A stretch of 59,517 nt of DNA from an uncultured Candidatus Altimarinota bacterium (lineage in GTDB: Bacteria; Patescibacteriota; Gracilibacteria; BD1-5; UBA2023): positions 1 to 59,517 of the forward strand of contig CAKZJF010000042.1 of NCBI GenBank assembly GCA_936941205.1, given 5' to 3'. Under the pieces are notes generated by a model that saw nothing but the letters and a program-made list of their open reading frames with translations, was not told the origin of the DNA and searched no databases. Each line of letters starts with the position of its first letter. The stretch's first letter is position 1. The translations under genes were made by a program, and so were the position numbers. Positions 1 to 59,517 of this stretch are shown in pieces.

Positions 1-729
1 CGAGATTCTAATATTGTAGCTCGCTTATCTGTTCCAATTGGACCATTCCGAGAACAAATGAAAAAAGCACACGAACTTGTTTTAAAAGATATTATTGCCA
101 TCCATAATCTTTCAGAAGTGGAAAAAATGGAAAAAAATCATTGCTACACGCATAAAAATATATTTGTCTTTACAGCTGATGATGGATGGTCTGATACTTA
201 TGATATACTTGCACCAATAGCCCGTGAATATAAAATTCCTTTTTCGTTTAGTATTATTAGTGGAAAACTTGATGTGCCTGGTTTTATAACTACTACACAA
301 TTAAAAGAGCTTATCAAAAATCCACTCTTTTCCATAATGTCACATTCTATAAATCATCTTGATCAAGGGAAAATCCCAAGAGAAACAGAGAAACAAGAAA
401 TGTGTGATTCAAAAAACATCCTAGAATCCCTTACTCAAAAACCTATAAATACTTTTATCTATCCTGCAGGAAGAATGTCTGCATCTTCACAAGAAATTGC
501 AAAAGAATGTGGATATACGTATGCATTTACCACAAATTTCTGAATTTCATATGAGAAAAGTAAAACAAAATACGATATTAATCGATATCGCATAAGTGAT
601 AGTACCCTTCCTTCGTTTTTTGAATATCTCATTTCTCTAAAAAATAACAATTCTTCTTTCTCATGAACTCAAAATTCACAAACTGATAGTGGTGTAAACT
701 GGAATAACTATTTACAAGTAACCAAATAA
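1..729 (+). CDS. Polysaccharide deacetylase (NodB-like), 5' truncated
   Basis: The gene runs in from the window edge; 242 residues are visible. A NodB-type deacetylase core is seen: TADDGWSD near residues 58-65 matches the metal-binding Asp pair of motif 1, SHSINH near 114-119 matches the H-x3-H metal ligands, and YPAG near 154-157 is the conserved motif 3. Such enzymes remove acetyl groups from cell-wall or exopolysaccharide GlcNAc. Two in-frame TGA codons (541-543, 664-666) must be read as Gly; under the standard code the protein would stop just after the YPAG motif. The stop is TAA. The next gene begins 4 bp downstream. The N-terminus, including any signal peptide, lies outside the window, so localisation is unknown. 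Confidence 0.85.
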
Positions 730-733
730 TTTT

Positions 734-1195
734 ATGAAACAATGTACCCTTATATTTCCATTGAATGAACAATGAGAAATTCTCCTCGGTATGAAGAAGC
801 GTTGATTTGGAATGGGAAAATGGAATGGCCTCTGATGAAAAAAAGAACCACACGAAACTATTGAAGCCTCTGCGGTACGTGAAATTGCTGAAGAAAGTGG
901 AATTATCATTACAGAGAATCAACTTGCCTTTCATTGAACTATACAATTTATTTTTCAATGAAAAGAAGATTGGAATCAGATTGTATATATCTATTCAATA
1001 CCAAATTATCAGTGAGAAGAACCTATAGAAACAGAAGAAATGAATCCAAAGTGGTTTTCAATTCATGATATTCCATTTGATTCCATGTGGGAAGATGATC
1101 CATTTTGGCTGCCTAGAATGCTACAAGGTGAAACTATTTTATCAGAAGCAATATTTGATGAAAATGGGAAGCTTGCGGAATGGAGGGATTTGTAA
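734..1195 (+). CDS. Nudix hydrolase, MTH1/NUDT1-like (8-oxo-dGTP diphosphatase type)
   Basis: This 153-residue protein carries a perfect Nudix box at residues 35-57 (G-x5-E-x7-REIAEESGI). The preceding LLGMKKRGFGMGKWNGLGG closely resembles the start of animal MTH1, and the C-terminal FDSMWEDDPFWLP also matches the MTH1 segment that shapes the nucleotide pocket. The family hydrolyses oxidised purine nucleoside triphosphates to sanitise the nucleotide pool. The two glycines that open the box (codons 34-35, 833-838) are both TGA, a very strong proof of UGA = Gly. The ATG follows the deacetylase stop by 4 bp, so the two may be co-transcribed. The substrate is inferred from similarity only. Confidence 0.9.
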
Positions 1196-1203
1196 AATAT
1201 ACA

Positions 1204-1464
1204 CTACTCTAAGACTATAAGCTCAATATTATCAAGATCATGGAAAACAGATAGAACCCTCTCTACAAATTCATATGATAGGTTTTTTTTGGAAATTGCA
1301 GCATTTTCCCAAATAATTTTATAAGATATATTCGTATCTGAGAGAATATCATAGAGTGCATCAAGATTTCATCAAAACCATTCTGGAAATCCAAAAAGAA
1401 GACTCAAGTATTGATAAAATGAAGATACATCGGAAAATGCCGTTCCATCAATCGTAATTTCCAT
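1204..1464 (-). CDS. Barstar-family protein (RNase inhibitor fold)
   Basis: An 86-residue protein with the barstar signature: a short N-terminal strand, then FGFPEWFGGNLDALYDIL around residues 24-41, the helix-loop that in barstar plugs the barnase active site, and a C-terminal strand ending IELIVLE. The length matches barstar (about 90). The two glycines of WFGGN are consecutive TGA codons, so the gene is invisible under the standard code. The ATG sits 2 bp after the TAG of the upstream ferritin-like gene, implying translational coupling. No barnase-like ribonuclease is visible nearby. Barstar homologues can inhibit a secreted or toxic RNase; whether this one does is inference. Confidence 0.8.
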
Positions 1465-1466
1465 AT

Positions 1467-2120
1467 CTAATGAGAACAAAGAGTAACTGATGGTAAATAT
1501 CCTTCTTGTGAGTCTGTCATTATCTCGGAAATAAGTACTGCCATATCACTATATTCTTTGATGATTGGAAATATTTGTCTTTCATACAATGCAAAGCGTT
1601 TAATTTCCAAATCCATTGCCCCTTTACAAACCTCTTTATAAAAAGCATTTGGATCAAGAGAACCAGTAGATTCTTTAGGGAAACTAATTTTTCCACTTGC
1701 AGTATATGGGTTTACAGGAATATCAAGTCCATATTTATCAAAGAGTCCTGAAAGCTCGGAAGTTCTTATTTCTTGTTGACGAACAATCATCACAAATGGT
1801 CTCCGAAGCGGAAATTCTTGTAAAGAACGAAGATAATACGCATTAAGATAATACTCTCATAAAAGAGCATCTTGTAAAGAGGAGATTACATCTTCTGTAA
1901 GTATACGAACGGGATATTCTAAATCTCTTACCAATAAACATTGGATTCATCGACAATTTTCAGAAGAATATTTTGGTATAATCACTTCACTCGAGACAAC
2001 TGAAGAAGACGTATTGATTGAATCACTATGAAAATAAGCAGAATATACGACCCCAAAAACTCCAAGAATAAGAAATGAAAAGGAAAGATATTTCTTCCAT
2101 TGATTTCGATAATAATACAT
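1467..2120 (-). CDS. Membrane-anchored ferritin-like protein (DUF2202-like)
   Basis: 217 residues. An N-terminal hydrophobic stretch (about residues 10-27) looks like a signal anchor. The rest resembles the DUF2202 ferritin-like four-helix fold: a helix with DALLGEYYLNAYY, then RQQEIRTSELSGLFDKYGLD, which aligns with the family pattern E-x2-H-x-L-x2-LLxKYG, and a final pair of helices. The usual His after the Glu appears replaced (EIRTSE), so di-iron binding may be weakened. The upstream ATG at 2120 gives a plausible export signal; a GTG at 1793 would remove it and half the fold. Two TGA codons encode Gly (1947-1949, 1857-1859). It forms a two-gene unit with the barstar homologue downstream. 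Fold assignment is by eye. Confidence 0.6.
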
Positions 2121-2196
2121 ACTAAAAGGGAATAAGAAATTTTTACCATCTTATAATAAAGAGAAGAAAAATCAATCTATTCACAGGCATTGGGTA

Positions 2197-2820
2197 TTAT
2201 AATCGCATTCAAATGAGTTGCTTAAACTGGAAATCAATTTTCTGTAAAAATGGCATCTTACGAAACGTAAGAAATACTATAATCGTCCCAGTGATAACAT
2301 TAACTACAACAAAAAGAGCATTTTCTATATTCCAAACAGATATAGAAAAAAGGTTTATTATATACATACAGTCTGAAACTATCCACGCTATCTTATCTTC
2401 CGTTTCTGGAAAACGAAATAATTTATATGAGATAGAAAGCATTCAGAAGGCGTCCACTATTGTATTAATAATAATCGCATACAGTGGATTATCCGTTCAC
2501 ATCCATATAAGAATACTTATACATGAGATGATCAAAATTATAATCTCAAATTTTGTAATATAGAATTTTCCATAAAAAAATGCTAAAGTTGCTTCAACTA
2601 TATGGAGAGAGGCCAAAACTCCGATAAGATATATGGACTCTTTTGCTCAGGCTGAAAGAGAAGAAAAAAATACAATACTCATTGATACAGCCATAATAAA
2701 CCAACCAGTGAAATTGGGAATTGTTTTCTTAGTAAGAATCGTATAAATATATCTTCACTCTACAAGAACTGCTATAAAAGAGGCAATGTATGCAACAATC
2801 TCGTGGGTTGAAAAATCCAT
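2197..2820 (-). CDS. Polytopic membrane protein, unknown function
   Basis: 207 residues, almost entirely hydrophobic, with roughly seven predicted membrane helices separated by short polar loops. Three or more TGA codons read as Gly within helices. It lies just upstream (on the minus strand) of the ferritin-like/barstar pair, with a 76-bp gap. The helix arrangement loosely resembles PQ-loop/SWEET-like small transporters, as does the other membrane protein at 4334-4978, but the PQ motif is not evident and I do not recognise the family. Confidence 0.7.
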
Positions 2821-2941
2821 AACAAATATTTATATAACTCCACTATGCTATCAGCATCTCATTTTTAAAGCAAATTTCATCATATTTGTATAAAGATAAA
2901 AAAGATGATAGAATCAGAAGAGTACACCATAAATTTGCAGT

Positions 2942-4327
2942 ATGACAAAAATAATTTCAACTAATCCATCTAACAATTCAATCCTCTGAACTATAATTTC
3001 AACTTCAAATGAAGAAATTCACAAATCTGTACAAGAGGCAAAAAGAAGTCAGGAGTTATGGAGTAATAGGAGCATAGACGAACGTATCATTTATCTGAAA
3101 GAGCTATATGATGATTTTACTCAAAAAAAAGAAATTATTGCTCAAAGCATCTCAGCTGAAATGGGAATGCCCATACGACAAGCAAGAGATGAAGTACAAT
3201 ATGGATTAACCTATTATGCTTGGTATCTCGAAAATGCAGAACAATACATTACACCAGAAATTACTCGTGAGAATAATCAAGAAATTCATATGGTTGAATA
3301 TGAAGCTCGATGAGTTGTTGCTGCTATAGCTCCATGGAATTATCCTTTTTCTATGTTTGTTTGGACATGTATACAGGCTCTTCTTGTTGGGAATGTTGTT
3401 GTATTCAAAATCTCAAAAGATGTTATACTTACAGGAAAAATAATTGCTGATATCATTTCAGAAAGTTCACTTCCAAAAGCAGTTTGGACAGAAATATATG
3501 GAGATGGTACGATAGGCTGAATTCTCCTAGAAGAAGATATTGATTTTGTAACATTTACAGGAAGCACACAAGTGTGAAAAAATATTGCAAAAACTGCTGT
3601 TGAAAAAGGAATTTGATGTGTAATGGAGCTAGGAGGTTCTGCTCCGTGAATTATCTGCTCAGATAGCAATATTGATTCCGTTATTGAAACCATATATTTT
3701 CTAAGATATTCAAACTGTGGACAAATGTGTGATGGACTCAAACGTCTTATTGTTCAGAAAGAAAGATACAACGAAGTTGTAAGCAAACTTGGAGATATTA
3801 TAATAACAAAAAGAATATGAAATGCTCTCGATGAAAAAACTGATATATGACCACTTGTTTCAGAAAAACAACAAACTTACTTATCTGAGCAATATAACGA
3901 TGCACTCGAGAAATGAGCGAAAGTACTCTCCCAAATAGATGAAAAACTTATTCCAAAAGAAGGAAATTTTTTTCCTCCAACTCTTCTTGGAAATATAACG
4001 AAAGATATGAGAGTATGGAATGAGGAAGTATTTTGACCAATCCTTCCTATTATAACTTTTGATAATATAGAAGAAGCTATTGAACTTGCAAATGATACTG
4101 AATATTGACTCGGAGCTTACGTATTTACAGAAAATATAGAGACCTTTAAAAGTATATCAAAAAGATTAAAGAGTGGCATGATACAAATGAATACACTCAA
4201 TTACTGTATTCCTGAAAATCCATTTTGAGGATATAAAAACTCATGAATTGGAAGAGAACACGGAAAATGGGGATTTCATGAATTTTGTAATATCAAGGTA
4301 ACAAGCATTCCTAAAATTAGCCAATAA
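2942..4327 (+). CDS. NAD(P)-dependent aldehyde dehydrogenase (succinate-semialdehyde dehydrogenase-like)
   Basis: 461 residues with all ALDH signatures: APWNYPF substrate/cofactor loop, FTGSTQVG for the Rossmann turn, ELGGSAPG with the general-base Glu229, CGQMCDGLKR with the catalytic Cys263, EVFGPILPI, and the C-terminal FGGYKNSGIGREHG. The enzyme oxidises an aldehyde to the acid with NAD(P)+. The length is near that of bacterial GabD/YneI enzymes, so a short-chain semialdehyde substrate is plausible but not proven. About a dozen TGA codons encode Gly, including those in the catalytic motifs. It is divergent from the membrane-protein gene at 2197-2820 across a 121-bp gap, and the next gene starts 6 bp downstream. 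Confidence 0.92.
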
Positions 4328-4333
4328 AATACT

Positions 4334-4978
4334 ATGAATATTTTTTTTGCAGTTTTGAGTTCAATAATATACATTATCTGAGTCATACCTTACATGTATC
4401 ACTCACTCTATGGAAAAGTTATTCCACATCCATATAGCTGGACTGTTTGGTCAGTATTAACAATAGTAAATACCATTGGACTGTTCCATGAAGAATGAAT
4501 ATCAATTACTCTCTTTCTTCCAATTATTCGTACTCTAGTACTTATAATATGAGCTATAATCTGATGGTATTTTATAAAAAAAATATCAATTCATATCTAT
4601 GATAAGATTGCACTCCTATGAGCAGGGCTAATTATCTGAATTGCAGCAATATTTGGAATCTCTCATGCAATTATCCCAAGCATATGTATTGATATTCTTG
4701 TACTCATTCCGACTATTCGAAAGATTTGGGATACACCTGATTCAGAAGATATAAGCATATGGATAACAACGTCATTATCACAAATATTTTTATTATTATC
4801 CATCGAGCATTTCAGTATTGCAGGGAATCTTTTTTGGATATATATTGCATGTATAAACTGATCTATTGCACTCCTGATTTTTCTCCGTCTTCGATACTTA
4901 AATCAATGGAAAAATAAAATTCTTTACTTTATAAAAAGAAAGCTCAAAAAAAGGATGATTTCTTGATACAAATTATAA
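4334..4978 (+). CDS. Polytopic membrane protein, PQ-loop-like arrangement
   Basis: 214 residues with about seven hydrophobic helices and a positively charged C-terminus. The start has the form IPYMYHSLYGKVIPHPYSW, similar to the proline-containing loop after helix 1 in PQ-loop proteins, and a second IPSICIDILVLIPTIRKIW recurs about 120 residues later, hinting at an internal repeat. Six to seven TGA codons encode Gly. It begins 6 bp after the aldehyde dehydrogenase stop and is probably co-transcribed with it. Substrate and function unknown. Confidence 0.75.
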
Positions 4979-5019
4979 ATAAATTATTAACCAAAATAAT
5001 GATATAGCATAAAATATAT

Positions 5020-5048
5020 TTGTTATACATATAAATATATAGTATAAT
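5020..5048 (+). promoter_or_regulatory. Promoter of the kinase-like gene, leaderless
   Basis: TTGTTA (-35, 5020-5025), a 17-bp spacer and a consensus TATAAT (5043-5048). The start codon at 5055 is 7 bp after the -10 box, at the expected transcription start, so the mRNA would be leaderless. Confidence 0.6.
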
Positions 5049-5054
5049 TTACAA

Positions 5055-5570
5055 ATGAAAGAATACAGTTATGATACATATTTATTAAGTCCATGATTTC
5101 AACTCATCACTCAATGATGGGACAGCACAGTATTTATAGATAAAGCAGATTCTTCAGTGATACTGAAATTATATGATCCCTTGAATTATGGACAGGTTGA
5201 AAGATATTATCAAATTCAAAGTGAAATTTCCCAAAAATCATGAACTATAGTAGATAACGAAATAGAGGTACAGGTACTTGATCCTACTCATTCAGATAAG
5301 TTCACTATTATAGAAAATGAAGATGGGATTCTCGTCGTTCTTCCAAAAGTTGAATGAGTAAATCTATCAGCATACTGAAGTGATATAGAAAGAATAAAAA
5401 TCGTAAATCGAGTCAAGGATCTATTAAGAAATAGATGAGTGTCTACCTCAGGAGGATTTGAGGTAAAGCCAGAAAATATCATGGTACACGATAGTAACTG
5501 ATGAAAAAAACTTGTATTGAGTATAACTGATATTTGAGCACGGATTGATGAGTGTTTAAAACAATACTAG
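5055..5570 (+). CDS. Minimal protein-kinase-like fold protein
   Basis: 171 residues. VILKLYDP near residues 35-42 resembles kinase strand beta-3 with its ATP-anchoring Lys; KPENIMV near 138-144 resembles the catalytic loop Asn segment; and LVLSITDIGARID near 152-164 resembles the DFG metal-binding loop (here DIG). The residue at the catalytic Asp position appears to be Glu (FEVKPEN), so it could be a weakened kinase or a binding protein. At 171 residues it is much shorter than a normal kinase (about 260), closer to Bud32/RIO-like cores. TGA codons occupy glycine positions throughout. Unknown partner; called from motif layout only. Confidence 0.5.
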
Positions 5571-5865
5571 AAATATTATATATATCTTTTGGTTCATAGT
5601 CATGAACTCACTAGAGTCCAATTTTTTGGTTAATTAAAATGACTTATGGATTGTTGATTCCAATTTTTTATTTAAAATACCAGAATGAATTTAAGAAATA
5701 TATTTGCTTTTTTAATATATTCACTACAATTGGATGGTCCAAATTCTCTTACAATCGCATGAAATATAGATTGGTCATTTATGTTTCACTACATTATCTG
5801 AGAAAAATGGGAGATTTTTCTTTGAAAAATCGTCTGGACCATTTATTAATTCATTTATACTATTT
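5571..5865 (+). promoter_or_regulatory. rplA upstream region: promoter plus structured 5' leader
   Basis: A 295-bp gap. At 5592-5607 there is a 6-bp hairpin (gttcat/atgaac). A promoter candidate TTTGCT (5703-5708), 16 bp, TACAAT (5725-5730) would start the transcript near 5735. The leader then opens with tggtcca (5735-5741) and closes with the exact complement tggacca (5835-5841), enclosing about 90 nt and a hairpin gattttt/aaaaatc just before the closing arm. This is the layout expected of a ribosomal-protein autoregulatory leader for L1, but no known L1-site consensus was matched. An open reading frame at 5639-5869 lacks any TGA-coded Gly or recognisable domain and is treated as chance. Confidence 0.5.
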
Positions 5866-6561
5866 ATGAAAACTCACGGAAAAAAATACAACCAAGCAGT
5901 CTCACTTGTTGAAGCTGAACGTGCTTACTCACTTGATGAAGCAGTTGATCTTCTTGAAAGAACAAATACTGTTAAATTTGACCCTACAATAGAAATTCAC
6001 TTTAATCTTGGAATTGATCCACGTCAAGCAGACCAAATGGTTCGTGCGACTATTACTCTTCCAAATGGTACAGGAAAAACAAAAAGAATTGGTGCATTTA
6101 CTGATATTGGGAATGAAAAAGAATTAAACGCTATAGGAGTACTTATAGCTGGTGGAGATGATCTTATTGATTCTGTACTTCATGGAAAAATTGATTTCGA
6201 TATTGCAATTGCTACTCCTGGAATGATGAAAAAAATGGGTAAGGTTGCAAAAGTTCTTGGACCAAAGGGTCTTATGCCAAATCCAAAGGCAGGAACGGTT
6301 GGTGAAGATCTTATAGCAATCGCTACTGAAATTAATAAAGGTCGTTTTGAATTTAAAAATGACAAACAAGGAAATGTTCACTCTATCGTTGGTAAGCTTT
6401 CATTTGGAAATGCAAAACTCAAAGAAAATCTTACATATTTTATAAATACTCTTAAAAGTTCTCGTCCTACTGGATTAAAAGGTGGTGCAGCATTTATTGA
6501 AAGTATTTATGTTTGTAATGCTATGGGTCCTGGTATCAAGCTTGACCTTAGCTCAATCTAA
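5866..6561 (+). CDS. rplA: Ribosomal protein L1
   Basis: 231 residues, the usual bacterial L1 length. Starts MKTHGKKY and contains the hallmark VLGPKGLMPNPKAGTV around residues 129-144, which lies at the 23S rRNA L1-stalk contact, and the FEFKNDKQGNVH segment. L1 binds the 23S rRNA stalk and usually represses its own mRNA. Unusually, it stands alone: the normal partner rplK (L11) is not upstream. All glycines use GGN; no TGA is used although neighbouring genes use TGA heavily. A strong terminator follows at 6580. Confidence 0.97.
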   Translation: MKTHGKKYNQAVSLVEAERAYSLDEAVDLLERTNTVKFDPTIEIHFNLGIDPRQADQMVRATITLPNGTGKTKRIGAFTDIGNEKELNAIGVLIAGGDDLIDSVLHGKIDFDIAIATPGMMKKMGKVAKVLGPKGLMPNPKAGTVGEDLIAIATEINKGRFEFKNDKQGNVHSIVGKLSFGNAKLKENLTYFINTLKSSRPTGLKGGAAFIESIYVCNAMGPGIKLDLSSI

Positions 6562-6579
6562 TCATATACAACAACGGAA

Positions 6580-6619
6580 CATTAAAAATCCCTAAGAATT
6601 TTCTTAGGGATTTTTAATG
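6580..6619 (+). terminator. Bidirectional rho-independent terminator
   Basis: Near-perfect inverted repeat cattaaaaatccctaagaa / ttcttagggatttttaatg with A and T runs on both sides, so it can end rplA (plus) and the minus-strand gene whose TAA stop lies inside the repeat. Confidence 0.9.
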
Positions 6620-7147
6620 TGCTACATCGATTGCAATAAAATCACCGTGTTCAATCCGTTCTTGATAGAAATAAATAAGTTCATCTAGTACGGAAAATAT
6701 CTTATCATTCACTCCCTGAGAAAAATCAAAAATAAAAAAACGCTCTCGAGTAAAAGATACGGAACAACAAATTTTTAAGATTTGTTGTTTTTGAAGAGCG
6801 GCTACTATGTCATCATATTCCGCCCGGAGAATTCATGTTTCTTTCACCTGTAAAAGAAATACATCTTCAATATATGGAAACTTTGCTTCTGAAAATTCAA
6901 GAATTTGATTACATGCAACCCTCTTTTCATCAAGAAGATAACGAATTTGAAAGTGGAGTTCATTCTGTTCAGTAATTGGAAGTTCTCAAATAAGAACATC
7001 TATATATGCTTTTCTTATTTGTCATTTCGTTGCATTTGTAGATTCGATGATACTATTCAAGGCATCAAATCAATAAAAACGCTCTTTAACTGCCTTCTCC
7101 GCATCGGAGAAGGCATGAAATAATGTAATCATTGAAGATGTCTCCAT
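6614..7147 (-). CDS. Hypothetical protein (helical, 177 aa)
   Basis: 177 residues from ATG 7147 to a TAA located inside the shared terminator. The sequence alternates charged and hydrophobic residues typical of a soluble helical protein, with a C-terminal beta-rich part. Four TGA codons are read as Gly (for example in RFYGFDAL and DVLIGELP). No known domain recognised. It lies downstream of recR on the same strand (57-bp gap), so may share its transcript. Confidence 0.7.
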
Positions 7148-7204
7148 ATATAAAATCCAGTTATATATACTATATACTGCATTTTATATATAAGTCAATT
7201 TTTC

Positions 7205-7798
7205 CTATCCCCTCCCCTTGAAGGCATTAAGGAGCGTAATCTCATCAGCATATTCAATACTTCCTGCATGTGGAAGCCCCTTTGAGAGACGAGATATATG
7301 TAAATTCTTCCGTGGAATATTTTCACGGATATAGAGAGATGTGGCCTCTCATTCGATATTTGGATTGGTAGCAAGTATCATCTCATGAATTAAAACATCA
7401 CTCCTGACTCTTTCAAAAAGATGAGTAATCGTCAAATCCTTAGGCATAGTTCATTGAATAGGTGATATAGATCAACCTAATACATGGTATCTTCAACGAT
7501 AAATTCCCACTCTTTCTATAGAGAGCATATCAAGATAATCTTCAACGATACAGAGAATAGAGTTGTCTCGTGTTTCATCACTACATATTTTACATAAATG
7601 ATTACTCCTGTCGGTCATGCCGTGACATGATGAGCATTCAATAATTTCATTCTGAACATCTTGAAGGATTTTCGAGAAATTTTTTACATAAGCACTATTT
7701 GCTTTCAGCAAAAAGAAAGCAAGTTTAATAGCAGTCTTTTCACCAATTCAAGGAAGAAATGCAATAATATCAATCAATCGCTTGAGGGTTTCAGGCAT
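7205..7798 (-). CDS. recR: Recombination mediator RecR
   Basis: 197 residues matching RecR end to end: an N-terminal helix-hairpin-helix (LPGIGEKTA), a C4 zinc finger (CSSCHGM...CKIC, around residues 54-70), a Toprim domain with CIVEDYLD and ATNPNIEGEATSLYI, and the C-terminal SRLSKGLPHAGSIEYAD. RecR works with RecO/RecF to load RecA at gaps. The Gly residues of LPG, RYHVLGGS and NIEGE are TGA-coded. Length fits the family (about 200). Confidence 0.96.
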
Positions 7799-7821
7799 AA
7801 TATATAAAGCGAGAAAGATTA

Positions 7822-8190
7822 TTATTTATTAAAGGTAAGTGGCACATCAACAACTACAAGAAAAGTTGGATTCGCCACATTTGGCATGTTAATTATATGT
7901 TGATCTGTTGTTATAGACGAGAGTGATTCAGCTTCTGCAATCTTAATATCTACCAAGTTTTCCTCAAATGTAAGTTTTCGTTGTTCAATTTCTAATGTAC
8001 GTATCGAATATCCTTTTGTTGCGTTAATATTTAATTGAAGTACATAATATACTCATAAGAATGCAATTATTGTCAGAGATCAAATATATGCCTGAGTAAA
8101 AGACATCTTATATTCTTCACGGGCAGCTTTTCTTTCGGAAAAGAAACCAAAGTGCCCTTTTTTCATGACAAGAACGTTTGCTGCGTTCAT
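7822..8190 (-). CDS. ftsL: FtsL-like septal membrane protein
   Basis: 122 residues: a basic cytoplasmic tail, one membrane helix (about residues 36-56, YIGSLTIIAFLGVYYVLQLN), then a periplasmic segment rich in charged residues compatible with a short coiled coil (YSIRTLEIEQRKLTFEENL). It starts 13 bp after rsmH, exactly where ftsL lies in the dcw cluster (mraZ-mraW-ftsL-ftsI). FtsL joins FtsB/FtsQ in the divisome. The name rests on position, size and topology because FtsL sequences are poorly conserved; ftsI does not follow. Confidence 0.6.
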
Positions 8191-8203
8191 GGATTATTTC
8201 AAA

Positions 8204-9142
8204 TTAATGAATAGATTGTTTAGAGACAATTCGAAGTTTTGCACTTCTTGATCGAGGATTTGTATGAATTTCATCCTCAGAAGGAAGAATTGGTTTTTTG
8301 TTTATTTTCTTAAGAAGTGCAGGAATTGTTGTTTGCCCGGTTATTTCATCTATAGTGCCTTTTTCAAATCTTGCAAACGTTTGTTTTATAAGTCTATCTT
8401 CTAACGAATGAAAACTAATAACTCCAATGGTACCATTCGATTCTAGAAGTTCAATAGCTTGCTCAAGAGATTGAATGATGTGATCAAATTCCTGATTGAG
8501 TGCAATTCGAATAGCTTGGAAAACTCGTAGAGTTGATTTCGGATCAAAACTGGCTCATTCTATTATCGCTGCAAGTTCTTGTGTTGTGTTTATTGGTTTC
8601 TGTTTTCTTTGAGAAGCAATTGCCTGTGCTATAAAAAAAGCTTTTGGCTCTTCCCCGTATTTTCTAAAAATTTCAAACAATTCCCTTTCTGGAGTATACG
8701 CAATGAGTTCTGATGCTGTTTTTTCTCAGCTCATTCTATCAAATCGCATATCCAATGGGCCATCCGAACGAAAAGAAAATCCTCTTTCTCATTCATCAAA
8801 ATGAACACTACTTACTCAAAGATCATAAATAATCCCGGTAATAGTATGGATTTGATTCTCTGAAAGAATTTCCTTCAAACGAGCAAAACTTGAGTGTATA
8901 AAAATACAAGTAGGAAATTCTCATTTTCCTGAAAGAATTTCTGTACGAATCTGTTTTTCTGCTTTAAGAAGATTCTCGCTATCGCGATCAATACCTATGA
9001 ATATATCTCATTTTTTCATTTTTTTAATAACCTCTCAGGCATGTCAACCAAGTCCAATCGTTGCATCAACGATTATGTTTCGATTGTTTTCAAAATTAAG
9101 ACTCTTTACGAGCTCATCACGAAGCACTGAAATATGATACAC
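8204..9142 (-). CDS. rsmH: 16S rRNA (cytosine1402-N4)-methyltransferase
   Basis: 312 residues. N-terminal [10 protein letters not shown] corresponds to the family's H-x-PVLL-x-E; DATIGLGGHAGEV is the SAM loop (two TGA-coded Gly); [20 protein letters not shown] and DGPLDMRFD are the RsmH signatures; [10 protein letters not shown] is also typical. The enzyme methylates C1402 in the P-site of 16S rRNA. No ATG is available: the frame is closed by TAA upstream and the first usable start is GTG at 9142. Neighbour ftsL-like gene follows as in dcw clusters. Confidence 0.96.
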
Positions 9143-9426
9143 AAAAATGTTAAAAAAATGTTAAAAATTCAAGGTACAGAACACGTTAATTACTCTATTT
9201 CTTTTTTATATGTTGTCAAAGGAAAATAGGGAAAAGAAAAGAGAAAGTATTGACAAATCTATTGTATAATTTTTTAGAAAAATTGTATATAAAAGAAATA
9301 GACAATTTTTTAACCTTTGTGGCTATAATTGTTAAAAAAATCAAGATAAATGTAAGTTTTGCGTTTGCAAAACGCACATCTTTTTCTATAATTCTGCAAA
9401 ATATTCACTTCTTTACATTTATCTCC
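9143..9426. promoter_or_regulatory. Divergent intergenic region between rsmH and the LCP gene
   Basis: 284 bp, AT-rich, between divergent genes. It holds a TAGACA (9299-9304)/TATAAT (9324-9329) pair with a long 19-bp spacer facing the LCP gene, a TTGACA at 9250 without a well-spaced -10, and a compact hairpin tgcgttt-gca-aaacgca at 9360-9376 within the likely leader. No gene seen; the reading frame upstream of 9427 shows no domain. Confidence 0.4.
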
Positions 9427-11133
9427 ATGACTTCATTTAAGACAAAAAATATAAACGAAAAAAAGAAACTATTAAGCCCACGATCTTGGATAATAAAAAT
9501 CTTTGTAAGTATCATTCTCGGAATTTTCGGTATATGATTTGTTTTAGCTGTATGAATTCGAATATTGGGTTGAATTGATTGAGTAAATGAGTTGGCATCA
9601 AAAGTAACAGATGGCAGTTGAATAATTAATAATACTATTCAAGCTGTTAAGACACTTACAAAATCAGAATGAACAAAAACAAATATATTATTAGTTGGTA
9701 TCTGAGGAAAATGACATGATTGATGAGAACTCACTGATTCTATATTACTTGCATCACTCAACACAGAAAAAAAGACGGTATCACTTTTATCTATACCTCG
9801 TGATTTATGGGTAAGTTACCCAGGAGGCACCGAAGGGAGGATTAATGAACTCTATTCTTTTGGAAAAAAACAATGAGTTGGTATGCAATATCTAAAAGAT
9901 AAAGTAACAGAAATTACTGGTGAGAAAATAGCATACTATGGTATTATTGATTTTACAGGATTTAAAAAAGTAGTAGATATTCTCGGTGGCATAGAGGTCG
10001 AGGTTCCAGAGGATTTAATAGACCGAGAATATCCAACCATCAATTGGCAATATTCAACATTTGCAGTGAGAAAATGACTCCAAACATTTAATTGAGATAC
10101 TGCTCTTAAATATGCAAGAAGCCGCCATTCCACGAGTGATTTTAGTAGATCACAACGACAACAGCTAATCATAGGAGCTATTAAAGAAAAATTTCTTCAA
10201 CTTGGATTCATAAGTGATGCTGATAAAATATTTTGAGTTATAAAAGAAATAGAATCTCATTTTGAAACGGACCTATGAAATACAAACATATTGAGCCTTG
10301 CATTGAGTATGAAAGATATACCAAGCAACCGAATGCTCTCTTTTAATTTAAATAATTCCTGCTGAACATCTCATAATAACTGTCAGATGGGGGCTTATCT
10401 TTATAGTCCAAATAGAGATTTCTTTTGATGAGCTTCTGTCCTTCTGGTCGAATGAATACAATGAGGAAAGAAAGAAGAAAAATATAATAATACTCAGCGA
10501 CTTACCTCGCTTGGCTTCAATTATCCTTGATATTTACTCGATAAAAATGAAATAACTATCATTAATGGAACAAAACAGGAATGAATTGGAAATCTTGCAG
10601 GAATTGCTCTTAAGAAACTTGGATTTACACTTTCACGAAAAAAACCCCTTATCAGCTATACAGGCTGAATACTTGAGAAAACACGAATTCATGTATATTG
10701 GGATGAAGAAACTTCCATTGGAATTAATCCAATAAGCGATACTTATAAGGCTCTTGAACTTCTCGTTGGAAAGGATTTCATCACTCACTCATGATGAAAT
10801 CTCTATGTAACCGATGATGGTCCTAAGATAGAAATCATTCTTGGAAAGGACTATAAAGATATGCTTCCATTTATCCGATTCTCTACATACGCCTTTACTG
10901 GTCCATCGCCTGAAGAAAAAAAAGAAGAGAAGGAATCTTTTCTTTGAAGTGGAAGTATAAATAAGGTACCAACAAAATTATGATCTGGTACTACAGAAAA
11001 AATTAAAAAAACTTCACCTGATATTCTCAACAAAACGAATGTATCAGTTCCAAAAAAATGAACAGCAACCGAAACGAATACTTCTCAAATAGATCAAGAA
11101 ACCGAAACAATAAGCAATGCTCTCTTTCAGTAA
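9427..11133 (+). CDS. LytR-CpsA-Psr (LCP) family cell-wall glycopolymer transferase
   Basis: 568 residues. One N-terminal membrane helix (about 20-45), then a full LCP domain: TNILLVGIGGKGHDGGELTDSI with the first Asp/Arg site, LLSIPRDLWV, GFKKVVDILGGIEV, ALKYARSRHSTSDFSRSQRQQ. A LytR C-terminal domain follows (ITIINGTKQEGIGNLAG onward) and a low-complexity tail rich in Thr/Lys/Glu. LCP enzymes attach polyprenyl-linked glycopolymers to peptidoglycan outside the membrane. Many TGA-coded Gly, including in the pocket. ATG at 9427 gives a short cytoplasmic tail. The PBP gene follows 27 bp downstream. Confidence 0.93.
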
Positions 11134-11160
11134 ATTTATCCAGTATTTTACGTATATAAT

Positions 11161-14100
11161 ATGCACCGCTCCCCGAGAAAAATTCAACAACATAAAAATT
11201 TTATTAGGAAATATGTCCAACTTTCTCAGTGAAATATTTATAAAAAAATAGCAATCTTATTTTTAGGAGGATTATTCTTTATCTGAGCAATTGGATTATT
11301 TATTATATATACGCTTTATTTACACAATCTCCCATCAATCGAAACCATTGAAACACGAGATCTTTCAGAAAGCACCATATTTTATGATCGAGAAGGAAAA
11401 GAACTTTATAAGCTGTATAAAAATGAAAAAAGAACATACGTTCCTTACATTGATATCGCTGAAGATATAAAAAATGCAATAGTAAGTACTGAGGATAAGT
11501 CATTTTTTACAAATCCATGAGTAGATATACTTGGAATCATTCGAGCATGAGTAAATTTTGCAATTGGAAAAACAGCACAAATCAAAGGAACTTCTACTAT
11601 TTCACAACAACTTATAAGGAATAGTATTATCTCAAATGAACGTTCTTTTTCACGTAAAATAAAAGAAATTTATCTTTCATATAGACTTAATAGTCGATAT
11701 TCTAAAGAGAAAATATTGGAATTATATCTCAATACAATTTCATTCGGAAATAATGCCTATGGAATAGAAGAGGCAGCTCATACATATTTTTGAAAGTGAG
11801 CTAAAGATGTATGACTCCTCTGAGCTACAATACTTACTTCCCTTCCAAAGGGTCCAACATTTTATTCCCCCTATGCTCATAGGGATAGACTCATGGGATA
11901 TGCTTATGTATATCAATCAGATTCACCTGATGAAAAAATTACGCTCGATTCGGTTGAATCGAGAAAAAAGTATGAGCAACTGTATAAAACCTTTAAAAAT
12001 TATCTTTCTGGTTTAACCTTTGAAGATGAAGGATGAAATATTCGTATATGTCATGTTCAGGAATCATATATGAAACCCGGTCGTTTCTCTATATGAGATG
12101 ATGAATGTATTACTACAAGCAAAGAAAGTTCAAGTATGATGTCTTTCCTGAATGGTATAGTCATATCTGGGAAAAATCCTTCTCAATCATGAAGTCATGA
12201 TTATAAATTAGAATATGAAGCAGGAAGAAAAGATCTTGTTGCCTCAAATCTTCTAGAAGATGGAAAAATAAACTGAGAAGATCTCCATAAAGTTGTCTAT
12301 GATGGACTTGAATTTGAGTTTAAGCGATATGCCGAGAATATTCGCTATCCTTATTTTGTATTCTACGTAAAAGAATACCTAGAAGAAACCTATGGGAAAG
12401 ATCTTGATATTATGAATGGGCTGCGAGTATATACTACTATAGATCCAAAACTTCAAGATAAGGCTGAAGAACTCGTAAAAAAACAAACCGAAATTAATAA
12501 AAAAAATTATGGAGCATGAAGTGCTGCTCTTGTGAGTATGGATAATAAGACTGGGGAAATTCTTGCTATGGTAGGATGACCTGATTATTTTGATGAGGAA
12601 AACTGAGGAAATAATAATATGATCACAGCAAAAAGACAGCCTGGATCATCTTTCAAGCCAATTGTATATGCTTTGGCAATTTCAAAAAATCCAATCGGAC
12701 CAGAAACTCCTATCTATGATGTTGATACAAAATTCTGAAAGTGGGAACCAGAAAACTACGATCAACAATTTGAAGGGAAAATGATGGTAAAAACAGCGTT
12801 AGATCATTCACGAAATATTCCAGCTATTAAGATGTATTATCTTGCTTGAGAGGAAAAAGAAATTGTAAATTTTGGAAATAGCATTGGAATAAATTCACTG
12901 AAACAAAACATGGATTATTGAGCACCACTCTCTATCGGTACTGCTGAACTTAAGCCAATTGAACTTATGCAATGATATAGCGTATTTGCGAATCAATGAA
13001 AACTCCAACCAATTACTTCTATTTTAAAGATAGAAGATTCAGATGGAAATATACTTGAAGAACATAACAATATTCAAAAACCAAAACAGGTATTCTCAGC
13101 ATGAGCAAGTTATATACTTTCCAAAATACTTTCTGACAATGAATCAAGACCAGCTTGGGGAAAACGTTTAGAATTAAAAGGGAGATTTTCTGCAGCAAAA
13201 ACTGGAACATCCAATAAAGATGTTTCAACAGGAAAGGAAAAAAAGATTCTTCCTCGTGATCTATGGACCGCCTGATATACTCCACAAATTACTACAGTTG
13301 TTTGGGCTGGTAATGTTGACGGAAGAGAAACAAAGGGAAATTGTGATGGAATTAATTGTGCCTGACCAATTTGGCATGACTTTATGGATTTTGCCCATAT
13401 TAAACTTCCAAAAGAAGAATTCATAAAACCGGATTGAATACAAGAAGTATATATATCTCGACTATCTGGAAAAAGAGCACCTGAGAATCTCCCAGATTCT
13501 CTCAAAATCAAAACAATTATTGCTACTGATTTAGAAAAACTTGAATTTGACACTCCACCAAAGAGCTTACAAATAGATACACTCTGTAATTGAAGTGTTG
13601 GTCCAAATACTCCTGAGGAAGCAATCTGAAATATTTTTATTCAAACAAGCTACCCGGTAATTGATGGATACAAAAAAGATTGGGTAAAATCAATTCCAGG
13701 ATTTTGAAATTTGTGATATATCGAAGGTTGAGAAGGTACAGGATCAACCGTTGAATATAAAACAGATATCTGTGAACGTCCAACTGGTCCTGGAGATGTT
13801 ATTATCAAACTTCGTGTTATTGGATGAGGAACTGGCACTACTACTGGACGAAGACTTATTGAGGTTTCTTACACATGAAATCGTCCAATACAAACACTCA
13901 GAATACGTCAATGAGACATGTTGAAGTTTGAAACGCTGTATGCTTCTGGTATGAAAGAAATTGGTGTACAACGGGCAGCTATAAATATTGATGAATCGAG
14001 TAATATACTTACTGCCGAAATTATCGATAGTTTCTGATTCAAATATACTCAATCAGAAACATTAACCGTTATAAATAATCAAAGTGCTCCAAAAATAGTC

Positions 14101-14379
14101 ATGATAAACCCAAAAGAATGAGATCAGGTTATTAGTATTTATGAGAAATCATTTTTCAATCTTCGATTCTCAACCACTATAGCAACAGCAACAAAAGAAG
14201 TTTCTGTTCTTATAGACTGAATAAATTATAAAAATTATACCGAATGAGATGTTTTTACGCTTCCAATTAATTCGGATGGTACCATTCAACCATGATCTCA
14301 TAAAATCACTATCCGAGTAACTGATGAACTCTTTAGACAAGCTGAAAAGACGGTTCTCTTTACTGTTCTAAAACGATAA
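11161..14379 (+). CDS. Class A penicillin-binding protein (PBP1A-like)
   Basis: 1072 residues. Cytoplasmic tail, membrane helix near 35-60, GT51 glycosyltransferase domain (STEDKSFFTNPGVD with the catalytic Glu; GTSTISQQLIRN; YLNTISFGNNAYGIEEAA), then a transpeptidase with SSFKP (Ser496 as nucleophile, Lys499), SRN and KTGTS (near 680). It polymerises and cross-links peptidoglycan. After about residue 830 a Pro/Gly-rich extension with two beta-sandwich-like modules brings it to about 300 residues above the usual PBP1A length. Dozens of TGA codons, including GT51 motif glycines. It lies between the LCP gene and an FtsE-like ATPase. Confidence 0.95.
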
Positions 14380-14388
14380 TATACCTCT

Positions 14389-15081
14389 ATGAAATTAATG
14401 CTGGAAGCGAAGGATATAACCTTATGATATTGAAATAGAAATATCTTAAAGCATGCAAATATACAGATCCACTCTGGAGACTTTGTATTTCTCATTGGCT
14501 GATCTGGAAGTGGAAAAACAAGTCTCATAAAGACTTTTATTGGTGATCTAAACCCAAAACATGGTACGTTACAAACAGGATTTTTTGAAAAGAATCTCTA
14601 TCAATTATCAAAAAAAGAGCTTCTCTCATATCGAAGAAAGATTGGTATCGTATTTCAAGACTTCAAACTTCTTCATAATAAAACAGTACGGGAAAATGTT
14701 GCATTTGCAATGGAAGTATGTTGATATTCTGATACCATCATACATGAAAAAGTTCCTGAAATTCTATCTCAAGTAGGACTTCTCGCAAAAAAAGATAAAT
14801 TTATTGAAGCTCTTTCATGAGGAGAAGTGCAACGAGTAAGTATTGCTCGAGCACTCATCCATAATCCTGAAATTATTATTGGGGATGAACCAACTGGAAA
14901 CCTTGATCCAAAAAATGCAAAAGAAATTATCGATATTCTTATTGATCTTAATAAGAATGGAAAAACTATCATTATAGCAACTCATGATGATAGAATTGTG
15001 AATGCTCTTAAAAAACGAGTTATTGCATTTCGAGATGGAGAGATTGTATCAGACCAAAAAGAAGGCATTTACTGTTTATAG
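14389..15081 (+). CDS. FtsE-like ABC transporter ATPase
   Basis: 230 residues, an ABC nucleotide-binding domain of the MacB/FtsE/LolD type. Walker [11 protein letters not shown] (first Gly TGA), FtsE-style [22 protein letters not shown], signature [15 protein letters not shown] (Gly TGA), Walker [13 protein letters not shown] and the H-loop THDD. FtsE with FtsX controls septal peptidoglycan hydrolases. No ftsX permease follows: a flippase gene starts 6 bp downstream instead. The pairing with a class A PBP 9 bp upstream supports an envelope role. Could also be a LolD/MacB-type ATPase. Confidence 0.85.
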
Positions 15082-15087
15082 GAAAAA

Positions 15088-16659
15088 ATGATTAAAGAAA
15101 ATGAAAGTCTTTCAGAGAAATTTATAACAAAAGGAACGTGGATGTATATATTCACTTTTGTTATTGCACCCCTAGGGTACATCGCGAAAGTAATGATATC
15201 AAGAGATCTTTCAGTTGAAGAAGTTTGAGTATTATATGGAGTCATTTCTCTCATATGAATACTTAGCACTTACAGTGATTTTTGACTTTCTGAGAGTTTA
15301 AATTTTTTTCTTCCTCGATATTTTCTAAGTAAAGACTATTGAAGGGTAAAGTACCTTCTTTTTCTTACATGAATGGTACTTATATGTACAAGTATACTTA
15401 TTGGGTGATGACTCTATCTTTCAGCATGATGGATAGCTGAAAATTATTTTAGTAGAAATCATCCAGAATATTTGAAGCTTTCAATGGAAATTTTACAAAT
15501 AATGAGCTTATTCTTTGTTTGAAATAATCTTCTTCACATTCATTGAAATCTCTTTTCTGCAACTCAAAACATAATATATCAAAAGTGATATGAACTTATA
15601 CGACTGACAACAACTCTCATCTGAATAAGTATTTTATTTTTTTCTGATACAGGAAATATACTAAACTACACATGGGTGTGGATTATTGGTTTGGGAGTTT
15701 GAGTATTCTTTGCAAATGTTGCAGGATTTATTTCATACTATAAGCCCTATCTTGCAAATACATCCATCATCTATGATCCGATATTAAAACGGGATTTCTA
15801 CAAATATTCACTTGCTACTCTTGTAACCAGTAATATTGGAATGTTCTTACATCAGATAGATATGCAACTTATTATATATTTCTTATGACCTAAAGAAGTA
15901 TGATACTATTCTAACTATCTATCAATCATTGGAATACCATTCATGCTCTTAAGTCCAATTATAGGTTTTCTATTCCCTGTTATTTCGGAATTATATAGTA
16001 AAAATTCTATCGATAAGATTGGAATAATTTACGCAACAGCATCAAAATATTTCACCATCATTGCAATTTGGGTGAGTATATTTTTTATATTGTTTGGAGA
16101 AATATTTGCTGTAGCACTTTTTTGAGAACAATTTCACGAATCAGGGAGAATTCTCATATATTCTACTCCATTCTTAATTTTTAATTTTCTTCTGCAGATA
16201 AATTTTCAAATTCTTGCTGGAACTGGAAGAATACGTGATAGAGCAAAAATTCTCCTTATAACGATTCCAATCAACCTTATACTCAATCTTATTGCCATTC
16301 TTATTCTTCATATGTGAAGTCGTTGATCTGCACTTGCTGTATGACTTTCTTGGATACCGCTCTGGTGGATGAGTTATCGTGCCATTAAGACATATATTAC
16401 CTGAAAAATTGATTGGAAATCAATAATTTATAATCTTCTATGAAGTATCGCGGTACTTTCGAGTTCAATATTTTTAATATCTTGGTATTATTGTCATGGT
16501 ATTGAATATAATTTGAGTACATTCAATATAGGATGTACAATATCAAATATACCAGCTATTTTTTTTGCTATTTTGGTAAGTATGATTATATTTCCATTGA
16601 TAAATATTTCTGAACTTAGATTCCTTAGAAAACTCTTAAGCGATAGAAAAAATAGGTAA
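15088..16659 (+). CDS. Polysaccharide/lipid flippase (MOP superfamily, Wzx/MurJ-like)
   Basis: 523 residues with about 14 membrane helices and the MOP-type opening KGTWMYIFTFVIAPLGYIAKVMIS. Internal segment LLSPIIGFLFPVISELY is typical of Wzx-like proteins. It would flip undecaprenyl-linked sugar or lipid II across the membrane. Very rich in TGA-coded Gly (about 25). The gene is 6 bp downstream of the FtsE-like gene and probably in the same operon as the LCP and PBP genes, so an envelope substrate is likely; lipid II versus another glycan cannot be decided here. Confidence 0.78.
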
Positions 16660-16710
16660 TAAATAAAAATAAATACCAAAGAAGTCCTATTTTATAATGT
16701 ATATTTCTTT

Positions 16711-19700
16711 ATGACCTCACTCATCATTTCTGGTTTCCTTTTCTTTGTCTGGAGTATTTTTATAATAACTACCTATTATTCATGATCCTATGGAGGACCA
16801 AGTCATATAGAGGCAACGAGTTCTTATAGTTGATACCTTTTGGCTATAATTGGGGTATACTTTGCATATAAAGCTTGGCAATTGTTTATTTCTCGCTCTC
16901 AAGAAATTCGATTTGGATTTTGGAAAATACTTGGATATTTTCTGCTTCATCTCTTTATCATGTGTATCTCCTACTTTACACTCCCAGAAGCACAAGGATT
17001 GCGTTGATGAGTTGTTCTTTTTATACAAATAATTGGATATCTCATATATCCATTCTTTCTTATTCTTTTATCTCGTGCACTCGGATATAGCATACTCATC
17101 AATTTTCTTAATAAATGGAATCTTGAAGATATTCGATTACGTTTACTCGTAGAATCATGAATAGGCTTCTGTATTATTTCAACAATATTTCTTTTTCTCT
17201 GACTCCTTTGAATATTTACATTCACCGGAATTAGCATTGCCCTATTGATTCTTACTATCATCAGTGTTCCTGGATGGAAAATAAATTGGGGTGATGTAAA
17301 TTCAACAAATATTCTATATTCAAATCATAAGAACTCAGATTCATTTATTGATCTCATTAATCCAAGACTCCTTTCAACAGAATGGATGTTCCTCATTATC
17401 ACTTTTCTTATAAGTGTGAACTTTATAAGTATTGCAAGACCAATGCCAATATGATGGGATGATTTGTGAGTCTATATGAATTGGCCTAAAATGATAGCAT
17501 TAACTGGCGAAACACTTCAGTGAGCTGGTTTTTATGCTTGGCAAATGATTACTGCAAGTGGGTTTTTATTTTGACATAGTGCTCCACAGGCCTTCTTCAT
17601 TAATCAAATTGGATGAATTCTTATGATACTAGGGATAATACTCAGTGCTTCCCTTTTACTTGAAGAACGATACGTAAACCAAGATGGAAAGGTAACATTA
17701 CGAAAACAACTCCTTTCACTTCCCATCATACTTGCTGGAATAATATACGCCATGCCTATGATTGTATTTCAACAAGCAAAGGACATGAAACTTGATCCAG
17801 CATTACTCTTTTTTAGTATCACTGGAATTACAGCACTTTGGTATGGTTGGAAGCATGAAAAAATTCCATATAAACGCTTCTTCTCATACTTTTCTCACGA
17901 ACACCATGAAACAGAACGTCCAATGCAAACCAAGGAAAACTATATTTTTCTTGGAATAATATGAATCCTCCTTGGTTTTGCTTTTGTAGTAAAAATCACA
18001 ACTCTCATGACTATACTTGCAGCTATTGCATTTATATGTTATAGAACCATTTGATTACTTGGCTTCCTTGGGTTCACTTTTCTCTTCATTGGAAGTTTTA
18101 CTGGACTTCATCTTTGGGATATGTTAAATGTTGTCTATCCAAAGGATAATCCAGATCTTGTACAAAGCATTACTCTCTGATTTCTATTATTTTCAATATT
18201 TACATTTTGAATTGCTATTTGGCGTCATGGGAAAACTCGATGACTTCATACTATATATTGAGTACTCGCATTATCAATAGGAATTCTCCTCCCCCTCCTT
18301 CCATGGGTTGGGAAAAATATCGTAGAATCTGAAAAAATATCAGTCTCATCCATGCTTTGGTGATCTGGAGGAACAAAAGTAATAGACTACTCAAGCATCT
18401 ATTCGAAAGATGAATTAACAACCATAAATTCACAACAAAGAAGCCTTATGTCATCATGATGACAAGTATCTGATGAGGATCTTGGAAGATACTTCTGATA
18501 TGATAATGGTATAAACAATTATCTTAAACTTCCTGCAAATCTTAGTTTCCAAAAAAATCAATCAGGAGAATATACTGATATTACTTATATATTTCTAGCT
18601 CTTATACCAATAATATTTAGCTTCCTTCTTTCAAGAAAAAGTATATTTTCTTTTGTTATTTTCTGAGTAGTTATCAGCTGTTTTCTTTATTATTTTTGAA
18701 ATAAATTATCTTTTACAGGAAATATTTATACCGCAATTAATGAATTTTTCTGACAGATTAATATTCCATATGGATATATCTATATACTATGATTTTTTCT
18801 TTTCTGAGTTATTAGTTTTGATCTTGTATTAACCCCTACTGAGCGCAACAGAAAAGTTCGTTGAATAGCATTATTCACTGCACTCTATTCGTTTATATTC
18901 GCAATATCTGCATTTGGTATTGTTTGGTATGGAATCGCCGTATACTTTTCTTTTCTGATATTAGCAGGATTGTCAGCTCTCACTTTCATTTCTTATACAG
19001 ACGAAGAAGAAAAAAATGAATCACTTATGACCATTAAAATTCTTTTGAGTATACTATTTTTTATAGTAATTAGTACGTATTTTATACGCTCATCATTTCC
19101 ACATGGTTGGAATAATCTTCGGCAATCTGGATTTCCCACATTCAAGGCAGGTCTAGTAGATCAGGAAACAGCTATTTTTGAATCACACCCGGATTATCTT
19201 TCAGTTTTAGCTGAGCTCAATCTTTCAGATGTTTCAAAAACTATACATGATGCCGTTGTAAAAATTAATAATCCTATTCTGTTAGCAACCTTCCAAAAAG
19301 ATGTTACAGCGATGGAATTATATAGAATCACCCAATGAATTCGCTACGGAAATACTGAACAAATCAAGGCTTTCATCATGAATATAATGAAAGAAAATCC
19401 TGAACTTACCGAGTCACTGATTATTATTGGGAATAAAAATCTAAAATCTGATACTGAAAAGCTACAAAAACTTTTTTTTGATCAAGTACTCTATCCTAAA
19501 GCAGAAATCGCAAATACATGATGAATTTATAGAATAGGAACTTTTATGACCTATTTTATTCATAAAAATCGTGAAAGATACTTTGATGATAGTCTTGTCT
19601 TTGCTTTTGATCAATATCTCTATAACTCAAATCCAGAAATTACTTCAAATAGAATGAAAACACTTGGGTTAAATTATTTTCTTACCGATCTCAATGCAGC

Positions 19701-20118
19701 AACTATCGATAAAGACCCCCGACATAATCTTACTCGTCGATTCGAAAATCTTCTTAGAACCTTTCGATCAACCAATCTAGAACTTATAGATACTGATAGT
19801 GTTTGTCTTCGTCTTGCTATTGATGAAAATAAAAGATGACTTATTAATGAAAGTGCATATCTTGAACTTGGTTGAGTAAATTATGAATCCTACCCTGCAA
19901 GTTGATGAACTATTTATCGATGACAAAAGCAAGTTGGTTGCTACAATTACATCCTTAACATGATAAAGGAAAATAAAATCACAAATGAAAATTATTCATA
20001 CCTTATACCAGTCATGAATGCTCTTAAGGAAAAACAAAATCTTACTCAGGATGAGGTCATTGGAATTTTTCAAAAATATATAACCCATGGATGGTTTGCA
20101 CTCTTTCGAGTAAAATAA
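16711..20118 (+). CDS. Giant polytopic membrane protein, GT-C glycosyltransferase-like
   Basis: 1135 residues: roughly 20 or more membrane helices over the first 830 residues, then a soluble extracytoplasmic C-terminal domain of about 300. After helix 7 or so comes ARPMPIGWDDLGVYMNWPK, which has the form of the first-loop acidic motif in GT-C glycosyltransferases (polyprenyl-sugar users), followed by MITASGFLFGHSAPQAFFIN. That suggests transfer of sugars outside the membrane, in line with the flippase just upstream (51-bp gap). The C-terminal part (ILLATFQKDVTAMELYR onward) is unrecognised. ATG 16711 was chosen because an upstream ATG at 16697 hits TAA after some 20 codons. Terminator follows. 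Confidence 0.55.
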
Positions 20119-20129
20119 ACGTATTCTTC

Positions 20130-20170
20130 TTTTAAAAAGACTTCTCATAAATTGAGAAGTCTTTTTAAAA
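20130..20170 (+). terminator. Rho-independent terminator
   Basis: Inverted repeat ttttaaaaagacttctca / tgagaagtctttttaaaa with a short loop and T-rich 3' arm, right after the giant membrane-protein gene. Confidence 0.9.
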
Positions 20171-20198
20171 TAGACATTTAATTAAAATGATATATAAT
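20171..20198 (+). promoter_or_regulatory. Promoter upstream of the 20224 gene
   Basis: TAGACA (20171-20176), 16-bp spacer, consensus TATAAT (20193-20198); start codon 26 bp further at 20224. Confidence 0.55.
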
Positions 20199-20223
20199 AT
20201 ATATTATAATAATATAAAGCATC

Positions 20224-21837
20224 ATGCCACTGATACAAAGAAATTTTTCATATCAATCAGAACAAGTATCTCTTGAATCTCCACGATTGCCATTGTGGAC
20301 AAAACAATACTACGCCAGAGCATCAAGTATTTTAGAGCAAGTACAAAACTGAGAAATCACTCCTGATAAAATGGAGGATTTTACCAAAGAGTGGCTTCCA
20401 GAATTTTTCTTACAATCTTATCTCCAGGCACGACCAATTCATGAAGAATTAAATACAAAATTTTATAAAACATGATCTGTACGAGATGAGTGGTGGAAAA
20501 CAATTATGGATATAGGTGCAATGCCTTCGAAAATTTCTCAGGAAAAAAGAAATGCAAACTATGTTCGATGGATAGGAAAGAAGCTTCTTCTTCCAAATGA
20601 AATATATGATAAAATTACGGTGGAGGATGCTGAAGATCTTATATCAGACTATATTCATCGTGCTCAAAATATGGTTCGTGAGGATCATGAGATTTTAGGG
20701 CTCTGATGAGATTTTAGATCTCCTCATTTTGAGAGAATTCATAGTGAAAAGTCACCAAGAGAACTCTTAAAACTTTTTTATAAATATTCTCATGAAATTC
20801 GTTCACTTGATAAAAGTGCACTACCAAGAAGAAAGGCTATAAATATAGCTCTCTATGAGATTATTCGAGTACTCACCTATGCAAAGCTTCTTCTAAATTG
20901 GAAGCATAGTCATTCAAATCATACCCTTGAAGATGATAGAACTTTTCTAATACGAAAAGTTGCAGAACTCTGATGAAGAACATTAACAAATGAAGAGATA
21001 AATGAAAGTGATAATCCCTTGTATAATGCGACAAAATCACATACTTTATATTGGAAAAAAAATCCACATTGAGGTTATTTCTTTGACTCAGAAAAACCAT
21101 TTCGTGAATGAAAGCACTGATCAGCAACACTCGAATGAATGAATTTATACGGAAAATTTCGAGATTCTGATGAAAATACCAAGACAGTCCAGCTCCTTCA
21201 TGCAAGTTTTCGAGATAACAAAAATGATGAACGTTGAGTTGCTAAAGCAATACGAAAAAATCTCATTAGTATGGAAGAAATACTTGATAAGAAATGATTT
21301 ATATTTGTCGTATCTGATAAAAAAGAAATTCCTTTTCTTATAAAACTGGTTGAGAATGAACTATCGACACTTCGAAGTGGATGGGCTGAGCCTCCCGCTG
21401 AATGAATCTCCAATTCTCACTCAGGGGAATCATATAGTTGTGTAAAATGAGTTCTTCGAATTCCACACAAGGTAAAAGGATTAAAAGACGCAGCAAAAAA
21501 AATACGCCGAAATGCAGGCTGAAACAAATGAATTAAACAATTTGCTCAACAATTAAGCAATAAGCCCCCTTATAACCTTCTTGTAGAGATACAAATCTAT
21601 ACTCTTGAAAACTATATAAAAGCAGAGTGCGATAGAAGTTCATGAGCACATCATGATCAATATGAAAAGAAACAACGACTGGAAACACTCTCCAAAACTC
21701 ATCCCGTAAGTATATATGGAATTGATGCGTTTAGAGATATATATGCAGAACCTATACGAAAAAAAGTATCTAAAATACTCAATCATATAGAATCAATACA
21801 AGAAGGAAATTCCCCAAAACAAGGCAAGCTATTTTAA
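20224..21837 (+). CDS. Hypothetical protein, possible RelA/SpoT-type nucleotidyltransferase fold
   Basis: 537 soluble, mainly helical residues. The central-to-C-terminal part has features reminiscent of RelA/SpoT synthetases: a basic run GVAKAIRKNLISMEEILDK followed by a strand GFIFVVSDKKEI (cf. K-x-Y-S-x2-RK then DI-x-G-x-R-VV), a later strand SYSCVKGVLRIP, and LLVEIQIYTLENYI before a His-rich helix (cf. EVQIRT...H). These are weak similarities and the N-terminal 240 residues match nothing I know. Many TGA-coded Gly. Own promoter and no operon partner; its last 9 bp overlap the end of the converging murI gene. Confidence 0.4.
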
Positions 21838-22514
21838 TACTATGCTATGTCGAGTAATCCATTGTTGAAATTTTTTAGCCGATTCCTTTCCTGGATCTAT
21901 AATAACTGGAGTTGGTGTATTATGAGTAGAATTCCATATATGAATAATATCACTTTTGATATATGGAAAATGGGTACAACCAAGAATAAGAGCTTCTATA
22001 TCGGGTGAAAATGAAGCAATATACGATGATAAATGAGTATGAAGTAATTCTTGTGAATATATTCAAGATTCGATAAGGGGTACAAGTTCAGGAGCTCAAA
22101 CTTCCTCAATATAAATAGAATCATCAAGGAAATGAACTCGTTCTTTATACGCTCGTATACGCACGGTTGCCTCGGTAGCAAGAACTCATATTCGCTTATA
22201 TCCCATTTCAATAATTTTCTCAGCACCTGGAATCATTACTCCCAATATATGTTTATCAGGGTATATTTCTTGCTGTAACCAACGGAGCGCATGAACACTT
22301 GCTGTGTTACAAGCAAGGATAACAACACTCGCTCATCGCGCAAATAACCGATCTACTCAAGCCTTTGTCAAAGAGCGAATTTCAGATGTATCCTTATTTC
22401 CATAAGGACAGTTTTCTATATCCATCTCAATAATCATTGGAATATTTGGAAAATACGATTGAAATTCCTGCATAACCAATAATCATCATTTTCAACTATC
22501 AAAAAAACCTATCA
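21829..22514 (-). CDS. murI: Glutamate racemase, with -1 frameshift at codons 4-5
   Basis: From GAT at 22500 onward the frame gives FFDSGKGGLLVMQEF, the family N-terminus, with CNTAS (first catalytic Cys) and LGCTHFPYI (second catalytic Cys), ending at TAG 21829-21831. Glutamate racemase makes D-Glu for peptidoglycan. But the only start, ATG at 22512-22514 (ATG ATA GGT), is one base out of frame: the run preceding GAT has six Ts where seven are needed for MIGFFDSG. The junction reads T TTT TTG, a canonical -1 slippery heptamer, so programmed frameshifting, transcript slippage, a sequencing error or an inactivating mutation are all possible. No in-frame alternative start retains the DSG motif. 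UGA encodes all three glycines of GKGG. Confidence 0.85.
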
Positions 22515-22523
22515 TATGAAGAA

Positions 22524-22549
22524 GAAAAAAGCAGGAATTTCCTGCTTTT
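22524..22549 (-). terminator. Terminator between secD and murI
   Basis: Hairpin aaaaagcagga / tcctgcttttt, just past the secD stop on the minus strand and immediately ahead of murI. Confidence 0.8.
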
Positions 22550-22562
22550 TATATAAAGAATT

Positions 22563-24269
22563 TTATTTTTTAAGACCAACAAATTTTCTCGCATCACTCG
22601 TGTGAAGATTTCTACCAAAGAAAGCAATTAATATTCGACTAATCCACATTGCGGTAAAAAGAGAAAGGACAATACCAAGACCGAGCATAAGTCCAAATCC
22701 CTTGATAAGTGAGATACCAAAAATATAAAGAATTACTGCAGAAGTAAGTGAGGTAATGTGTGAATCCCAAATTGCAGTCCAAGAACGATCAAAGCCAACC
22801 GCAATAGCCTTTTCCATTGAGTCTCCAGAACGAAGAGCTTCCTTCATGCGTTCAAAAATCAATATATTTGCATCAATAGCAAGACCAATAGAAAGGATAA
22901 TACCAGCGATAGAAGCAAGGGTAAGAACAATTCCGAAAGATTTAACAATAGCAATAAGAAGAATACCGTAGATAACAAGTGCTAATCCTGCAAGAAGTCA
23001 ACTAATATGATAGAAATATACAAGAAAAACTATGATTGCAAGCAATCCAAGAAACCCTGCATATAAAATTACTCCGAGAGAATCTCCACCAATTTTTGCA
23101 TCAATTGTACGTTCACTTGTGAGATAGATTGGTGCAGGAACAATACCGGTATTAATATTATTCGCGAGTTGTTTTGCCTCTACGACTGAGTAATTTCCTG
23201 TAATAACTGCACGCCCATCGGTAATTTTAGCTTGAACTGTTGGAGCAGTGAGTAAAGTTCAACCTACATATATCGCAATTGGCTTGTTAATAAGTCGACT
23301 TGTTAATTCTCCGAATATCTTAGCTCCTTCTGAATCGAATAAAAGTTGAACTTGTGGTGCGCCAAAATCAGAAAACACAACACTTGCGCGTTCAAGATAT
23401 TGATCGTTTAATATCTTTCCATCCACTGTTTTTGCAGGAGCCCATTCACTCGGTTTTTCATTTACAAAAATATACTCATAATCGTACGTACCACTCTGAC
23501 CTTTTGATTTTAAATATACAACCGCATATCCAGCATCTCACAGAGTTACATTTCCAGAAAGATCATATGTCCCTTCCTTATGAGTAAGAGCAACTTCAGA
23601 AATATATGGAAACCGTGTAAGTGAATCAATACCACTTACCTGTGCCTCTTTTGGAAGTACTCAATTTGCCGAAGCATAGACAACATTTTCATAATTATCA
23701 CGGTATTTTGCACCCGCTACAGAAAATGGTAATCCTCCAGCAATATCTTGACCAACCTTATCAGCAAGTTCTTTTCGTTCAGCCTTATCAACAAGAGTAA
23801 TTTCATTCTTTTGTTCTCTAAATTCAAGCTTAACAACTTTTCAAATTGTTTCTTTTGCACGTGCAATATCTTCCGAATTCTTTTTATTTCTCTCTTGTTC
23901 TGTCATTATTTGTGCATAATTCTGGGTTGGAATCTGGACAATAATATGTGACTCATTTGGACCATATTGAGCAGTATGGATAGTAGGTTCCGCAAGACCA
24001 AGACTGTTTACTCTTCTTTCTACTACTGATTTTATCCCTTCGATAACATCATTTGCTTGCATAGCTTGACCACTCATCATTTTGGCATTATCAAGATCCA
24101 CCTTATAATCCAGTTCAACTCAACCATGAAGATCAAGTCCAAGTTTATAGTTACTATTAAAGAACTCGATTGGAAATGTGTATCCAAACTTTGCCCAAGG
24201 GAAAATGTAAAGTGCAGATAGAATTGTTAAAACAACAATAAAAGAAATACGATTCTTAAGATTTTTCAT
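22563..24269 (-). CDS. secD: Protein-export membrane protein SecD
   Basis: 568 residues: N-terminal helix, LGLDLHGGVELDYKV (SecD D1 motif), a large periplasmic region with VVERRVNSLGLAEP, then five C-terminal helices with AGIILSIGLAIDANILIFERMKE and the final FGLMLGLGIVLSLFTAMW. SecD with SecF uses the proton gradient to help translocation through SecYEG. No secF follows; murI comes next. Glycines at 24119-24121 and elsewhere are TGA. The start ATG at 24269 gives a basic tail before the first helix. Confidence 0.95.
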
Positions 24270-24400
24270 AAAAAATAAAACAAAACGGTATAAATCAAGC
24301 GGATTATAAAAAAAAGGGGGTGTTTTGCAAATAAAAACGCTATTTTTGCAAGAATTCACAATTTCTGTTATCCTGATATCATTCGTAAGATACTTTTTTC

Positions 24401-25033
24401 ATGTCCCCACTTGTTGAAGCAGCACACACATTTATACTTACATTCTTAAAGCCCTGTGAAACATACCCATTTCATAATCTCTCACACACCCTCGACGTAT
24501 GGGAAAGAAGTAGAGAAATTGGAAAAAAAGAATGACTTGAAGGTGAGACTCTCGAGAATCTTGAGATTGCTGCCCTATTTCATGATGCTGGCTTTACAAA
24601 ACAATATAGTAACAATGAATTTCTTTGAGCAGAAATTGCCCGTGATTGGCTCATTGAACAAGGGTGTAATGAAGAAAAAATAGAGATTATTATCCACATA
24701 ATTATGGCAACTGTTCTTTTTTCTCCTACCAATAGCCTTCAGGAACAAATTATTCAAGATGCTGACCTTGATAATCTCGGAAGAAAGGACTCATTTGAAC
24801 GTTCTGCAAAATATCTTGAAGAACTTCAAACGATTGGGAAAAAAGATATATCTCCAGAAAGCTACTGGCTCTTTACACTTTCTCTGATTATGAATTTTCA
24901 TTTTCATACCAACACTTCAAAGAGAAAAAGAGAGAAACAACGACAAAAAAATATATCACTCATAGAGGCATATATCGTAAGTCAAAATTGGAAACTCCCA
25001 AAAAAAATCCTCGATGAGATATCGAAGATTTAA
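24401..25033 (+). CDS. HD-domain phosphohydrolase
   Basis: 210 residues with HD-superfamily metal motifs: HNLSHTLDV near residue 30, AALFHDAGF (the HD pair) near 63-71, and DADLDNLGR near 122-130 supplying the last Asp. Such proteins hydrolyse phosphates of nucleotides or cyclic nucleotides; the substrate is unknown. Two TGA-coded Gly. Divergent from secD, with 131 bp between them. Confidence 0.85.
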
Positions 25034-25387
25034 TTAGATATGAATAGCATCCATATTTTTCCGAACCGTATAAAGCAACTTTCAGAGCCTTTCATGAATA
25101 CTCCCTTCTGGAAGCATCTCTTTTGCATTTTGTCCAATTCTTGGATGAAGCGACTGAGAGAGAATAACATAGAGAAATTTTCCTTGGTTACTCGCAAGAT
25201 GATGAAGAATTTCTATTTGTGCAAGCTTCATAGTATCTGAAAAATAGACTACCATAGCATCTGGAAATCGCACCTCTAATGAATGAACCAATCTATATGG
25301 AGAAATATCCATAGACGGTCTTCCGGAAGATGATAATTCTGGTGAAAAAATAGCAGATTCACTCGATATCACATCAGTAAAACTCAT
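25034..25387 (-). CDS. Hypothetical protein (117 aa)
   Basis: Small soluble protein with one TGA codon (25082-25084). Central part alternates strands and helices: SLEVRFPDAMVVYFSDTMK then EILHHLASNQGKFLYVILSQS. Not recognised. Its stop overlaps nothing but sits immediately after the converging HD gene stop (25033/25034). The upstream lipoprotein-like gene ends 4 bp before its ATG, so the two probably form an operon. Confidence 0.6.
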
Positions 25388-25391
25388 AGTA

Positions 25392-25676
25392 TTAGTATCT
25401 TCGAAATTTTGAACTATTACATGACATTCCCTTTATAGAATGTACTACCCCATTTTTCTTTTGAATTTCTTCACATCTCCCTGAGCGATCATTGTAAACA
25501 TACATTGTTTCGTATTTATCTCATCGAGCATCTAAACGATAATCAACTGGGGGTTCATATTGTCTTGTTGCACAACCACTAGCGACAGCAAGGGATATGG
25601 CAGCAATGAGAGTTCGAATAGAACTTTTAGATCATTCTGAATGTTCATCATGAATATCGGAAGTATGAATAGACAT
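25392..25676 (-). CDS. Small lipoprotein-like protein (94 aa)
   Basis: 94 residues. LIAAISLAVASGCATRQ near residues 24-40 is a hydrophobic stretch ending in a lipobox-like SGC, preceded by a rather long polar N-terminus, so lipidation is plausible. The mature part contains two further Cys (RCEEI, MSCNSS) that could form a disulphide. Two TGA-coded Gly. Followed after 4 bp by the 117-aa hypothetical gene. Function unknown. Confidence 0.6.
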
Positions 25677-25843
25677 AAGAGAAAAGTAAGAAAAGTAGTA
25701 TGGAAAGATTGGGAACTTTGTCAATTTTATATTTTTAATACATAACTCGCTTCTTTATTTTGAAGAAAACCTGTTGATATAATTTTTATATACTATTTTA
25801 TATATTTGTCAATATTATTTTTCATAAAAAAGAATGAAATAGT

Positions 25844-25871
25844 TTGACTATAAAGTTAGCACGTATATAAT
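25844..25871 (+). promoter_or_regulatory. groES-groEL promoter
   Basis: TTGACT (25844-25849), 16-bp spacer, TATAAT (25866-25871). The -10 box lies inside the CIRCE spacer, so repressor binding would block RNA polymerase. The leader is about 90 nt and contains a hairpin atctcatat/atatgagat (25909-25931). Confidence 0.75.
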
Positions 25872-25882
25872 CTACATGCTAG
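25856..25882 (+). promoter_or_regulatory. CIRCE operator (HrcA binding site)
   Basis: TTAGCACGT - 9 bp - ACATGCTAG: the exact 9-9-9 geometry of CIRCE, with the conserved TTAGCAC left arm and 7 of 9 positions complementary. The HrcA gene is in the same window at 42791-43489. Confidence 0.85.
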
Positions 25883-25964
25883 TTTATATAATTAGCAAAT
25901 TTTCAATAATCTCATATCATATATATGAGATACACTTTTTATTAATTTCTTATCTATTTTACCT

Positions 25965-26279
25965 ATGTCTCTTTCTCATGACATGATCGGGCAGATTACT
26001 CCCCTCTCAGACCGTGTTCTTTTGAAACCAGTTGAAGCAGATAAAATTACTGCATCTGGAATTATTATTCCTGATAGCGCCAATAAAGAGCGTCCTTCTC
26101 TCTATGAAGTTATTTCTGTTGGCCCAGGAAAGATTGATAAAAATGGTCAACAAGTTACCATAGATCTCGTAAAATGAGACCGTGTTATCAGTGGTCAATA
26201 CTCTGGTGATGATGTAAAAGTCGGCGATACAACGTATAAGATTGTAGCGTTTGAGTATATTCTTGCAAAGATTGCATAA
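25965..26279 (+). CDS. groES: Co-chaperonin GroES
   Basis: 104 residues: [16 protein letters not shown] at the N-terminus, the mobile loop [13 protein letters not shown] that contacts Gro[14 protein letters not shown] and the C-terminal [11 protein letters not shown]. GroES caps the GroEL folding chamber. One TGA-coded Gly (26175-26177). groEL begins 27 bp downstream in the same operon, controlled by CIRCE. Confidence 0.97.
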
Positions 26280-26306
26280 TTTTTAGAAAAATAACAATTT
26301 ATAACT

Positions 26307-27959
26307 ATGTCAAAGCAAATTCACTTCGGAGACGAAGCTCGTCTCAAAATGTTCGCCGGTATGGAAAAAGTTGCAAAAACGGTTGTTGCGACTATTGGAC
26401 CAAAGGGTCGCAATGTCATCTTCTCCAAGTCATACGGTGCACCACAGGTAACGAATGACGGCGTCACGATAGCCAAGGAAATCGAACTCGAAGATAAGAT
26501 CGAGAATATGGGTGCTGAGCTTATCAAGGAAGCAGCAAGTCGCACAAACGATGCAGCTGGTGATGGAACATCGACCGCTACCCTTCTTACCTATGCAATG
26601 GTAAAAGAATGACTTCGAGAAATTCGTTCTGGTATCAATGCTATAGAACTGAAGAATGGCATGAAAAAAGCCTGAAATCTGGTTGTTGCAGAACTTGAAA
26701 ATATGAGTAAAACGTTGAATACTCAGGAAGAAATCGAACAAGTAGCTACTATATCTGCTCAAGATAGCGAAGTCGGAAAAATTATCGCTGATGCAATGGA
26801 AAAGGTAGGGAAGGATGGAGTAATTACCGTAGAGGAAGGGAAAACATTTGGACTTGAAGTTGAAGTAACTGAATGAATGAAATTCGATAATGGTTATATT
26901 TCTCCTTATATGATTACAGATGGAGAAAAAATGGAATGACGTATCAATGATGCTGCCATCCTTATTACAGACAAGAAGATCTCATCACTCAAAGATATTC
27001 TTGGGGTTCTTGAGTCCCTCGCAGGAAGTGGAAAACGTGAACTTGTTATTATCGCGGATGATATCGATGGAGAGGCACTCACTGGTATTATCCTCAATAA
27101 ACTCAAGGGAGTTCTCACTGTACTTGGTATCAAAGCTCCAGGATTTGGAGATAGAAAGAAAGAAATGTTGAAGGATCTCTCTATTCTTACAGGAGCAACT
27201 CTTATAACTGAAGAAACTGGTTACAAACTCGAACATGCCTCTATTGAACACCTCGGTCATGCAAAAGCGGTCGTCTCAACCAAAGATAATACTACTATTA
27301 TCGGAGGAGGTGGAGATAAACATCTTATTGATGTACGAGTGAATGAAATTCGAAATCAGATTGAACTCACAAAATCCGACTATGACAAAGAAAAACTTGC
27401 AGAACGCGTTGCAAAACTTGCAGGAGGAATTGCTGTTATCAAAGTAGGAGCAGCAAGCGAGGTTGAGATGAAAGAAAAGAAACTTCGAATCGAAGATGCA
27501 CTCAATGCCACAAAGGCAGCAGTCGATGAAGGTATCGTCGCAGGAGGTTGAGTTGCACTCCTAAAGGCTTCAAAAGTACTGGAAACAGCAATATTTTCAC
27601 GAGAAGAAAAAGTATGAGCTGATATCGTTGCTCGTGCACTCACCTACCCAGTACGTCAGATTGCTGATAATGCTGGAAAAGAAGGTGCAGTTATTGTAAA
27701 TGAAATTATGAAGAATAGCGATCCTCACTACGGATATGATGCTGCTCTTGACGAATATAAAGATCTCGTAAAGGCGGGAATTATTGATCCAACAAAAGTA
27801 GAACGATGCGCTCTTGAGAATTCTATTTCTATTGCAGGAATGTTCCTTACAACGGAAGCGCTCATAGTTGATGCTCCAAAAAAGGATGAACCAGCTATGC
27901 CTCCAGGTGGATGAATGGGAGGTATGGGTGGAATGGGAGGTATGGGTGGAATGTACTAA
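26307..27959 (+). CDS. groEL: Chaperonin GroEL
   Basis: 550 residues covering the whole family: [35 protein letters not shown] (ATP site), and the C-terminal [11 protein letters not shown] tail ending MY. Seven Gly are TGA-coded (for example 26610-26612, 27912-27914). Forms the 14-mer folding chamber with GroES. The coding bias is less AT-skewed than neighbours, as expected for a highly expressed gene. Confidence 0.98.
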
Positions 27960-27976
27960 TATACCGACTAAAATAC

Positions 27977-28007
27977 AAAAAACTCCAGATTCTTTCTGGA
28001 GTTTTTT
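27977..28007 (+). terminator. Bidirectional terminator after groEL
   Basis: aaaaaactccaga / tctggagttttt hairpin between groEL and the converging cNMP-binding gene. Confidence 0.9.
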
Positions 28008-28020
28008 GTGACCTTATTTT

Positions 28021-28416
28021 CTATGCTTGAGCATTCGCTCGGATACGTCGCATGATTTCCTCTTTCATATGGGCATCTTGATTTTTTTTCAGTAGCATAA
28101 CAAATTCATCTTTATGGAAGACAAGGAGTTCTACTGGATCAATTGCTATCACGGTTGCGGTTCTTGGCTCATCAAACATAAGCGCAATTTCTCCAAAAAA
28201 ACCTCCAGGACCGATAATCGCCATTTCTTGATCATTATGAAGTACCTTTACAGATCATGATGCTATAAAATATGCCGACCCATCGGATTCTTCTCATTGT
28301 TTTATAATATATTCACCGAGGTTTTTACTTGCTTTTTCACCCATCATGATGAAGTATGCAATCTCATCTTCAGAGAGACCGTCAAAGATATATAGATTTT
28401 CTGGTTGGAGTGACAT
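28021..28416 (-). CDS. Stand-alone cyclic-nucleotide-binding domain protein
   Basis: 131 residues, a single cNMP-binding (CAP-type) domain with no DNA-binding helix-turn-helix. The phosphate-binding cassette FGEIALMFDEPRTATV (near residues 74-89) keeps the Glu and Arg that contact cAMP/cGMP. It may be a soluble sensor that acts through a partner. TGA codes some glycines (for example in GSVKVL). An upstream in-frame extension lacks motifs; ATG 28416 makes a full domain. Confidence 0.85.
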
Positions 28417-28511
28417 AATGAATGATTTATAGAGTACCTGTATATCGTAGCAAATAATCCAAGAAAAATCAAGAATTGAAAGAAAATGAGGAATTTTTCT
28501 ATACAAATAAA

Positions 28512-28541
28512 AAATCCTCCAAAATAAGAGTGGAGAATTTT
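28512..28541 (-). terminator. Probable terminator after clpC
   Basis: aattctcca / tggaggatt (one G-T pair) followed by a T run on the minus strand, about 25 bp past the clpC stop. Confidence 0.65.
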
Positions 28542-28566
28542 TATACTGGCAGCAGGTATTATTATT

Positions 28567-31128
28567 TTAGTTATACTGAAATTCGAGTCATTTTTTTCAA
28601 ACAGTAATTTGAATGGAATCTTTTAATTTCTTTTCAATCATTGCATCGGCAATACTATCTTCTATAGAATCCTGAATAAAACGGCGTACAGGACGAGCTC
28701 AGAATTCAGGGTTATAGGTTTCTTTTAAGAGAAAATTCACTGTTTTCATATCATAGGTCAATGTTATCTTTACTGACTTCATGCGATAAATTAATTCATC
28801 GAGTTGAAGCGTAATGATTTTTTTCATAACTCATTTATCAAGAGGATTGAATGTAACAATCTTGTCGATACGATTAATGAATTCTGGAGCAAAATATTCA
28901 TTTAACTGCCCAAGAATTTTCTCACGAATAGCTGCATAATCATGAATAATCTTTGCTTCTTCAGATTCAGAAACACTAAATCCAATCTGTCTTGCTTTCG
29001 AGTTAAATTCATCACTTCCTATATTCGAGGTCATGATAATGATTGTATTTTTGAAGTTTACCTTTCTTCCTTTTCCATCTGTAACCGTTCCATCTTCAAG
29101 GATCTGAAGAAGGAGATTATAGATATCAAAATTTCCTTTTTCAATTTCATCAAACAAAACAATAGAATACGGTTTTCGACGAACTTTCTCAGTAAGAAGT
29201 CATCCTTCTTCATATCCAACATATCCAGCAGTCGTTCCAATAAGCTTTGATGCAGATGATTTATCCTGATATTCACTCATGTCGATCTTTACAAGTGCCT
29301 TAGAATCCCCAAAAAATTCTTCTGCAAGGACTTTTACGAGTTCTGTCTTTCCTACTCCAGTTGGACCAAGGAATAAGAAAGAACCAATTGGACGATTTTG
29401 ATTGGATATACCAACTCGATTTCGTTTGAGAGAAGAAACTATGGCATCCACAGCATCGTCTTGTCCAAGAATACGTTTTTTAAGAGAATTTGATAAAATT
29501 CGAAGTCGAGATATATCTTCAGATTCAAGATTTTTCAGTGGAACACCCGTCATTTGATGAATAACTCGTTGTACATCATGGGTAGTTATATGAAGTCGTT
29601 CTTCACGTGGAATGACTCGCTTTCGTTTCTTTTCATCGATTTCTTTTCCAATTTCTTCCAATCGTTTTTTTGCTGTCATGGCTTTTTGATATTGCTGAGA
29701 GATGACAAAATTTTCAATATCTTTTTGAATTTCCTGCATTTTTGCTTTTAAATCAGTAATTTCTTTGGAATCAAAATTATATGTCATACTTTTTGTACTA
29801 CATGCCTCATCAATAAGATCAATTGCCTTATCAGGAAGAAACCGATCAGTAAGATATCGCACGGAAAGAGCAATAGCATCTTCAATTGCATCATCATCGA
29901 TGATGAGATTATGAAAATCCTCAAAACTTTCTCGAATCCCCTTAATCACCTCTGTAGTTGTTGCGATATCTGGTTCTGCTGCATCTATTTTCTGAAAACG
30001 ACGCTCAAGGGCACTATCTTTTTCTATATGTTTTTGATATTCAGAAAGTGTTGTTGCTCCAATTAGACAAATCTTTCCTCGACTCATCGCTGGTTTTAAA
30101 ATATTAGCAGCATCCAATCCCCCTTCTCATCCTCCAGCCCCAATGATAGTATGGATTTCATCGATGAAAAGAATAATTTCATTTTCCATCTTAGATGCTT
30201 CATCAATCACTTGCTTAATGCGCGCCTCAAATTCCCCACGATATTTTGTTCCTGCAACCATCGAAGACATATCAAGAGCAATTACTCGCTTTCATTGCAT
30301 AGCAAAAGGAATCTTTCCTTGAGCAATACGGAGGGCTAATCATTCAACAATAGCAGTCTTTCCAACTCATGGATCACCTACGAGACATGGATTGTTTTTC
30401 GTTTTTCGATTTAATACAGAAATGAGACGATCTATTTCTGTATCTCGGCCAATAATCGGGTCGATTTTTCAAATTCGTGCTTCTGCTGTTAAATCCGTTC
30501 CAAAAAAATCAATAGCAGGGGTTGGAGATTCTTTTTTTCCTTCTTGTGGCTTATTGATTGAAAAAGGATTTCCTGGTTGTTGAGGATTCGCAGGATTCTC
30601 AGATCAAGAAAAACCCTGCTCTAACATTTCCATAATATTATCAATCGGTCCAAAAATATCTCCTGTTGCTCCTGTTTTTGATTGAGCCAATTTGCTTGCC
30701 TCAAGAATTTGTCATTCAAAATCTTTTGGACTAATTCCTATAAAATCAAGCAATTGATAAAACCAATTCTCGGTTTGAATGCGAAACATAGCAAGAAGAA
30801 AATCTTCTACTCCTGCTTTCGATTTCTGGAATCAAGCAGCAATTTTCATGCTCATAACAATAAGATCCTTTAATCGTTGAGAGATGCCAGCATACTCACC
30901 AACTCTTCAAGATTGATATGCATTAAATGGAGGACGCGAAAGAACATCAATTACAATTTCTTTATTTACTCAAAAGCTTGAAAATATTTCAAATATTCAT
31001 CCCTGTACAATATAAGTCATCTGTATAAATACATCTTCTGGAAGAATTTCTTTATATCCGTGTTGCTTTACTCGAGCCTCAGTATCAAGCATAAGCTGCT
31101 TATACTCATCTGTGAAATTTTGAAACAT
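28567..31128 (-). CDS. clpC: ATP-dependent Clp protease ATP-binding subunit ClpC
   Basis: 853 residues: a Clp-N domain (residues 1-150), a linker, AAA+ D1 with [15 protein letters not shown] and [13 protein letters not shown], a short coiled-coil middle domain of ClpC type ([11 protein letters not shown]...[10 protein letters not shown]), D2 with [10 protein letters not shown] and VLFDEIEKG, and a C-terminal D2-small domain. ClpC unfolds proteins for ClpP. In many bacteria clpC is a heat-shock gene; no CIRCE was found in the 202-bp upstream gap. TGA codes Gly sparingly, for example in the D1 IIGAGG run. Confidence 0.95.
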
Positions 31129-31330
31129 AAGAATAAAATATTTGTGTAAATTTTATGTGAAAGAATAGGGAGGAATATCTTCTTCATCTAACCTTCAAAA
31201 GATACCATACAATAGAGGAAAAATCAATCATTTTCACTTGCAAATAAAAAGAGATAATGTGTTGTAGTATATTGCATTTCCCTATATTTACATACAATGA
31301 AACAAGTCGCTTATTTTTCTGTATTTTCCT
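31129..31330. other. Divergent intergenic region clpC / response regulator
   Basis: 202 bp between divergent genes. Direct inspection shows only AT-rich sequence with -35-like TTGCAA; no CIRCE, repeat or clear hairpin. Confidence 0.4.
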
Positions 31331-32011
31331 ATGCATATTCTCCTAATCGAAGATGATGAGTGAATCATTACTCCGCTAAAACTCTATCTTGAGAATTCAT
31401 GATTTGAGGTTTCTGTTTGTATGGATGGGTGACGTGCAGTAGATGTTTTTAAAACCGAGAAACCTGCACTTATCATACTTGATCTTAATCTCCCGTGAAA
31501 AAATGGAATTGAAATATGTAGAGAAATTCGTACAACATCAAAAACTCCAATAATAATACTTTCTGCACGAGAAAGTGAAGACGACAAGGTAGAACTTCTT
31601 GATTTATGAGCAGATGATTATCTCGCAAAGCCATTCTCTCCTCGTGAACTCATAGCACGTATTCATGCTATTACAAAACGTATTGATCAACAAAAAGAAC
31701 CAAAAAATACAAAACTTCTTTCTTTTGGAACTATTAGTATAGATAACAAAAACCATATCTGCCTCCTGAATGAGAAAGAAATAAAACTCACAAAGACAGA
31801 GTTTTCTATTCTTGAATACCTTATAAAAAATGCTAAATGAGTCGTAAAACGCGATGCACTCATGAAAGATATCATAGGGTACGACAACTATTTATACGAT
31901 CGAACTATCGATACTCATATAAAAAATCTTCGAAAGAAAGTAGATGGCGCTATAGAAATCGAGACTATCCGAGGAATTGGATATCGCATTTCCCTTCCAT
32001 CAGAAGGATAA
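31331..32011 (+). CDS. OmpR/PhoB-family response regulator
   Basis: 226 residues: receiver domain with IEDDEG (acidic pair), LIILDLNLPG (phospho-acceptor Asp), the conserved Lys in YLAKPFSPREL, then a winged helix DNA-binding domain (LTKTEFSILEYLI ... RTIDTHIKNLRKKV ... IRGIGYRI). It would bind DNA when phosphorylated by a histidine kinase; none is adjacent, so it is an orphan here. Several Gly are TGA-coded, including the one next to the LNLP motif. A terminator separates it from murA. Confidence 0.95.
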
Positions 32012-32030
32012 TAAATTTGCCAATAGAAGG

Positions 32031-32059
32031 AAGCTCCATAGAATGCTGGGGCTTTTTTT
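32031..32059 (+). terminator. Terminator after the response regulator
   Basis: agctcc / ggggct stem (one G-T pair) with a 10-nt loop and a seven-T run. Confidence 0.75.
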
Positions 32060-32067
32060 GTTTTTCT

Positions 32068-33321
32068 ATGCTTACCCTTCATTGACCTCAACAACTTTCC
32101 TGAGATGTATCCATCTCAGGATCTAAGAATGCTGCACTTCCGCTCATTGCTTCTTCTCTGTATTTTAAAGAATCTGTTTTAGAAAATGTCCCAAGAATTG
32201 GAGATGTTTTTACATTTCTTAAGATTATAGAATCACTTGGGGTAAAGGTGAATTTTAGTGGAAATACCCTTACAATGGATACAGAAAATATGTCCATAGA
32301 TACCCTTGATTTGTGTCTTATCAAAAAAATTCGCGTAGGAATATTTCTTATTCCTATACTTCTAGAACGATTTGGAAAGGTAGAAATCCCATTTCCAGGT
32401 GGATGCAATATCGGAAAACGACCAATTGATGAACATATTCATTGATTTGAAAAAATGGGATATACGAATGAATCCTATGATGATATTGTAAAATTTACAG
32501 GAAAATACTCAGAAGAATCAATCAGTCTTTCTGCTGGATTTGCAGTTACGGCAACGGAGAATATGATTATTGCAAATGTATTTCGTCCTGGGAAAACAAC
32601 CATTGAACTTGCAGCGATAGAACCACATGTACTCAATCTTATTCATTTTTTTCAACAAACAGGAGCAAATATAACAGTAGAATATAATCATGTTATCACG
32701 ATTATATGAGTACAGGAAAAGCCAATGAAAAGTCATGGGAGTGTGATTCATGACTATATAGAAAGTGGTACTTTCGTCATATTTTGAGCACTGGCAAGTA
32801 ATCCATATATTGATATTCATCATGCAAGAATAGAAGATCTTCGGGCATTTTTATTTAAGTGCAGTGAAGCATGAGTACGATGGGAGGACCTTTGAGACGA
32901 TACACTCCGTGTGCATAATTCACGCGAAACACTCAAGAGTATAGCTATTCAAACCAATATCTTTCCTGGATTCCCAACGGATCTTCAATCTCCATTTGCT
33001 ATTCTACTGACACAAGCAGAAGGGATATCACGAATACATGAGGTTCTCTTTGAAGGACGACTCAATTGGTTAGTAGAAATCGAGAAAATGAAATGACATG
33101 TTGCCATTATGAATCCACATGAAGCTTTAGTGTTCTGAAAAACCCCGCTCAGATGATCTACCGTTTCAAGTTGGGATCTTCGTGCCGGAGTAGCTATGAT
33201 AATTGCTGGAATGATTAGTGATGGAGATACTTTTATTACGAATGTAGAATATATTGAACGAGGATATGAGGATATTATTGGGAAGCTTGGGAAACTTTGA
33301 GCATCTATTAAAACTATATAA
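32068..33321 (+). CDS. murA: UDP-N-acetylglucosamine 1-carboxyvinyltransferase
   Basis: 417 residues matching MurA: SGSKNAALPLIA-type start, then FPGGCNIGKRPIDEHIHG with the catalytic Cys near residue 113, NIFPGFPTDLQSP and LRAGVAMIIAGMI. MurA commits UDP-GlcNAc to peptidoglycan synthesis by adding enolpyruvate and is the fosfomycin target; the Cys is retained, so sensitivity would be expected from knowledge of the family. About ten TGA-coded Gly. A small gene follows 14 bp downstream and then the ATP-grasp gene, so a cell-wall operon is possible. Confidence 0.93.
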
Positions 33322-33335
33322 CGTACTATCAACTT

Positions 33336-33515
33336 ATGTGATACTGAGATTATACCCCATCAGGGTGAAATCATACAAAGAAACCACTCACAAAGAAGCA
33401 ACTCCAAAAAATACAACATGCCTATAGCCAAGTTGAGAAGATTACTCTATCGATAAAGGAACAAGAAGAAAAAGAAAAGAAAGACAGTGAAATTATTTTA
33501 CAAGATATCCTCTAA
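33336..33515 (+). CDS. Small charged protein (59 aa)
   Basis: Missed by standard-code gene finding because codons 2, 4 and 11 are TGA. With UGA = Gly it begins MGYGDYTPSGG and continues as a Lys/Glu-rich helix to TAA. Start lies 14 bp after murA and its stop 12 bp before the ATP-grasp gene, which supports a real operon member. Unknown function; the tail looks coiled-coil-like. Confidence 0.55.
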
Positions 33516-33527
33516 TCTACTATTTTT

Positions 33528-34739
33528 ATGATTTTAAATTTCATACATCACTCAAATGTCCTTGAAAAGGAAATTCCTGAGGTTCTTTGATATTTTTTTA
33601 ATCCAGAAACCCTTGTATTAAACGATACTCGACTCCTTATAATTCCTGAGGTAATCCCTCATATTCCGTTTGTCGGGGGTTATGATCAAAGGATTCTTCC
33701 TATACTTTCAAATACACATGTAGTATTTTCAGAACCAACCAACAATGGGACGCTCGAATATTTTCAAAAACTCGGACTTTCTCAATGAGTAAATATACTT
33801 GGTATTCAAAATAATCCAGATATCTCTCTAACAGAAAACATACTCAATACTCCTGATTTTCTTAAAACACTTCGTGAAAAATCCTTCAAAAAAATTATAA
33901 ATTTCTCTATAGATGCTCGAGTTGAAAAATTAGCCAAAGAAATAGGCGCAGAATGTATAGTAAGTTCTGAGATATCAGAAAAAGCAAACAATAAACTCCT
34001 CTTAAAACAATACCTCATAGAAACATGACTCCCAACGGTTGAGGGGATTTTTACGAACAATAAGGACATTATTACCCAATATTTTCATAAAAAAGAGCAC
34101 TATTTTTTCAAATCTCCACAGGGAGTTTCTGGATATGGTTTTTGGAGTAATCAGAAGAATACTCTCGATGAGATATTACATGGATATAACTGAAAGGAGC
34201 TTATCATCGAGCAAGTTATAGAAAAAGAGAGTTCGCCAAGTATTCAATTTTGTATCTATTGAGCAGAAAAAAAGGCAATTATTTTTGGATTTACCGATCA
34301 AATTCTTGAGGGAGGACAGCACTATCTTGGAAATAAATCTCCAAGTATATATTTCTCTACAGACAAAGAGATAACTGAGGAATGTCTCCGACAATCAGAG
34401 TCTATTATACAGTATATAATTCAAACATGATATGTTGGATTCTGAGGAATTGATTTTATGATAAGTACTGATAAAAAGGTATACGCCACAGAGGTAAATG
34501 CACGCTTCACTGGGGCAACCTATCCTGCTATGAGTAGTTTTCTTCTTACAAATTCACTTTCTACCTCTTGGAAATATATTACACATGAGGGAATAGCAAG
34601 TACATATCAAGAATACATCAATATATCCATTAAAGAAAAGTGAGAATATGGACTCTTCCCGCTTTGCATAGCTCCTCTTGAAGAATACGGAAGAATACAA
34701 GTTCTTACTATCTGAGAACTTGATGAACACGATGTATAA
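33528..34739 (+). CDS. ATP-grasp ligase (pre-ATP-grasp N-terminal domain)
   Basis: 403 residues. N-terminal part (LVLNDTRLLIIPEVIPH...) resembles the pre-ATP-grasp fold; the C-terminal half shows ATP-grasp features: KSPQGVSGYGFW, ELIIEQVIEKESS, and GFGGIDFMIS followed by TEVNARFTGATYP, the Glu/Asn metal ligands. ATP-grasp enzymes join a carboxylate to an amine or thiol via acyl phosphate. Its place after murA makes a peptide-bond ligase acting on wall precursors a reasonable guess, not a finding. Six or more TGA-coded Gly. Followed by the glutamine amidotransferase gene after 63 bp containing its own promoter. Confidence 0.75.
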
Positions 34740-34745
34740 ATCGTA

Positions 34746-34785
34746 TTGACTTAATATTAAAGTACATTATAATTAATAATGTACT
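34746..34785 (+). promoter_or_regulatory. Promoter with perfect palindromic operator over the -10 box
   Basis: TTGACT (34746-34751), 16 bp, TATAAT (34768-34773). A perfect 10-bp inverted repeat, agtacattat (34761-34770) / ataatgtact (34776-34785) with a 5-bp centre, overlays the -10 box. A dimeric regulator bound here would block transcription of the amidotransferase gene at 34803. Confidence 0.7.
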
Positions 34786-34802
34786 TATAACTTCTCTCCA
34801 TT

Positions 34803-35549
34803 ATGCAAAAACTTGCAATTATTTCCTCAGTACAGCCTGGAATTTTTTCCTCAATTGCTCAAAATCCTGATTTTGGATTTACTCCAGAAGAAAAGACAGA
34901 CGCTCTCAAGAATGAAAAACAAGTATTTCTGGATGCTATCGGTATTCCGAATCTTGAACAAAAAGTACAAATCGAGGTAATACGAGCGATGGATGGAATT
35001 CCAAAAAATTATAGTGCAGATGCCTATATATTAGGCGGATCTCCAGCTATGGTAACTGAAAGAGAACAAAAAGAATGGATTGATCGATTAGTTCGATTCG
35101 TGGAAAATGAAATTGGAAAATGAAAACCACTTCTTGGTATCTGCTTTTGACATCAAGTTCTTGCAACTGCTGTTGGAGGAAAGGTTGATTGGATGCAGAA
35201 ACGGAAAATTGGAAAATGAAAAACTGTGACAGGAAAAGAAGATATAGTATCTCTCTGGTCTCATAAGCAGACTGTGACAGATTCTGGAAATGCCACAATA
35301 ATAGGAAGTGGTGAAGATCTTAGAAATTCTCCTATACAAATGATTCAATATGAAAATGCAACTGGTATGCAATTTCATCCCGAGTTTACCCCAGAGTTCA
35401 CCGCTTTTCTCGTAAAGCTTATGAAACAACAAATTATTGAGGAGGGCCTAAATGTGAATCAAATACTTACAGAACTCTCAAATATGTCCGAATGAAATCC
35501 ATCGAGTTATATACTTGAAAAATTCGTTCGAAAATATTATAATCTATAA
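34803..35549 (+). CDS. Class I glutamine amidotransferase
   Basis: 248 residues. The nucleophile elbow GICFGHQVLA (catalytic Cys, TGA-coded Gly) and MQFHPEFTPEF with the His/Glu of the triad identify a GATase1 domain that releases ammonia from glutamine. No fused synthetase domain is present, so a partner is needed. The ATP-grasp gene next to it is a candidate, forming an amidation pair, but such proteins may instead act alone as a gamma-glutamyl hydrolase. Own palindromic promoter; bidirectional terminator follows. Confidence 0.85.
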
Positions 35550-35577
35550 TAAAAGCCCCTTGAAGGGGCTTTTATTA
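35547..35577 (+). terminator. Bidirectional terminator
   Basis: aataaaagcccctt / aaggggcttttatt hairpin with T run, between the amidotransferase gene and a converging gene. Confidence 0.9.
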
Positions 35578-35584
35578 TAGATTA

Positions 35585-37039
35585 TTAAGGGATCATCGTT
35601 TCAAATGGAATCATAGGTGGAATAAACTTTCCATCTATTTCTTTGTAAATTTCAGGACGTACAATAGAAAATTGCCCCCACTCTTCTGAAATATCACCGT
35701 ATATTTTCATCATAACATCATAATATGGGAGAGTTCCTTCAAAATTATATTTCCAAGTACCTGGAGTGTTTTCTGGTACAACTGATCATTTTAGAAGAAT
35801 ACTTCCGCTTTGTGTATACAACATTTCTAATCGAGTCCATACATCACTCGTAAGATGAAAAGAAGTTGTATTCTTTTTATCGGTAATATCAATTTTGCAT
35901 AATTCCGGAGAGAAAAGAACAGAAAAGGATGCTTCCAAGTCATTTCATATAAAAGACATCTGAGTCATAGTGGTATTATACGTATAAGCACGGAACATGT
36001 ATGTAGCATCATAATCAAAACCAGGAAGTACAATACTGCCATTTTGATACTGAAGTCGACTCTTTAAGATATCTTTTTCGGTTCGTTTCCATTCCAACTT
36101 TGAAGGAGGAGGGAGTAATAATAGACGTGCAATCGTATTTACTGTTTCTTTCTTAATCGTAAGAACATAACCAGACCCAGCACGTAAATACGGAGTAAAG
36201 AGAGGTTCTGATTCAAGAAGGGTAAGAAGTTTCTGTACCATCTGTATAGAATCATTTGAGCTCATTGAATTATACCCAGCTGGGAAAGGGATACGCCATT
36301 GTGTATCAAGATATGGGGAAATAGCTCATGAAATCATATTCATAACACCAGAATCAGAATATACCCCTGTAAAAGAAGAAAGCTGTAAAAATACTTCTCA
36401 TGAAAAAATAGCAATATCAAGACGAACCGACGCATGTCCTGAAATGATATCAGTATCTTTTTTTAGAAAACCAGAGAATGACATATCCATTGTAAGCTTC
36501 TGAGAATTGGCAAGTACTGATGCAATAGAAGTATGTGGTGCAATAGAAAATACTCCACCAAAATCTTTACCAGTAAATTCAAAGTGCATATTTCCACTCT
36601 GCATATAGTCTTGAGTCTGAAAACGATCAAGATATTGCTTAAAAGTATGAATAAATCCTTTTTGAAGAGAAACAATTCCCTGTTCGACTTGTAATTTTTC
36701 AGAATTTCGAAGAGGAATAGTATTATTTGAGGAAAGAACCGTTGCTACATATTCTCTATATGATTTTATAAGATTTTTTTTATGCTCGATGAATGCTGGA
36801 GTATTATGCGTATTTCAATTTCGTAATACATTTGCTATTTGTGTAAGGGTAGCATTTGCTTGAGAAAGAACGGTTGAAAGATATCATCGTACCGTAGGAT
36901 TTTGGATATTACTCAATTGTCACTTTGTATCACTACGAAAAGAGGTAATATCAGCGGTTTTTGATTCTCAAGCAGAGACAACAAGCGATGAGAATAAAAA
37001 AATACACAAGAAGAAAAGAATGCTATTTCGAAAATTCAT
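35585..37039 (-). CDS. Secreted protein of unknown function (484 aa)
   Basis: 484 residues, starting with a clear signal peptide (MNFRNSILFFLCIFLFSS then a polar region). The rest looks beta-rich with many Ser/Thr/Tyr and no membrane helix. Central DFGGVFSIAPHTSIASVLANSQ and two FKQYLDRF-type helices are visible, but no domain was recognised. It resembles the large-molecule-binding lipoprotein family only in size and composition. Six TGA-coded Gly. Divergent from the helicase-nuclease gene. Confidence 0.7.
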
Positions 37040-37175
37040 ACACGAAAAGTAAAAAGATACAGTTGGAAGTATATTCGACTCAAACCAAAAGTAAAAATCA
37101 AAATAATTCTTTTCTAAAAAACTTGCACATCAGCGAATACGAATACAATCATCCTATCTCTATTTTCCAATATAT

Positions 37176-40100
37176 ATGGCGCTTAATCTTGAAAAATTCA
37201 CATCTGTATATCAATCGCTTAATGAGAAACAACAAGAAGCAGTAGATACTATCTATGGAAGCGTTTTAGTCATTGCATGACCATGAAGTGGAAAAACTCA
37301 ACTCCTTTCAGCTCGTATTGCTCATATTCTTGCAACTACTGATTATCTCCCTTCTAATATTCTCTGTCTTACATTTACCGAAAATGCTGCAAAAAATATG
37401 AGAGAACGTCTCGCAAGCATTATTTGACAAGATGCTTATAAGGTAGCAATTCATACCTTTCATAGCTTCGGAAATGATATATTAAATCGTTTTCGATATC
37501 TTGCACGTGAATACAACGATGCAAAGCCAGTTGATAGTATAGAATCATCAAAAATTCTTGATGGAATTCTCCTTGAACTTCCTTGGGATAATCCATATAG
37601 GCCTTGATTCCGAGCAAGTGATACTATCAAAGAAGTGCTTGGAAATATTGGAAATCTTAAGAAATGAGGAATTACACCTGAACTCTATAAGACTATTCTT
37701 GATTCCAATAAAGAAATCATTTCTCTCCTCAACCCTCTTATAGAACAGTATTGGTGATGAATTGATTCTCTCTGACAAAAAAAAGAAGATAAAGAGAAAA
37801 AGATTTCATTATTTAAAGAATTTACAAATAAGGTTCAAGAATTGAACTTTATTAATCAATGATTTGAGAGTTATGAAAACTTTTGAGTCCTTTTTATAAG
37901 AGAATTAGAAATTTCATGGGAATCGTATGAATGAGATGGGGGTACGAAGTTTCTCACGGCATGGAGAGATGCTTGGACAAGTAAAAATTATCAAGGAAAA
38001 CGAGAACTCAAAGAAACTGCAAAAATCATGAAGCAAGAAGCACTGATTGATATTTTTACGAAATATCAATCAGAATTGAAAAAACGAGGACTTATAGATT
38101 TTAACGATATGATTCTTGAGACACTCAGGCTTATTAAAACAAATGATGTCGTTCGTATGACTCTTGCTGAAACATACCAATTTATCATGATTGATGAGTT
38201 TCAAGATACCAATGAAGCACAAATGCAGCTGATCAATAGCATATTGAGTGTAAATATGGAGTGAGCAAATATATTTGCTGTCTGAGATGATGATCAGTCT
38301 ATTTACAAATTTCAATGAGCAAATACGAAAAGTATTCGAGATTTTCATGATATATACACTGATACACGACTTATTATTCTCGAAAAGAATTATCGATCAA
38401 AGCATGAAATTATTACGGAATCAAGAGCAATTATTCAATCTGAATCAAATAATATTGGAAATATTTTTCCATGAGCCAATAAAAAGTTTGATGCTATTCG
38501 TCAAACTGGATGATTGGTACGAAAAAAACGATTTAAAAATGAATTAGAAGAACTATCTTGGATTATTCATGACATTGCCGAAAAGATTTCATTTGGAGTC
38601 AATCCTCATGATATAGCTGTTATTACTAAGAAAAATAAAACTCTCGAACTGATTGGCAAATGACTCCTTGAAAAAGGAATAAACATTCATCTTTCGAAAA
38701 CGGAATCTATTTTTGATAATGATGTTATCATTCTTATATTAAATATTCTCAAATTTCTTCATTCCACCCATGCTGATTATAAAGAGGAAAATGCAGAACT
38801 CTTAGTTTCAATACTTTCACATCCTTGCTTCAAAATCCATCGTCTTATTTTCTGGAATATATCAAAAAATATTTATCATGCACGAAAAGAGACAACAAAA
38901 TCCTGGATAGAAACACTTACTAAACATGAAGATGAGACTATTCGTAATATTTGAAATTTTCTAAAAGAACTTTCTATACGAGCATATACAGAACGTTTAG
39001 AGGATATTATTGATTATATTACTGGCGCAAATGAGCTTCATCTCCCTGATGATTACGATGAAGATGGAAAAAGCAATCCTCTTCAGATAGACATGTTCTC
39101 ATGAGAACGCAAGGATTTTATCTCTCCTATTTATAACTACTTCTTCGCTGGAGGAATAAGTGAGTCATGAAACATTCATTATGCTCGTCATCTTACGAAT
39201 ATACGACAATTTATTGAATCAGTACGAAGCTATAAGAATGGGAAGAGTTTTATCACACTCATTGATTCTATCGAAATTATTCGACTCATTGAAAAATACG
39301 ATCTTGATATAACTACTTCTCATATTATCGGAAATGAATGACAAGCAGTGGAGCTTATTACAGTATATAAGGCAAAATGACTGGAGTGGGAACATGTATA
39401 TGTGCCTTGTATTCACAAAAAGGAATATAAACTTGGGAAAATTGCAGGAAGTAGTCTTCCGAAAAATCTTCCACTAGAAGCAGATAAAGATGGAGATGAT
39501 GATATAGAGCGATTAGTATACACTGCATACACTCGTGCAAAAGACACACTTACTATTTCCTACTCAGCAGTTACACTCGATGAAAAATCTTTAGAACCTC
39601 TCGCTTGTATTTGAGCTGAAAATGATTCATGGGAAGAGGACATATGTATTCCTCTTGTATCCCTCACGGAAACTCTTGAAGCTGAAAAGAAAGAACTCTT
39701 TTCACTCCACTATCTCTGAGGGGAAAAAGACTTTTTACGTGAACGGATTGAGAAGAATTTTGTTATGAATGCAACTGCACTCCAAGGTTTTCTAAATATT
39801 GCCGATGCAGGTCCAGAATATTTTGTATCCAATACCCTTCTTCGTTTTCCACAAGCGAAAAATATAGCAGCATCATATGGGTCGGCTATTCATAAGGCCT
39901 TGGAAGATTTTTTATCCGACTATAGTGGAAATAAAAGCTACAAGAAACAAATTCTCTTTGATTCTTTCGAGGAAAGTTTAAAAAAAGAATGATTTGATAT
40001 CAATACTGAGACAACATACTTGGAAAGAGGACGAGAAAATCTTGAAGCAATCTATACTGAAATTACTGGAAAAACATATGGTGAATTATTCTTAGAATAT

Positions 40101-40598
40101 GACTTCCGTACTGCACATGGGGGAACATTTCTTCCGGTCAATGAAGAAAATGCAATACAACTTACTGGTAAAATCGATCGTATCGAGAAACTCCCTGATG
40201 ATTCTCTTATAATTACTGATTATAAGACGGGTGGTGGTTTTGATATATTTGATGGACGATGAGCAGAATACGAGAAGATAAAACAATGGAAATATCGACT
40301 ACAACTCTGTTTTTATGCAATTCTTTTTGAACATTCCCCTCGATGGAAAATGTATTCAAAGAAGCAATATGAACTTTTTTTCGTAGAAAAAAATCGAGAG
40401 GAAGATCGGTTTCATCGCGTATTTGAATACATTCAGCAAGGAGAAATCGAAAGAACAAAGAAGCTTATTATTGCAGTTATACAAAAAATTGAAGCACTTG
40501 ATTTTCCTGATGTTAGCAAATTTCCAAAAACTCTTGAGTGAATTCGAATGTTTGAAGAAGAACTGATAGAATGATGTAGCACTTCTTCTCATGTCTAA
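37176..40598 (+). CDS. UvrD/Rep-type helicase fused to a PD-(D/E)XK nuclease
   Basis: 1140 residues. Helicase motifs in order: Walker A PGSGKTQL near residues 31-38 (Gly before SGK is TGA), Ia CLTFTENAAKNM, II MIDEFQDTN, III GDDDQSIYKFQ, IV LEKNYRS, V ITVYKAKGLEWEHV, VI RLVYTAYTRAKDTL. The C-terminus carries a RecB-like nuclease: GSAIHKALEDF, LTGKIDRIEKL and ITDYKTGG (the D-x-K catalytic triad). This is the architecture of AddA/RecB-type end-processing enzymes. No AddB/RecC partner is beside it. TGA codes many Gly. The 99-aa gene overlaps its stop. Confidence 0.93.
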
Positions 40599-40890
40599 TC
40601 CACATTATCAAAAACTAATTGAACATCTTGAGCATGAGGCTATTGCTTTTATGCAATGATCCAGCGATATTTTAGAATCTCATAAAACCGCTGAACGAAT
40701 TGGTATGACAACAGATGAATACAGAAATTTTGTTGTTCAGATTTTATTTTGCAGAAATAGACAAGAAAAAAGCTCAATTATACAACAATATATAAACCTT
40801 GAAATTTCCTATCTTCTTATTCAGAGAAATATTGAAGCAAGTAATCAAGCATATAAAGCTATAGAGAGAATTCAAAAAAACGCATCTTAA
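40591..40890 (+). CDS. Small helical protein (99 aa)
   Basis: ATG 40591 overlaps the stop of the helicase-nuclease gene by 8 bp, a coupling overlap. 99 residues, acidic/basic helical protein (EHLEHEAIAFMQG..., EIAYLLIQRNIEA). One TGA-coded Gly. It may assist the helicase, but only position says so. Its TAA stop shares the TTAA with the stop of the converging rhomboid gene. Confidence 0.6.
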
Positions 40891-40906
40891 AAGATACGTT
40901 TTTTTA
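40874..40906 (+). terminator. Terminator spanning two convergent stop codons
   Basis: aaaaaaacgcatctt / aagatacgttttttt hairpin; both the 99-aa gene stop and the rhomboid gene stop lie inside it. Confidence 0.75.
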
Positions 40907-41444
40907 GGTACCACCAGAGGATTCAAAAAACCGCACCGGAAACATGTCATACAAGGCTGATGTTTCCAAAAAATCCAGTAAGTACATTCAAAAACAACCA
41001 AAATCCAAGTTGTCATGCCATAGAATGACGAACAGAGTAAAGATCTATAAAGAGATATGATAATAGTGCCATTGCAAATCAACTAATTCCTACTGTAACA
41101 GAATTCGGTGCTAAAGCAAGGAGTGATAAAGCCACAAATAGAGTATTCATTAAAAAGAAAACCATAAACTCATCACGTTTCATTCGAGACTCAACCTCAG
41201 GTCAAATTTGATACAGAAAATAACTATTAAATAAAAGATGGAGAAGGTTTCAATGGAGAAATTGATAAAATATTATCTGAAGAAGAAAGGTTAGATATCA
41301 TCCAAGATATACATAATATCGGGATATTCCATAATTCATGAACTGAGGATATACATACCACGCTAAAAAAGAGACAGTACACGAAATCAGTATGAATACA
41401 TGTGAATAGTATTTTATATTTAGAAATCCAAATAATATTTTCAT
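40887..41444 (-). CDS. Rhomboid-family intramembrane serine protease
   Basis: 185 residues with about six membrane helices. Rhomboid signatures: FLHGNLLHLLFNSYFLYQ, VGISGFAMALL containing the G-x-S-G nucleophile, and VGHVSGAVFG containing the catalytic His. It cleaves membrane-spanning substrates inside the bilayer. TGA codes the glycines next to catalytic residues. The mltD-like transglycosylase gene lies upstream on the same strand, 31 bp away. Confidence 0.9.
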
Positions 41445-41475
41445 AATATGATTTAATATTAAATATATAGTTAAT

Positions 41476-42363
41476 TTATGGTTTAATAATTTTAATTATC
41501 CACTTTCATTCGGGAATACTATCTCACAGAATCCAAGCATTTGTTTCCTTCATAACTGCCGGGGTTTGTCCATATTGTTTAGCCAGGTCGTATATACTTA
41601 TTCCAGATCATTCTACTTCCTGAAATAGATACATTGGCGCAATAAACTGCTCTCCTAGTATATCTTGTTCATACAAATTATATCTCTGTTCCATTATATA
41701 TTTAATTGCTAGAATCCTCCATATATATCTTGAAGTTTCCGAATTCAAATCCAGATCATAGTATGAACTCACTCATTGCTCTTTTAAATCTCTTCGTATT
41801 CCATTTTCTCATCTATTATATGCAGCAGCTGTAAGTGTCCAATTTCCTAAATCGTCATATATTTTCTTGAGATAGGTTATAGCAGCATCGGTTGCTTTTT
41901 CAAAATTATAACGTTCATCAATTTCTTTATCTACTCGGAGTCCGTAGTGTCGTGCTGTATCAGGCATAAACTGCCAAATACCTGCTGCTCCTGCTGATGA
42001 ATAGGCACCATTTTTTAATGCACTCTCTGCAATAACAAGATAGATAAAATCCTCAGGTATATTTGCACTTCGAAGCTTTTCACGAATATACGGGATATAC
42101 AATAACTCTCTCTTGTGATAGATTTGAATCTTTTCATAGCTAAATCGAAGATTAATAATCTCCCTTTCGAGCTTCTCACGGTTTATCTCTTTGTACAACC
42201 CATCAAAAGGAACCTGTTCACCTGCAAACGTAACAGTATCATATTGGATTTTAACAGATTGAAGCCATGGGGACTGGCTCGATAGAAAAAATAAATAGCC
42301 AATACAAGCTGCTAAAATAAACAGTATTCCGAAAATCCCAAAACGTTCTATTCGATAAGACAT
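41476..42363 (-). CDS. Lytic murein transglycosylase with C-terminal LysM-like module (MltD-like)
   Basis: 295 residues: N-terminal membrane helix, SLT domain with IAESALKNGAYSSAGAAGIWQFMP (catalytic Glu in AESA) and AAAYNRGENGIRRDL, then a C-terminal GISIYDLAKQYGQTPAVM... LysM-like module that binds glycan. It cleaves peptidoglycan to 1,6-anhydro ends. TGA codes the first Gly of YNRGENG. The start is the ATG immediately after the rpsO terminator. Confidence 0.9.
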
Positions 42364-42368
42364 AAAAA

Positions 42369-42398
42369 TAATCCCCCTAAATAATATTAGGAGGATTA
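42369..42398 (-). terminator. Terminator after rpsO
   Basis: taatcctcctaa / ttagggggatta hairpin (one mismatch) followed by five Ts, ending just before the transglycosylase start codon. Confidence 0.75.
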
Positions 42399-42424
42399 TA
42401 TGATATTTTAGTAAGAATCCAAGA

Positions 42425-42688
42425 TTATTTGCGAAGACCGAGTTTCTCAATAAGAACCTCATATCGAGCAAGTTCTTTTCTCTTGAGATAATCAAGAAGC
42501 TTTCTACGCTTTGCTACCATAATAACAATTCATCGTCGAGAATGGTTATCCTTTTTATGCTCTTCTAAGTGACCCTTAAGGTGTTCAATACGATCAGTCA
42601 AGATAGCAACTTGAACTTCAGGAGATCCAGTATCACCCTTATGAGTAGCGAACTGTTCCATGATGGATTTTTTAGCTTGTCGTTCCAT
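42425..42688 (-). CDS. rpsO: Ribosomal protein S15
   Basis: 87 residues matching S15: [51 protein letters not shown]15 binds 16S helix 22. The invariant Gly after HSRR is TGA, and the two Arg before it are CGA codons, showing CGA = Arg here. The gene has its own terminator. Confidence 0.97.
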
Positions 42689-42790
42689 ATATTACGTATT
42701 TTTATAGAATAAAAGATATATATCCGGAAAATACACCAGGTATATAGTGATTCGGATTATAGAGAATTCCTTTGGGAAAGCAAATTCTTT

Positions 42791-43489
42791 TTACAGCACT
42801 TGTCTCAGTGTGGCAATATTAAATGCATAATCCATTTTCAATGATCCAAGTACTCAAATATATCCATCAAATCCATCAATTTTTATTTTCTTAACAATCA
42901 TGGTAGAGCTTTCTAATTCTGGAATAATATTTTCCTCACCAATAAATACAGACACTCGTTGCTCTATGGAAAGATTTTTCAAAAGTTGAATAAACGTATG
43001 TTTATTCTCGAGAACTTTTACGGCATTATAGATGTCTTTTCAGGAAAATCATTCTCATTGTTCAAGAAAACGAGATAAGCCCAAATAATAGGAAGCACCC
43101 AATGAAGGGATAGTGGCAAATGTTATTTCCTTTGTAATTTTTGTAAGACGACATACCAGATTATAGAGAATATCATCTATTTTTTCATCGCGAAAATACG
43201 TATCTGATTGTTGTTCAGCTTCAATAAAAATTGCAGGCATTGTTTCCATGAGATAATCAACAAAAACTCGTAATCAACGAGTAGTAGGAAGTCTTCAAGC
43301 CGAATTATATGGTTGGAATATGAGTCACATTTTTTCAAGATGAGCCATATCACTTCGGACAGTAGCCGAAGAAACTTGAAGATCATATTTCTTAAGAAGG
43401 GATTTTGACCCCGTAATATCTCAAGTTTTTATATATTCTTCAACAATAATTTTAAGAACATGGATTTTTCTTTGATCAATCTTTCGCAT
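42791..43489 (-). CDS. hrcA: Heat-inducible transcription repressor HrcA
   Basis: 232 residues: N-terminal winged helix (KIDQRKIHVLKIIVEEYI, TGDITGSKSLLKKYDLQVSSATVRSDMAHLEKMGL), a GAF-like middle and a C-terminal effector region with YIGVLGSLKMDYAFNI. About 100 residues shorter than the usual 340. HrcA binds CIRCE and needs GroEL for activity, and a CIRCE is found upstream of groES in this window. A TATAAT box (43498-43503 complement) sits 8 bp before the ATG, so the transcript may be leaderless. Confidence 0.93.
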
Positions 43490-43546
43490 ACAAGTATATT
43501 ATATATAATCACTATAGCAAAAAGAGATAAAAAATCAAACCATCAA

Positions 43547-43578
43547 AAAAAACCTCAACCATATGGTGGAGGTTTTTT
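43547..43578 (-). terminator. Terminator downstream of the NfeD-like gene
   Basis: aaaaaacctccacc / ggttgaggtttttt hairpin followed by Ts on the minus strand. Confidence 0.85.
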
Positions 43579-43590
43579 CAGAAGCGTTAA

Positions 43591-44025
43591 CTATACTTTT
43601 TTCACGGATACTGTAAAAATTGCATTCTCTTGAGATTGTACAAATACCGTCTCATTATCTTTAAATTTACTGATGTCAGCACATTCATCACTTACAAGGT
43701 ATTCAACTCAATCAAGGAGAATCTTCCAATCATCTCAAACCTTTTTCAGTTTTGTCTTTTTTCCAATATAGCGAGTCAAGCCCTGTGGGACATCATCTCA
43801 TGATGGTTTTAGAAATTTTGGTAATAAAAATGCACAACCTCCTCAAATCACTGCAAATAAAATAGACTGAGTAAGTGTAATACTAATATCCCCTACCATC
43901 CAAACATAGAGTGCAACTAGAAAGCCAGCAACTGAAAGAGATAATCCATAAAATGTTGCAGTGAGCATTTCTATAATGAGAAAAAACACTCAAACTGATA
44001 ACCAAATGTACAAAAGTGAAACCAT
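43591..44025 (-). CDS. NfeD-like membrane protein
   Basis: 144 residues: three to four membrane helices, then a C-terminal OB-fold-like segment with YIGKKTKLKKVGDDWKILLDG. NfeD proteins are the partners of SPFH/stomatin proteins, and the SPFH gene is directly upstream (17 bp). Together they form a membrane microdomain complex. Several TGA-coded Gly. Confidence 0.82.
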
Positions 44026-44042
44026 ATTCTATATATAAATAA

Positions 44043-44924
44043 TTATTTTGCCGATCAGAACATCTTGGAGACACCAGCCAGTATATCACTATCGAGGATA
44101 TACTTCGTATTCTGCCCCAATGCTCATTCAATTACCTTTAATTGTTCTTTTGTAATTGCAGCTCATTGAAAGAATTGCTGAGCAGCAAGAGATTCTAATT
44201 CAAGTTTTTTTGCCTCAGCTTGTGCGATTGCAATAGTTGCTTGAGCCTTTCATTCTGCTTGAAGAATCTGTGATTCCCTATCTCATTCTGCTTGAAGAAT
44301 TTTTGCTTGCTTATCACCCTCATTTTTTGTGATTTGAGATTGTTTATATCATTCTGCTTCCAATATAAAAGCTCGCTTTTCTCGTTCTGCTTTCATTTGT
44401 TTACTCATAGATTCCTGAATATCATGAGGAGGATCTAGTCGTTTAATTTCAACACGCATAACCTTAATTCCCCATTTTCCTGTTTCACGATCCAATGATT
44501 CAAGAAGTCGACCATTAATAAGCTCACGATTGGAAAGTGTCTCATCAAGTGACATAGTACCAAGTACACTACGAAGATTTGTTTGAGCAAGATTTACCAC
44601 TGCCATAAAGACATTTGATATTTCATATTGTGCTTTGTATGGGTCAGTAATTTGAACATACACTATTCCATCTACCGCAACTCCTACATTATCTTTTGTA
44701 ATAATTTGCTGCTCAGGAACATTTACGACTTGTTCACGTATATCAACCTTTCGAAGTGTATGAACACCAGGAATAAGGAACACAATACCAGGATCAACTG
44801 TATCAGTATACTTACCGAGAAATTCACGAAGACCTACCTCTCATTGACTTATTTTCCGAATAAACATCGGTACAATAATAGTAAAAGCAATGATGAGGAC
44901 TATAAGAGTTCAAAAGCCTGGCAT
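44043..44924 (-). CDS. SPFH/stomatin-like (paraslipin) membrane protein
   Basis: 293 residues: N-terminal membrane helix, SPFH domain (GLREFLGKYTDTVDPGIVF, VNVPEQQIITKDNVGVAVDG, SVLGTMSLDETLSNR), and a C-terminal coiled coil with AEG/QAEG repeats such as QAEGDRESQILQAEGKAQ. Forms ring-like assemblies in the membrane. Paired with the NfeD-like gene. Multiple TGA-coded Gly in the repeats. Confidence 0.9.
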
Positions 44925-44988
44925 AGAAATATTGATTAAATAGTAAAAACAGTATAATTGTACCACTTTTATTTACAGAATCAAACAT

Positions 44989-45984
44989 ATGTCTCTTAAC
45001 ATTACAACAATTTGATGAGGAACTGGAACTTTCAATGTACTTACAGGATTGAAACGAAGTAAAGAATACAATATTTCCGCTATTGTATCGGTCGCAGACA
45101 ATGGTGGCACAACCGGTGCGATTAGAGATCAATTTGGTATTCTTCCTCCAGGAGATATTAGAAGAGCCATCGTAGCTCTCTCAAAAAATTCAGATATGGT
45201 TCGACAATTGTTCGAATATCAATTTAATGAATCATGAGTTATCGGATGAAATAAAATTGGGAATATACTTCTCACTGCTCTTGTAGACATTACCGGGGAT
45301 TTTGAACGAGCTATTAATACACTCGCTGATATGTTTGATGTAAAATGAAGAATCATACCTGTTACACTTGATGATATTCATCTATGAGTCCGATTTGAAG
45401 ATGGTACAGAAGTGATAGGAGAAAAAAATATTGATATCTCAGATAAAAATCCTGGCGAACGTACCCATAATCCAGATCAAAATATTACTGATGCTTTCTT
45501 GGTATGAGGAAAATGAGAAATCAATCCACATGCTCGTGAAGCAATTTTAAACTCTGATTATATTATTATCAGTCCTGGAGATCTCTATACAAGCATTGTA
45601 CCGAATCTTCTTTCCATCTGAATGCAGGAAGCACTGGAAAATACCTCAGCAAAAATCATCTATGTCTGTAATATCATGACGAAGCGTTGAGAAACGACTA
45701 ATATGGAAGTTATTGATTTTATTGATGTCATTGAACGTTATAGCGGGAAATCATCCCTTGACTATGTCATCGTAAATAATGGTACCATCGATGATGATAT
45801 TGTCGAGCGATATAAAAAAGAAGAGAACAAAAAACCACTTAAAATCAAAGATCTTTCACTATTTCTAGGAAAGAATTACAAACTGATTGAACGTGACCTA
45901 GTAAGCAATACCGACTATGCGCGACATGATCCAAATAAACTCATCCGTGTACTGGATGATATAATTACTGGTTGGATTAAGTAA
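44989..45984 (+). CDS. yvcK: Gluconeogenesis factor YvcK/GlmR
   Basis: 331 residues, UPF0052 family: the ATG region carries IGGGTGTFNVL (two TGA-coded Gly), then VSVADNGGTTGAIRDQFGILPPGDIRRA, GDLYTSIVPNL. In Bacillus it binds UDP-GlcNAc and stimulates amino-sugar supply for the wall. Divergent from the SPFH gene with a TATAAT at 44953-44958. Terminates with TAA; the next gene has its own promoter. Confidence 0.93.
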
Positions 45985-45989
45985 TATTA

Positions 45990-46025
45990 TTGACATATAA
46001 TTAATATTCTTTATAGTTAAAGAAT
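45990..46025 (+). promoter_or_regulatory. Promoter with 8-bp palindrome over the -10 box
   Basis: TTGACA (45990-45995), 16 bp, TATAGT (46012-46017). attcttta (46006-46013) / taaagaat (46018-46025) is a perfect 8-bp inverted repeat covering the -10. Same arrangement as the 34746 promoter, with a different arm sequence. Confidence 0.55.
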
Positions 46026-46037
46026 ATACACTCTACT

Positions 46038-46685
46038 ATGAACGCTCGGGAAGAATACACACTCACATGAGAAGCCTCTATATCGCCCCTGGCTGAACGT
46101 ATTCTTCGAAATATTGAAGATACGGAATTTACGCATTGCTCAGCATGAGTAGAAACATTACGAATAACGGTGTGACATAGTACTTTTCGTGCTATGGAAG
46201 GAATACTTCGTCAACAGCAAGAGGGTTTTACAAGTTTTATGCGCCAAAAAGAACGTGAATATATTCAAGGATGTATTCTCGAATGATACCTTCATTCATT
46301 CTTTCCTGAAAAGCCAATTCATATTCAACTTGCCTCTTGGTCTGATGATATTTCACATGGAATTGATGCATTTTGCCAAATTGGGAAAATGCAGTATGCG
46401 GTCGATTTTACTTCTAATAAGACGCGTATACAAGAAAAGATTGCTTTTTGTCGATCTCGTAATGATAGAAAATGACTTACAAACAGAAATATGTGGATTG
46501 TATATATACCTCTTCATGAAATTATACGATTTCATACCATAATCGATGCACATATCTCTCAAATAGATGAACCGAGTATTATGCATGACATATTCAATAG
46601 CATATTATGAGAATGACACCATCCTGAATGTGAAGTATATTCTGTAAAAACTGGCCAAACGCCATCCATATTTCTTGATAAATAA
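46038..46685 (+). CDS. Hypothetical protein, possible PD-(D/E)XK-like fold
   Basis: 215 residues. A central SDDISHGIDAFCQIGKMQYAVDFTSNK has the spacing of a restriction-endonuclease-like core (Asp on one strand, D-x-T-x2-K on the next). N-terminus MNAREEYTLTGEAS and several TGA-coded Gly. No other motif. Own promoter, and the downstream 131-aa gene starts 3 bp after its stop. Confidence 0.5.
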
Positions 46686-46688
46686 TCT

Positions 46689-47084
46689 ATGCGCAATACT
46701 CCTGAAACATCTATGGAAGAAGAAATGCATTACACCAGAACTCTTCTCAAAGAAGAAATCAATACAGCTCGTGACTATTTTCATGTCAAATACCCACAAC
46801 TCCCTATACTTCATATAACTGAAGGAGATGAAATATTCCTTGAAAGACTCGAAAGTGACATGTATATTCGTCTCAAACAGCATGAAAAAGAACATGGATG
46901 GGATGATGACAAAATGCTTTGAGTTGTTAGCACTCTTTCTCTCCTTATTCGTGGAACTTACTTCATGGATATAAAACGTGCTATACAAAATCTTGAACAT
47001 GTTCATATGATGGTAGAAATAATTATTGAGGGAGCTCCTCAAAAGATATCACCAAAAAAACCACATTTGACTCGAATAAAATAA
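46689..47084 (+). CDS. Hypothetical acidic helical protein (131 aa)
   Basis: 131 residues; one TGA (LGVVST). Mostly charged helices. Starts 3 bp after the preceding gene and ends before the leuS terminator. Unknown. Confidence 0.6.
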
Positions 47085-47113
47085 GAATCCCCCGAAATTG
47101 GGGGATTCTTATT
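47080..47113 (+). terminator. Bidirectional terminator
   Basis: aataagaatccccc / gggggattcttatt hairpin between the 131-aa gene and leuS (converging); the small gene's stop is in it. Confidence 0.9.
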
Positions 47114-50254
<3,141 letters not shown>

Positions 50255-50311
50255 ACAGAAGTATTAAATATAGATTGATGTACTGTACCCAAAAATACAA
50301 AAAATACAAAA

Positions 50312-50347
50312 AAAAATCCCTTCATCAAAAGAAGAAGGGAGGATTTT
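50312..50347 (-). terminator. Terminator after the VirB2/TrbC-like gene
   Basis: tcccttc / gaaggga stem flanked by A and T runs between 50361 and leuS. Confidence 0.65.
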
Positions 50348-50360
50348 TGAACTTGAAGCT

Positions 50361-50720
50361 CTACGCACCACTCAAAAGCTTTGTAAGTACCCATTGTACT
50401 ACAGAGTTTGCAAGGAAAATCACAAGAAGACCAATTGCAATCTGCATAAGAATAGTACGACCTTTTTTCACTTTATCTTCTTCACCACCAGCCGTTACAA
50501 TAAGAAAACCACCGTAAAGACCATATGCAATAGCGATAAAAGCAAGAAACATCATGAAGTTAGAAATAATCTTCTGAACTGCAACATCAGCAGTATTATC
50601 CGTTCCTTTAAGACCTGCATTTACTGTATTGCTTCCTTCGAAGGTAATAGCAGCGAAAGTCTGAGAAACAGTGATTGCACTTCCAAGTGCAGAATATCCA
50701 ATTTTAGAAAGAGTATTCAT
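50361..50720 (-). CDS. VirB2/TrbC-like pilin-type membrane protein
   Basis: 119 residues: an N-terminal signal-like segment, then two hydrophobic helices (NFMMFLAFIAIAYGLYGGFLIV and a second ending in FLANSVVQWVL) with GGEEDKVKKGRTIL between them, the layout of VirB2/TrbC pilins. No TGA used. No other type IV secretion gene is adjacent. In CPR bacteria such singletons may form surface filaments; function here is inferred. Confidence 0.7.
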   Translation of the reverse strand: MNTLSKIGYSALGSAITVSQTFAAITFEGSNTVNAGLKGTDNTADVAVQKIISNFMMFLAFIAIAYGLYGGFLIVTAGGEEDKVKKGRTILMQIAIGLLVIFLANSVVQWVLTKLLSGA

Positions 50721-50806
50721 ACGTTAAAATAAAATGAATTAATGAATTACTTAGCAATAATAGCACTATTATTCATGAAAGTCAAAAAAATATCTACTTT
50801 TTATTG

Positions 50807-50839
50807 AAAAAAATCCCCTCTGACCAGGAGGAGATTTTA
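50807..50839 (-). terminator. Terminator after rpsR
   Basis: aaaatcccctc / gaggagatttt hairpin (one bulge), between rpsR stop and the VirB2-like gene. Confidence 0.7.
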
Positions 50840-50864
50840 AATTAAAGCTTTAATGAGAGAAAAT

Positions 50865-51155
50865 TTATACAGCAGTTCCTTCATCAGAAATTGGAGCAAC
50901 CGTTTCAGGAACGAGTTTTTCAAGAGTTACTGGACGCTTCTTAAATGAAAGAACATATGGAAGAAGTGACATGTAACGTGCACGCTTAATTGCGCGAGCA
51001 AGTTCTTTTTGATTCTTGAGTGATACTCCAGAATAGTAACGAGGAATAATACGATTAAACTTTGTAAGATACTTTTTGAGAGTTTCAGTATCTTTGTAAT
51101 CGATTACGATTTTTGCCTCATCAATTGGGCAAACTTGTTTTTTCTTAATTGTCAT
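50865..51155 (-). CDS. rpsR: Ribosomal protein S18
   Basis: 96 residues: [19 protein letters not shown], then [43 protein letters not shown], the S18 core. C-terminal extension ISDEGTAV is short and acidic. No TGA codon. Last gene of the rpsF-ssb-rpsR operon (19 bp after ssb). Confidence 0.95.
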
Positions 51156-51174
51156 AAAATGTAAAAACTAGGAA

Positions 51175-51585
51175 TTAAAATTTAGTATCCACAAGATCGG
51201 AGAAGTCATCTATTTCGATATCATCAACAACTTCGTCAGTACCTTCAAAATCTTCACGCTTATTCAAGAAAATAAGTTGAGAAACAACCACTTCTGTTTT
51301 GTGAAGTTTTGTTCCATCTTCCTTATCAATAACTCGAGTTTTTAGTCGTCCTTCAATATATACTAATTTTCCTTTTAAAAGGAATTGTTCGCAACGTTCA
51401 GCAAGTGGACCCCAAGCAACACAATTTGTGTATTCAGCTTCACTGAGTGACTCACCAGTTGCAGACTTATAGTAACGATTGGTTGCAACTGTAAAAAGTG
51501 CAACTTTTTTATCTCCGTTTGTTGTTTTAATAAAAGGATCTTTTGTAACGTTTCCGATAAGAATCACTTTATTGATCGTTCTCAT
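51175..51585 (-). CDS. ssb: Single-stranded DNA-binding protein
   Basis: 136 residues: INKVILIGNVTKDP, TVATNRYYKSATG, EYTNCVAWGPLAERCEQFLLKGKLVYIEGRL, the OB-fold of SSB, and an acidic C-terminal stretch VVDDIEIDDFSDLVDTKF that replaces the classic DDDIPF tip. Binds ssDNA and recruits replication/repair partners. No TGA codon used. Middle gene of the operon. Confidence 0.96.
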   Translation of the reverse strand: MRTINKVILIGNVTKDPFIKTTNGDKKVALFTVATNRYYKSATGESLSEAEYTNCVAWGPLAERCEQFLLKGKLVYIEGRLKTRVIDKEDGTKLHKTEVVVSQLIFLNKREDFEGTDEVVDDIEIDDFSDLVDTKF

Positions 51586-51612
51586 AAATACTAATTAGAA
51601 AAAATATAAAAA

Positions 51613-51900
51613 CTACTTCTCGAGCTTCACAAACATGAAACGCCAGATATCCTTCTTGATATTAAAGTCCTTTGTTACATCAAAAAATGAACGACCAGAA
51701 CTCTCAAGAGTGTAGAGAATATAATAACCAGTACTTGAACGATTAATCAAGTATGCAAGATCGCGAACTCCCCAGTGATCAGCATTTGCAATTACTGCTC
51801 CGTGATTTGAGAGCTCAGTCTCAATCTCAGAAACGAGATTCGAACGATCTGCTTCACTCAATGCTGGATTGAGTATCATCATAAGTTCATATGTATTCAT
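51613..51900 (-). CDS. rpsF: Ribosomal protein S6
   Basis: 95 residues: MNTYELMMILNPALSEADR, a central HWGVRDLAYLINRSSTGYYILYTL and FNIKKDIWRFMFVKLEK. First gene of the classic rpsF-ssb-rpsR trio. No TGA codon. S6 pairs with S18 in the small subunit and the pair can bind their own leader, which fits the hairpin at 51921-51945. Confidence 0.96.
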   Translation of the reverse strand: MNTYELMMILNPALSEADRSNLVSEIETELSNHGAVIANADHWGVRDLAYLINRSSTGYYILYTLESSGRSFFDVTKDFNIKKDIWRFMFVKLEK

Positions 51901-51920
51901 AGTATCCTATGGGTTAGCAT

Positions 51921-51945
51921 CTTATCCGGATATTTTTCCGATAAG
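51921..51945 (-). promoter_or_regulatory. Candidate S6:S18 leader hairpin
   Basis: On the minus strand cttatcgga / tccggataag forms a stem with one bulged G; the CCG trinucleotide next to the bulge is the element recognised by the S6:S18 complex in its own mRNA in known leaders. It lies 20 nt before the rpsF start. Promoter candidate further upstream: TATAAT (complement of 51984-51989) preceded by TTTGCT. Confidence 0.55.
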
Positions 51946-51958
51946 AAGGATATAAAAA

Positions 51959-51989
51959 AATGCGTACAAAAACGCAAGGCGGTATTATA
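51959..51989 (-). other. Hairpin plus -10 box at the start of the rpsF leader
   Basis: On the minus strand tgcgt / acgca with a six-nt loop is followed by Ts, at the expected transcription start downstream of the TATAAT. It could act as an attenuator; no gene feeds it from upstream. Confidence 0.4.
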
Positions 51990-52151
51990 GGAAGAAAAAT
52001 AAAAAAGCAAATTATTCATTCATAATAATTATTACAACCCACAGAAATAAATATACAAGAAGAAAGCAGTGGAATAATTTTGTTTGGAAGAAAAAATATG
52101 CTAAAATACTTTTGTACTTATGAACTGTTCACTTTCCGAAAAAATAACTCA

Positions 52152-52430
52152 ATGCTTCATACTCAACTCATTGCTCTCATAGAAGCCTCGTGACTTATTC
52201 CGGATGATGCCCTTGAGGTAATTCGTATTTTTCAATGCCTCAACGAATCAAAAAGATGAGAAGTAATAGCGAATTGGAGTACAATTAGCACAAAAATATT
52301 ACTCCGTCGAGAAGAAATAGAAAAACAGAAGCGTGCCCTCCTTACTGAAACGCTTGAAAAAATGAATACCTATCTTCAGGCATATAATAAAGATGACGAT
52401 CTGTTTAATAAAAATATTGCAAAAATATAA
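52152..52430 (+). CDS. Hypothetical protein (92 aa)
   Basis: 92 residues with two TGA-coded Gly, starting MLHTQLIALIEASGL. N-terminal half is hydrophobic-helical, C-terminal half is Lys/Glu-rich and coiled-coil-like. ATG at 52152 chosen; another ATG at 52120 in a different frame hits TAG after 20 codons. Unknown. Confidence 0.55.
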
Positions 52431-52460
52431 TACTTTCTACCCATAAATACACATATCTAT

Positions 52461-52748
52461 ATGGCACACAAAGGACAAAGTAAAATACTCGATACTCTCT
52501 TCGGAACTATCGACCCTGCTATTATGAGTCAGAAAGTACAAGAAAAACTTGCTGTATTCCATAATCGATACGAAGAAGTAACAGAAATTATACTTTCTCC
52601 AGGAGAACGAGAAATTATTGATAAGAAAATCACTGCCTTGAATGAACGATATCGAGATGGATGTGAGAAATACGAAGCAGATATGAGTGATTATATTCAT
52701 GAGATTATGCCTCATCCAGAAAAAGAACGAGACTGTAGTCTTGCTTAA
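52461..52748 (+). CDS. Hypothetical protein (95 aa)
   Basis: 95 residues, no TGA, soluble, helical (YEEVTEIILSPGEREIIDKK). Thirty bp after the preceding gene; bidirectional terminator follows. Function not recognised. Confidence 0.6.
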   Translation: MAHKGQSKILDTLFGTIDPAIMSQKVQEKLAVFHNRYEEVTEIILSPGEREIIDKKITALNERYRDGCEKYEADMSDYIHEIMPHPEKERDCSLA

Positions 52749-52757
52749 AGAAAACCT

Positions 52758-52788
52758 AAAAAAAATCCACTAGAAAGTGGATTTTTTT
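52758..52788 (+). terminator. Bidirectional terminator
   Basis: aaaaaatccact / agtggatttttt hairpin between the 95-aa gene and rpmG. Confidence 0.88.
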
Positions 52789-52812
52789 CGAGAAATTCGA
52801 GAAAATCGATGA

Positions 52813-52983
52813 TTACTTTACATCCTTAAATGTAAACTCTACATGCTTTCGAAGTTTCTTATCATACTTTTTAAGCTTAAGCTTTTCACCTTGAGGAAGA
52901 TTTTTCTTCTGCACTGGGTAAATATACCATGAAATACCACTTGATGATTTACCGATTTGATATGTGCATTTTCCTTTTGCCAT
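52813..52983 (-). CDS. rpmG: Ribosomal protein L33
   Basis: 56 residues, starting MAKGKCTY, with the C-terminal LKLKKYDKKLRKHVEF matching the E. coli-type (zinc-free) L33, whose equivalent is LELKKFDPVVRQHV. No TGA codon. Only one Cys is left, so no zinc ribbon. Confidence 0.88.
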   Translation of the reverse strand: MAKGKCTYQIGKSSSGISWYIYPVQKKNLPQGEKLKLKKYDKKLRKHVEFTFKDVK

Positions 52984-53135
52984 ACGAATAATTAAAGAGA
53001 ATATAGAAAACCGAGCAACGAGAGAGATTATATAGAAATTTTTTATTTGGCAAATTTTCTTTCGAGGAAAATTGCTTTTCTCCTTTATTTGAATACACTC
53101 CATGCTTAAAGTTTTTATTTTTTGTTGCAATTCGT

Positions 53136-54512
53136 ATGTTTATTGATGAGGTGGTTGTTACCTTCCGTGCTTGAAAGGGGTGAAATGGAATTATATCATG
53201 GAGACGAGAAAAATATATTCCAAATGGATGACCATTTGGTTGAGATGGAGGAAGATGAGGTGATATCATTCTTCGTGCCACTACTCATGAAACCACTCTT
53301 ATACATTTTCGTCATACAAAAGTAATTCGTTCAGAGGAATGAGAGCGTGGTGGTACAAAGGCTATGCATGGAAGAAACGGTGAAGATCAGATTATAGAAG
53401 TTCCAGTTGGAACGATAGTAACTGATGCGGAAGATGATTCTTTTATTGTTGATCTCAGTATTCCTGGTCAAACTTTCTCTCTCTGTGAATGAGGGCGTGG
53501 AGGATTTTGAAACGCACACTTTTGTAGTTCTACTCGACAAGCTCCAAACTTTGCAGAACTCTGAGATAGCTGAGAAGAAAAAACCGTAAAACTTGAACTG
53601 AAACTTGTGGCTGATGTAGGAATTGTTGGGCTTCCAAATGCAGGAAAATCAACGCTTATCAAGGCACTAACCAATGTTAAACCAAAAATCGCGGATTATC
53701 CTTTCACCACTATCATTCCAAATCTTGGAGTTATGGAACATAAAGGACGCTCACTTGTTTTGGAAGATGTTCCAGGACTTATTCCTTGAGCAAGTGAATG
53801 AAAGGGTCTTGGAGTTGAGTTTCTAAAACATATAGAACGCACTCATACCTTGGTTCATATGCTTGATATTAGTCAATGAGAGGAAGCAGCTCTTGAAAAT
53901 TACCACGCCATAAGAAAAGAATTGGAAGCATGGAGTGAAGAACTTGGTGCAAAAGATGAGATTATAATTCTCTCAAAAATAGATATCGTAGATATGGATA
54001 TGCTCGATGAAATGAAAAAACATATTCAAAAAGCCCTTCCAAAAAAAACAATCTATGCTTTATCTGCTGGAGCCTTTATAGGAACTGATGCATTTAAGGA
54101 TGTGTTACTTGAACTGATTCCAGAAAAACCAAAAATGGAAGTAGATGATGTTCCTACTGTTATCCCAGAAGTAGTAAAAACCTACGATCTTACAAGACAA
54201 AATGATCCAAAACGATGTACGATTACTCGAGTAGATAATACGCTCATTCGGGTAACCTGAGTTCGTATCGAAGAAATTGTTCGTATGACTGATATACGCT
54301 ATATAGACGGAGTAAACCGTGTCTATGATGTCATGGAGAAGCTCTGAATCATTCGAAAAATTAAACTCATGGTAACAACCGACATGGAAATGGGAAGAAA
54401 TAATTTCTTTGAAGGTACAGATGACATAGACCTTCCTGAAGTGGAAATTGCTTGAAAAAAATTCTCACTTGATAATATTCTCTTTATGAAAGAAGGAAGA
54501 ACGGATCGATAG
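53136..54512 (+). CDS. obg: GTPase Obg/CgtA
   Basis: 458 residues. N-terminal glycine-rich Obg fold ([48 protein letters not shown]), G domain ([24 protein letters not shown]), then an OCT domain with [19 protein letters not shown] and NNFFEGTD. Obg couples GTP to ribosome maturation. Nearly all N-terminal glycines are TGA-coded, which would truncate the protein at residue 13 in the standard code. Confidence 0.96.
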
Positions 54513-54538
54513 ATATTTCCCTCTTTTTTCCCGTGACA

Positions 54539-54580
54539 AAATAATTCTTTTCTGTACAATTCAGAAAAGAATTATTTTTT
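54539..54580 (+). terminator. Terminator after obg
   Basis: aataattcttttctg / cagaaaagaattatt perfect 15-bp stem with T run. Confidence 0.9.
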
Positions 54581-54594
54581 TATCTCAAAGCACT

Positions 54595-56244
54595 ATGAAA
54601 TTATTTCGCACTATTGTGAGCATCCTCTTGTTCACTTCAACTTCTGCCATCTATGCAGATACAACTCCGATGATCACTACACAAATTACTTCACAATGAA
54701 CAAATAGCTACTGTATGTCTTTTTCCATAAAGAATACAACAAATAGCACTCTCTCAAATTGGAAAATACGATTCAATCTCTTGGCAAGTTCTTTACGAGA
54801 AACTTGGAATGGAAATTTTAGTAGAATAAAAAATGGATATGAAATAACACCACTTCAAGGAATTTCACTTGGGATAAACGAGAATATAACCCTTGGTTTC
54901 TGTAGCAATCGAAACATAAAACCTACCAATATTACATTCTCAAATCCTTCCATGAGTTTTCCGGTGTATCTCCCCCAAAATGGGTTCGCCATAAAGAACA
55001 ATCATAATGTAACGGTTGAAGTTACTACATCCGATGTATCTGGAGATCGATACTGTCGAAATATCCGAATTATCAATAAAGGTAAATGACTCATCGAATC
55101 TTGGAGACTATCCTTTGACCTCGGAAATAGTATAACTGGATGGAATGGGAGATGGACATATTCCAATGGAAGATATTCTATTACTCCTGAAAGTTGGAAT
55201 CGAACATTACTTGCATGAGAGATTAAAACACTGGGATTTTGTACCACGGGAAGAAAGGATGGAAACTGGAAACTAGAAACCAGTCTGGATAATCGATATT
55301 ACAATTCCTATGCTTCATCATTTGGGCAATCTACACAAACGACAACAAATGGAACTACCACAACGGTAGTGAATACCTCAAATGTATTATATGTATGAAC
55401 CAATAGAACTTACCGAACCATAGCGTCAGCAGTCAATGTTTCATGAGAAGGAAATGTTATTTATGTTGATCCAGGAGTATATTATAATGAAGATATAACT
55501 ATCAACCGAAGAGTTCATATTATAGGAAATGGCGGAACAGTACGAATTATTGGGAATTCAAATATTTCAAATGGAAAAGCTTTCATTGTTACCAATGCTG
55601 ATACCATTCTCGAAAATATATCGTTTGAAAATGCAACCGTATCTGATAGAAATGGTGCAGGAGTACGATATCAGTCATGAAGTCTTCTCGTAAAAAATTG
55701 TTCGTTTATCTGAAACCAAGAAGGAATCTTATCAGCCAGTAACACGACTGGGAGAATCACTATAGAGAATTCACGTTTTGATAATAATGGATATGGTGAT
55801 GGGTACACCCATGGTGTGTACGTTTGAGAAATTAGTAATCTCACCATTTCGAATTCAACTTTTACAAGTACAAAGGCAGGTCATCATATAAAAAGCCGAG
55901 CTGCAACAACCAGTATTCAAAATAATACATTTGATGATATAAATGCTGATACGAGCTATCATATCGATATTCCAAATGGAGGAATCGTCACAATCAATGG
56001 AAATACTTTCACAAAATGAATCAATGCACAAAATCAAACGTTTATAAGCTATGGTGCAGAAGGAATAAAATATAGTTCAAATATACTTGATATCACGAAT
56101 AACACCTTTCGAAATTTCCGATCCAATGCAATATGAGTGATGAATTTTTGATGAAATACAGCTAATATTTCCAATAATACATTTATAAATGTTGGAACTC
56201 AAAACGTATGACCTGGAAACCTCGTCGGAAATACGATACGATAA
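54595..56244 (+). CDS. Secreted protein with tandem CBM2-like domains and a beta-helix
   Basis: 549 residues. Signal peptide (MKLFRTIVSILLFTSTSAIYA), then two ~100-residue CBM2-like repeats: NWKIRFNLLASSLRETWNGNF...LGINENITLGFC and SWRLSFDLGNSITGWNGRW...LLAGEIKTLGFC, each with the WNG and LGFC signatures of cellulose/chitin-binding module 2. From about residue 260 a right-handed beta-helix domain (repeats such as NNTFDDIN, NGNTFTKG) extends to the end. Probable surface polysaccharide-binding or -degrading protein. TGA codes Gly in several repeats. Confidence 0.8.
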
Positions 56245-56245
56245 T

Positions 56246-56268
56246 AAAAAGACCTCTCACGAGGTCTT
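56246..56268 (+). terminator. Terminator after the CBM2 protein gene
   Basis: aagacctc / gaggtctt hairpin immediately after TAA 56242-56244; it also lies downstream of the converging Nudix-like gene. Confidence 0.8.
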
Positions 56269-56279
56269 AAGAGATACAA

Positions 56280-57326
56280 TTATAAACATCATTTTTGAAC
56301 AGCTCATTCAAGAGAATACACACATTTTCCTGCATCTACAAAGGACTCTACATCTCAACGATTGCAAAGAAAAACATCTCGACCAAATCCATCACCATCA
56401 CCTGGATATATTTCATCAAATTCGGTCACATCCATATCCAATCTCTTAACCATTTCATAGGTATTATTTTTTTTATCATGGACTGGATAAAATCCAGATT
56501 CTTCGGTTTCTTTCTGAAATACTCAATCATGATGAAAAACGGTACGAATTTTTTTTCATCATCATAGTTCCTGTACTGGAGCAAAATATAATGGAGCACC
56601 GATGATTCACTGTTTCCAATCCAGTGAATTTACTCCATTTTTTTTAATAAGTGAATTCAAATATTTATAACGTGCTATTTCAGCTAATTGTATTACTTTT
56701 GTTCTTGAGAGTACTTCATTATCAATGTCTGGAATTATCATATATATCTTTCCATCTTTTTTTCAAAAAAGTACAAGTTCTTCGATGATTTCTTCATAGA
56801 CGGTTGCTCATGGGGTTTTGTCACACCGACCTGCTGGAAGGGTAAATTTCCCAGGGTCAGAGGGCGCATTTTCATCACGATGTATCAGGGGATATACTCG
56901 TTCTCAGGATTTTGTAAGTATAGACAGCATACCGACTCAAGAAAATAAAATTCCTGAGGTTTCTTTATTTCTTAACGCAGGGATTGTAGGGATTTCCGCA
57001 GGAATATTTTTATTAAGACGAACAAAACCGCCACCAAGAGAAGAGGTATTGATTTGAATTGTCCAATCTCCTTCGGTATTTTGTTCAATAGAATCAGCAA
57101 TGAAAAAAATCGTATCATAGAAACTATTTAACTCTTGCAAAGGAGATTCTCGATTCTGCATCTGAGACATAAAATGAATATATGCTGCCACTTTTTCTCG
57201 AGATTCACTTTCAATTAACATATTTACTCGTGTTCAAAGTTCAGACATTACACCTAAAGTAAGAAGTCTTGCCATTCTCTCGTCACTGTTATTTTTTACA
57301 TCCAAAGATGCTACATCTTGAGTCAT
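56280..57326 (-). CDS. Nudix-like protein (348 aa, degenerate box)
   Basis: 348 residues. The N-terminal half is helical and unrecognised. In the middle, FTLPAGRCDKTPGATVYEEIIEELV resembles a Nudix box but lacks the REUxEExGU arginine (EEIIEEL), so the Mg site may be incomplete. C-terminal DVTEFDEIYPGDGDGFGRD is acidic. Six or more TGA-coded Gly including a GGG run. Third Nudix-related protein in this window. Function unknown. Confidence 0.55.
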
Positions 57327-57439
57327 TCTATTATAGATTACTGATAATATATGGATATAATATCAGGAGATGAAATATGTGTCAATATTTGATTATACTA
57401 TCTATATTCATACACTTATAGAAATACTCATATCATCTT

Positions 57440-57769
57440 ATGGCAACAAGTCCTGATACACTCACCTATTTTCTAGAATGTCTCGATGGAATTCCAGAGC
57501 TCCACGCAAAATCCATGTTTGGAGAATATGGTATATACTCATGAGAAAAGATGTTCGCACTTGCATGCGATAATATGCTATTTTTTAAAACACAACCAGA
57601 ACTTCTTCATCTCTTTGAGGACACATCAACCAAAGCATATCCATGAAGTCGAAATACTGCAATTGTAAATCCTGAATGGCTAGAGAATACCGAAGAACTT
57701 ATAAAAATTGCAAGGAAAGTTATCGAAATAACTCCAATATCAAAGAAGAAGAAATCCTCCAAGTGTTAA
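57440..57769 (+). CDS. TfoX N-terminal-domain protein
   Basis: 109 residues: SMFGEYGIYSGEKMFALACDNMLFFKT is the TfoX-N signature (xRMFGGYGIYxxGxMFALxxDxxLYxKT), with a basic C-terminus KKKKSSKC. TfoX-N proteins are found near competence regulators but many are stand-alone. One TGA-coded Gly in the signature and another further on. The TAA stop lies inside the terminator hairpin. Confidence 0.85.
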
Positions 57770-57781
57770 CTGGAGGATTTT
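57752..57781 (+). terminator. Terminator containing the TfoX gene stop
   Basis: aaatcctcca / tggaggattt hairpin, spanning the stop codon. Confidence 0.8.
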
Positions 57782-57796
57782 TATTACTAGTACATA

Positions 57797-58324
57797 CTAC
57801 AATTTTCGTCTCGTTTTAATTCATTTTTCCTCTATGATAACAGGAGGATTTCAGACTACCGTAATATCACTTGGTACATTTTTTCCAGAAATAAGGGTCA
57901 TGGCTCAAATATTCACATTATTTCCAACAGAGATAGAACCGAGGATTGTAGCATTTGCCCCAATAGTTACATTATCTCAGACAGTTGGATGTCTTTTTCA
58001 TTGTTCTTTTCCAGTACCACCGAGAGTGACCCCGTGAAAAATCGTCACATTATCTCCGATGATTGCTGTCTCTCCGATAACTACTCACATACCATGATCA
58101 ATCATCATTCCCTCACCGATCTGAGCTCATGGATGAATCTCGATTCCTGTAATGCCTCGCATGATCTGAGAAACGAGTCGGGCAACGAATCGTATACGAT
58201 GAATATAGAGAGGATGTGTGATATGTTTATGAACAATAAGAGCATGGAGTCCTGGCATCAAGAGTGCTTCAGCCTTTGTTGCAGCAGGATCGCGATCGAG
58301 GATGACTTTATATTCTGATATCAT
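57797..58324 (-). CDS. cysE: Serine acetyltransferase
   Basis: 175 residues: a short helical N-terminus, HPGAQIGEGMMIDHGMGVVIGET, then [37 protein letters not shown], the left-handed beta-helix of CysE. It makes O-acetylserine, the precursor of cysteine. Shorter than E. coli CysE (about 270) but like many Gram-positive forms. The leader at 58346-58474 holds a Cys-rich ORF and a terminator, suggesting attenuation. Several TGA-coded Gly. Confidence 0.93.
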
Positions 58325-58345
58325 ATAATAATAAATAATTAAAAT

Positions 58346-58429
58346 AAAAAAACTCTCTATCAAAAAAGAATAGAGAGCAAGAGAGTTTGGTTTTAGTATT
58401 TATAGACAGCAACAACACCTCTCTTGCTC
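58346..58429 (-). promoter_or_regulatory. Putative transcription attenuator upstream of cysE
   Basis: Minus-strand order: region 2 GAGCAAGAGAG (58419-58429, inside the leader ORF), region 3 CTCTCTTGCTC (58375-58385, its exact 11-bp complement), then a terminator CTCTCTAT (58370-58377)/ATAGAGAG (58353-58360) followed by seven Ts. Region 3 overlaps the terminator's first arm by 3 nt, so 2:3 pairing and the terminator exclude each other. Region 2 can also fold back on CTCCTCTT upstream. Confidence 0.7.
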
Positions 58430-58474
58430 AAGAGGAGTACAAAAGAAAATAGATGTATAGAATTTTCGAAACAT
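58400..58474 (-). CDS. Candidate cysteine leader peptide (24 aa)
   Basis: ATG 58474 to TAA 58400: a 24-codon ORF whose end reads ERCCCCL, with four consecutive Cys codons (TGT TGT TGC TGT) plus one more Cys upstream. It precedes cysE and overlaps region 2 of the attenuator. The codon run suggests sensing of Cys-tRNA supply by ribosome stalling. No Shine-Dalgarno is evident upstream, so translation is unproven. Confidence 0.55.
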   Translation of the reverse strand: MFRKFYTSIFFCTPLEQERCCCCL

Positions 58475-58486
58475 ATTCTTTTATTT

Positions 58487-58615
58487 AAAAAAAATCCCCG
58501 AACTATTCAGGGATTTGTATTGTTTTATATTTCATTTATAAGATAGAATCTACACAAAGTATCCCTGAGAAATCAGAGATGAACAACAAATAATGTATTG
58601 GAGTGAGAGATTCAT
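58487..58615 (-). promoter_or_regulatory. Upstream part of the cysE leader: second Cys-codon ORF and hairpin
   Basis: ATG 58615 to TAG 58550 encodes 21 residues with a Cys pair (IICCSS). It is followed by a terminator-like hairpin AATCCC/GGGATT with eight Ts (58487-58515). The arm ATCCCTGA (58507-58514) can instead pair with TCAGGGAT (58561-58568) near the end of the ORF. This may be a second attenuator or just the terminator of the gene upstream. Confidence 0.4.
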
Positions 58616-58693
58616 AGTGAAAGACATTATGTCTTAAGCTGAGGATATGAAAAACATGAAAAAAAGCAAAAAAACTATTAGTAAATAGAGATA

Positions 58694-59425
58694 TTAGAAT
58701 GAGGATGGATATCTTTCGGTAAATTTTCAGAGATCATTACTTAATTTATGAAAAATATTAATATCAGTTAATTTTAAATTTTCATATTTTAATTCTAGTG
58801 AAATTTGATAAATTAAAATTAATAAACTATTAATTCAATTTGAAACAAAGGCGAAAGAATGAGGAAAAGAAAATGGATGAACACCATCAATATATAAATC
58901 TTTTTTAAATTCAAAATTAAAACTCGTATCGCCAGATCAGATGGAGATATTATGCAAAGGATTAGCATGGGCTAATGTTCAATTGAGCTTATTTTTAACT
59001 TCTTTATGAAGTGTTAAAGTTTCTTGAATAGATTTATTTTGAGATTTACTTGTCCAATCAAGAATAATTCTTCTTATTCGACAAAGATCATTACCGTCTT
59101 TCACTAAATCTTCTCAGATAATCTTTAGGAAATTTTGTCCGTCAATTAAACAGGCACAAAGTAATTCTCAAGATTCTATCATTGTTCTCATTACTTGAAT
59201 TCCAGCACTTTTTTGACCTGTTTGAAACAAAAATACAACTAATAAATAGCTTCTTCTAATTGATGAAAGTAATCTCAGTAGTATATCGTGCTGTATATCG
59301 TGATTTCATTTAGTTCAAAAAAGTAAAAAGAAAATTTCATCAATAGAATTATATATGCTAATAATTTCAGGATACTTACTTTTATTTTCTCTATATATTC
59401 AGTGAATATAATCTCAAAATTCCAT
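58694..59425 (-). CDS. Hypothetical protein (243 aa)
   Basis: 243 residues with eight or so TGA-coded Gly, mainly helical (SLVVFLFQTGQKSAGIQVM-like amphipathic segments). ATG 59425 chosen. A His-rich/loop part HPFSFPHSFAFVSNG lies in the middle. No domain recognised. A terminator at 59439-59470 separates it from the partial upstream gene. Its end is 370 bp from cysE. Confidence 0.6.
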
Positions 59426-59438
59426 AAAAAGTATAGTA

Positions 59439-59470
59439 AAAAACTCCGTAAATCATACGGAGTTTTTTAG
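59439..59470 (-). terminator. Terminator
   Basis: aaaaaactccgta / tacggagtttttt hairpin, directly after the partial CDS at 59481. Confidence 0.85.
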
Positions 59471-59480
59471 AAAGTACAAA

Positions 59481-59517
59481 CTAATTCTTATTACCCTCCC
59501 GCACCTTAATATGCAAC
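59481..59517 (-). CDS. 3' end of a gene running out of the window
   Basis: Only LHIKVREGNKN and TAG are visible. It is called because the terminator follows at once; identity unknown. Confidence 0.35.
   Translation of the reverse strand, partial: LHIKVREGNKN

Follow-up and report, generated by a model that had tools for sequence, protein, structure and literature searches.

Two candidate cysteine-sensing transcription attenuators in series upstream of cysE in a Gracilibacteria genome read with genetic code 25

The DNA analyzed here (the window) is a contig of 59,517 nucleotides from an uncultured Candidatus Altimarinota bacterium of the Gracilibacteria (accession # CAKZJF010000042.1, assembly GCA_936941205.1), and its genes were read with genetic code 25. 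A gene on the minus strand had been taken for cysE in the initial annotation. Its product scored 194 bits with NF041874 (EpsC type; cut-off 150), which identifies it as a short-type (EpsC/CysE) serine O-acetyltransferase; the score against TIGR01172 (cysE) was 198.5 bits, slightly under the cut-off of 210.65. Two leader units lie in tandem before this gene. Leader 2 is nearest to cysE, which starts approximately 75 nt past the stop codon of this leader, and leader 1 adjoins leader 2 on its upstream side. The positions and structural elements of both units are listed in Table 1. Upstream of the leaders, a minus-strand gene (58694-59515) encodes a protein of 261 amino acids without a Pfam match, and a terminator-like site is located near the start of this gene at 59469-59437.

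Table 1. The cysE gene and the elements of its two leader units. Positions are those of the window; G024 is a genome from a different genus of the same family.
Feature	Position	Strand	Basis or counterpart
cysE, serine O-acetyltransferase, 175 aa, seven TGA read as Gly	57797..58324	-	profile models
Leader 2 ORF, 24 codons, ATG to TAA, MFRKFYTSIFFCTPLEQERCCCCL	58400..58474	-	sequence; G024 counterpart at L002 1347-1421
Leader 2 Cys12 codon (TGT), 5' of the protector hairpin; proposed sensing codon	58439..58441	-	G024 equivalent: Cys11-Cys12
Leader 2 protector hairpin, CCTCTTGAGCAAGAGAGG, 6 pairs, -6.7 kcal/mol, inside the ORF	58418..58435	-	folding
Leader 2 region 2, GAGCAAGAGAG	58429-58419	-	sequence
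Leader 2 Cys20-Cys23 codons; a stall there masks region 2	58406..58417	-	folding; G024 has Cys22-Cys23
Leader 2 region 3, CTCTCTTGCTC, overlaps the terminator 5' arm	58375..58385	-	exact 11-nt complement of region 2
Terminator 2, GCTCTCTATTCTTTTTTGATAGAGAGT and T tract, 10 pairs, -10.8 kcal/mol	58346..58378	-	folding
Leader 1 ORF, 25 codons, MSFTMNLSLQYIICCSSLISQGYFV; alternative ATG at 58615	58550..58627	-	sequence, shuffles
Leader 1 Cys14-Cys15 codons (TGT TGT), just 5' of the protector hairpin	58583..58588	-	sequence
Leader 1 protector hairpin, ATCTCTGATTTCTCAGGGAT, 8 pairs, -7.9 kcal/mol	58561..58580	-	folding
Leader 1 region 2, the 3' arm of the protector hairpin, TCAGGGAT	58568-58561	-	folding
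Leader 1 region 3, ATCCCTGA, part of the terminator 5' arm	58507..58514	-	exact 8-bp complement of region 2
Terminator 1, AAATCCCTGAATAGTTCGGGGATTT (58516-58492) and T tract, 11 pairs, -12.3 kcal/mol	58484..58516	-	folding

The initial annotation had described leader 2 as a 24-codon ORF ending in four consecutive cysteine codons, with an 11-bp complement to sequence overlapping a perfect terminator. These three elements were recovered. The cysteine run occupies codons 20 to 23 (TGT TGT TGC TGT) and is followed by one leucine codon; the complement between regions 2 and 3 is exact over 11 bp, with an overlap of merely 3-4 nt between region 3 and the terminator 5' arm (CTC plus a G that extends the stem); and GCTCTCTAT and ATAGAGAGT form a clean 10-pair stem followed by T7. 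Absent from that inventory were the protector hairpin, the Cys12 codon, and the second leader unit at 58627-58484. When the upstream 100 nt were shuffled 20,000 times with dinucleotide content preserved, an ORF with two adjacent cysteine codons arose in 0.7% of the shuffles; a four-Cys ORF arose in none, and neither did an 11-nt complement to the arm region.

All cysteine codons of leader 1 lie before its protector hairpin, and there is no later run. Given the terminator, a two-Cys ORF together with an 8-nt complement occurred in 0.02% of shuffles, a figure obtained after the fact since this unit had been spotted by eye beforehand. For the same reason, a mechanical scan is the fairer test of leader 1. 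The scan covered approximately 1.29 Mb of the 1.31-Mb genome to which the window belongs (G000; about 99%) and 40 kb of G024, and searched 377 terminators for a Cys-Cys mini-ORF upstream and for an 8-nt complement. Seven terminators had the mini-ORF, 23 had the complement, and three had both, against 0.4 expected. Two of the three are the cysE leaders of the window; the third (L254) results from reading the end of another gene out of frame. It is one of four other coincidences of a Cys-Cys ORF with a terminator in the genome. The one at L209 was also an out-of-frame reading at a gene end, and two further loci (L261 and L280) combine such an ORF and a terminator without the complement. In the G000 assembly, contigs C12 and C13 and contigs C11 and C27 form pairs of equal size (5044 and 3454 bases, respectively) and are possibly repeats or assembly duplicates.

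The G024 cysE gene is preceded by a single leader of 24 codons (L002 1347-1421; MIPTIHHSRLCCSLLEQTGGYCCR) with cysteine at codons 11-12 and 22-23. Its hairpin, CCTCCTGGAGCAAACTGGAGG, occupies the same position in the ORF as in leader 2, and a terminator (GCTCCATATTC and GAATGTGGAGT, then T7) separates the ORF from cysE. The complement between regions 2 and 3 is 6 nt, and therefore this leader falls below the limit of the scan. The local DNA similarity between the leaders of the two genomes was equalled by one of 3,000 shuffles, and the similarity of the leader peptides alone by 1.8% of permutations. The CysE proteins are only 56% identical; although the proteins have diverged to this extent, the leader DNA has remained similar, and the leader has thus outlasted much protein change. 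Absence of the ORF and the cysteine codons from relatives had been named as grounds for discarding the initial proposal, and both are kept in this other genus. The leader 2-type unit is found in two genomes, G000 and G024, and leader 1 in G000 only. About 4 kb downstream of its intact cysE, G024 has a further stretch (L004 1501-1641; G024:C9:7145-7285) that matches the last third of the gene and is perhaps what remains of a second copy.

We surveyed 353 genomes of the class with the CysE protein and with a leader RNA model based on sequence only. The only strong scorers with the model were G000 (118.8 bits) and G024 (129.3 bits); these two scores are high by construction, since both sequences went into building the model, and the informative part is that nothing else scores. 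Neither search found the leader in the other 351 genomes. The next match to the model, at 25.9 bits (L136; G351:C37:1840-1945), is a terminator before a small gene and has no Cys leader. The other serine acetyltransferase loci of the class that were inspected have no leader, and no Cys-run ORF was found upstream of cysE at 80 cysE loci from named genomes. The cysE gene of G019 (L003 1501-1850; G019:C105) is broken, with the first 50 residues missing and a frame shift, and no leader lies upstream of it. The pattern TGYTGYTGYTGY matched everywhere across the family and was uninformative.

The restriction to two genomes and the AT-rich sequence would suit an explanation by chance, in which ordinary terminators of the upstream gene happen to accompany spurious ORFs, and terminator 1 could indeed serve the gene at 58694-59515. 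Against this speak the shuffle tests, the genome-wide scan, and the conservation in G024, and we consider a chance origin of the arrangement highly improbable.

No TGA codon occurs in either leader ORF, and no Shine-Dalgarno site precedes either leader or cysE. Among the window genes, 4 of 56 have such a site, compared to 9% in the control, so there is no enrichment; because the genes of the window generally do not use Shine-Dalgarno sites, their absence before the leaders is no objection to translation of these ORFs. A promoter-like site at 58653-58626 would start the RNA near the second ATG of leader 1; promoter-like sites were no commoner than in shuffled sequences.

For the calculation of the alternative pairings, the ribosome was simplified to a footprint whose upstream edge lies 12 nt before the P-site codon and whose downstream edge lies 12 nt from the first base of the A-site codon. 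When the first cysteine codon occupies the A site, the RNA preceding the terminator 3' arm folds into an antiterminator of -19.9 kcal/mol in leader 2 (Cys12), -14.6 kcal/mol in leader 1 (Cys14), and -16.8 kcal/mol in G024 (Cys11). In all three leaders this structure uses part of the terminator arm, and in both leader 2 and G024 it is closed by a short GAGC/GCUC helix. Shuffled sequences folded as stably with the arm as occluded in 0.03% (leader 2), 0.13% (leader 1), and 0.8% (G024) of cases. A stall at the second early cysteine codon of G024 gave a much weaker antiterminator, matched by 6.8% of shuffles. When placed at the stop codon, the ribosome masked region 2 of leader 1. The protector hairpin of leader 2 and that of G024 had just emerged behind the ribosome, ending 15 and 13 nt before the stop codon, respectively. 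The antiterminator was also favored in the ribosome-free RNA of all three leaders before the 3' arm was made, and termination at high cysteine would therefore need the ribosome or the protector hairpin to be in place in time, which makes the relative timing of ribosome and polymerase important.

In each of the three leaders the first cysteine codon lies just 5' of the protector hairpin (Cys12 in leader 2, Cys14-Cys15 in leader 1, and Cys11-Cys12 in G024), as the tryptophan codons do in trp leaders. We take these early codons as the sensor because the ribosome meets them first, because no other cysteine feature is common to the three leaders, and because they are the only cysteine codons of leader 1. 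A stall at an early cysteine codon is expected to uncover region 2, which would give the ordinary polarity.

The cysE leader of the window thus probably consists of two ribosome-mediated transcription attenuators, one after the other, that respond to charged tRNA-Cys, a reading to which we assign a probability of about 0.68. Amino-acid attenuation had been proposed in the initial annotation for leader 2, and the proposal gains from the conservation in a second genus, the competing structures in three leaders, and the near-uniqueness of the arrangement in the genome. The locus combines a leader ORF with cysteine codons, an intrinsic terminator before cysE, a mutually exclusive antiterminator, early cysteine codons at which a stalled ribosome would mask region 1 and free region 2, and a counterpart in a relative. 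If transcription runs through both units, a ribosome would translate each leader of 24-25 codons. With ample cysteine, it would pass the early cysteine codon and reach the stop codon; region 2 would be masked by the ribosome (leader 1) or held in the protector hairpin (leader 2), and the terminator would form. With cysteine scarce, a ribosome stalled at the early codon would cover the 5' arm of this hairpin. Region 2 would then be free to pair with region 3, to which the first bases of the terminator arm belong, and the polymerase would read on. To get to cysE, the polymerase would have to pass both terminators.

The direction of the response is probably the ordinary one, in which low cysteine leads to read-through. 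The initial annotation had pointed out that a ribosome stalled on the four-Cys run would also cover region 2, and had called the polarity unclear and an inverted response possible. The masking holds: with the A site at codons 20-23 of leader 2, the antiterminator is removed and the calculation favors termination. The inversion does not follow, since an earlier cysteine codon precedes the hairpin. The later codons are kept in both genera and would act opposite to the early ones; this contradicts the ordinary polarity only if stalls beyond the early codon are frequent. An inverted or band-pass attenuator would make the later run (codons 20-23; 22-23 in G024) the main sensor, so that a mild shortage stalls the ribosome, masks region 2, and causes termination, with read-through only at severe shortage or none. 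The loss of the antiterminator in such a stall, the preference of ribosome-free RNA for the antiterminator, and the later codons themselves, which outnumber the early one in leader 2, would all fit such a device. However, the cysteine codons of leader 1 lie only before the hairpin, and a ribosome at its stop codon masks region 2, which is the trp arrangement; the ribosome encounters the early codon first; and shutting off the first step of cysteine synthesis during a cysteine shortage makes little sense. On balance, inverted control appears unlikely.

The usual consumer of O-acetylserine is cysteine synthase. With the PALP model (PF00291), only a threonine synthase was found in G000 and there was no match in G024; the cysKM model matched nothing in either genome, and PF01053 gave no match above its cut-off. 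In four other genomes of the class, all with a leaderless cysE, the cysKM model did detect clear cysteine synthases. As judged from marker genes, G000 is 99% and G024 93% complete, and the absence of a cysteine synthase is therefore likely rather than certain. The assumption in the initial annotation that the cysE product feeds cysteine synthesis consequently finds no support in this genome, which has no recognizable cysteine synthase. Both genomes encode a cysteinyl-tRNA synthetase, and the terminator scan found no Cys attenuator before this gene in G000. A two-stage sensor, with cysteine codons flanking the protector hairpin and a non-monotonic or two-threshold response, set before the cysE of a reduced cell that lacks cysteine synthase and makes O-acetylserine for another purpose or another cell, is a speculative scheme that we regard as unlikely.

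In a phylogeny of 91 CysE sequences, those of G000 and G024 are sisters (98/92 support) on long branches; they fall near clostridial and Helicobacter enzymes and apart from the other enzymes of the class. The gene was probably acquired laterally. T-boxes were found at four of 14 clostridial and other cysE loci, three directly before cysE and one (L054) approximately 1 kb upstream. Some clostridial relatives thus carry T-boxes, which suggests that the acquired gene came under a different form of tRNA-level control. The T-boxes at some clostridial cysE loci (L054, L061, L073, and L123) also raise the thought that the window leader is itself a T-box, or some other RNA that responds directly to tRNA or a metabolite; neither the window nor L002 has any Rfam match at gathering score, and this explanation appears extremely improbable.

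Amino-acid attenuation in Gracilibacteria or the candidate phyla radiation was not reported in the open-access literature that we searched. If the device works, translation and transcription are still coupled tightly enough to allow ribosome-mediated control in a reduced and recoded lineage that lacks Shine-Dalgarno sites, and two cysteine sensors stand in series ahead of one gene. Cysteine supply would then be something these cells monitor despite having no recognizable cysteine synthase. Two features are surprising, namely the tandem arrangement and the missing cysteine synthase.

The closest likeness is to the proteobacterial attenuators of the trp, his, leu, and phe type, which share the short leader ORF, the sensed codons before or in the protector hairpin, the competing 1:2, 2:3, and 3:4 pairings, and the intrinsic terminator before the structural gene. 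The window leaders differ from these in sensing cysteine, in the two units in series, in the cysteine run after the hairpin, and in belonging to a code-25 organism without Shine-Dalgarno sites. The Rfam families Phe_leader, His_leader, and Trp_leader had no match at gathering score, and the T-box family (RF00230) was not matched. The best matches below threshold were full-length ones to Phe_leader, with 28.8 bits for leader 1 and, among the best for leader 2, 22.8 bits, where the gathering score is 55; because a control terminator elsewhere in the window scored 18.4 bits, we judge this similarity to be weak.

The uORFC-8-2 motif before cysS of Rhodobacterales is a predicted Cys-sensing attenuator with an intrinsic terminator and tandem cysteine codons that are usually codons 14 and 15 (PMC8632094). 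Leader 1 has its cysteine codons at the same two positions, which may be coincidence; the likeness is one of description, and uORFC-8-2 controls a cysteinyl-tRNA synthetase in alphaproteobacteria, whereas the device in the window precedes cysE. Canestrari et al. in 2020, as cited in PMC13236596, reportedly described poly-Cys upstream ORFs before mycobacterial cys operons. These operons have short leader ORFs with a run of cysteine codons near the stop, as in leader 2 and G024, and no obvious or conserved terminator (PMC1262725). This resemblance would fit cysteine-rich upstream ORFs that act on translation or through their peptide, for example by thiol or metal sensing or in the manner of the mycobacterial poly-Cys ORFs, with the terminators incidental. 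Yet both window leaders come with a good intrinsic terminator downstream and an exact complement to its arm, and cysE begins well beyond the leader stop codon with no Shine-Dalgarno site to hide, which makes such a mode of action very unlikely.

The leader of Salmonella mgtCBR has tandem attenuators, in which two short ORFs control transcription of the coding region (PMC3641672). It shares with the window the two short ORFs in one leader; the genes and the organism are different, and the part of that account consulted mentions no cysteine sensing. The T-boxes of clostridial cysE genes serve the same enzyme and, as can be inferred from their class, also place transcription under the control of aminoacyl-tRNA; unlike in the window leaders, the tRNA binds the RNA directly and there is no leader peptide. 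The tandem device before cysE belongs to no described sequence family, and by all structural tests that were run it would work like a trp-type attenuator.
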